From Bacteroidota bacterium (lineage in GTDB: Bacteria > Bacteroidota > Bacteroidia > 2-12-FULL-35-15), in the NCBI GenBank assembly GCA_025963715.1, contig JAOQAG010000003.1, forward strand, positions 1-34,874: a DNA stretch of 34,874 nucleotides, in the 5' to 3' direction. Position numbers and translations under genes: made by a program. Shown here piece after piece: positions 1 to 34,874 of the stretch. Under the pieces are notes generated by a model. The model was not told the DNA's origin and did not search any database. It worked only from the letters and a program-made list of their open reading frames with translations. Position 1 is the stretch's first letter, and the number at the start of each line of letters is the position of its first letter.

Positions 1-77
1 CGGGATCTTATAAATGTTTGCAGAATGTTGATCCCGGTTTTTAATTGGCAGATCCCGGGTCAGGCCCGGGATGACAG
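1..77. repeat. CCCGGG palindromic repeat (copy 1) with flanking inverted repeat
   Basis: Positions 51-77 hold a 27-nt unit built around the palindrome CCCGGGTCAGGCCCGGG followed by ATGACAG. It is identical to 7788-7814 and differs by one base from 10729-10755. In addition, CGGGATC at 1-7 pairs with GATCCCG at 31-37, so this end of the window could fold into more than one hairpin. The unit looks like a REP-type intergenic repeat. No coding function is seen. Confidence 0.8.
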
Positions 78-140
78 CTCAGGAGAGTATTTCTGTTTCC
101 ATAGCAACATTGTTCTACAACATAACCAAAAGAATTTACT

Positions 141-183
141 TTAAGAACGTCATTGCGAGGGTTTTTCGCCCGAAGCAATGACG
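141..183 (+). repeat. REP-like repeat CATTGCGAGGG...CGAAGCAAT (copy 1)
   Basis: The segment 141-179 (starting TTAAGAACGTCATTGCGAGG) recurs at 34780-34818 with one mismatch in 39 nt, in the same orientation. It contains the hairpin-prone core TTTTCGCCCGAAGCAAT. It looks like a dispersed repeat rather than a gene. The copies lie at the two ends of the window. Confidence 0.8.
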
Positions 184-266
184 CTGTAATTAAAAAAATT
201 TCAATAAAAATAAAACAGGCTTGGCATAAACTTTCCGACAGTCATTTTAAATTCTTTTTAAAATAG

Positions 267-295
267 AAAAGCCTCTTCAAATCGAAGAGGCTTTT
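267..295. terminator. Bidirectional rho-independent terminator
   Basis: AAAAGCCTCTTC (267-278) pairs perfectly with GAAGAGGCTTTT (284-295) around a 5-nt loop. This gives a 12-bp stem whose ends supply T-rich tracts on both strands. It lies 142 nt downstream of the minus-strand M16 gene and is the likely end of that transcript. It would also stop plus-strand transcription entering from the left. Confidence 0.8.
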
Positions 296-361
296 ATTTA
301 AATTTTATTTGTCTATGCTTTTTTATTTTTCCTTTTTTATTTTGTCCATTGCCAACTGTCT

Positions 362-398
362 ATTTCCTTTTTTATTTCCTTTTTTATTTCCTTTTTTT
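362..398. repeat. Short tandem repeat ATTTCCTTTTTT, three copies
   Basis: Three consecutive units of ATTTCCTTTTTT (362-373, 374-385, 386-398, the last one T longer) form a pyrimidine-only strand. They lie in the 3' untranslated region of the M16 gene that ends at 437. Beyond the repeats, the terminator and this tract, nothing gene-like is seen in 1-436. Confidence 0.75.
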
Positions 399-436
399 AC
401 TTCCAAACTGGCGCTTCCGAATTCCGTCTTCCCTTC

Positions 437-1726
437 CTACCTTTTCCCTGCCACCAACTCGATCATGCTGTTTTTATCAAAATACATATTCGCCAGGTCG
501 CGCAATTGCGCTGCAGAAATATTTTTTACCGTAGCCATGTACTGATCAAAATAGCCGTAACCCAAACCGTATTCCAGCAAGCCTTTAAAACGATCGGCCA
601 ATGCAAACGGACCGTCTGAATTACGCAGAAAAGTGCCTAACATGTAATTTTTTACCAGCTGCAATTCTTCTTCCCCTACCAATTCTTCGCGCAGGCGGTT
701 CATTTCAAAATAAATTTCATTGATCGCATTTTTACATACATCCACTCCTACTTCCGTAGAGATAAAAAAGTAACCTGCATTTTTCAAAGAAACCATTCCC
801 GAGCCAATGCCATACGTGTAGCCTTTGTCCTCGCGGATATTCGACATCAGCCTGGAGCCAAAATAACCGCCGTAAATGGTATTCAATACCTGCATCGGGT
901 GAAAATCAGGATGTGTTTTATTAAACATGATCTTGCCAATCCGGATCGCCGACTGGATCGCATCTTCCTTATAAATGATATGTTCGCGCTCCGTAGTGGT
1001 GTCCAGCGCTGCATTTTTTTCGCGCAAAGCAGGCTCACTGGAATCCCAATCATTCCCGCCAAAATGTGCATCCAGCAATTCATACACATTGTCCGCCACT
1101 TTACCGGCCATAATAATTTTACAATTGGACGACGTATAGTGTGTTTTATAAAATTCAATTAAATGGCTGCGTTTGATCGCTTCAAAATCCGCATCCTTCA
1201 CATCAATTCCGTACGGATGTTTTTCTCCGAAAATTAATTCAGCAAAATGTTTCCGCGCCAGCGTTGCCACTTTTTGATTGTTCACCAAAAATTTTTGCTT
1301 TTTATTTTTCAAATGAATGTCCAGTTCTTCCTGTGGGAACATAGCATCCTTGATCACCTGCTCCACCACCGGCAGCGTGGCTTTCAAATGTTTGTTAAGT
1401 GTATACAGGATCACCGAAGCATTGTCCTGCTCCACGCCCACTTCCAAAAAAGCACCGTAAAAATCAACAGCATCCGCAATTTGCGCCGCGTTCATTTTTG
1501 ATGTTCCTTCTTCCAGCATCGAGTTTACCGTAGTGGCCTGCAGCGGCATTTGCTGCTGGAACATGCCCGCCGAAAATAAAAACTCAATTTTTATGATCTC
1601 CTGTGTCCCGGCATTCACGGCATATACAGGAATATTATTGCGCAAGCGTTTTTCCGTTGCGTGGATCATTTCAATTTTTTCAACCGTTTTAAAAGCAGGT
1701 GCGCTTGTTCTGTCAATCACTTCCAT
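437..1726 (-). CDS. M16 family peptidase, non-catalytic (beta-type) subunit
   Basis: This 429-residue protein has the M16 (pitrilysin/processing peptidase) fold but no HxxEH zinc motif. The equivalent place reads SMLEEGT (about residues 69-75). It keeps the C-terminal-half signature SRLMSNIRED...YTYG (about 291-306), with R298 and Y303/Y305 as candidates for the substrate-binding Arg/Tyr pair of beta-type subunits. No signal peptide is visible, so it is probably cytoplasmic or periplasm-facing by an unknown route. It is the last gene of a minus-strand group whose catalytic partner is the M16 gene at 2546-3784. The likely role is as the substrate-binding half of a heterodimeric zinc protease. 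Family assignment is firm; substrate is unknown. Confidence 0.9.
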   Translation of the reverse strand: MEVIDRTSAPAFKTVEKIEMIHATEKRLRNNIPVYAVNAGTQEIIKIEFLFSAGMFQQQMPLQATTVNSMLEEGTSKMNAAQIADAVDFYGAFLEVGVEQDNASVILYTLNKHLKATLPVVEQVIKDAMFPQEELDIHLKNKKQKFLVNNQKVATLARKHFAELIFGEKHPYGIDVKDADFEAIKRSHLIEFYKTHYTSSNCKIIMAGKVADNVYELLDAHFGGNDWDSSEPALREKNAALDTTTEREHIIYKEDAIQSAIRIGKIMFNKTHPDFHPMQVLNTIYGGYFGSRLMSNIREDKGYTYGIGSGMVSLKNAGYFFISTEVGVDVCKNAINEIYFEMNRLREELVGEEELQLVKNYMLGTFLRNSDGPFALADRFKGLLEYGLGYGYFDQYMATVKNISAAQLRDLANMYFDKNSMIELVAGKR

Positions 1727-1747
1727 ATTTTAATTTTTTCAATTCGT

Positions 1748-2527
1748 TTAGTTCATCATATTTCTTAAATCCATCATTTTTGCATGCGCATCATCCGTGG
1801 TAATGATCCCGCGGTTAGGCCGGTCCAGGTCCAGGATCAGGTACACCGTCATACAGGTCATTAATCCAAAACCTACCACAATGATCCAATCCAGCGTTTT
1901 TCCTTTTCGTCCGTATCCTACAATAAAACTGGCAGCAAGGCACAATAAAAACAACAGCCAGAGGATCGAATCCGGAACACGCATCAATCGTTTGTCATCC
2001 CGCGTGGATACCACATCGATCATCGCATTTACAGCAGGCACCATTTGATTGGTCCGGGTAAAATTCTTCGCATCCTGCGCCAATGCCGCCGTTCGGTTCC
2101 AGATAGAAGCAGAAATTGCAGCGGCATCATCCAAAGCTTTTTTTACTTTTTGCTCATCAATACCTGCATTATAATAATCAATGCGTGCTTCCAGATACTT
2201 TTTAAAATCCGCACGGTACAAGGTACGTACACTATCCGGGTAAAGATCGGCACGCAATACAGCCGTTCCAATATCGTTTGCTTCTTCTACAATTACATCG
2301 CGGCGTGCGTCGTAGCGCGATGCCGATAAGTTAAATGTAAATGCCAATAGCAAAGCCAGCAGCCCAAGTAAGGCGCCTTCCAGCGTTCCCAACCCGGCAT
2401 TTTCTTCCGACGGTTTTTTTTTATTTTTTAATGTCCGTGTTTTAAATCCCAGCCAATCCATGCCGCACATCGTTGCAAAAAGCAACAACGTGATCAACAG
2501 CGTAGGTATGTTATAAAGCAGCGACAA
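1748..2527 (-). CDS. DUF4239 (bestrophin-like) membrane protein
   Basis: The 259-residue protein has two hydrophobic segments near the N-terminus (about 5-20 and 50-70). A polar middle of about 110 residues contains SASRYDARRDVIVEEAND. Two more hydrophobic segments follow near the C-terminus (about 190-230). This layout and the LxFNLSASRYDxRRxxVxxEAN-like stretch match DUF4239, also called the bestrophin-like domain. The gene sits between the two M16 genes, 18 nt from one and 21 nt from the other, so the three are probably co-transcribed. Function is unknown; an ion-channel role is only suggested by the family name. Confidence 0.8.
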   Translation of the reverse strand: MSLLYNIPTLLITLLLFATMCGMDWLGFKTRTLKNKKKPSEENAGLGTLEGALLGLLALLLAFTFNLSASRYDARRDVIVEEANDIGTAVLRADLYPDSVRTLYRADFKKYLEARIDYYNAGIDEQKVKKALDDAAAISASIWNRTAALAQDAKNFTRTNQMVPAVNAMIDVVSTRDDKRLMRVPDSILWLLFLLCLAASFIVGYGRKGKTLDWIIVVGFGLMTCMTVYLILDLDRPNRGIITTDDAHAKMMDLRNMMN

Positions 2528-2545
2528 ATCCGTACAGTTAAAAAT

Positions 2546-3784
2546 TTATTTTTTTGACTTATAATAAAGCGTGGAGCAATTTTTTTCATCAAAGATCAGG
2601 TTTGCCTGCTCTTTGATTTGCGCTGCCGTTACCGCTAAATATTTTTCCACTTCCTGGTTGATCATTCCTGCATCGCCCAGCAATTCAGCAATAGCCAGGT
2701 TAGTTGCTTTATTCAATACATCCACTTCACCAAACTCATGCGATGCTTCCATTTTGTTTTTCACTTTGGTCAGCTCATCCTCATTTACCAGTTCTGTTTT
2801 TATTTTTTGCAGCTCTTCATTGATCGCGGCATCCACCTGCTCCATGCTCACACCTTTGGTTAATTTTCCGGAGATCACAAATAATCCCTTATCAAAATCA
2901 CCCATCACATACGCGTTGATATCACTGAACAATTGTTTTTCCTTGATCAGCACATTGTGCAGGCGCGATGAATTTCCGCGCGATAAAATATCGGAGATCA
3001 GATCCACCGCATAATATTCGGTATCGTAACGCGAACACATGTGATACGCTTTGTAGATCGCATCCACAGGCACATCCCGCTCCACGGTCAAACTGCGCGC
3101 TTTGGTTTGTACCGGCTCTTCCGGTAAATTACGTTTGTTCTCCGGGCCTTTCGGAATAGGCCCAAACCATTTTCCCGCCAGCTGTTTTACTTCTTCTACT
3201 TCCACACTCCCGGCTACTACCATAATGGCGTTGTTCGGGCAATAAAATTTACGGAAGAATTTTTTTACATCTTCCATCTGCGCATTTTCAATGTGCGAAA
3301 TTTCCTTACCGATCGTATCCCATTTATACGGATGCTCTTTGTAGGCCATCGGGCGCAGCAGTAGCCATACATCGCCGTAAGGCTGATTGAGATAACGCTG
3401 TTTGAACTCCTCGATCACCACATTGCGTTGCACTTCCAGGCTTTTATCCGAAAACGCAAGACTCAGCATACGGTCGCTTTCCAGCCAGAACCCCGTTTCC
3501 AGGTTTTCTGCAGGCAGCGTCAAATAATAATTGGTAATATCATTGGTGGTAAACGCATTATTTTCGCCACCCACCATTTGCAGCGGCTCATCGTAATTGG
3601 GAATGTTGATGGAACCGCCAAACATTAAATGTTCGAACAAATGTGCAAAGCCGGTTTGTTCCGGATTTTCATCGCGTGCGCCCACATTGTATAATATATT
3701 AATACAGGCAAGCGGGGTGGATTTATCCTGGTGATAGATCACCTTTAATCCGTTTGCCAATTCAAATCGTTCGTATTTTATCAT
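2546..3784 (-). CDS. M16 family zinc metallopeptidase, catalytic subunit
   Basis: This 412-residue protein carries the inverted zinc motif HLFEH (H48, E51, H52) and the downstream acidic stretch VVIEE (about 122-126) that supplies the third zinc ligand. It also has the GGENNAFTTNDITNYY segment typical of bacterial M16 enzymes. It starts MIKYERFELANGLKVIY with no signal peptide. It probably pairs with the motif-less M16 protein encoded at 437-1726 to degrade or process peptides. The upstream gap (3785-4021) holds a long inverted repeat. No good promoter was recognised there. Confidence 0.93.
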   Translation of the reverse strand: MIKYERFELANGLKVIYHQDKSTPLACINILYNVGARDENPEQTGFAHLFEHLMFGGSINIPNYDEPLQMVGGENNAFTTNDITNYYLTLPAENLETGFWLESDRMLSLAFSDKSLEVQRNVVIEEFKQRYLNQPYGDVWLLLRPMAYKEHPYKWDTIGKEISHIENAQMEDVKKFFRKFYCPNNAIMVVAGSVEVEEVKQLAGKWFGPIPKGPENKRNLPEEPVQTKARSLTVERDVPVDAIYKAYHMCSRYDTEYYAVDLISDILSRGNSSRLHNVLIKEKQLFSDINAYVMGDFDKGLFVISGKLTKGVSMEQVDAAINEELQKIKTELVNEDELTKVKNKMEASHEFGEVDVLNKATNLAIAELLGDAGMINQEVEKYLAVTAAQIKEQANLIFDEKNCSTLYYKSKK

Positions 3785-3819
3785 GTTTATATTTTAATTC
3801 TTTAAGATGTTTTTACCCC

Positions 3820-3981
3820 CCCCTGCCCCTCTCAAGAGGGGATTTGTTTCTGCTGTGTTTATTATTCCCAGTTATTAATTTATCTGATGATTTTAAATTA
3901 TATTTTTTTCTAAAAAATTTAATCAGGAATAAAAATTTCAATTGCCTTCAGGATGCTATCCCCTCTTGAGAGGGGCAGGGG
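3820..3981. repeat. 24-bp inverted repeat pair with CCCCTCTCAAGAGGGG cores
   Basis: The arm 3820-3843 is the exact reverse complement of 3958-3981 (24 bp). The arms are separated by 114 nt of AT-rich sequence. Each arm itself contains the palindrome CCCCTCTCAAGAGGGG. A third copy of that core, in the same orientation as the left arm, is at 10521-10536. The arrangement resembles paired REP/BIME-type elements. It occupies most of the 237-nt gap between the flavoprotein and M16 genes and could form a large hairpin in the transcript. Confidence 0.85.
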
Positions 3982-4021
3982 TGTGTTACACAATCTTTTA
4001 ACCTGACTAATTTTAAAATAC

Positions 4022-4966
4022 TCAAAATCCATTTATTAATTCTGCTTTCGCTCTCTTGTATTCGGCAATAATTTCTTTTACAATTTCGCCCGCAGGTTTT
4101 ATTTCTTTAATAAGTGCAGCCACCTGCCCTATCTCCAGTTCTCCTTCATCCATATTGCCTTCAAACATTCCTTTTTTTGCACGGCCGCGGCCCAGCAAAG
4201 TTACCAATTCTTCTGCGGAAGCGCCTTTATTTTCTGCTTCCTGAACGGCTTCAAAAAATTTATTTTTCAACAGCCTGACCGGTGTCAGTTGTTTTAACAT
4301 TACCCTGGTATCGCCATCCTGTGCGTTGATCACGCCGGTTTTAAAGTTAATGCTGGCCGATGATTCATCCGAGGCCACAAACCGGCTGCCGATCTGCACA
4401 CCATCTGCCCCGAGCGCCATTGCTGCAAGCATGGCACGTCCCGTACCTATTCCACCGGCTGCAATTACCGGGATCTTTACCGCTTCTTTGATCATGGGAA
4501 TCAGGCACAGCGTGGTGGTTTCTTCCCGGCCATTGTGACCGCCCGCCTCAAAACCTTCGGCTACAATGGCATCCACCCCTGCTTCTTCTGATTTTTTAGC
4601 AAATTTTGTATTCGCGATCACATGTACCACTGTAATCCCGTTTTCCTTTAATTTCTGTGTCCAGGTTTTGGGATTTCCAGCCGATGTAACCACCACTTTT
4701 ACCCCTTCTTCGATGATAATGTCCATGTGCTTGTCAATATCCGGATAAAGCAAGGGCACATTTACCCCAAAAGGCTTTGAAGTGGCCATTTTGCACTTGC
4801 GGATATGCGCTCTCATCACATCCGGATACATGCTACCGGAGCCGATCAGCCCCAAACCACCCGCATTGCTCACAGCTGCAGCCAATTCCCAACCGCTGCA
4901 CCAAATCATACCCGCCTGTACAAGGGGATAGTCGATTTTAAAAAGTTCGGTAATTTTATTGGACAT
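4022..4966 (-). CDS. Nitronate monooxygenase / FabK-family FMN flavoprotein
   Basis: This 314-residue TIM-barrel flavoprotein belongs to the 2-nitropropane dioxygenase family. Key segments are the N-terminal PLVQAGM (about 14-20), EAGGHNG with the candidate catalytic His144, the FMN-phosphate segment AAGGIGTG (about 169-176), and GADGVQIGSRF. The family oxidises nitronates or, as FabK, reduces enoyl-ACP. Length and the His144 context fit either, and the sequence alone does not decide. It is divergent from the plus-strand barrel gene at 5065, with a 98-nt intergenic region between them. Nothing in its neighbourhood points to fatty-acid synthesis. Confidence 0.85.
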   Translation of the reverse strand: MSNKITELFKIDYPLVQAGMIWCSGWELAAAVSNAGGLGLIGSGSMYPDVMRAHIRKCKMATSKPFGVNVPLLYPDIDKHMDIIIEEGVKVVVTSAGNPKTWTQKLKENGITVVHVIANTKFAKKSEEAGVDAIVAEGFEAGGHNGREETTTLCLIPMIKEAVKIPVIAAGGIGTGRAMLAAMALGADGVQIGSRFVASDESSASINFKTGVINAQDGDTRVMLKQLTPVRLLKNKFFEAVQEAENKGASAEELVTLLGRGRAKKGMFEGNMDEGELEIGQVAALIKEIKPAGEIVKEIIAEYKRAKAELINGF

Positions 4967-5051
4967 TATTTAGGTTTTTATATCTTTGTCTAAGAAGTTA
5001 CGAAGGTAAAAGAATATTTTGGTGTAATTTTTTCATTCGTGCTTTTTTATA

Positions 5052-5059
5052 TAAGTTTG
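5052..5059 (+). promoter_or_regulatory. Candidate -7 element TAAGTTTG
   Basis: TAAGTTTG matches the Bacteroidota -7 consensus TAnnTTTG exactly and lies 5 nt before the ATG at 5065. Only T-rich sequence, not a clear TTTG, lies at the expected -33 distance. If used, the transcript would be leaderless or nearly so. The evidence is weak. Confidence 0.3.
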
Positions 5060-5064
5060 TATCT

Positions 5065-5973
5065 ATGCGTAAACTACTTCTACTAATTGCTGTAATCGCT
5101 TTACCCGTTTTATCCCAGGCCCAGTATTTATGGGATTTTGGCGGACAGGTGGGTGCCTCCAACTACCTTGGGGAAATGGGCGGTAAAGAAAAGACCCGCA
5201 GGAATTTCATCAGCGATATTAAGCTTTCCAAAACGGAATTTACTGTGGGTGCTTTTGCACGCTATAAAGTAAATCCGCTGCTTTCGCTTAAGCTGGCGGC
5301 TAACTGGGTACGTATTGAGGGAGAGGATAATAAATCCACGAATCCGGGCCGTGTAGGACGTAATTTATCTTTTCAGAACAACATTATAGAGCTGGAATTT
5401 ACCGGCCAGGTATATTTTTACGATGTACCCGATCTGGGCCACACCTACCGTTACCGCAACGATTTTAAAATGTATGCCTTTGCAGGTGTAACCGGTTTTT
5501 ACAGCAATCCGAGAACGCATTACGATGGACAATGGGTAAACCTGCAACCGCTTGAAACCGAAGGAAAACATTACAGCCGCATTGATCTTGCCATTCCGGT
5601 TGGATTGGGCTTATATTTTACCATTAACAAACGCCACCGCATCGGTTGGGAATTCAGCTGGAGAACTACATTTACTGATTACCTTGATGATGTAAGCACT
5701 ACGTATGCAAAACCGGAAGATCTGACCAGCGAAGAAGCACGTGTATTGGCTAACCGCAGGAATGAACTGGGCGATAAAGCCGGTGTTCCTGCAGCAGCAA
5801 ACTATGAGCCGGGCGCTAAGCGCGGTGATCCGTCACACAACGATTCTTATCTTTCAACATCGGTGTATTACAGTTATGTATTGCGTGGACGAAGCAGCTT
5901 TTACCGCTCTAAATACGGCAGTATCTTCAAGCACAAAAAATACAAAAAACGTAAGATCCGTGCGAAATTCTAA
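5065..5973 (+). CDS. DUF6089-family outer-membrane beta-barrel protein
   Basis: The 302-residue protein begins with a Sec signal peptide (MRKLLLLIAVIALPVLSQAQ, cleavage near residue 20). It continues as alternating amphipathic strands rich in aromatic and glycine residues (YLWDFGGQVGASNYLGEMGG). A central YAFAGVTGFYSNP segment and a SYVLRGRSSFYRSKYGS strand near the C-terminus complete the picture. This is characteristic of the DUF6089 family, predicted outer-membrane proteins found in Bacteroidota. The protein ends in a strongly basic tail (KHKKYKKRKIRAKF). It is followed by a clear terminator. Function is unknown; a structural or surface role is inferred. Confidence 0.85.
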   Translation: MRKLLLLIAVIALPVLSQAQYLWDFGGQVGASNYLGEMGGKEKTRRNFISDIKLSKTEFTVGAFARYKVNPLLSLKLAANWVRIEGEDNKSTNPGRVGRNLSFQNNIIELEFTGQVYFYDVPDLGHTYRYRNDFKMYAFAGVTGFYSNPRTHYDGQWVNLQPLETEGKHYSRIDLAIPVGLGLYFTINKRHRIGWEFSWRTTFTDYLDDVSTTYAKPEDLTSEEARVLANRRNELGDKAGVPAAANYEPGAKRGDPSHNDSYLSTSVYYSYVLRGRSSFYRSKYGSIFKHKKYKKRKIRAKF

Positions 5974-5980
5974 ACATACA

Positions 5981-6007
5981 AAGCCTCCAGGAATGGAGGC
6001 TTTTTTT
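5981..6007 (+). terminator. Rho-independent terminator after the DUF6089 gene
   Basis: AAGCCTCC (5981-5988) and GGAGGCTT (5995-6002) form an 8-bp stem with loop AGGAAT. The stem runs into seven Ts at 6001-6007. It ends only 12 nt before the start codon of the next gene at 6020. Confidence 0.9.
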
Positions 6008-6019
6008 ATATCATAAACA

Positions 6020-6712
6020 ATGAAAAAAATCGGACTGATCGGCGGCATCAGCTGGGTATCTACTATTGATTATTATAAGTACATCAATACTGGTGTGAAT
6101 GAAAAACTGGGCGGATTGAATTATGCGGAATGCATGATCTACTCCTTTAATTATGAAGATATAAAACGCAACAACGATTCGGGGAACATTGCAAAAACGG
6201 AAGCGATGCTTACGGAGGCCGGGCTGCATTTAAAAAATGCCGGAGCAGAAGCCATTGTACTTTGTGCAAACACCATGCACATGCTGGCTGAGAATCTTCA
6301 AAAAAGCATCGGGCTTCCACTGATCCACATTGCGGTTGCCACCGCCAAAGAAATTGCGAAACAGAACATCCGCAAAGTGGGTTTGCTGGGAACAAAATTT
6401 ACGATGGAGCAGGATTTTTTCAAATTGAAATTGCAGGAAGAACAGATTGAAGCGATCATCCCGGATGAAACCGATCGTGCGTTTATACATTATACGATCT
6501 TTGAAGAGCTGGGCCGCGGAGTGATCAGTGCAGAAAGCAAGGCGCGTTACATTTCCATCATCAATCAATTGGTGGCACAAGGCGCCGAAGGTATTATTTT
6601 AGGTTGCACGGAAATTCCACTGCTGATCAAACAGGGAGATGTGGATGTGCCGGTTTTTGATACCACGCTGATCCATTCGAAGGCGGCGGTGGAGTTTATG
6701 TTAGGGGAATGA
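6020..6712 (+). CDS. Aspartate/glutamate racemase family protein
   Basis: This 230-residue protein has both catalytic cysteines of the cofactor-independent Asp/Glu racemase family: C82 in LCANTMH and C196 in LGCTEIP. The N-terminal KKIGLIGGISWVST loop is also typical. It would interconvert L- and D-amino acids by a two-base mechanism. The CANTMH motif resembles the broad-spectrum YgeA-type racemases more than MurI. The start at 6020 fits the family N-terminus, but the preceding gene's terminator ends 12 nt upstream and no ribosome-binding site is visible. It must either be read through or be transcribed from a start site in the terminator region. Confidence 0.9.
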   Translation: MKKIGLIGGISWVSTIDYYKYINTGVNEKLGGLNYAECMIYSFNYEDIKRNNDSGNIAKTEAMLTEAGLHLKNAGAEAIVLCANTMHMLAENLQKSIGLPLIHIAVATAKEIAKQNIRKVGLLGTKFTMEQDFFKLKLQEEQIEAIIPDETDRAFIHYTIFEELGRGVISAESKARYISIINQLVAQGAEGIILGCTEIPLLIKQGDVDVPVFDTTLIHSKAAVEFMLGE

Positions 6713-6716
6713 TGAG

Positions 6717-6850
6717 CTGTGTATTGGAACGCAGATCAAAAATGATTTTTATGATGTACAAAAAGATCGCCTGTGGCGCTTATGATCAAATTATGATTTG
6801 ATTTTAGTACAAATTTATCAAACGGGTATTAAATGGTAATTTTATTTGTA
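6717..6850 (+). repeat. Direct repeat flanking the small lipoprotein gene (copy 1)
   Basis: This stretch aligns along its length with 7342-7473. The first 46 nt (6717-6762 against 7342-7387) differ at one base, and the remainder shows substitutions and small gaps. Both copies keep a short hairpin CGCC-NNN-GGCG (6768-6778 here; loop TGT here, TTT in copy 2). The repeat begins just after the racemase stop codon. It may also serve as the leader of the lipoprotein gene. Confidence 0.8.
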
Positions 6851-6891
6851 TTATTTACACACAGTACCACGCATCACTATCTCAATAATCC

Positions 6892-7308
6892 ATGAAAACA
6901 TCTCTCCTGCTAATCTTAATAATTTCCCTTTTTGCCTGTACACAAAAAAGAAATGATCATACAGCAAAAATTAGTGCCAATCAAGCCATTCCTTATCCTG
7001 TTATAAATTCCTGCAAGGATACACTTGCATTATTTTTAGGTACTGATTTTGATCACGATTTTGTAGAAATTTTAAACGGTGAAAATATTGTTTATAAAGA
7101 TACGATCACATCCAGCTACACGATTGGAATCGCTTCTGTTTATTACATAAATGGTTTCTGTCAGAGCGATTCCGCCAATTATAAAATAAAAGTAAATAAT
7201 CTTATCACCCCATTAAAGTTAAGCCGCGAGTTTAAGTACAACTATATTTCACTAAAAAAGAATACGATTTCCAACGACAGAAGTAAATACGCATATTTTT
7301 TAGATTGA
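6892..7308 (+). CDS. Small predicted lipoprotein, unknown function
   Basis: The product is 138 residues. It starts with a hydrophobic signal segment and a lipobox-like LFAC with Cys16 as the lipidation site (MKTSLLLILIISLFACTQKR). The rest is a short soluble domain with no motif I recognise: SYTIGIASVYYINGFCQSDSA, then a basic, Ser/Asn-rich C-terminus. The gene is visibly more AT-rich than its neighbours and is bracketed by direct repeats at 6717-6850 and 7342-7473. That suggests an inserted cassette. It could be a surface or periplasmic lipoprotein. I do not assign a function. Confidence 0.6.
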   Translation: MKTSLLLILIISLFACTQKRNDHTAKISANQAIPYPVINSCKDTLALFLGTDFDHDFVEILNGENIVYKDTITSSYTIGIASVYYINGFCQSDSANYKIKVNNLITPLKLSREFKYNYISLKKNTISNDRSKYAYFLD

Positions 7309-7341
7309 GATTATTGATACTACAAACATTCATGAGACGAA

Positions 7342-7473
7342 CTGTGTATCGGAACGCAGATCAAAAATGATTTTTATGATGTACAAATAGATCGCCTTTG
7401 GCGCTTATGATTTTTTATGATCTGATTGGAGTACAAATCGATCAACAAGTATTAAATAATAATTTTATCTGTA
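7342..7473 (+). repeat. Direct repeat flanking the small lipoprotein gene (copy 2)
   Basis: This is the second copy of the repeat at 6717-6850, offset by about 625 nt in the same orientation. The near-identical 46-nt core is followed by a more diverged half ending AATTTTATCTGTA (AATTTTATTTGTA in copy 1). Confidence 0.8.
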
Positions 7474-7499
7474 AATCAATTACGCAATAACACACGGCG

Positions 7500-7740
7500 C
7501 AGCAATCACAATTAAAAAGCAATACTCATCCGGGTAGACGCTTTTGATCTTGTGCGGCAATAGCGGGAGTAATTGCCCGTGGTGTCATATAATGTGTAAA
7601 ATCTTTAATTAGTATCAGATCAAGGGAAAAGAACCAATTGGCAATTATTAGCCGCGGTTCTTCTGAGCGCCAGCGGAAGAAGAAATTGCATTACAAGATC
7701 GAAAGGCTTTTTGTTACTTTTTGGCCGCCAAAAAGTAAAA
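7500..7740 (-). repeat. Diverged dispersed element (copy A, minus orientation)
   Basis: Read on the minus strand, this segment gives in order ACTTTTTGGCGGCCAAAAAG, TTCTTCCGCTGGCGCT, ACCGCGGCTAAT, ACTCCCGCTATTG and CCCGGATGAGTATTGC. The same blocks in the same order, with substitutions and gaps, occur on the plus strand at about 28828-29020. The shared order of five blocks supports common origin. Neither copy encodes a protein I recognise. Confidence 0.7.
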
Positions 7741-7787
7741 AGATAAATGTTGTGATCGTTTTTATTTGATCCTGCAAGCATTCATGA

Positions 7788-7814
7788 GATCCCGGGTCAG
7801 GCCCGGGATGACAG
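7788..7814. repeat. CCCGGG palindromic repeat (copy 2)
   Basis: This 27-nt unit is identical to 51-77 and has one mismatch to 10729-10755. It is preceded by CTGCAAGCATTCATGA, a stretch resembling the sequence before other repeats here (for example near 7320 and 10543). Confidence 0.85.
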
Positions 7815-7868
7815 TCTTTTTTTATGATTTAGATAACAACGTTGCGGGTAACCGTTCAAAAGGAGAGA

Positions 7869-8975
7869 TTACTTATACACATCCTCCATAAACCCGTAAT
7901 CCAACTGCTCCACATTCCCCGCCGAAAATAATATAATGAACGTATCAAACTTACTGATATTACTGCGTGTAGCAGCATGATCACGGTCTTTGATGTACTC
8001 ATCATCCAATTGATGCACCTCCCGGTTATAATACCAGAATTCCGATTCGGAGCTGAAACATTGCTGCATCCAGCTGTTCCAGGCCCAAACATGACAAAAA
8101 CTATCACCGATCAGCAATACTTTTTTATTTTTTACATTGGATTGTGATTCAACCGTCGAAAAATAATTATTATTCTTTTCCAATGGCATCAGCAGATTGG
8201 CGGCCGCTTCAATATCAACGTCGGGTGTCCAGGGAGTATTATTTTTTTTATTGCTGATCGTGTTTTTAATTGAAATAGCGGTGGTGCCGGATAAATACGT
8301 GCAAACGGAATCAAAACAACGCGCTGCATACGCCTGTGTCCAGTGCACTCCGCCTTTATTACACACCGCAAACGGATATTTATTTTTTTCGGCAATTCCC
8401 AATTCATTAAAATCCAGGTACGTAATTGCGTTTTGTTTGAACGCATTTTTCAGACTTTGATAAAAGCCATTGATCAGTGCAGGATGTTTTACACTGTCCG
8501 CCAGAAACTCGCTGTACACAATATTTTTATCCGGCGCAATTACCCAGATCACATTTTTCCCTGCCGCTTTTAATGAATCGCTGAATTTTGAATAACGCTT
8601 TATATACAGATCCAATTTACCTTCCGGAAACGTTTTATCATCAAAATAACCGCTCACATACCGGAACAAATATCCCTGTTTGCCAATGTGCACATCCTGT
8701 ACATTGATCTTATTGAACCAGCTGTATTCGAGCTGATGATGCACACGTGTAAAACCGGGAAACAAACCAAACTGGTAATTGATATATTTTTCGGTAGTAT
8801 CCTGGTACCTGCGTGAAAAATAATCGGGCAGGTTAAATGTTGTTTCCGGTGGTTTCGGATAATAGCCTTCCAGCGGCTTGTCCTTGATAAGATGCAACGG
8901 CGAAAATAAAAAATGCAGCAGCAGGCAGATGAAAAACAGCAGAAAAAATAATATGTTGAGCGTACGTTTTTTCAT
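7869..8975 (-). CDS. AlgX/AlgJ-like SGNH acetyltransferase-family protein
   Basis: The 368-residue protein has an N-terminal membrane anchor (about residues 6-25) and an extracytoplasmic SGNH-type domain. It carries VLLIGDSFCHVW, with the nucleophile candidate S292, and GGVHWTQ, with H211. AlgX/AlgJ proteins usually have Asp two residues before this His; here that position is Gly209. It overlaps the upstream MBOAT gene by one base (TGATG). That pairing is the classic arrangement in which an AlgI-like channel passes acetyl groups to a periplasmic O-acetyltransferase acting on a polysaccharide. The overall assignment is good. Catalytic competence is less certain because of the Gly. Confidence 0.8.
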   Translation of the reverse strand: MKKRTLNILFFLLFFICLLLHFLFSPLHLIKDKPLEGYYPKPPETTFNLPDYFSRRYQDTTEKYINYQFGLFPGFTRVHHQLEYSWFNKINVQDVHIGKQGYLFRYVSGYFDDKTFPEGKLDLYIKRYSKFSDSLKAAGKNVIWVIAPDKNIVYSEFLADSVKHPALINGFYQSLKNAFKQNAITYLDFNELGIAEKNKYPFAVCNKGGVHWTQAYAARCFDSVCTYLSGTTAISIKNTISNKKNNTPWTPDVDIEAAANLLMPLEKNNNYFSTVESQSNVKNKKVLLIGDSFCHVWAWNSWMQQCFSSESEFWYYNREVHQLDDEYIKDRDHAATRSNISKFDTFIILFSAGNVEQLDYGFMEDVYK

Positions 8976-10387
8976 CAGAAACGGAAATAAATAAAGGGAT
9001 TAAAATTCTGTCCTGATAAATACGAAGCGCTGACAATAAATAAGATCAGGCTTGCAGCGTACAAGCTATAAAGACGGATTTTATTCTGAATAAATAATTG
9101 TTCGTCGTTTTGTGTTGCATTATAAAACGGTTTGATCAGTCCGCTGAATGCAAAAAATAATGCAATACAAAGCACTGCAATAAAACGGTGATCAAATGCA
9201 TGCTGCTGCGAAAACTGAAAGGAAAACATTTTTTTGTACATCATCGCACTCACATGCAGGCTGGTATTCCGGAACAATACCCAGCCAACCGTTGTCACAA
9301 TAAATGTATACATCACTGCACTGTTTTTTTGCAGAAAATTCTTTAAGAACAAACGTTCACACACCAGGAAAAATCCGTGGTAAGCGCCCCAGAAAATAAA
9401 ATTCCAGCCTGCACCGTGCCAGAAACCGGAAATTAAAAACACGATCCACAAATTAAAATAGGTCCTGAAAATGCTGCCTTTATTGCCTCCCAACGGAATG
9501 TACAAATAATTACGCATCCAGTTTCCAAGCGAAATATGCCATCTGCGCCAGAATTCGGTAATGGATTTGGAGATGTACGGAAAATTAAAATTCTCCGGGA
9601 TCTTAAACCCCATCATCTCGCCAAGGCCAATTGCCATATCGCTGTAGCCGGAAAAATCGAAATACAATTGCATCGTGTAACCCACTGCCATCACCCATGC
9701 GGTAAGCGTATCAATATCGGCCGGAGCCAGCTTGTACAGATTGGTAACGGTTTCGCCCAATAAATTTGCGATCAGGATTTTTTTTGCCAACCCGAAAATG
9801 AAACGCATGAAACCGGCCAGCCGCATTTCGGGGGTAATGATCCGCTCCCCTTCTATCTGCCAGCCCATTTTATTGTACGGAATGATAGGTCCGGCAATGA
9901 GTTTCGGGAACATTAAAATATAGGTGAGGTAATTTTTAAAGCTGCTCAGTGATTTGTAATCGCCGCGGTACACATCGATCACATACGTAAGCGACTCAAA
10001 TGTAAAAAAGGAAATCCCGATCGGCAATGCAATCGGACTGATCCGGATCGGATCGGCATTTGTCCAGCCCAGCAGGTGATTGAGGTTGGTAATGAAAAAG
10101 AATAAATATTTGAACGTAAACAGCAAACCCAGATTCACAAACAAAGAAATGCAGAGAAAAAGTTTTTTACGTTTGGCTGAATCGCTTTTCTCAATTTGTT
10201 TGACGAGAATAAAATCCAGCGCGGTAGTAAGCAGGATCACAAAAATAAAAACCGGTCCGCCCCAGGAATAAAAAGCAATACTACCAAGCAGCAGCGTGTA
10301 ATTCCGGAATTTAGAAGGCGTTAAATAATAGCATATCAGGAACAGCGGAAGAAAATAAAATAAAAAAGGCGTGCTGCTGAAAACCAT
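8975..10387 (-). CDS. MBOAT-family O-acyltransferase, AlgI-like
   Basis: This 470-residue polytopic membrane protein has the full AlgI signature: YFDFSGYSDMAIG (about 242-254), FWRRWHISLGNW (about 279-290, H284) and FWHGAGWNFIFWGAYHG (about 322-338) with the catalytic His324. It transfers acetyl groups across the inner membrane for exopolysaccharide O-acetylation. It is translationally coupled to the SGNH partner downstream. It lies at the end of the glycan locus, downstream of a 452-nt repeat-rich gap, so it may be a separate transcription unit. Confidence 0.95.
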   Translation of the reverse strand: MVFSSTPFLFYFLPLFLICYYLTPSKFRNYTLLLGSIAFYSWGGPVFIFVILLTTALDFILVKQIEKSDSAKRKKLFLCISLFVNLGLLFTFKYLFFFITNLNHLLGWTNADPIRISPIALPIGISFFTFESLTYVIDVYRGDYKSLSSFKNYLTYILMFPKLIAGPIIPYNKMGWQIEGERIITPEMRLAGFMRFIFGLAKKILIANLLGETVTNLYKLAPADIDTLTAWVMAVGYTMQLYFDFSGYSDMAIGLGEMMGFKIPENFNFPYISKSITEFWRRWHISLGNWMRNYLYIPLGGNKGSIFRTYFNLWIVFLISGFWHGAGWNFIFWGAYHGFFLVCERLFLKNFLQKNSAVMYTFIVTTVGWVLFRNTSLHVSAMMYKKMFSFQFSQQHAFDHRFIAVLCIALFFAFSGLIKPFYNATQNDEQLFIQNKIRLYSLYAASLILFIVSASYLSGQNFNPFIYFRF

Positions 10388-10406
10388 AAATTGAGCTTAA
10401 TGTTTG

Positions 10407-10428
10407 AATCCCGATAGCTATCGGGATT
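10407..10428. repeat. Perfect 22-nt palindrome centred on ATAGCTAT
   Basis: The sequence AATCCCGATAG is immediately followed by its exact reverse complement, with no loop. It lies 19 nt upstream of the MBOAT start codon. It could be a REP-type repeat or a dimeric protein-binding site. Its position next to a gene start leaves the latter open. Confidence 0.75.
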
Positions 10429-10520
10429 AAAGTTAGAAAGTTTAAGGAAATGGGAGGGGATTTTGGGATTAATTTACTGGAGGGTGATTAGCATTTCTAA
10501 AGTACAGAACACACCCCTAA

Positions 10521-10536
10521 CCCCTCTCAAGAGGGG
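10521..10536. repeat. CCCCTCTCAAGAGGGG palindromic core (third copy)
   Basis: It shares the core and part of the flank (CACCCCTAACCCCTC against the CCCCTGCCCCTC arm) with the inverted pair at 3820-3981. It is preceded by ACAC and followed by AATGCATTCTGCAAGCATT. Confidence 0.75.
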
Positions 10537-10628
10537 AATGCATTCTGCAAGCATTATAATTGATGTTTTTATTTATAATTTTTATTAAAAATACTGCTAC
10601 CTTAAAATTGAACGGCGGCAATTCTCCT

Positions 10629-10693
10629 CGTAGGCGCCAGGCTCTGCCTGGTGACGTTGCAAATTTGTTACCAGGCAGAGCCTGGCGCCTACG
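10629..10693. repeat. 24-bp perfect inverted repeat, CGCCAGGCTCTGCCTGG type
   Basis: The arms 10629-10652 and 10670-10693 are exact reverse complements around a 17-nt loop. Each arm contains the smaller palindrome CCAGGCTCTGCCTGG, so the element can fold as one long stem or as two small hairpins. It resembles a paired REP element. Confidence 0.85.
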
Positions 10694-10728
10694 CATACTG
10701 CAAATTTCAAATTTGTTCTTCTTTGACA

Positions 10729-10755
10729 GATCCCGGGTCAAGCCCGGGATGACAG
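10729..10755. repeat. CCCGGG palindromic repeat (copy 3)
   Basis: Same unit as 51-77 and 7788-7814 with one change (TCAAG for TCAGG). The palindromic core stays CCCGGG-N5-CCCGGG. Confidence 0.85.
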
Positions 10756-10807
10756 TTCGAAGGGAAATTGTTCTCTGATTTAACAAACACAGCATCTGCG
10801 CACAGCA

Positions 10808-10841
10808 AACTTTGAACTTTAAACTTTTGAACTTTGAACTT
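10808..10841. repeat. AACTTTG heptamer repeats (left set)
   Basis: Units AACTTTG, AACTTTA, AACTTTT, then (after one G) AACTTTG and a partial unit run up to the stop codon of the GT2 gene. A matching set in inverted orientation lies at 13318-13350, just upstream of the carbamoyltransferase. The two sets bracket that two-gene unit. Confidence 0.75.
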
Positions 10842-11586
10842 ACTTAAAAAACTGCCCCAGTTTCGAAAGCGGCTTCCTGATCAACGTAAACATTCCCGGT
10901 TTTAAGCCGTTAAGCTCCCAGGCTTTTTTATCCTCGCGGTTGGCTTTAAGCCTGTTCATCAAGCTTGCATTACTTTTCCCTCCCACACGCATTTTCACAA
11001 GCACTTCCGGAATGTAAGCCGTGCTGCAATTATATTTGTGCAACAGGCGCAGCATCATTTCGTAATCCGCGGCGGAACGCAAGGTGGTATTAAAAACACC
11101 AAACTGATCGTAACATTTTTTACGGACAAAAAAAACAGGGTGCGGCGGCATCCAGCCTTTTAAAAATAATCCCGGCGTATATTCCCCGGATTTCCAATGC
11201 CGCGTGACTTTTGCCGTGTTTTCACGATCCACATATTGCAGATCGCCGTACACAGTATCCGTATTTTTTGTTTCAAACGTTTTTACAATCTTGCTGATCA
11301 CGTTTGCATCCGTATAAAAATCATCTGCATGCAGGATCGCGATCACATCGCCGCTTGCCGCTGCAATGCCTTTGTTGATAGCGAAATAAATACCATCGTC
11401 CTTTTCAGAAATAATTTTTGAGATCTGCGAATGATATTTCGCAATGATGTTCAGGGTTTCATCGCTTGATTTTCCATCCACAAGAATGTATTCAATATTT
11501 TTGTAATCCTGCTCCACTACCGACCGGATCGTCGCCTCTATCGTGGCAGCGCTGTTGTAACAAACGGTGATAACGGAAACTTTCAT
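10840..11586 (-). CDS. Family 2 glycosyltransferase (WcaA-like)
   Basis: The 248-residue GT-A enzyme has a nucleotide-binding N-terminus (MKVSVITVCYNSAATIEATI), LVDGKSSD at about 35-42, EKDDGIYFAINKG and the metal-binding HADD (D88, D89). LRSAADYEMMLRL supplies the C-terminal acidic motif. It would add a sugar to a lipid-linked glycan on the cytoplasmic face. It starts directly after the stop of the carbamoyltransferase with no gap, so the two are co-translated. Donor and acceptor cannot be told from sequence. Confidence 0.92.
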   Translation of the reverse strand: MKVSVITVCYNSAATIEATIRSVVEQDYKNIEYILVDGKSSDETLNIIAKYHSQISKIISEKDDGIYFAINKGIAAASGDVIAILHADDFYTDANVISKIVKTFETKNTDTVYGDLQYVDRENTAKVTRHWKSGEYTPGLFLKGWMPPHPVFFVRKKCYDQFGVFNTTLRSAADYEMMLRLLHKYNCSTAYIPEVLVKMRVGGKSNASLMNRLKANREDKKAWELNGLKPGMFTLIRKPLSKLGQFFK

Positions 11587-13311
11587 TTAGCGGGAAACGA
11601 TATAATTTTCCAAAACCAACAGATCCATTTTGGTACGCAGAAAACAATCCAGCGCATTGGCTGGCGTGTTCACGATCGGCTCATTTTCATTGAAAGAAGT
11701 ATTCAACAGGATCGGCACACCGGTTTTTTTATTGAACGCAGAGATCAATGCATGGTATTTCGGTTCTGTTTTTGAATCCACGGACTGTAACCTTCCGGTT
11801 CCGTCAACGTGCGTCACAGCAGGGATTTTTGCCCGCATTTCTTCTTTGATCACGTATACTTTTTCCATGAAGGGAACGCTGTCGGCATTCATAAAATAAT
11901 CGGCCACGGCTTCTTTTAAAATGGAAGGAGCAAACGGACGGAAGGATTCCCGGCGTTTGATCTTGAGATTTAAAATTTCTTTTGCATCGGCCCTGCGTGG
12001 GTCCGCGATGATGGAACGATGCCCCAATGCACGCGGGCCAAACTCTGCCCTGCCCTGGAACCAGCCTACCACACCGCCATTAATGATGCAATCCGTTACC
12101 TGGTCGTATAATTCGGAATCGGAATATTTTTTGAACGTTACGTTCTGTGATTTTAAATAAGTTTCAATTTCTTCGTCGGTAAAATGACTTCCCAACGCAG
12201 CTGTGTATACCGGCGCTGCGCGTTTTTGCTTCAGCACATGATTGTATAAATACAAAGCCGATCCCATGGATGTTCCGGCATCATGCCCGGCAGAAGGAAT
12301 GTACACATCTTTAAACGTGGTGTTCTGCAATACTTTTCCGTTTGCTACAGAATTTTGCGCCACACCACCTGCAATACAAAGGTTTTCCAAACCGGTACGC
12401 TTTTGCAGATGGTTCAAAATATGAAAGATCAATTCTTCACACACGCGCTGTACCGACGCAGCAAGGTCTTTGTGGTATTGCGTTAACTCGTCCTCGCGCT
12501 TGCGTGCAGGGCCGAATTTTTCCACCATGTAACTACTGAAAATGCTTTCAATATCCGGCTCACCGCTTTCCCAACTCATTTTTACACCATTTTTATGATG
12601 CGTAAAATAATTGAGGTTCAGCTCGAATAATCCATTGTCTTTAAAAATGAGCACATCCTTTAATTTGTCCACGTACAAAGGCTTTCCGTAAGGCGCCAAT
12701 CCCATGATCTTGTACTCGTCGCCGTATTTCGGGAAACCGAGGTACTGCGTAAAGGAAGTGTAAAAAATACCGGCAGAGTGCGGAAAATGCACCGCATCCA
12801 GCACTTCGATCTGATTGCCTTTTCCGGTAGCGATCATTGTGGAAGTAAAATCACCGAAACCATCAATGGAAACAATGGCGGATTCGTCAAAAGGTGAAGC
12901 AAAAAAAGCGCTTGCCAAATGTGAACGGTGATGTTCAATATTATGAATTTCGGCTTTGATCTCGTTTTCAGGAACGTCGAAAGCTTCTGCCAGCATTGCT
13001 TTTACGGATTTTACTTTTTTAGAATTGGTATAACGGTCGAGGATCGCCGAAAGGGAAACTTTATTTTTTAAGGTGTGCCTGATCTTGCGCAATACATTTG
13101 CAGAAGGATCGCGGGAAATGGTCACGTGATCAATGTCTTTGATGGTAATTCCGGCATCTTTCAAACAGTATTTGATCGCCTCTATCGGGAAACCAGCCCA
13201 ATGCTTGATCCTCCGGATGCGCTCTTCTTCCAATGCAACAATTATTTCACCATCCTTTAAAATACAGGCGGATGAATCTCCATGAAAAGCGTTAAGTCCT
13301 AAGATATACAT
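11587..13311 (-). CDS. NodU/CmcH-family carbamoyltransferase
   Basis: The start is taken at the ATG giving MYILGLNAFHGDSSA, because this is the family N-terminus. An in-frame upstream extension to 13416 would translate a repeat region and the promoter. The 574-residue product has the HGDSSA loop, HHRSHLASAF with the metal-binding histidines, SIDGFGDF, GDEYKIMGLAPYG, and FGPRALGHRSIIADPR with SFRPFAPS in the C-terminal domain. It would transfer a carbamoyl group from carbamoyl phosphate to a sugar hydroxyl, as NodU does on Nod factor. Adjacency to the GT2 suggests it decorates the glycan or its precursor. Confidence 0.92.
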   Translation of the reverse strand: MYILGLNAFHGDSSACILKDGEIIVALEEERIRRIKHWAGFPIEAIKYCLKDAGITIKDIDHVTISRDPSANVLRKIRHTLKNKVSLSAILDRYTNSKKVKSVKAMLAEAFDVPENEIKAEIHNIEHHRSHLASAFFASPFDESAIVSIDGFGDFTSTMIATGKGNQIEVLDAVHFPHSAGIFYTSFTQYLGFPKYGDEYKIMGLAPYGKPLYVDKLKDVLIFKDNGLFELNLNYFTHHKNGVKMSWESGEPDIESIFSSYMVEKFGPARKREDELTQYHKDLAASVQRVCEELIFHILNHLQKRTGLENLCIAGGVAQNSVANGKVLQNTTFKDVYIPSAGHDAGTSMGSALYLYNHVLKQKRAAPVYTAALGSHFTDEEIETYLKSQNVTFKKYSDSELYDQVTDCIINGGVVGWFQGRAEFGPRALGHRSIIADPRRADAKEILNLKIKRRESFRPFAPSILKEAVADYFMNADSVPFMEKVYVIKEEMRAKIPAVTHVDGTGRLQSVDSKTEPKYHALISAFNKKTGVPILLNTSFNENEPIVNTPANALDCFLRTKMDLLVLENYIVSR

Positions 13312-13317
13312 AAATGA

Positions 13318-13350
13318 GTTTAAAGTTGTAAAGTTTAAAGTTTGAAAGTT
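13318..13350. repeat. AACTTT heptamer repeats (right set, inverted)
   Basis: On the plus strand this reads as repeated TAAAGTT-type units with small spacers. Its reverse complement gives AACTTTC, AACTTTA and similar units matching 10808-10841. It lies in the predicted 5' leader of the carbamoyltransferase transcript. Confidence 0.7.
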
Positions 13351-13394
13351 GCTACGCCCAAATTGGTAAAACTGGGTAGGCTTTACAATGTTTA

Positions 13395-13425
13395 CAAAGT
13401 TAAATAAGATTGGCAATGTAACAAG
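13395..13425 (-). promoter_or_regulatory. Candidate Bacteroidota promoter for the carbamoyltransferase
   Basis: On the minus strand CTTG (13422-13425) and TAACTTTG (13395-13402) are separated by exactly 19 nt. This matches the TTG-N19-TAnnTTTG arrangement used by the Bacteroidota primary sigma factor. Transcription would start near 13388, leaving a leader of about 75 nt that contains the heptamer repeats. Confidence 0.5.
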
Positions 13426-13433
13426 AGAAAATG

Positions 13434-14576
13434 CTATAAGAACAGGTGTCGGTTTTGCTCAATGATGGCGGGGTTATTTACATACTCCAAAGCTTGTTGG
13501 TAGGCGGCTTTCGACATACGATCATAATCGGCCTGGGCCATGGAAGCACAGCTGTCGATCGCTTCCGCGAAAGCGCTGGGCTTATCCAGCGGCAGATCCC
13601 AGCCGGTGTGTTTTTCGGGCAGGTGTTTCCATGGGGTTTGGTCGCTGATGATCACAGGAGTGCCTGCTGACAGGGATTGCAGGATGATGTGCCCGAAATT
13701 TTCGCCAGTGGTAGGCATAAACATAAAATGGTAATTTTTGAGCAGTTTCGGCACTTTGCCACTGTCGATGCTGCCTTTGTAATTGGCTTTTACATTTTGT
13801 GGTAATTCATCGAGCACCAGCTTGCATTCCGACCAATATTCCTGGTCGTATACCGGGCCGTAAAAATCAAATTCCACTTCTTCTTTTACTTGTTTTAATA
13901 CCTGTAATGCGCACAATAAATTTTTTTCGGGTGCTATCCGCGCCACATTTACCATGCGTAATTTCCCCATTTCTTTTTCGCGTTTGCTGAAAGCCGAAAT
14001 GCTGTTTTTTTGCGGCAGGTTGGCGGCAGTCCTGATCTGCATTTTATCGCCGCAAATAGCGCGGATCTCATGTTTTTCTGCTTCCGTAGTGGCATGGAAC
14101 ATTACGTTATCAAACAACTTCAACACTTTTACCGCACGGATAAAAAATTGTTTTTTTGTTTTTTTAATGCTCATCGAGCCTTCCGAAAACATTCCCCTTG
14201 CTGCGATCACCACATTTTTATCGTGCTTTTTGCGCAGGTACATCAATGGGATCAGGGTAAAATACAGGGAATAGATCCCGTTGAGATACACGCTGTCAAA
14301 ATCGCTTTTGCGGATGAGGTTGCGCACATTGCTGCGTGTAAGCTGATCCTGCGAAATGTAATATACTTTTACACCGTTCGGCAACGTATTCCATTCATTA
14401 CTTTTTACTCCCGGATACGGCGTGGTTTCCATATAATCGGTATCACGGGTAATAATGGAGAACTCAAACTCTTCTTTTAAATGCTCCACTAAATTGGACA
14501 CAGACTGGATAGGCCCACCGGCTTTGTAACCGGGGAGATACCAATCGATGAATATGAGGACTTTTTTTAAGTTCAA
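13434..14576 (-). CDS. Family 4 glycosyltransferase
   Basis: This 380-residue GT-B protein begins MNLKKVLIFIDWYLPGYKAGGPIQSVSNLVEHL, with the acceptor-side GG loop. It has NVARIAPEKN near the middle and the donor-site region TTGENFGHIILQSLSAGTPVIISDQTPW. The usual E-x7-E motif reads E-x7-Q here (ENFGHIILQ), as the second codon is CAA. Otherwise the Rossmann domains look complete. It lies 122 nt upstream of the carbamoyltransferase and 238 nt downstream of AsnB, so it may have its own promoter. Donor and acceptor are unknown. Confidence 0.88.
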   Translation of the reverse strand: MNLKKVLIFIDWYLPGYKAGGPIQSVSNLVEHLKEEFEFSIITRDTDYMETTPYPGVKSNEWNTLPNGVKVYYISQDQLTRSNVRNLIRKSDFDSVYLNGIYSLYFTLIPLMYLRKKHDKNVVIAARGMFSEGSMSIKKTKKQFFIRAVKVLKLFDNVMFHATTEAEKHEIRAICGDKMQIRTAANLPQKNSISAFSKREKEMGKLRMVNVARIAPEKNLLCALQVLKQVKEEVEFDFYGPVYDQEYWSECKLVLDELPQNVKANYKGSIDSGKVPKLLKNYHFMFMPTTGENFGHIILQSLSAGTPVIISDQTPWKHLPEKHTGWDLPLDKPSAFAEAIDSCASMAQADYDRMSKAAYQQALEYVNNPAIIEQNRHLFL

Positions 14577-14588
14577 GGTTTATTTCAG

Positions 14589-14617
14589 CGAATAACGAAT
14601 TAAAACGAATAACGAAT
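14589..14617. repeat. Short direct repeat CGAATAACGAAT
   Basis: Two identical 12-nt units (14589-14600 and 14606-14617) are separated by TAAAA, just upstream of the GT4 start codon. They may be part of the repeat-rich leader or a binding site for a regulator. There is no further support. Confidence 0.5.
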
Positions 14618-14640
14618 CTGTGTGTAAGCTAAGTATTTTT

Positions 14641-14754
14641 CTACCACATAAGGCACAAAGAAGCACATAAGGCGAAACCCGAAAATAGTATACCATTTAC
14701 GTCGGGCATTTCACACACAGTAACTTATGTGTTTCTTTGTGCCTTATGTGGTAG
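14641..14754. repeat. 30-bp inverted repeat CTACCACATAAGGCACAAAG type
   Basis: The arm 14641-14670 pairs with 14725-14754 with one mismatch in 30. The 54-nt interior contains a smaller CCCGA/TCGGG pair. It fills the gap between AsnB and the downstream GT4. It could be a REP pair and, when transcribed, a long hairpin affecting expression of the GT4. Confidence 0.8.
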
Positions 14755-14814
14755 ATTTTTTTTCACGTTTAGCTTGTCCAATTTATAATCCAGCATTTAT
14801 AATTTATAATTGCT

Positions 14815-16704
14815 TCAAGCTTCTACATTGTTTTCTTCCAGCCAATTTTCCAGCACCACCAAATACCAGATCCGCGACCAGGTAATAGCAGGATCATCTT
14901 TTAAGAATTGTTCCCACAATTTTAGTACGCCGTTTTCATTGAACAAATTCCGTTTTGATAAAGCATTCATTTTTTCTTCGCAAAATGTTTTCAGCTCGTT
15001 TTTCATCCATTGTTTCCAGGGAAAAGTAAAACCCATTTTCGGGCGGTTCACAATTTCCGGCGGCAATAAATCGCCCAATGCATCCACCAATAGCTTTTTT
15101 GGCGATGCAGTGCTTTTAAATTTATCGGGTAAACCTAAAACATATTCCACCAATGTGTAATCAATGAAGGGAACGCGTACTTCCAGCGCATGCGCCATGC
15201 TCATCTGGTCGGTATCGCGCAGCAATACATTTTGCATATAGGTAGAAATTTCCGCAATGCTCACATTCGTAATCACATTTTTCCTGTTTGTAAGCGGTGC
15301 AATAATTTCCGCCACACGGTTTGCCGGTAATTCCTGTTTTTTTACTAATTGTGAAATTTGTTTATCCAGCAGCACTTGCCGTGATAAAGGATAAAACGAT
15401 TGAAAATTTATTTTTGGTTGTTTTAAAAGCGCTGCTTTTTTTTCGGATGCCACACCGGGTTTTGCAGTCGTTAAAAGACTTCCGCCCAACGAGCGCATAA
15501 ATTTAGGAACAATGTTCAATGCTGCTTTTTTATCGAGCTCCTGTGCACGTTTGAACACATCGTAACCTGCAAAAAGCTCATCGCCACCCAGGCCTGATAA
15601 TGCCATGGTAATGCCTGCATGTTTTGTTGCTTCGGAAACAATAAAGGTATTTGGCCCATCGCCGCTCGGATGATCCATTGCTTTTAATGCTAATGGAAGC
15701 TTTGCTAAAAAATCAGCCGGGTTTAATTTTATTTCGTGATGATCGGTATCAAATTTTTTTGCGATCAATTGTGCGTATGTCGCTTCTGAAAATTCGCTTT
15801 CATCAAATGTTATGGAGAATGTTTTTACTTTTTCGGCAGATACTTTACTCATTAAACCAACAATGGCGCTGGAATCAATACCGCCGGATAAAAATGCACC
15901 AAAGGGAACATCTGCGATCAACCGCCGTTCTACAGCTTTTGTAAGCAATTGATTTACTTCTTTGCAAACATCTTCATATGTTTTATTTTTAGCAATTTCC
16001 GTTTTGTTCTTTGCAAGGCTCCAGTAACTTTTGATCTTCAGCTGCTCATTTTTCATTTCTATAAAATGGCCCGGCATCAGCATCTTTACTCCTTTTACAA
16101 TCGTATCCGGCGCGTGTACCGTTTGATAGCGCAGGTAATCGATCAAGCTCTTTTCATCTATTTTTTTCGGGATCAGTCCGCCGGATAAAAGTGAGCGGAT
16201 CTCGGAAGAGAATGCAAAAACACCATTGGTATACAAATAATATAAGGGTTTTATTCCAAGCCGGTCGCGGGCTACAAACAATTCTTTTGTTTGTGTATTC
16301 CAGATCGCGAAAGCAAACATGCCGTTAAAGCGCTGCAAACACTCGGCTCCCCAGCGTGCATACGCCGCGAGGATTACTTCGGTATCGGTGTTTGTCTGAA
16401 AAAAATAAGCGGCCTGTCCGGAACCAACGATCACGCGCTGTAACTCAAATTTTAATTCTTTGTAATTGTATAATTCGCCATTGTAAACGATCTGGTAACG
16501 GCCGTCGTATGATCGCATGGGCTGGTGCCCGGCAGCCGACAGATCAATAACAGAAAGCCTTCTGTGCCCCAATGCAATTTTTTCATCAGTAAAAATTCCG
16601 GCATCATCCGGTCCGCGGTGACGCATTTTATCATTCATTGCAGACACTTTTTCGCCCGCAATTTTTACATCCTCTAAACCATATATACCGTTAATGCCGC
16701 ACAT
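14815..16704 (-). CDS. asnB: Glutamine-hydrolysing asparagine synthase (AsnB-type)
   Basis: The 629-residue protein has the N-terminal class II glutaminase (catalytic Cys2, R49 in GHRRL, NGE at 75-77, HRGPDDAG). It also has the synthetase domain with the PP-loop SGGIDSS (273-279) and the LSGLGGDELFAGYD motif. The family makes asparagine from aspartate using glutamine as nitrogen donor. Members in polysaccharide loci instead amidate uronic-acid carboxyls. The setting, 20 nt after a sugar aminotransferase in a glycan operon, favours sugar amidation here, but this is inference. Confidence 0.92.
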   Translation of the reverse strand: MCGINGIYGLEDVKIAGEKVSAMNDKMRHRGPDDAGIFTDEKIALGHRRLSVIDLSAAGHQPMRSYDGRYQIVYNGELYNYKELKFELQRVIVGSGQAAYFFQTNTDTEVILAAYARWGAECLQRFNGMFAFAIWNTQTKELFVARDRLGIKPLYYLYTNGVFAFSSEIRSLLSGGLIPKKIDEKSLIDYLRYQTVHAPDTIVKGVKMLMPGHFIEMKNEQLKIKSYWSLAKNKTEIAKNKTYEDVCKEVNQLLTKAVERRLIADVPFGAFLSGGIDSSAIVGLMSKVSAEKVKTFSITFDESEFSEATYAQLIAKKFDTDHHEIKLNPADFLAKLPLALKAMDHPSGDGPNTFIVSEATKHAGITMALSGLGGDELFAGYDVFKRAQELDKKAALNIVPKFMRSLGGSLLTTAKPGVASEKKAALLKQPKINFQSFYPLSRQVLLDKQISQLVKKQELPANRVAEIIAPLTNRKNVITNVSIAEISTYMQNVLLRDTDQMSMAHALEVRVPFIDYTLVEYVLGLPDKFKSTASPKKLLVDALGDLLPPEIVNRPKMGFTFPWKQWMKNELKTFCEEKMNALSKRNLFNENGVLKLWEQFLKDDPAITWSRIWYLVVLENWLEENNVEA

Positions 16705-16724
16705 GCTACAATTCTAAAAATGAT

Positions 16725-17852
16725 TTAACGTGTTGAATAAAAAGCGATGATGTGATCGCAGATCGTATTTAATTCCGTGATGGAAAGCTCATAAAAAAGC
16801 GGCAGGCGCAGTAGTGAAGCGCTGTATCTTTCAGCATTCGGCAATGCACCGCCTTTGTGTTTCCCGAGGTAATACGGGCTGTTGTGCAGCGATTGATAAT
16901 GAAACACGGCCTGGATGTTTTGCTTTTTTAAATATGCGATCAACTCATCGCGCTCCTTTTCATTGCTGCAAACCAAATAAAAAATATGCGCATTGTTGGA
17001 GGCATATTCCGGGATCACCGGCAAATACAGTGTGGCATTTTTTAATGTGCTTAATTGCCTGTAATACTCATTCCATAGCTCAATGCGCTTACGCTGAACA
17101 ATCTCAATATTTTCCAGCTGCGGGTATAAAAATGCCGCGGCAATGGCACTTGGGATGGATGAATATCCAAGATCCACCCATTCGTATTTATTTACTTCTC
17201 CTTTTATAAAAGCGGAACGGTTGGTTCCTTTCTGGCGAATTACTTCAGCACGCTCGATCAATGCCGGATCATTCACAGCCAGGAAGCCGCCTTCACCGCA
17301 ATGAATATTTTTTGTTTCGTGAAACGAAAAACAGGAAATCCCGGCAATAGCACCCAATGCCGTAGTTTTATAATATGAATTGATGCACTGCGCCGCATCT
17401 TCAATAATAAGCAAATTGTGTTTTTTGGCGATCTGTTTTACAGCGTCCATGTTGCAGGCAACACCCGCATAATGCATCACACAGATCGCTTTTGTTTTTG
17501 ACGTGATCAATTTTTCCAACTGATCTTCATCCATGTTCGGATGATCGTTTTTACTATCCGCAAACACAATGTTTGCACCGCGCAATGCAAAAGCATTTGC
17601 AGTGGAAATGTATGTATACGAAGGCATGATCACTTCATCACCCGGGCCAATATCCGCCAGTACCGCCGACATTTCCAGCGCCATGGTGCAGGAATTGGTT
17701 AAAAAAACTTTCCGGAAACCGTATTTTTTTTCCAACAGCGACTCACACATCCGCACAATTTCAAGGTCGCCGGTCAACTGCCGGGATTCCATTGCACGGG
17801 AAATAAAAGTCATTTCATTTCCGGAATAATATGGTTTGTTAAACGGGATCAT
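16725..17852 (-). CDS. wecE: dTDP-4-keto-6-deoxyhexose 4-aminotransferase (WecE/RffA type)
   Basis: The 375-residue DegT/DnrJ/EryC1/StrS-family PLP enzyme starts MIPFNKPYYSGNE. It has IMPSYTYISTANAFALRGA (about 75-93), EDAAQC (about 151-156) and FSFHETKNIHCGEGG with the PLP lysine K181. The FHETKN context is typical of the WecE/RffA branch, which aminates dTDP-4-keto-6-deoxyglucose to a 4-amino sugar. It overlaps the upstream epimerase gene by 4 nt (ATGA). The genes that would make the keto-sugar are not in this window. Confidence 0.88.
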   Translation of the reverse strand: MIPFNKPYYSGNEMTFISRAMESRQLTGDLEIVRMCESLLEKKYGFRKVFLTNSCTMALEMSAVLADIGPGDEVIMPSYTYISTANAFALRGANIVFADSKNDHPNMDEDQLEKLITSKTKAICVMHYAGVACNMDAVKQIAKKHNLLIIEDAAQCINSYYKTTALGAIAGISCFSFHETKNIHCGEGGFLAVNDPALIERAEVIRQKGTNRSAFIKGEVNKYEWVDLGYSSIPSAIAAAFLYPQLENIEIVQRKRIELWNEYYRQLSTLKNATLYLPVIPEYASNNAHIFYLVCSNEKERDELIAYLKKQNIQAVFHYQSLHNSPYYLGKHKGGALPNAERYSASLLRLPLFYELSITELNTICDHIIAFYSTR

Positions 17853-18802
17853 GACAGGCCGATGGATGCTAAAAATTGTTTCGATGCGATCATGCGTTCA
17901 ATACCGTCTTCGAGTGTGATCAGCGGGCGGCCAAGAATATCGCGCATTTTGGAATTATCCGGCTGCCTGCGTGTCATATCACCGTCTTTTAAAGGCGGCG
18001 AATGAATGATCTTCGATTTTGACTTGCTGATGCTGATGATCAGCTTTGCCAGATCGAGCACCGTACACAGCTTATCGTTCCCGATGTTGATCACATCGTT
18101 CACTACTTTGTTGTCGTAAAAACAATTCAAACACGTGTCCACGGTATCGTCAATGTACGTGAATGTGCGGGTTTGCGAGCCATCGCCGTAAATGGTGATG
18201 TCTTCATTTTTTAATGCAGCCGCTAAAAAACGCGCCACCACAAAATCGGTGCTTTGGTTAGGCCCGTAGGTATTAAAAAAGCGAAAAATAGTATAATTCA
18301 GATCATATTCCTGGTAATAGCTTTTGCAAAAAGATTCGCCCACATTTTTTACCACGGCATACGGAACGCGTGAATTTAAAGGCGTTGTATGCTCATGCTG
18401 CGGCAATACCACCGGCTCGCCATACACTTCCGAAGAAGACGAAAAGAACACGCGTTTTACCGATGTATTTTTAGAAATATCCAGCACATTTTTAATCCCG
18501 TCGATATCGCGCAGCACTTTTACAGGGTTTTCCTGCGTGCGCAAAACGCCTACTACAGCGGCGAAATGAAACACATAATCAAATTTATGCGCGATCATGA
18601 TCGAGGAGATCTCGTTGTAATTGTTTACATCCGCCTTGATGAATTCCCAGCGCTCTTTGTTTGCCTTCGGCAATTTTGATAAAAAGCCGGTCGACAGATC
18701 ATCTGCGATCACCACGTAATTATCTGAATTGATGATCAGCTTTTCTACCAATGCACTTCCAACATTTCCTGCTCCGCCTGTTACTAATATTTTATTTTTC
18801 AT
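17849..18802 (-). CDS. NAD-dependent nucleotide-sugar epimerase/dehydratase
   Basis: This extended-SDR enzyme of 317 residues has the NAD-binding GGAGNVGS (9-16), a catalytic SSSEVYG stretch (about 122-128), the YxxxK pair (Y148, K152 in PYAVVK) and FRFFNTYGPNQ. It acts on a nucleotide-sugar as an epimerase, 4,6-dehydratase or decarboxylase; the sequence does not settle which. A UDP-glucose 4-epimerase or UDP-glucuronate decarboxylase-like role is most likely from overall pattern. Overlaps of 4 nt with both neighbours place it firmly in the operon. Confidence 0.9.
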   Translation of the reverse strand: MKNKILVTGGAGNVGSALVEKLIINSDNYVVIADDLSTGFLSKLPKANKERWEFIKADVNNYNEISSIMIAHKFDYVFHFAAVVGVLRTQENPVKVLRDIDGIKNVLDISKNTSVKRVFFSSSSEVYGEPVVLPQHEHTTPLNSRVPYAVVKNVGESFCKSYYQEYDLNYTIFRFFNTYGPNQSTDFVVARFLAAALKNEDITIYGDGSQTRTFTYIDDTVDTCLNCFYDNKVVNDVINIGNDKLCTVLDLAKLIISISKSKSKIIHSPPLKDGDMTRRQPDNSKMRDILGRPLITLEDGIERMIASKQFLASIGLS

Positions 18803-19866
18803 ACTAATGAAACTAATTGTTTAACCCAGGTATCCGGTGTTATTTTTTTTGCTTTCGCGATGCTGTTCTCCGACATGCCAATCAGCTTTTCATTCCCGGC
18901 ATTCATCATACGCAGCAAGGCTATTTTCAGCTCAGGAACGGCTCCTGCTTTGTAAATATAACCATTAAAATCATTTTGTACAAAAGCGGTCCTTGCCCCT
19001 GTTTCATCCGAGCAAATGATCGGGAAACCGGCGGCCGCAAACTCGTGCACCACCACTCCCCAGGGTTCAAAATGGCTCGGCAGCACAAACACGCCGCTGT
19101 CTTTTATAAACGGCGCCATGTCCGCAGGCTGTACAAATCCGAAATGCCGGATCTGCGGATGCTCCACCGGCTTTACATCGCCGGTTCCCAAGCACCACAA
19201 TTCCCATTTATCCGGGTTATTTTTTTGCTCCGGCGCTTCCTGTACTTCAATAAATGCCTGCCACAGATCGCGGATCCCTTTGTGTTCCGTATAACGACCC
19301 ACATAAATAAAGCGTTTGGGGAAATTCGCTTTTTTCTGTGCTGCATACTGCAAATACTGATCGTGAAAAAAATCAAAATCGCAGGAATAAAAACCGGTAA
19401 GGGTGTTTTGTTTTTTAAAACCCAAACGAACAGCATATTCCTGTTGCAGATCACCGGGAACCCAGCAATGTGTAAAATGATTCAGGATCTTAAACGGACT
19501 GATCAATGTGGCAATGTATTGTTTTAACGAGCCTTTCCATTGATTATCAAAACCAACGATCACCGGAATTTTCTTTTTCCAGGCTTTGCAAACCTGCAGG
19601 TAACCTTTGTCCATCCAACCACTGCTGTAAATGATCGCAGGGTTGATCCCTGAAATTAATTGCTGCAATTGCTCATCAGCAGCATAATCTTTACGGTTGT
19701 AAATTTTTATATTTCCGGAAAACGAAAAGTGAAAAGGCGCTTCATTGTTCACTTCCCAGCGCACAATGTGTACTTCAACATTGGGTTCGGCAGCCAGTTT
19801 TTCCACACAGGCTAAAAAATAAGCGGCCAGCTCCGAATAAAGAAAAACTATTTTTTTCGTTTCCAT
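18799..19866 (-). CDS. Family 4 glycosyltransferase
   Basis: The start is placed at the ATG giving METKKIVFLYSELAAYF. A longer in-frame version to 19926 would only translate the end of the upstream gene out of frame. The 355-residue GT-B protein has YVGRYTEHKGI (start of the donor-binding half) and the E-x7-E motif in HFEPWGVVVHEFAAAGFPII, followed by CSDETGA. It overlaps the upstream phosphoesterase gene by 19 nt and the downstream epimerase by 4 nt. It would transfer a sugar during glycan assembly; specificity is unknown. Confidence 0.9.
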   Translation of the reverse strand: METKKIVFLYSELAAYFLACVEKLAAEPNVEVHIVRWEVNNEAPFHFSFSGNIKIYNRKDYAADEQLQQLISGINPAIIYSSGWMDKGYLQVCKAWKKKIPVIVGFDNQWKGSLKQYIATLISPFKILNHFTHCWVPGDLQQEYAVRLGFKKQNTLTGFYSCDFDFFHDQYLQYAAQKKANFPKRFIYVGRYTEHKGIRDLWQAFIEVQEAPEQKNNPDKWELWCLGTGDVKPVEHPQIRHFGFVQPADMAPFIKDSGVFVLPSHFEPWGVVVHEFAAAGFPIICSDETGARTAFVQNDFNGYIYKAGAVPELKIALLRMMNAGNEKLIGMSENSIAKAKKITPDTWVKQLVSLV

Positions 19867-20909
19867 CTTTTTCTGATGATTGAAAAAATGAGGAGGAGTA
19901 TCAGTGCCGATCCAAAGCCGATCCAAAAATATTGATGATGCAGCATCAGCAACGTTAAATACGGCAACATACGGTAATTAAATTGTTGTTCGGGCGCTAC
20001 TGTTTTGCTCCAGTAATCCATGTTGTACGTTTCAACCGGATCGAGCTTTTGACCGGTAAAGGAAATGCCATTGAACGTAACTGCTCCGTTATTTACATTT
20101 ACCAATAAGGCCGCATCCCTTGGCAGATCGCGGAGAGCGGTTTGCATGAACACTACATTTGTTTCTGCATCTTTATCATAAAAAAAAGAAGCAGGCGCTG
20201 CAGCACCCATGGAACCCGAGCACCAGAAGGTGTTTACATTTTTCGGGATGGATTTTAATAACGGTTTTATATCGGAATCAAAATTAGTGGAAAGCGCCGA
20301 GCGGGTATTTCCTTCAAATAAGTTTTTGTATTTATCACTGTTTTCAGACCAAATAGGGCGGTGAGAAAAAATAAATACGTTTTTTATTTTCTTTTCCGTG
20401 ATCTGCGAAAGCGCTTTTTGGAACATTTCCAACTGTTCACTTTTGATGCTGCCGTTGCTTTCTTCTGTATTCAGTACAATAAACAATTCCGACTGAACAG
20501 TAAAATAAAAATATTCCTTCCCGAATATTTTCTCGTACATGTTCCCGTTTGCCAGATCGTGATTCCCAACGGAATTAAACAGCGGCATTTTTAATTTATC
20601 AAACAAACTTTTCTGATAATGCTGCAGATAAGTATCATTCACATCCAGGAACAGATCGCCCAAACTCATTAAAAATGAAGGGTGCAGGGCATTGAGCGTA
20701 TCAATGTTTGCCTGCAGCGACGACGCCGGAAAAGAGGAAATATTGGTGGATGCACCGTGAAAATGCCCGCTCACGATAAAAGAATAAGAAGTACCGGTAT
20801 CTTTTATTTCCAGCTTATTGAATGGCGAAATGACCTGCGCCTGCATGTTTGCAAACATCAGGAACAGTGCAACAAAGCCGCTTAGTTTATTTACGTTTCT
20901 TTTTATCAC
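19848..20909 (-). CDS. Calcineurin-like phosphoesterase with degenerate metal site, membrane anchored
   Basis: The 353-residue protein has a signal peptide (about 1-25) and a C-terminal hydrophobic segment followed by RKRWKRKK. It is therefore probably held in the inner membrane with its domain outside the cytoplasm. Calcineurin-like motifs are partly kept: GDLFLD (G84-D89), GNHD (115-118) and FSHRP (H183). The first DxH position reads HFH (H49, H51), and the usual final GHxH appears to be GSMG (232-235). It overlaps the end of the CotH-like gene by 23 nt. It may be a weak or altered phosphatase, or a binding protein. Confidence 0.75.
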   Translation of the reverse strand: MIKRNVNKLSGFVALFLMFANMQAQVISPFNKLEIKDTGTSYSFIVSGHFHGASTNISSFPASSLQANIDTLNALHPSFLMSLGDLFLDVNDTYLQHYQKSLFDKLKMPLFNSVGNHDLANGNMYEKIFGKEYFYFTVQSELFIVLNTEESNGSIKSEQLEMFQKALSQITEKKIKNVFIFSHRPIWSENSDKYKNLFEGNTRSALSTNFDSDIKPLLKSIPKNVNTFWCSGSMGAAAPASFFYDKDAETNVVFMQTALRDLPRDAALLVNVNNGAVTFNGISFTGQKLDPVETYNMDYWSKTVAPEQQFNYRMLPYLTLLMLHHQYFWIGFGSALILLLIFSIIRKRWKRKK

Positions 20910-23496
20910 CTTTAATAATTGCTTCTACATCGTCCACATCTTCCGTAATGGAAATACCGTTGGCAACGATGGTTGATTTTTTTTCTCTTAAATAATTTTT
21001 CTTCACATTGGTTAATTTCAATCCGGTTACAGTTACCCGTGCATGGCCCGCACCCGGCTTATTTTTATAAGCAACCAAACCAATTTCGGAATCGCTGATC
21101 TGTACATCTTTCAAATCAATGGTGGATTCGTCTTCACCGGAAATAGCAATGCGTGCATTTTTAATTTTTACGCCGCTGCCTTTCAACTGCGTTCCGGCTT
21201 TTATGTTAAGCGCTTTGTTTCCGGCGCCATCCACATAAATCCCGGTTACGGTAATTTTTCCCAGCATGATGTCGAGTGCATTTTCCGCGCATTTTTCAAA
21301 CACACAATTGGTCACGGTTCCTTCCGAATAATCGGCATCCAGTGCATCGTCGTGCATTTTGTGAAACAAACATTCTTTGAAGGAAAAAGTGGAACGGATC
21401 AGGTTGATACAATCCTCTGCTTTGCAATGGTAAAAGCTGCTGTAGTTACATTCAAAAGGCGATTCATAAAACGTAATTCCGCCGGTGCGGTTCCACAGGT
21501 GATCGTGGATTTTTGGCAAATTACGAACAGTCACATAATTCCAAACCGATTTTGGTGCGTTGATAATTTCTATTCCTTCGGCTGTAGAATCACTCGATTC
21601 AATGATCACGGGCTGATCTTCCGTTCCGGTAAAAATCAGCGCAGAATAAGAAACCAGTTTTGCATTGTTTTTCAGATCGATGTCAACGCCTGCATTTGCC
21701 ACCAGCTTGTAACCCGCAGGGATCACCAGGTCTTTGTCAACCACTTGTTTTCCGGGTTTGATCATGATAAGGTGCCTTGTTTCATCCACCGTTAAAAAAG
21801 AAAACTCATTGACATTTCCTTTTTCATTTTTCATTTCTTCCGCAATAAATTCACTGTCAGTATGCGGGAACGGGAACACTTTCGTTTCCTGTTCTGTGCT
21901 TGCGCCCAACACGCTGTAATTCACTTTCAGTGATTGGATCAGCGAATCGTCCCAGGTAATTCCGGTTGGCATTGTAAATACATATTCTTTGTACTCCACG
22001 TATTTATTCCGTTTTTTTGCAGGCAGTATGATCGGCATAAGCGGCACGCCCAGGCTGTTGCCGATGGAAATGGATTTGATCTCCGTTGGTAACGATTCGA
22101 TGGCGCCGATCTGTAAATGAACCTGGTTGTTGGCGACAAAATCAAAATACGCCTGGAACGCTTTGGGAGCAGACAACAATTCCACTATCATTTTTTGATT
22201 TTTATAATATCCTTCTTTCTCAAATTTTTTGTACGGGAATTCTTTGTAGATGATTGCCAGGTTTTTTTTCAATTCCTGGTTTTCTCCGCTAAAAAACTGA
22301 TCCAGATAAGCCGGTTTCGAAATGCGCTCCAGTTCCCGGATGTAGGCTTTAAAAAATTCAGGATCGCTGAACAAAGCCGTGTGCAGATCGGGGTAATAAT
22401 GCGCGCTGTCTAAATTTTCATATTTATAATTTCCGGAAATATCCTGGAAAGGAAATTGCGTAAAGCTTTCATACGCCACCGGCTCCAGCTTTGCCGTTAC
22501 CGGGTTGTAATAATATTTCAAATCGCTCCAGTCGATGCTGTGCTGCCCGCCTACCAAATCGATCACAGCATGGAATTTTGCCAAACGCGGAATGTCAAAC
22601 ACCTGCCCTACATTCAGCTTGCGGCTGCGAAAACCTTCCATCAGCGCAATGGCTTTCATGTAATATTTTTTCTGCACCGAATCTTCCAATACATTGTCCT
22701 CGCGGTATGCTTCCACATTGGCAGAATAATAACTCGCAAATTCAGCAACCGGCTCCGAATTTTCAATCTCGTTGTAACGGTCCACCCAATACAGATCGGG
22801 ATTAAAACGAATGATCGGCCCGGGTTTGCGGTTATTGTTCGCAATTAATTCGGGATCAAAATTTTCTTCCACCGCATAAATTCCCCAATCTTTTCCATTT
22901 ACCGAAACATTGATGAATTTGTAACGCAGCGCAATAATATCTTCCTGTTTCATCAATTGATGATAGATCCATTCGTAGATATAACCACGCGTTCCGGGAT
23001 GCTGGATCGAAAAACGTTTCATACCCATAAACGCATCCTTGCCTTTTATTTTTACACGGAACGACCATTTATTATCCTGCAAATGGTCGGTCATGTGTCC
23101 TTTCAAACGCAGTTTCACATCCATTTTTTTGCCTTTGTATTCCAGCGTTGCAGGCACGTAATCGCCGTCAATATCATTAATGATCACACCGCGTTCCAAT
23201 GCTTTTTCGCGGTTTTTCGCCAGTTCTTTGTAATCTTTTTCTTTGATCTCAATGGAAATGTTTTCCGCATTGGCATCCATGCCTTTCCAATAATTGGAAG
23301 CCACGGTACCTGCAAAATCCCACAAGCCGGTATACCCTTTTGTACGCACTGCTTTGGAAGCGATAAAGCCGCCGGTAATGATCCCAATCACAATACAAAA
23401 CAGCAGCACTTTTTTAAAAAAGCGCTTGTATTTTTTTATAAAAAGCACGGTTTCCCGGATGCCGGTAGTATTTTCCTGGTTCTTTTTAATTTCCAT
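20887..23496 (-). CDS. CotH-like protein fused to a right-handed beta-helix, likely pseudokinase
   Basis: This 869-residue protein has a transmembrane anchor (about 28-46), a CotH-type kinase-like domain (about 80-440) and a parallel beta-helix (about 640-840) shown by repeated short turns such as DDALDADYSEGTVTNCVFEK. The CotH part keeps KWSFRVKIKG and VNGKDWGIYAVEEN. Compared with the CotH at 24862, the metal-site positions are changed: the Asn aligns with D325, and the DxD pair of LYDTDWGF aligns with E343 and F345 in VAYESFTQF. It lies 3 nt after the Wzy gene. Kinase activity is doubtful; binding a glycan or protein through the beta-helix is plausible. Confidence 0.75.
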   Translation of the reverse strand: MEIKKNQENTTGIRETVLFIKKYKRFFKKVLLFCIVIGIITGGFIASKAVRTKGYTGLWDFAGTVASNYWKGMDANAENISIEIKEKDYKELAKNREKALERGVIINDIDGDYVPATLEYKGKKMDVKLRLKGHMTDHLQDNKWSFRVKIKGKDAFMGMKRFSIQHPGTRGYIYEWIYHQLMKQEDIIALRYKFINVSVNGKDWGIYAVEENFDPELIANNNRKPGPIIRFNPDLYWVDRYNEIENSEPVAEFASYYSANVEAYREDNVLEDSVQKKYYMKAIALMEGFRSRKLNVGQVFDIPRLAKFHAVIDLVGGQHSIDWSDLKYYYNPVTAKLEPVAYESFTQFPFQDISGNYKYENLDSAHYYPDLHTALFSDPEFFKAYIRELERISKPAYLDQFFSGENQELKKNLAIIYKEFPYKKFEKEGYYKNQKMIVELLSAPKAFQAYFDFVANNQVHLQIGAIESLPTEIKSISIGNSLGVPLMPIILPAKKRNKYVEYKEYVFTMPTGITWDDSLIQSLKVNYSVLGASTEQETKVFPFPHTDSEFIAEEMKNEKGNVNEFSFLTVDETRHLIMIKPGKQVVDKDLVIPAGYKLVANAGVDIDLKNNAKLVSYSALIFTGTEDQPVIIESSDSTAEGIEIINAPKSVWNYVTVRNLPKIHDHLWNRTGGITFYESPFECNYSSFYHCKAEDCINLIRSTFSFKECLFHKMHDDALDADYSEGTVTNCVFEKCAENALDIMLGKITVTGIYVDGAGNKALNIKAGTQLKGSGVKIKNARIAISGEDESTIDLKDVQISDSEIGLVAYKNKPGAGHARVTVTGLKLTNVKKNYLREKKSTIVANGISITEDVDDVEAIIKGDKKKRK

Positions 23497-23499
23497 TTT

Positions 23500-24810
23500 T
23501 TATTCAATCGCTAAAGATAATTCTTCTTCTTTTTTTACGTAAAATTCCGGGTCGGAAATAAGCGCCAGGATCATTAAAAAAATGATCGTGTGCGGGTTAA
23601 GCGAGCCCACCAGCCAGGATTCGAAAAAAGCGGTAAACATAATCACAAACATGATGGGATATGCCAGCGTGGTGTTTTTGGCAGCTTTGGCGAAGGCGAG
23701 GATCAGGGAACGCAGGTAGATTAGCAATCCAACCAATCCCATATCCATCCAGAATGTTAAAAATGTATTGTGGATCCCGCCCTGGTGACCCATTTTTGAT
23801 AATAAATCCCAATTGCTGCGCATGTAATGCTCATCATAACCAAAACCTCTCCCGATAAAAAAGTTTTCCTGTACGTGTTTCCAGGCAAAACCCCAGGCTA
23901 CATAACGTCCGCTTCCGTCGTCGAGGGTTTTTACCCTTAAAAAATCACCCAGACCAAGGGTGGTCACAATGCTGGCAAGATTGCTGCTCACCAACTCCAC
24001 ACCGAACACAAACAGGATCGCCATCAGGAAACCGAAAAACAAATTGATCTTGTAAAACCGCTGGAACAATACAAATACGAAAACACCTACAATGGAATTC
24101 CGAGATCCGGTAAGGAGCATGGATGCCACGATCACCACATAAATGAAAGCTACCTGCCGCTGATCGAACAGGTTGGGTTTTACATTTTTGATGACGGAAA
24201 ATAAAAGAAACACCAGGAAACAGAACAGCCCTAAGCCGTTTGGATTTCCCAACATTCCGCGATACCGGCCGCTGCTGTACGCCACATTATGACTTACCAC
24301 GATCAGCAAGGCGCTGATGAGCAGGATGGTGACGACAAAATAAACGAGATTGCGGAAAAAAGCCTCGCCGTTGTCCCTGTATATTTTTGCAAAATAATTG
24401 GGGATCACAAGGATCATCAAATAATACGAAAGTGTTTTCTGGACGCTGATCCCGAAGGTTTCAGTAAAACAAAGGCAATAGACCGAGATGAGAAAAAACG
24501 GAAAAAATAATTTGTATAATGAGTTGAGCGGTTGAAATTCCTTGCTGTCGAAAAGAAAAAATACCGCGAGCAGCGTGATGTAAATATTTTTGGCGGATTT
24601 GGCAAAAAAGAGGCGGAGCTCGTAACTATCGGAAAGAATGAGTATGAAAAAAAAACCGAGCAGCATTTCTTCGTACATTCCCTGACGTTTCATCAGCAGT
24701 AATGTTGCAGGAAGAACGATGTAGATAATCGGGCCACCATACATACCTGTAACTAGCCAGACAAACAGAATGATGTAAAACTGAATATTTTCGGTATAAT
24801 ACGCTTTCAA
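23500..24810 (-). CDS. O-antigen polymerase/ligase family membrane protein (Wzy_C type)
   Basis: The 436-residue polytopic membrane protein carries GNPNGLG (188-194), TGSRNS (234-239) and a large loop with GSGRYVAWGFAWKHV and GIHNTFLTFWMDMGLVG (about 345-361). These are the signatures of the Wzy_C (WaaL/Wzy) superfamily. It would polymerise repeat units or ligate a finished glycan to its carrier on the periplasmic side. It is embedded between the two CotH-family genes, 51 nt after one and 3 nt before the other. Polymerase and ligase cannot be separated on this evidence. Confidence 0.88.
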   Translation of the reverse strand: MKAYYTENIQFYIILFVWLVTGMYGGPIIYIVLPATLLLMKRQGMYEEMLLGFFFILILSDSYELRLFFAKSAKNIYITLLAVFFLFDSKEFQPLNSLYKLFFPFFLISVYCLCFTETFGISVQKTLSYYLMILVIPNYFAKIYRDNGEAFFRNLVYFVVTILLISALLIVVSHNVAYSSGRYRGMLGNPNGLGLFCFLVFLLFSVIKNVKPNLFDQRQVAFIYVVIVASMLLTGSRNSIVGVFVFVLFQRFYKINLFFGFLMAILFVFGVELVSSNLASIVTTLGLGDFLRVKTLDDGSGRYVAWGFAWKHVQENFFIGRGFGYDEHYMRSNWDLLSKMGHQGGIHNTFLTFWMDMGLVGLLIYLRSLILAFAKAAKNTTLAYPIMFVIMFTAFFESWLVGSLNPHTIIFLMILALISDPEFYVKKEEELSLAIE

Positions 24811-24861
24811 CCCGGTATTTTTTTGGTGACCAAAGATACAGTTTTAAGAGGTTTTAACCGC

Positions 24862-26622
24862 TTAATTTTTAACAATAATTCGGTTACTTTCCGTCAGTTT
24901 AAAAAATGCATTTAACTGATCTGCTTGTAATTGCGGACGTTTTTTTGCAAAATCCCGCAATACCTCCACATTGTCAAGCCATTGCCCGTAGGTACCGATC
25001 ACGCGCCAGCGATTGATGTGCTCGCGCATTTCGGGCGCCATAAGGCCCTGCATGCGGTCCACTTCTGAAATAAGATGCTTAGTGGAAAACTGGTGATCGA
25101 TCAGGTATTGAAAACGCTGCGTGAACGCTTCTACAAAGGATTTATTTTTAATAAGCGCGCTGAATAAAATGCCTACACTGCCCGTTCTCTTTGCTTTTTC
25201 GAGCAAATTAACGGATGGAACACTTGCTGTATTATACCCGAATCCCCAGTCGGTATCATACAGCATCCAGCGCCAGCGGCCATCCCGGCAACCGGCTGTA
25301 TCAGTTGGTTCCGGAGTTTTGTAATGCCAGAATTTTACGTTATTATTGGGCCAATCGCTGTTGCAGAAATAAATATTTACGGCAAGAAAATCAATGAAGC
25401 TTTGAATGTCTATTTTGGAAGTAAGCTCCTCGTAATTTTGCTGCTGCGACAAGTCGTGCTTCTGAACAAATTCCAGCAATTCTTTAAAGCTTTCGGTATC
25501 TCCTTTTTTTCCGTGGGAAAGCACACCGTTCAGTTCTAAAATGCAAAGACTATCAGCCGCCATGTGGTATTTATTCGCCAGGTAATTTTCATCAAAACGT
25601 TCCCGGATGTTGTGGATGCCCCAATATTCGCCATTGATAAACACAATGGCAGAACGGTCGGCCTGGATATCCACGTGCGCATCTTTCATGAGCGACTGGA
25701 TCAACCCATCGCGGAACATGGTCTTGTCCCAGTCGTTACCGGAATTCCGCAAAATAAACGAATTGAACGTATGTACGGGATAACCCGGAAATAAAGGATA
25801 ATCAAGGCTGGCAGTCCCGTATTTTTCACGAAAATTAATCCGCAATGATTTTTGTGCGTAGCCGCGTGTGGCATTTCCATTGATGCGCACGCCCACGTTT
25901 GCTTCAAAACCGGCTTTACCGCCCGGCTCATACAATTCAATGTGTGCATCGCGCTCGGCATCGTTACCGCGATCGAGGTAATTGGACGGATATTCCCACC
26001 AGGGCAGATCAAGTGAAATATTTTTGCGAATGTAATTGTCTTTATCGCCGTAACTTTTACCCAATACATAAATGCCTTTGTTGTAACCGAAAAAATCTTT
26101 GTAATCCACCACCAGCGATACAACCGGCAGGCTATAACGCGCCGTTCCTTTGGGATCTACAAAAAAAGTTTTCATCAGCTCTTTGCTTTTTGCAAAATCT
26201 TTTACAGCAATGGCGCGCAATACAGTTCCTTTAAAAACATCGCCAACAGGCGGGGCCCAGCGTGGCGAAGTCGGAATGGCCGACAATACATTTTCTTCTT
26301 CTTTTACATTGATCACCACCGGATGCTTGTAAACAGGCGATAACAGCGTTGGTTCGGAGCCATCGAGTGTATAATAAATAACGGTTCCGGGTGTGGGCGC
26401 TGTGAGTTGTACTGCAAACGGCGCTGCATAAAAACCGCCGGAAGCTGATGTTACAGGAGGTTGTAGCTCTTTTGATTTTGCAAGTGTAATTACATCCGGC
26501 TTGATCGGATAGGTCCAGAAAGTGCATAAAAACAAGAGCAGCAGCAATCCGGCTAAAATGGCGGCGGTAAGCATTTTAAACCTTGTGGAGATGCGCTGTT
26601 TATTTTCCCGGATCAGTTTCAT
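24862..26622 (-). CDS. CotH kinase family protein with N-terminal chitobiase-like domain
   Basis: The 586-residue protein has a membrane anchor (about 18-36) and a chitobiase/beta-hexosaminidase C-terminal-type domain (about 60-150, VIYYTLDGSEPT). The CotH domain (about 165-560) follows. It shows QKSLRINFREKYG (K258), FINGEYWGIHNIRERFDENY (about 328-347), the catalytic-metal region NSDWPNNNVKFW (D423, N427/N428) and LYDTDWGFG (D456, D458). CotH proteins are atypical secreted or membrane kinases. All recognised active-site residues appear present. Its start overlaps the VTC gene stop by one base (TAATG). Its substrate could be a surface protein or glycan; unknown. Confidence 0.88.
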   Translation of the reverse strand: MKLIRENKQRISTRFKMLTAAILAGLLLLLFLCTFWTYPIKPDVITLAKSKELQPPVTSASGGFYAAPFAVQLTAPTPGTVIYYTLDGSEPTLLSPVYKHPVVINVKEEENVLSAIPTSPRWAPPVGDVFKGTVLRAIAVKDFAKSKELMKTFFVDPKGTARYSLPVVSLVVDYKDFFGYNKGIYVLGKSYGDKDNYIRKNISLDLPWWEYPSNYLDRGNDAERDAHIELYEPGGKAGFEANVGVRINGNATRGYAQKSLRINFREKYGTASLDYPLFPGYPVHTFNSFILRNSGNDWDKTMFRDGLIQSLMKDAHVDIQADRSAIVFINGEYWGIHNIRERFDENYLANKYHMAADSLCILELNGVLSHGKKGDTESFKELLEFVQKHDLSQQQNYEELTSKIDIQSFIDFLAVNIYFCNSDWPNNNVKFWHYKTPEPTDTAGCRDGRWRWMLYDTDWGFGYNTASVPSVNLLEKAKRTGSVGILFSALIKNKSFVEAFTQRFQYLIDHQFSTKHLISEVDRMQGLMAPEMREHINRWRVIGTYGQWLDNVEVLRDFAKKRPQLQADQLNAFFKLTESNRIIVKN

Positions 26623-27317
26623 TAAAAAAGAATCCTTTCGATGCCTTGTAAATATTTGGAATTTTTGGTCATGGCAAAGGGCAATCCATTCCCGATTATT
26701 TTTGCTTCCGTTTCCATCGAGGCATCGTATTTTAATTCAAGCACGGTGGAATGATGGTCAACAGATTTGTTCAAAAAAGTATTGTGCCAGTAGCCAATCT
26801 TATAATAGGTTAATTCGCGATCGATGGTGATGCGGAAATTTTTATCTTCCGATAAATAATAAGTACGCGTGTAACTATTGAGCAGCGCAGGTTGCAGCGA
26901 CAGCATCAGGTCGCGCACATGCAGGGGCAGATCGGCAGTAGCGATGGCATTGATGATTTGTTCCTTCGAAAAATTGGTATCGAGTGTAAAGGGTAATAAG
27001 TTGTACGAATCTTTTTTACCAAGCAATCCTTTTTTTATTTTTAATTCAAGAATTGGTTTTTCAATCTTGCCAAACAAGTCGCCATACCAGCGGATGCGCA
27101 CTTTTAAACGCTCGGTCTCTCCTTCCACATTATCATAATAATTGTTGAAGCCGATGGTATCAAAATAAATATTGTTGATGCTGCGTTCGTAAAAGATCTC
27201 GGAAAATGCCGCCGGATGATATTTCAACAACTGTTTTACTTCTGCGGAAGCATGATCAGTAATTAAAAACTTACGCTCAAAACGTAATTCTTCCGGTTGT
27301 TGTTTGGTAACAGGCAT
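26622..27317 (-). CDS. VTC-domain polyphosphate polymerase family protein
   Basis: This compact 231-residue protein is a stand-alone VTC domain (tunnel fold of the CYTH/TTM superfamily). It keeps the charged residues lining the tunnel: ERK (14-16), RLKVRIR (70-76), ELKIK (91-95), R151, FRITID (R162, D166), LELKYD (E194, K196) and NSKYLQGI (about 219-226). Eukaryotic VTC4 uses these to make polyphosphate from ATP. Here there is no SPX domain or membrane anchor, so it is likely cytoplasmic. It lies 20 nt after DUF4956 and overlaps CotH by one base. The biochemical product is inferred from the family. Confidence 0.9.
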   Translation of the reverse strand: MPVTKQQPEELRFERKFLITDHASAEVKQLLKYHPAAFSEIFYERSINNIYFDTIGFNNYYDNVEGETERLKVRIRWYGDLFGKIEKPILELKIKKGLLGKKDSYNLLPFTLDTNFSKEQIINAIATADLPLHVRDLMLSLQPALLNSYTRTYYLSEDKNFRITIDRELTYYKIGYWHNTFLNKSVDHHSTVLELKYDASMETEAKIIGNGLPFAMTKNSKYLQGIERILF

Positions 27318-27337
27318 TGGGATCGGAGTTTTTTAGA

Positions 27338-28021
27338 CTAAAAATCGCGTGCATTGTCCATGAAGGTTACGGACAAAGAAGGGTGCAATTTTTTAATCGA
27401 TGCTTTGGCTGCTTCCAGCTTTTCAAAATTATCGAACTCTATAAAAAACGAGGCTTCAAAAACGGAAGCATTTTCATCGGTACGTTTTAATTTTAATCCG
27501 GCTGCGTGCTTTTTCAATTCTTCTGTAATGGATTGAATGCTTACGGCATCCGACAAGCTGCCGGAAATGGTGAGGTATAAATTCTGGTTTTCTGTTTCGC
27601 GCTGGTAGCGGCTATTGAACCAGATGACCAATGCAAATCCGAAAAAAGCAACGATGGTCAGCAACGTTAAACCGGCACCGCAACCAAGACCGATGGCGAT
27701 GGTCAAAAATAAATATGTCAGCTCTTCCGGCTCTTTGATGGCGGAGCGGAAACGCACAATGGAAAGTGCACCTACCAACCCGAGCGATAACGCCAGTGAT
27801 GATTTTACAACAGAAATGATGAACATGGTGGTGATGGCCAGCACCAGGAAATTGCGCGCAAATGCTTTGCGGTTGGAAAGGGAATTTCCATATTTTACAT
27901 ACAAGCGCCCGAGGGTAAAGGCGAGTACTGCGCAGATCAGGAAACTGAAAATAAAATTAGGGATTGCTTTGGGTGAAAAACCTCCCAGGTTCTGGGATAC
28001 AAATGCTTTAAGTTCGTCCAT
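27338..28021 (-). CDS. DUF4956 membrane protein
   Basis: The 227-residue protein has about four hydrophobic segments in its first 150 residues. It also carries the family hallmark LGLVGALSIVRFRSAIKEPE followed by LTYLFLTIAIGLGCGAG. The C-terminal third is a soluble domain of about 75 residues. DUF4956 proteins are often encoded beside VTC and CotH genes, as here. A role as membrane partner or conduit for the VTC enzyme is a reasonable guess but not shown. It begins 9 nt after the stop of the GT2 gene. Confidence 0.88.
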   Translation of the reverse strand: MDELKAFVSQNLGGFSPKAIPNFIFSFLICAVLAFTLGRLYVKYGNSLSNRKAFARNFLVLAITTMFIISVVKSSLALSLGLVGALSIVRFRSAIKEPEELTYLFLTIAIGLGCGAGLTLLTIVAFFGFALVIWFNSRYQRETENQNLYLTISGSLSDAVSIQSITEELKKHAAGLKLKRTDENASVFEASFFIEFDNFEKLEAAKASIKKLHPSLSVTFMDNARDF

Positions 28022-28030
28022 ATTAAAAAA

Positions 28031-28801
28031 TTAATTACGACACGAATATAGCAGTTTTACAGCAAAGTTTAAGTTAAAAAAATGTAATACGCGGGCAAGG
28101 CGGTTTTTGATGCCGATCATGCGCTGACTGCCCCATTTCTGATGGTATAATGCCTTATCGCGGTCCAGCTTTTCCATGGTGGTAAAATCGTTTTTTACGC
28201 GGCCGGTGTATACATGCGAGAAGTTGGCTTTTGTAACCAATGCGTGTAAAATACTGTGCTTGCGCAGGCACATGGAAAAATCGTAATCCTGGTAATAAAA
28301 ATCGAATTTTTCGTCAAAGAACCCGGTTTTTTCAAACACTTTCCGCTCTAATAATAAACAGGCGGCAAAAAATTCCCAGCCGACTTCATATCCTAAATAA
28401 TAATCGTGATCCATGAACTTGCCTTTTACCGTTTTATAGTCAGGATCTTTCGGTGAAAAGGATTGAATACCGGGACGTAATTTTTTGATGCGTAAAATTT
28501 GGGTGAGCCAGCCTTTTTTGAAAACCAGGTCGTTGTTGCATAAACAGATCATTTCATTGTTTGTTTGTTTGATCGCGATGTTCAAAAATTTATTGTAATT
28601 GAATTTTTCCTGCGGGATGATCACCTGTACCGGATACGGATACTGGTAACCGGTTTTTAAAAATTCTTTGTTGCTTTCCATCACGATCACGTTAAACGTA
28701 TGCTCTGTTTCCGATTCCATTAATGAAGAAATGCAATTGGAGTTCATGATGAACGTTTCTTCGGTGGCGCAGAGGGAAAGTATGACTACATCTATTTGCA
28801 T
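28031..28801 (-). CDS. Family 2 glycosyltransferase
   Basis: The 256-residue GT-A protein has an N-terminal nucleotide-binding strand (MQIDVVILSL), LCNNDLVFKKGWL with NND (89-91) at the metal-binding place, and the acidic YYQDYDFSMCLRKH motif. It is the first gene of the long minus-strand run that continues into the DUF4956/VTC/CotH genes. The repeat-containing gap 28802-29101 lies upstream. It would add a sugar to the growing glycan, or possibly glycosylate a partner of the CotH/VTC set. Confidence 0.88.
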   Translation of the reverse strand: MQIDVVILSLCATEETFIMNSNCISSLMESETEHTFNVIVMESNKEFLKTGYQYPYPVQVIIPQEKFNYNKFLNIAIKQTNNEMICLCNNDLVFKKGWLTQILRIKKLRPGIQSFSPKDPDYKTVKGKFMDHDYYLGYEVGWEFFAACLLLERKVFEKTGFFDEKFDFYYQDYDFSMCLRKHSILHALVTKANFSHVYTGRVKNDFTTMEKLDRDKALYHQKWGSQRMIGIKNRLARVLHFFNLNFAVKLLYSCRN

Positions 28802-29101
28802 TGTGTTAATTTTTTTTGACTAATTGCACTTTAACTTTTTGAAGGCAAAAAGTTACAAAAACCTTTTCAGCCTGTAAGGTAATTTTTCCTTCCGCTGACG
28901 CTACAGGAAAACCGCGGTTAATTTCGCGGATGCGCTTTATTGCTCCGTAGCTATAATCCTTCTGCCGCTCATTCCCGCCTATTACTAAACAGGCAGAAAG
29001 AGTCTGCAGAATGAGTATTCTATCATTTTATAAATCAGGATTTCAATAAAATTGCATGCTCTAATACAAAAAACAGTTGGTACAAAGTTCCGGACGCTCA
29101 T
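28802..29101. other. Gene-free interval containing a dispersed element
   Basis: These 300 nt separate the GT2-led operon from the acyltransferase upstream. About 28828-29020 is the second copy of the diverged dispersed element found at 7500-7740. I see no gene or clear terminator. The promoter of the long operon must lie here or be shared with the upstream genes. Confidence 0.65.
28828..29020 (+). repeat. Diverged dispersed element (copy B, plus orientation)
   Basis: The blocks AACTTTTTGAAGGCAAAAAG, CCTTCCGCTGACGCT, AACCGCGGTTAAT, ATTCCCGCCTATT and AGAATGAGTATTC follow the same order as on the minus strand of 7500-7740. Copy B has extra sequence (about 28930-28970) absent from copy A. Confidence 0.7.
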
Positions 29102-30262
29102 TTAATTTTTTAGAGGATTTTCTTCTGCCCCATCGTTTCCGCTGACAACAAGAGTAAAACGTTTTTTCAATTTTAAGAATTTTTTCTCAAAAAACTCATA
29201 CGAAAGTGATGCGATCACAATCGTGAAAACGATGGACAAACTATAAATAAGAATGTTGTTTCGGGTTCCAAACGCATCCAGCAATTTTATCGCGCAAGCC
29301 ACCATCACATAATGATACATGTACAAACCGTAGGAAATTTTTCCGAGATAACTGAATACAGAATTCTCTAATTTCAGAATGGTTTTGGGATTTGCCGCCA
29401 GGTTGAGGATGATGATGGCGAACAAAACGGAATAACATTCGAAAATAAGATTGTGAATGTAAAATTTGAATGCGATGGCGCAGATGAGTAATAAATAAAC
29501 ACCAATTTGCGTGTAGATGTTGAATAAAAAGGACAGCACTTTTTCTTTTTTATGAAACAGCACGTAAGCTGCAATGCCGCCAATAGCCATACAATCGATG
29601 TTAAATTCGTCCCAGAAGCCAAACAAGCCGTGCAGAATTTTGTTGTGATCAAAAATTCCGGAATGCGCATTAATTGCGATAAGAATAAATTTAACTCCGA
29701 GGTAAAAAGCGATCACACCGAATAATACGCCCAATGTATTTTTTATTTTTTTGATGAGCACCGGCCAGATCAGGTAAAATTGCTCTTCCACGCCTACTGA
29801 CCAGGTTTGCGCAATGTAAGGAACGGGCGCAAATCCGGACAAAGCAAGGTTGGGCAAAAACAAAACGAACAGTGCCACTTTGGTCATGAAATGATCCTGG
29901 ATGGCATCGGTACGGTGACTTTCGGCGATGAACAGAAAATCGAGGTGTGGAAAAACAAATAAGCCAAGCAGTACGATCAGGTAATACAACGGCCAGATGC
30001 GCAGGATGCGGCGGATGTAAAATGATTTGATGGAAATGCCGCCGAGTTTTTTTTCGGTAAGCAATAAGTACGTGATCAAAAATCCGCTGAGCACAAAAAA
30101 CAGGATGACGCCTAGTTTCCCGATGATGCGGATGTAGGGGTTTTCCCAGCAATTATCGTATTGAAAAAAGAATTTGATCTGCTCAATGTGATGAATGATC
30201 ACTGCCAGCGCGGCAATAAAACGGATCCCGTTAAGGTTTGGAAAATAGATCTTTGTGTTCAT
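29102..30262 (-). CDS. Acyltransferase-3 family membrane protein
   Basis: The start is placed at MNTKIYFPNLNGIRFIAA. A longer in-frame form to 30319 would reach into the preceding GT gene. The 386-residue protein has about ten membrane segments and the family motifs NGIRFIAALAVIIHHIE (His near 23-24), FVLSGFLITYLLL and WSVGVEEQFYLIWP. It would transfer acyl groups, usually acetyl, onto sugars at the membrane. Only 2 nt separate it from the GT4 upstream. Confidence 0.9.
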   Translation of the reverse strand: MNTKIYFPNLNGIRFIAALAVIIHHIEQIKFFFQYDNCWENPYIRIIGKLGVILFFVLSGFLITYLLLTEKKLGGISIKSFYIRRILRIWPLYYLIVLLGLFVFPHLDFLFIAESHRTDAIQDHFMTKVALFVLFLPNLALSGFAPVPYIAQTWSVGVEEQFYLIWPVLIKKIKNTLGVLFGVIAFYLGVKFILIAINAHSGIFDHNKILHGLFGFWDEFNIDCMAIGGIAAYVLFHKKEKVLSFLFNIYTQIGVYLLLICAIAFKFYIHNLIFECYSVLFAIIILNLAANPKTILKLENSVFSYLGKISYGLYMYHYVMVACAIKLLDAFGTRNNILIYSLSIVFTIVIASLSYEFFEKKFLKLKKRFTLVVSGNDGAEENPLKN

Positions 30263-30264
30263 TT

Positions 30265-31389
30265 CTATTTTCGCGGGCTTAGTAATAGATCGAGGTATTG
30301 CTTGCGCACGCCCGACCATTTATAATTTTCATTGAAGATCTTTTTGTTCAACGCGGATTTTTCGGCAAGCCATTGCGGATCGTTCGCACAATCACGTAAT
30401 TTAGAATACAGCTCATTCTCTTTTTCCATGTTGATGCAGCAATCCGGCTGTTTTAAGATCCAGCGGAATAGTTCGTTATTATGTAATAAAACCGGTAATC
30501 CCGATTGCATCGCCTCAAGCGTAACGATCCCGAAACCTTCCTGTGTGGAAGCGAGCACAAACACATCGGCGAGTGCGTATATTTTCGAAATTTCTTCGCG
30601 CTGGATGAACAAATGAATGAAGCGGTTTCCCATTTTTTCCTTCCCCATGTTTAGCACGATGTCGCCTTCTTTTCCGCGTGCAGCACCGCATACCACCAGT
30701 GTCCAGTCATCCGGTAATTTAGCTGCTTCTTCGATCAGGTAATCCATGCGCTTGTGCGCGCGGTTGATGGCGCCCACGCTTAATAATACGTTGGGCGTGG
30801 TAATCCCGAATTGTTTTCTCAATTGCGCTTTATCATACACCGGCAAAGCGGCATCGCTTAAAAAGTGTGGCAGCAATACCACTTCTTTATTCAGATGGTG
30901 CTGTTCCACATAACTTTTCATGGCATTGTAATTTTCGATGCTTACTTCGTGGAACACATCAGCATTGTTGATGTTATCAAGCGGCTGGTTCCAAACACCA
31001 TGTGTAAACACGATCCTGGGACTGCCGGGCAACAATTTCCTGAATTTAAAAATGGTTTTAGCTACCATCGGTTCAATGGCGGAGATGGTCTCGAATTTTT
31101 TACGGAAAACAAAACAATGAATAAGGAAGCGGATCGCAAAAAATAAATATTCCCAATACAACAAATCGCCACGAAAGCGCGCTAAATACTGACATAAAAA
31201 ATTGCTGCGGTAAGGCACTTTCAACACCACTTCATTTTTCTTTTTTTCGCCCTGGCGCTTAAATAAAATAAACTCAGTATCCGGAATGTTCTCTTCTTTA
31301 AGGCAATCAAAAAATGTCCTGCAATGGGTTTCATAACCGCGCATCACGTTATCGAGTCCGGAACAAAGTATGGCGATTTTTTTAGACAT
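30265..31389 (-). CDS. Family 4 glycosyltransferase
   Basis: The start is placed at MSKKIAILCSGLDNVMRGYETH, which fits the GT4 N-terminus. The in-frame extension to 31443 runs into the neighbouring gene. The 374-residue protein has VLLSVGAINRAHKRMDYLIE and the E-x7-E motif in TQEGFGIVTLEAMQSGLPVLL. It belongs to the run of three GT4s and two acyltransferases. Substrate is unknown. Confidence 0.9.
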   Translation of the reverse strand: MSKKIAILCSGLDNVMRGYETHCRTFFDCLKEENIPDTEFILFKRQGEKKKNEVVLKVPYRSNFLCQYLARFRGDLLYWEYLFFAIRFLIHCFVFRKKFETISAIEPMVAKTIFKFRKLLPGSPRIVFTHGVWNQPLDNINNADVFHEVSIENYNAMKSYVEQHHLNKEVVLLPHFLSDAALPVYDKAQLRKQFGITTPNVLLSVGAINRAHKRMDYLIEEAAKLPDDWTLVVCGAARGKEGDIVLNMGKEKMGNRFIHLFIQREEISKIYALADVFVLASTQEGFGIVTLEAMQSGLPVLLHNNELFRWILKQPDCCINMEKENELYSKLRDCANDPQWLAEKSALNKKIFNENYKWSGVRKQYLDLLLSPRK

Positions 31390-31417
31390 TTTTGATTTTT
31401 TATAAAAATACAAATAA

Positions 31418-32545
31418 CTACACATACTGCTGAATGGCTGCAATATTTTTAAGGATGATCGCTTCCCATAAAAAACGTTCTTTAATCAGCGCAATGGACT
31501 GTTTTTTCATGCTAATCAGTCGTTCGGGATCAACGCTGATCATATCGAGTAAAGCCTTTTCTAATTGCCGTTTATTTCCGGGTTCAATTAAAATTCCGTT
31601 TGCTGCGCTTACCTGCTCACTTACCGCACCCACGTTACTGGCAACAATTGCCATTCCGGATGCCATCGCTTCCAAAATTACCGTTGGCATTCCTTCGCTG
31701 TAGCTCGGGCAAACCAATACATCCGCGGTTTTAAGGATGTTTTTTATTTTTTCGGGATCGTTGATGTTGCCCCAATACGTGATATTTGGAGCTACTAATT
31801 TTTTCTCTTCCGGAATTCCACCGATGAAATGAAAATCAAATTGCTGGTTTTTGATCGTGCTCAAAACGCTCATCAGCTCTTCAATTCCTTTGCGCCGCTC
31901 ATACCTTCCGGTGAATACAAATGTTATTTTTGAATGCAGGATAATCGTTTCTTCCCGCAGCCAGGAAGAATCAATGCCAATGGAAACCTGGGAAATTTTT
32001 TCTTTGGGAATACCTTGCTCTATCAACAATTCCGTTAATTTTCCACCGAGTGAAAAAACCACATCTGCCGCGTGGAGCGAGCGTAAAACGGGTTTCCGGA
32101 ATAAATACTGCTCGGCTTTGGAACGCAGACTGGCTGCTTTCTGGAACATTTCCAAACCGTGAAAATTTACACCGGCAGGCGTTTTTAGTTCGTGTTTATT
32201 TTCAAATAATTTCATTCCGCACAAACCTTGTATATATATAAAATCGACCGGTGTGTTTTGTTTTAATTTTTCAAAAATAGTTTCAGAATATGCTTTTGTT
32301 TCGCGGATATAATGGCCGGGAAATTTATCCAGTTTTGGAAACGGGATTGTATACGAATGGATGTATTTTTTTTCTTCTTCCGAAAAACAATCCAATGAAT
32401 CCGCTTTGGAAAGATCATTGGCAGTATGATACAGGTCGACCTCAATTTTATTGAGCGCAAAATATTTTGCTAAATAAAACGAATGTTTTTGAATGCCGCC
32501 AATCACATACGGATAAATTCCATCGGTTAACAACGCTACTTTCAT
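31418..32545 (-). CDS. Family 4 glycosyltransferase
   Basis: The 375-residue GT-B protein starts MKVALLTDGIYPYVIGGIQKHSFYLAK, a classic GT4 acceptor-side opening. It has FVFTGRYERRKGIEEL in the middle and the donor motif YSEGMPTVILEAMASGMAIV with a complete E-x7-E. It overlaps the upstream acyltransferase gene by 4 nt. It would add a hexose or deoxysugar; identity unknown. Confidence 0.92.
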   Translation of the reverse strand: MKVALLTDGIYPYVIGGIQKHSFYLAKYFALNKIEVDLYHTANDLSKADSLDCFSEEEKKYIHSYTIPFPKLDKFPGHYIRETKAYSETIFEKLKQNTPVDFIYIQGLCGMKLFENKHELKTPAGVNFHGLEMFQKAASLRSKAEQYLFRKPVLRSLHAADVVFSLGGKLTELLIEQGIPKEKISQVSIGIDSSWLREETIILHSKITFVFTGRYERRKGIEELMSVLSTIKNQQFDFHFIGGIPEEKKLVAPNITYWGNINDPEKIKNILKTADVLVCPSYSEGMPTVILEAMASGMAIVASNVGAVSEQVSAANGILIEPGNKRQLEKALLDMISVDPERLISMKKQSIALIKERFLWEAIILKNIAAIQQYV

Positions 32546-33540
32546 TGCGTTTCCTCCTTCCTGAATTTGATGCGGGATGATAACCGTTTGGATGGTAATT
32601 CGATCAAACGGTAAACGATGTACGATGCGGCGGTGGTAACAGCCAATGCAAGCAGTACCAGCAAAAATTTATAAAACGGACTGGTGACAATGTGTGAAAA
32701 ATAATTGAGGATCACCAAACCGGTAAGGCTGTGAAACAAATAAACGGAGTACGAAATATTTCCGAAAAAGGTAAGGATCTTGCTTTTGAATTCTGAGAAA
32801 AATAAGATCGCAATGTAAGTGATCCCTGCATAAATAAATGTTCCCAGCTCATGAAACATAAAAATCTCTATCGTGGCAACACTGGTTAAAATAACCAGCT
32901 CCAGCCAACCGATAATTTTTGCTTTGAATAAAAACAAAGCAATGCCGTATAAAAATACCGGCAGATACAGTGGCAAATATCCTTTGATGATGAACGGGCC
33001 CGCCAGAATGATCAGGTAACTGAGGATCCGTAAAAATATTTTTCCGCTTGCAATGAGCGGGAATAACAAGCCGATGGATAAATAGTATTGGAACTCCACC
33101 GCTAGTGTCCAGTAAACAGGGCGGATCCAGTGCTGCCCTTCCACAAACGGAATTAAATAACCGAAGTGTAATGCGATCTGTGTTGCTGTAGGCGTAATGT
33201 CCACACCGTTGTAATGCGCGCTCATGGTGCGTAAATAGGTATGCGCTACGGCCAGCATCAGCGAAGCAATGTAAGGCGGTTCGAGGCGGATCAAACGCTT
33301 GAGCGCAAACGTAAAATAATTGCGGATCACGTACGAGCTGTGAAAAAGCGACCAGGGGATCACAAACCCTGAAATGACAAAAAACATTTGTACGCCGTAA
33401 TGTCCCGTGGAAAATAAAGTGCGTACAAAATTGGAATCGATGAACCCGGTAACGGTGCAAATAAAATGAAACAAACAAACGGAGAATGCAGCTACTGCTC
33501 TCAGGGAATCCAATACGGGAACATGTTTATTGATCGACAT
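32542..33540 (-). CDS. Acyltransferase-3 family membrane protein
   Basis: The 332-residue polytopic protein has VLDSLRAVAAFSVCLFHF (catalytic-type His near residue 21), MFFVISGFVIPWSLF and WTLAVEFQYYLSIGLLFP. These are the standard motif series of OafA/NodX-like acyltransferases. It is probably responsible for O-acetylating a sugar of the glycan. It lies 16 nt after the GT4 at 33557 and overlaps the next GT4 by 4 nt. Confidence 0.9.
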   Translation of the reverse strand: MSINKHVPVLDSLRAVAAFSVCLFHFICTVTGFIDSNFVRTLFSTGHYGVQMFFVISGFVIPWSLFHSSYVIRNYFTFALKRLIRLEPPYIASLMLAVAHTYLRTMSAHYNGVDITPTATQIALHFGYLIPFVEGQHWIRPVYWTLAVEFQYYLSIGLLFPLIASGKIFLRILSYLIILAGPFIIKGYLPLYLPVFLYGIALFLFKAKIIGWLELVILTSVATIEIFMFHELGTFIYAGITYIAILFFSEFKSKILTFFGNISYSVYLFHSLTGLVILNYFSHIVTSPFYKFLLVLLALAVTTAASYIVYRLIELPSKRLSSRIKFRKEETQ

Positions 33541-33556
33541 TCTAAGCGTGTAAATG

Positions 33557-34723
33557 TTAGGAAAAAAGGAGCTGATTATAGAACGTAAATGTAATGTTTT
33601 CCGAATAATTATTCCTGATTTTATTTTGCAACGTTAGTGCATGTGCATCGCGCAATGGTTTATCAGTAGTATAACGCAGCAATTGTTCGTACAGGCTGTT
33701 CTCATCATCCTGTTTAAAAAGCAGCAATTCGTTGTTATTCTCAAACAGATCGGCGATGGTAGGTGTATCCGGTGCTACCACAGCAATTTTTGCAGCACCG
33801 TATTCAAATATTTTATTGGGCGCGCCGTACCAGTTGGAACCGGGCATCACGCCGATGTCGATCTTTTGTTTGAATGCCAACAGCGATTGTCCGTCCATAA
33901 AACCGGGCAATTGAATCTCAGCGGCAAAGCCGGAATTAGCAATCTGTTGTTTGATCGCATCAAATTCCATCCCGTTCCCGATCAAAAAAAGCTTTGCATT
34001 GTGCCCTTCTTTTTTAAGGCGGACAAATGCATTTATCAACAGATCCACACGGTGCCATTTTAAAAATGAACCAATAAAACCAATGTTGATCGTTACTTGT
34101 TTCGGCTTTTCATTGATAAAATCAAAGCGGGTATAATCCACATTTTGATGAATGCGAACGGGAAGCAATTTTGTATATTTTTTTTCAAGATAATTTTTAA
34201 CAGCATTGGAGTACGCCACAATACCGCTTGCATGCAGGATCGATCTTTGTTCGCGCACTTCAATTTTGTTTTTAAAAAAAAGTTGTTTTCCATGAAAGAA
34301 CTGGTGCTCTTCCAACACGGGATTGTCATAAATAAGGTACAGCGGTTTGTTGTATTTTTCAGAAAGGCGTACTCCTAAATCAGAGCCGTAGGTATAAAAT
34401 TCGAGGATACAGTCCGGTGCTGTTCCTTTGTCAATTTGCAGATACAATTGCTCCAGATCTTTAAACAAACGATTGTCTTTGATCGCTTCTTTTATAAAAT
34501 CCGGGATCAATTTTTTAATAAATGAAGAAGAGCCGGAAGGATTTGCTATTGCATTTTTTTTCTGCTCCAATCCCGCATGAAATGCTAATTCATTTACAGA
34601 AACGTCGTAACCATTCTTTGCCAAAATGGTTGCCAGGCAATGGATATAAGAACCCAGCGCCGATTGCCGGTTAAAGATCTCGGCGGTGCTTTTTGCGTAA
34701 ATGATATTTATTTTTTTATTCAA
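33557..34723 (-). CDS. GT4-type glycosyltransferase
   Basis: This 388-residue protein has GT-B organisation: INIGFIGSFLKWHRVDLLI opens the donor half, and GSNWYGAPNKIFEYGAAKIAVVAPD is the nucleotide-sugar site. There is no E-x7-E of the standard type. The PNKIFEYGA motif is used by a large GT4 subgroup instead. It is the first gene of the 29102-34723 group inside the window. The 151 nt upstream hold only a REP pair. Confidence 0.85.
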   Translation of the reverse strand: MNKKINIIYAKSTAEIFNRQSALGSYIHCLATILAKNGYDVSVNELAFHAGLEQKKNAIANPSGSSSFIKKLIPDFIKEAIKDNRLFKDLEQLYLQIDKGTAPDCILEFYTYGSDLGVRLSEKYNKPLYLIYDNPVLEEHQFFHGKQLFFKNKIEVREQRSILHASGIVAYSNAVKNYLEKKYTKLLPVRIHQNVDYTRFDFINEKPKQVTINIGFIGSFLKWHRVDLLINAFVRLKKEGHNAKLFLIGNGMEFDAIKQQIANSGFAAEIQLPGFMDGQSLLAFKQKIDIGVMPGSNWYGAPNKIFEYGAAKIAVVAPDTPTIADLFENNNELLLFKQDDENSLYEQLLRYTTDKPLRDAHALTLQNKIRNNYSENITFTFYNQLLFS

Positions 34724-34779
34724 AATTGATTTATTTTTAAATGAGTACCCGAAACTTTATACCATAAAAAAAATTCTTT

Positions 34780-34868
34780 TTAAGAACGTCATTGCGAGGG
34801 CTTTTCGCCCGAAGCAATCTCATTCAGGTTTTATACTCTGGTGTGAGATTGCTTCGGGCGAAAAGCCC
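34780..34868. repeat. REP pair: direct copy of 141-179 plus 25-bp inverted repeat
   Basis: The segment 34780-34818 repeats 141-179 with one mismatch. The arm 34798-34822 (GGGCTTTTCGCCCGAAGCAA and on) is the exact reverse complement of 34844-34868 around a 21-nt loop. This gives a 25-bp stem near the right edge of the window. Confidence 0.85.
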
Positions 34869-34874
34869 TGTGCC

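Follow-up and report, generated by a model that had tools for sequence, protein, structure and literature searches.

A CotH–VTC–DUF4956 gene set in a surface-polysaccharide operon of a Bacteroidota bacterium: a possible polyphosphate synthesis-and-export module

The whole stretch of DNA analysed here, referred to as the window, covers 34,874 nt (contig JAOQAG010000003.1, positions 1–34,874; assembly GCA_025963715.1, Bacteroidota bacterium) and contains a set of genes that may, with a likelihood that we place somewhat short of even, constitute a module that makes and exports polyphosphate and is attached to a surface-polysaccharide operon, with CotH proteins using the product on glycans. The cytosolic VTC protein would convert ATP into polyphosphate, and the inner-membrane DUF4956 protein would carry the chain outwards, taking the role of the membrane segments of yeast Vtc1/Vtc3/Vtc4. 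Outside the cytosol, two membrane-anchored proteins, a canonical CotH and a second protein with a CotH fold (CotH2), would use the exported phosphoanhydride, the phosphate acceptor being either the polysaccharide made by the flanking genes or the carrier of this polysaccharide. Leftover phosphate or pyrophosphate would be removed by an extracytoplasmic phosphoesterase, in some relatives together with a lipoprotein-like pyrophosphatase. Computation yielded the gene set with its conservation, the conserved residues of its proteins, their predicted membrane sides and the classes of their partners. We infer that polyphosphate is the product and DUF4956 its conduit, in both cases with support from sequence and gene neighbourhoods, and also that CotH proteins would take phosphate from polyphosphate, with a glycan as acceptor. 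To our knowledge, it is not obvious where kinase-fold proteins beyond the bacterial cytosol would draw phosphate energy from. A literature search yielded no dedicated bacterial polyphosphate exporter among the matches listed. If correct, the proposed module would supply both such an exporter and a phosphate source for extracytosolic kinase folds, bringing phosphate energy by a new route to the cell surface, where ATP is absent, and it would explain what DUF4956 and bacterial VTC proteins do, as well as the CotH/VTC/DUF4956 genes that have been linked to Pel biofilms.

The genes of the module and their neighbours all lie on the minus strand (Table 1). The first-pass annotation described CotH, VTC and DUF4956 as a co-directional tandem with junctions of 1 nt and 20 nt, and the coordinates and Pfam matches agree: 9 nt separate the GT2-like gene from DUF4956 and 20 nt separate DUF4956 from VTC, VTC and CotH overlap by 1 nt, and 51 nt lie between CotH and the Wzy_C gene. 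The placement of this set between GT2 and Wzy-type genes also holds, with a GT2 match slightly below the Pfam cut-off (Glycos_transf_2, 22.7 bits; cut-off, 23.3) and a Wzy_C match well above it (52.8 bits; cut-off, 31.7); locus L101 has a Wzy_C gene in the same place. The three genes are real, but the boundary drawn around them was too short, as the same run of genes continues past Wzy_C with CotH2 and then a phosphoesterase homologue, both omitted from the set. The three-gene boundary was set aside because it leaves out CotH2, the protein with which this VTC/DUF4956 subtype is usually found. Scanning the window for Rfam families and tRNAs gave no matches, and NCBIfam gave none for its DUF4956, VTC, CotH and CotH2 proteins.

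Table 1. Genes of the proposed module and their neighbours, with positions in the window.
Feature	Position	Strand	Details
GT2-like glycosyltransferase	28031..28801	(-)	Upstream of DUF4956; PF00535, E 1.1e-4
DUF4956 membrane protein	27338..28021	(-)	227 aa; PF16316, E 6.4e-17
Stand-alone VTC domain	26622..27317	(-)	231 aa; PF09359, E 4.5e-31
Canonical CotH	24862..26622	(-)	586 aa; PF08757, E 9.8e-57; PF13290; PF13287
Wzy_C membrane protein (O-antigen ligase/polymerase family)	23500..24810	(-)	PF04932, E 4.9e-14
CotH2, CotH fold and beta-helix	20887..23496	(-)	PF08757, E 1.1e-9; PF13229, E 3.2e-6
Calcineurin-like phosphoesterase homologue	19848..20909	(-)	Pfam matches in homologues L136 and L129

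The VTC protein of the window matches PF09359 with 108.6 bits (curated cut-off, 23), and the family profile matches the structure of yeast Vtc4 (3g3q) with an E value of 3.4e-19. In an alignment to Vtc4 chains, with Vtc4 residue numbers assigned by motif rather than by structure, the Vtc4-type tunnel residues (the first-strand K, RxR, E-x-K and S-K-Y) are invariant in all 22 VTC sequences. Two positions that correspond, by motif, to tripolyphosphatase glutamates are basic in the VTC family, as they are in Vtc4; the window protein has R12 and K196 at these acidic-patch positions and, with the invariant SKY lysine, is Vtc4-like by motif. Membrane segments are absent from all 39 VTC proteins, and it is proposed that the window VTC, as predicted from its sequence, is a cytosolic polyphosphate synthase. 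Among 198 genomes sampled from the phylum, a DUF4956 match lies within 1 kb of 40 of the 43 VTC matches, so that the frequent neighbourhood of the three families, mentioned in the first-pass annotation, is borne out; this adjacency of VTC and DUF4956 is far beyond chance, and DUF4956 and CotH are both present in all 37 VTC genomes of the sample.

DUF4956 (62.2 bits against PF16316 in the window; curated cut-off, 30.6) is polytopic in 35 of 35 members, has an RFR motif at residues 90–92 and is proposed as a putative inner-membrane conduit. In its AlphaFold2 model (pLDDT 86.9), which combines a helical membrane region with a C-terminal domain, residues 145–227 match ferredoxin/ACT-like folds with Z scores of up to 10.3. 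Weighty matches by Foldseek and VIA-align were confined to these residues, and no solved relative of the transmembrane part and no similarity to Vtc1 were found, a result that is uninformative about the membrane part. One export-type partner is present at 48 of the 61 DUF4956 loci examined: an HlyD-like adaptor within 1.5 kb at 37, a DUF2490 barrel at 10 and an anchored CotH2 at one, the HlyD-like adaptor and DUF2490 never occurring together. An OEP (TolC-family) gene accompanies the adaptor at two of the HlyD-like loci, and 13 of the 61 loci have no HlyD-like, DUF2490 or CotH2 gene within the distances used. Divergent HlyD-like members were assigned by a profile built in this analysis, and a Pfam scan of nine HlyD-like proteins gave matches above an HlyD cut-off for L045, L061, L065 and L087, below it for L053 and L093, and no HlyD match for L042, L048 and L060. 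In Flavobacteriaceae, DUF4956 is followed by DUF2490 at all 13 type A loci and at none of the 15 type B (CotH2-type) loci; Pfam confirmed DUF2490 in L009 only, the others having been assigned by a profile made from these 13 neighbours themselves, which also matches L009 (E 2e-25). In the window itself, the HlyD-like profile matches nothing, and Pfam finds neither HlyD nor OEP among the 28 proteins scanned. These neighbourhoods would fit a VTC–DUF4956 export machine with exchangeable envelope parts (an HlyD-like adaptor, alone or paired with a TolC-family pore; a DUF2490 barrel; or periplasmic CotH2), with the exported polyphosphate serving as the CotH donor for phosphorylation of surface polysaccharides, although in this extended form the proposal is less likely than not. 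DUF4956 occurs without VTC in 22 of 59 genomes, and since an HlyD-like adaptor is still found at 14 of 20 DUF4956 loci devoid of VTC, the cargo of DUF4956 need not be polyphosphate.

The canonical CotH matches PF08757 with 193.3 bits (cut-off, 23.8), has an N-terminal hydrophobic anchor, read from the sequence, and carries a chitobiase-C/Fn3-associated domain ahead of its kinase domain. Its family profile matches the CotH structure 5jd9 (E 1.9e-37), and D423 and D456 align with both aspartates of B. cereus CotH, D228 and D251, which we take to be the metal/catalytic-type residues; both aspartates are kept, in agreement with the intact active-site residues noted at first pass, and the protein is proposed to be an extracytoplasmic kinase. 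A single-sequence search placed a homologue of canonical CotH near VTC in only two of 38 named loci spanning several phyla, whereas CotH2 is near VTC in 31 of them (30, plus a divergent one in L121), and is in most cases the third member alongside VTC and DUF4956 of this subtype. CotH2 matches PF08757 with 38.6 bits (cut-off, 23.8), and its AlphaFold2 model (pLDDT 85.9) matches 5jda (E 2.1e-12, TMt 0.68), with a C-terminal right-handed beta-helix for which GH87, GH28, AlgG and PL6 enzymes are the best matches. An N-terminal anchor is present in 29 of 31 CotH2 proteins, the other two being truncated by a contig end. The position equivalent to D228 is a histidine in 25 of 28 sequences, including that of the window, and a cysteine in three; as this aspartate is absent, CotH2 was filed as a CotH-fold protein rather than as an active CotH kinase, and it may not be a kinase.

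The phosphoesterase homologue has a signal-peptide-like N-terminus and a C-terminal hydrophobic anchor, a lipobox is found in eight of 10 family members, and the window protein is predicted to be extracytoplasmic. It has no Pfam match of its own at E 0.01, and phmmer searches against the PDB returned chance-level matches only; its homologues L136 and L129 match PF00149 with E values of 8.5e-9 and 5e-6, the bit scores being 36.5 for L136 and 19.8 for the orthologue in L101 (cut-off, 21.5). Some of the metal-ligand motifs look altered by eye. Such a homologue is near VTC in nine of the 38 named loci, and in eight the module operon encodes a pyrophosphatase whose N-terminus resembles that of a lipoprotein. 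The module is carried, for example, by the non-pathogenic Xanthomarina spongicola and Cochleicola gelatinilyticus and, without the pyrophosphatase, by the likewise non-pathogenic Flagellimonas flava. In Flavobacteriaceae, the latter is found in the operon at eight of 15 type B loci (three of the eight being sources of the search profile) and at none of the 13 type A loci. When the three source genomes are left out, the pyrophosphatase is present in 17, VTC in 23 and both in five of a total of 296 genomes (p 0.006). It was rejected as an exclusive part of the module, because 12 of 20 Flavobacteriaceae-type genomes carrying it have no VTC. The lipobox rule holds for seven of the eight pyrophosphatases in the alignment and for six of the eight from module operons of the sample; in those failing it, the hydrophobic stretch is still followed by a cysteine.

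Linkage to glycan genes, defined as GT4, GT2, Wzy_C or Wzx profile matches within 6 kb of VTC, was found at 17 of 43 CotH2-type loci vs. five of 57 loci of other subtypes (p 4e-4). The glycan profiles were seeded partly from eight CotH2-type loci, and removal of these seed loci leaves nine of 35 vs. five of 57 (p 0.04). No match to the four profiles lies within 6 kb of VTC at the remaining 26 CotH2-type loci, and no glycan gene within this distance at 52 loci of other subtypes. Given the five of 57 in other subtypes, a general link of the three families to glycan genes was not upheld. The refuting condition set in the first-pass annotation, a lack of conserved linkage to glycan genes across related genomes, therefore has a mixed outcome, linkage holding for the CotH2 subtype only. 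The suggestion, in the same annotation, of phosphate chemistry on surface glycans draws support from this linkage and from the fold of CotH2, in which a CotH kinase fold is joined to a beta-helix resembling those of polysaccharide-active enzymes, both of which suggest such chemistry rather than demonstrating it.

Polyphosphate may, however, not be exported for use on glycans. CotH, VTC and an MgtC/ACT-like DUF4956 might instead regulate polysaccharide synthesis, by phosphorylating proteins or by sensing phosphate, with no polyphosphate export, a rather unlikely possibility. Passages of PMC7112168 suggest regulation for CotH beside pel, and the two deletions described in sections of PMC12345266 for S. 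intermedius shift the amount of Pel in opposite directions. The ACT/ferredoxin-like C-terminal domain of DUF4956 would also suit this role, as would its similarity to MgtC (PF02308), which lies below threshold both in the window protein (16 bits; cut-off, 31.4) and in the 24 of 34 members for which it was recorded (E up to 1; best, 1.2e-6). Nevertheless, predictions place both CotH2 and the homologues of the phosphoesterase outside the cytosol, and a cytosolic regulatory loop poorly accommodates the HlyD-like, OEP and DUF2490 partners and the lipoprotein-like pyrophosphatase. The polyphosphate made by VTC might also be a phosphate store moved to the periplasm for homeostasis, its link to glycan genes being incidental. 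The three genes do form stand-alone operons at L130 and L131 (and at L120, at a contig end), and most loci of other subtypes have no glycan gene nearby, but storage seems improbable, as it leaves unaccounted for both the presence of CotH in every VTC genome and the enrichment of glycan genes at CotH2-type loci, with or without the seed loci.

The donor role of polyphosphate is also open to another reading, which we consider quite unlikely, in which catalysis by CotH2 would fall to its beta-helix (as a lyase, an epimerase or a hydrolase of polysaccharides), the CotH domain would be a pseudokinase to which a phosphate polymer binds, and polyphosphate would have the role of a counter-charge, chaperone or signal. 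This would be consistent with the structural matches of the beta-helix, with its acidic residues, conserved in 27–28 of 28 sequences, more than the kinase-type aspartates, and with the presence of the beta-helix half as a separate gene in L164 and L173. Against it, the CotH part of CotH2 is conserved across phyla, and the window also holds the canonical CotH with both aspartates. It is far less probable still that VTC is another triphosphate-tunnel enzyme, such as a polyphosphatase, with DUF4956 carrying a different cargo: by motif, E14 of the window VTC has the acidic character seen at this position in tripolyphosphatases, and HlyD-like adaptors persist at most DUF4956 loci that lack VTC, but R12, K196 and the SKY lysine are Vtc4-like.

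Several known systems resemble the proposed export module in part. The yeast VTC complex (Vtc1/Vtc3/Vtc4) couples polyphosphate synthesis to translocation, according to passages of PMC9911596, and shares with the bacterial set the polymerase-domain family, the pairing with membrane proteins and the logic of synthesis on the cytosolic side. The bacterial VTC differs in standing alone, as a protein of 231 aa that has no membrane segments, and the bacterial set adds CotH proteins and phosphoesterase homologues. The CotH/PPP/DUF4956 families have already been linked to Pel polysaccharide in sections of PMC7112168 and PMC12345266, a connection absent from the first-pass annotation. In Streptococcus intermedius, deletion of SIR_1592 or SIR_1594 (here equated with DUF4956 and CotH, respectively) beside pel alters Pel level and aggregation, and the sections of PMC12345266 concerned report these effects for the neighbours and none for deletion of SIR_1593, the polymerase gene. 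In these Gram-positive genomes, too, the three families stand in tandem next to a polysaccharide locus, that of Pel (PMC7112168; SIR_1592–1594, PMC12345266), but, unlike the window, no beta-helix CotH2 or phosphoesterase is reported for them in those sections; none of the 28 scanned window proteins matches a Pel-named Pfam family. Part of PMC12345266 reports that the arrangement was not found away from Pel loci, whereas the present genome sample, in which loci were counted irrespective of pel genes, contains it frequently. The export anatomy of the set was not found described in the literature search, and PMC10434189, PMC6848847, PMC7356697 and PMC2879425, in the portions concerned, name the families without bearing on function.

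The Bacillus spore coat kinase CotH (5jd9, 5jda) shares its fold with the CotH proteins of the window, and both aspartates with the canonical one; the window proteins differ in being predicted to be extracytoplasmic, and CotH2 differs further by the histidine at one aspartate position and the added beta-helix. The likeness to HlyD/TolC tripartite export is clearest at L061, where CotH, DUF4956, an HlyD-like adaptor, OEP and VTC follow each other in this order and in one direction, with DUF4956 in the place of the ABC or RND transporter.

The window is the whole of contig C6 (34,874 bases) of a 4.9-Mb genome. What reads as a surface-polysaccharide cluster runs from about 8 kb to the contig end, with genes for Acyl_transf_3, GT4, GT2 and Wzy_C proteins, a WecE-type aminotransferase, an epimerase, an asparagine synthase-like protein, a carbamoyltransferase and an MBOAT/AlgX-like pair. 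This pair (7869–10387), which we take to be of the polysaccharide O-acetylation type, lies at the opposite end of the cluster. The first-pass annotation described a set of three genes (CotH, VTC and DUF4956) within a glycan operon; the genes and their order were right, but the boundary was drawn too short, because the run continues into CotH2 and MPE. The junctions along GT2-DUF4956-VTC-CotH-Wzy_C-CotH2-MPE-GT4 measure 9, 20, -1, 51, 3, -23 and -79 nt, the last value probably reflecting a GT4 start later than the ORF start.

Genes of the module run in the window, in order of reading
Gene	Coordinates	Strand	Place in the run
GT2	28031–28801	minus	first of the module run
DUF4956	27338–28021	minus	next after GT2
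VTC	26622–27317	minus	next after DUF4956
CotH (canonical)	24862–26622	minus	next after VTC
Wzy_C	23500–24810	minus	next after CotH
CotH2 (second CotH-family gene, with beta-helix)	20887–23496	minus	next after Wzy_C
MPE (calcineurin-like homologue)	19848–20909	minus	next after CotH2; GT4 then follows

In an even draw of 198 genomes from the phylum, with 14 control genomes beside it, VTC was found in 37 genomes, DUF4956 in 59 and CotH in 81, and all 37 VTC genomes possess both DUF4956 and CotH; the p-values for family co-occurrence ignore genome kinship. A DUF4956 match lies within 1 kb of 40 of the 43 VTC matches; two of the others have one at 2.7–2.9 kb, and the last is a 162-bp fragment. VTC and DUF4956 match in the same three of the 14 control genomes. 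A second VTC/DUF4956 pair of the source genome, on contig C2, is accompanied by a CotH and a DUF2490 gene.

Queried with the window's VTC and the closest relative in the sample, genome_contigs (one genome per species, 84,980 species) yielded 38 loci of the window subtype, mostly from metagenome bins, under titles including Bacteroidetes, Ignavibacteriales, Delongbacteria, Chlorobiota, Verrucomicrobia, Alphaproteobacteria, Desulfocapsa, Marinamargulisbacteria and others. DUF4956 is present in 36 of them: 19 have it within 1 kb of VTC (L115 as a cut ORF) and 17 at 2.5–3.1 kb with one gene between; in L117 and L119 the contig ends before any DUF4956. In 30 loci VTC has a CotH2 homologue no more than three genes away, and L121 has a divergent beta-helix protein encoded between the two genes of the pair, giving a count of 31/38. 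The loci lacking CotH2 are L106, L124, L125, L127, L115, L118 and L123; in the last three of these VTC stands no more than 1 kb from the end of its contig. A single-sequence search found a canonical CotH homologue near VTC in two of the 38 (L101 and L106), and the window order DUF4956, VTC, CotH, Wzy_C, CotH2, MPE is repeated in L101. On a VTC tree built by a quick method (106 rows, 101 different), the CotH2 label changes six times, against a shuffled mean of 35.1. The handle pairs L102/L068, L109/L152, L110/L151 and L134/L153 are taken to denote the same contigs, their lengths being equal. In L104 (3438–5717) and L113 (6970–9252), a class-A penicillin-binding-protein gene (transglycosylase and transpeptidase) directly precedes DUF4956-VTC-CotH2, and the chemistry there may concern the cell wall rather than a capsule.

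The AlphaFold2 model of CotH2 (28-row alignment, pLDDT 85.9, pTM 0.63) matches Bacillus cereus CotH (5jda; E 2.1e-12, TM-score 0.68 by target length) and also, with higher rmsd, right-handed beta-helix polysaccharide enzymes: GH87 glucanase, GH28 polygalacturonases, a PL6 lyase and the periplasmic epimerase AlgG. The catalytic-type aspartates of CotH are numbered, we assume, 228 and 251; the site of the first is occupied in CotH2 by histidine (25/28) or cysteine (3/28), and that of the second by aspartate in 20, glutamate in five (including the window protein) and other residues in three of 28. The beta-helix residues are better conserved than these kinase-type positions, D695 being kept in 28/28 and D717, D720, D722, D742, K761, K813 and E838 each in 27/28. 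An N-terminal membrane anchor or lipobox is present in 29 of 31 CotH2 proteins, the other two being cut at a contig start. CotH2 is thus predicted to be an extracytoplasmic protein combining a CotH fold with a polysaccharide-type domain, and is possibly not an orthodox kinase. In the flavobacterial loci L164 and L173 the beta-helix half is a separate gene, and the gene before it encodes 503 or 515 aa; the CotH2 profile matched neither preceding gene, and the one scanned had no Pfam match, with CotH-like motifs by eye.

A profile of 22 VTC sequences matches chains of yeast Vtc4 with an E-value of 3.4e-19. Invariant in 22/22 are R12, K16, Y51, D53, R70, K72, R74, R76, Y78, E91, K93, K102, R151, T164, D166, E194, K196, S220, K221 and Y222. 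In published work, R264, R266 and E426 of Vtc4 are named as conserved residues substituted for inactivation (PMC9911596), K458 is named as catalytic, and AtTTM3 is described as having glutamates where Vtc4 has basic residues (PMC4641920). At these places a motif alignment gives the window family two basic residues (R12, K196) and one acidic residue (E14). Simple hydropathy predicts no membrane segments in 39/39 VTC proteins and three to five in 35/35 DUF4956 proteins. In the DUF4956 model (pLDDT 86.9) a helical membrane part is joined to a ferredoxin/ACT-like domain spanning 145–227, and I88, R90, F91, R92, G111 and G115 are invariant in 34/34; similarity to MgtC fell below the cut-off. Streptococcus intermedius SIR_1592, which we equate with DUF4956, is described as a protein of four TM segments that combines MgtC and ACT (PMC12345266).

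Export-type partners were counted at 61 loci from the 65 DUF4956 matches of the phylum sample (leaving out the window and G038, G100 and G163), 41 with VTC and 20 without. An HlyD-like adaptor, recognized by a profile built from five DUF4956 neighbours, lies within 1.5 kb of DUF4956 in 23/41 and 14/20, respectively, and all 37 profile matches in these loci adjoin DUF4956. The outer-membrane-type family DUF2490 is found at this distance in 10/41 and 0/20 (in one further locus, L063, it lies at 2.2 kb). The two never occur together (0/61), CotH2 is present in one locus (L068), and none of the three is found at these distances in 7/41 and 6/20. L061 has CotH, DUF4956, HlyD-like, OEP and VTC genes in one direction, and L093 has HlyD-like, DUF4956 and OEP. 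In the family of G134, inferred to be Flavobacteriaceae because it takes in the L109, L110 and L134 contigs, 26 of 299 genomes have VTC, in 28 loci: 15 of type B (with CotH2) and 13 of type A. DUF2490 follows DUF4956 in 13/13 type A and 0/15 type B loci, and the HlyD-like profile had no match in 67 loci (window, 38 named, 28 Flavobacteriaceae). The VTC/DUF4956 pair is therefore usually accompanied by a part that would move cargo beyond the inner membrane, its kind differing by subtype. In twelve loci lacking VTC (L087–L092, L094, L095, L097–L100), DUF4956 forms a fixed trio with the HlyD-like adaptor and a signal-peptide-like protein of about 412 aa (no Pfam family match in L087, the one scanned). 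In L081, also lacking VTC, DUF4956 is flanked by two proteins of about 340–360 aa (8739–9764 and 10429–11511), CotH-like by eye (NSDW, PYDFD motifs); the first, the one scanned, had no CotH model match, and a divergent CotH branch is possible.

Pfam assigned eight of 116 operon neighbours from the 38 loci to the family-I inorganic pyrophosphatases; six were confirmed by single scans (L109, L110, L112, L134, L136, L137), and the L132 and L135 proteins align with these six. In each of the eight, an N-terminal hydrophobic stretch is followed by a cysteine (column C17, invariant); seven pass the lipobox rule, and the invariant residues include those that we take to be active-site residues. The gene precedes MPE-CotH2-VTC in some loci and follows VTC in others. 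In Flavobacteriaceae it is present in 20/299 genomes (E below 1e-60), 8 with VTC, where it is co-directional in a type B operon every time, and 12 without (association p 6.9e-5, or 0.006 without the three genomes supplying alignment rows, kinship ignored). The lipoprotein-like pyrophosphatases of these 12 Flavobacteriaceae-type genomes are at L139–L150, seven of them (L141–L145, L148, L149) beside genes of about 840 and 387 aa. A lipobox is present in 8/10 MPE proteins, those of the window and L101 lacking it; the predicted phosphoesterase activity of the window MPE is uncertain, because its metal-ligand motifs look altered.

Profiles for GT4, GT2, Wzy_C and Wzx-type genes had a match within 6 kb of VTC in 17/43 CotH2-type, 2/23 DUF2490-type and 3/34 other loci (p 4e-4; 0.04 when the seed loci are left out). 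In L109, L110 and L112 the module lies amid genes for APS kinase, a CysN-like GTPase and PAPS reductase-family proteins, with sulfotransferase genes in L109 and L110. Because the module is embedded in sulfation-gene operons, phosphate and sulfate chemistry may be combined there on one polysaccharide. In these operons the pyrophosphatase could partly serve sulfation, although with its lipoprotein-like N-terminus it would sit on the opposite side of the membrane.

We propose that the module would act as a synthesis-coupled polyphosphate exporter with extracytoplasmic users. Support for the synthesis and export half comes from the gene pairing, the conserved residues and the export-type partners, and the lipoprotein-like pyrophosphatase argues for a pyrophosphate-type substrate outside the cytosol. 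CotH proteins would draw phosphate from the exported polyphosphate, as no ATP is expected there. Genetics in S. intermedius, as far as the available part of the source goes, agrees in that deleting SIR_1592 or the CotH gene alters Pel and aggregation, but disagrees in that no effect is reported for deletion of the polymerase gene (PMC12345266). Earlier papers place cotH, PPP, DUF4956 and DUF4832 beside Gram-positive pel genes (PMC7112168) and describe, in Clostridium perfringens in 2010, VTC proteins, DUF4956-sized membrane proteins annotated otherwise and CotH (PMC2879425). The three-family set is thus known; word searches, mostly outside subscription journals, showed among the papers listed no account of CotH2, of an HlyD/OEP or DUF2490 link, of such a lipoprotein pyrophosphatase or of a bacterial polyphosphate exporter, so the CotH2 subtype and the export anatomy appear to be new. 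The second VTC/DUF4956/DUF2490 set of the source genome (L009; contig C2 45001–64000; 2883–4577, 5802–8111, 9261–11339) neighbours a CotH gene with a secretion-sorting-like C-terminal tail and a gene for an arylsulfotransferase (ASST) that carries a Por_Secre_tail domain; this set may represent the same machine in a surface-exposed form.
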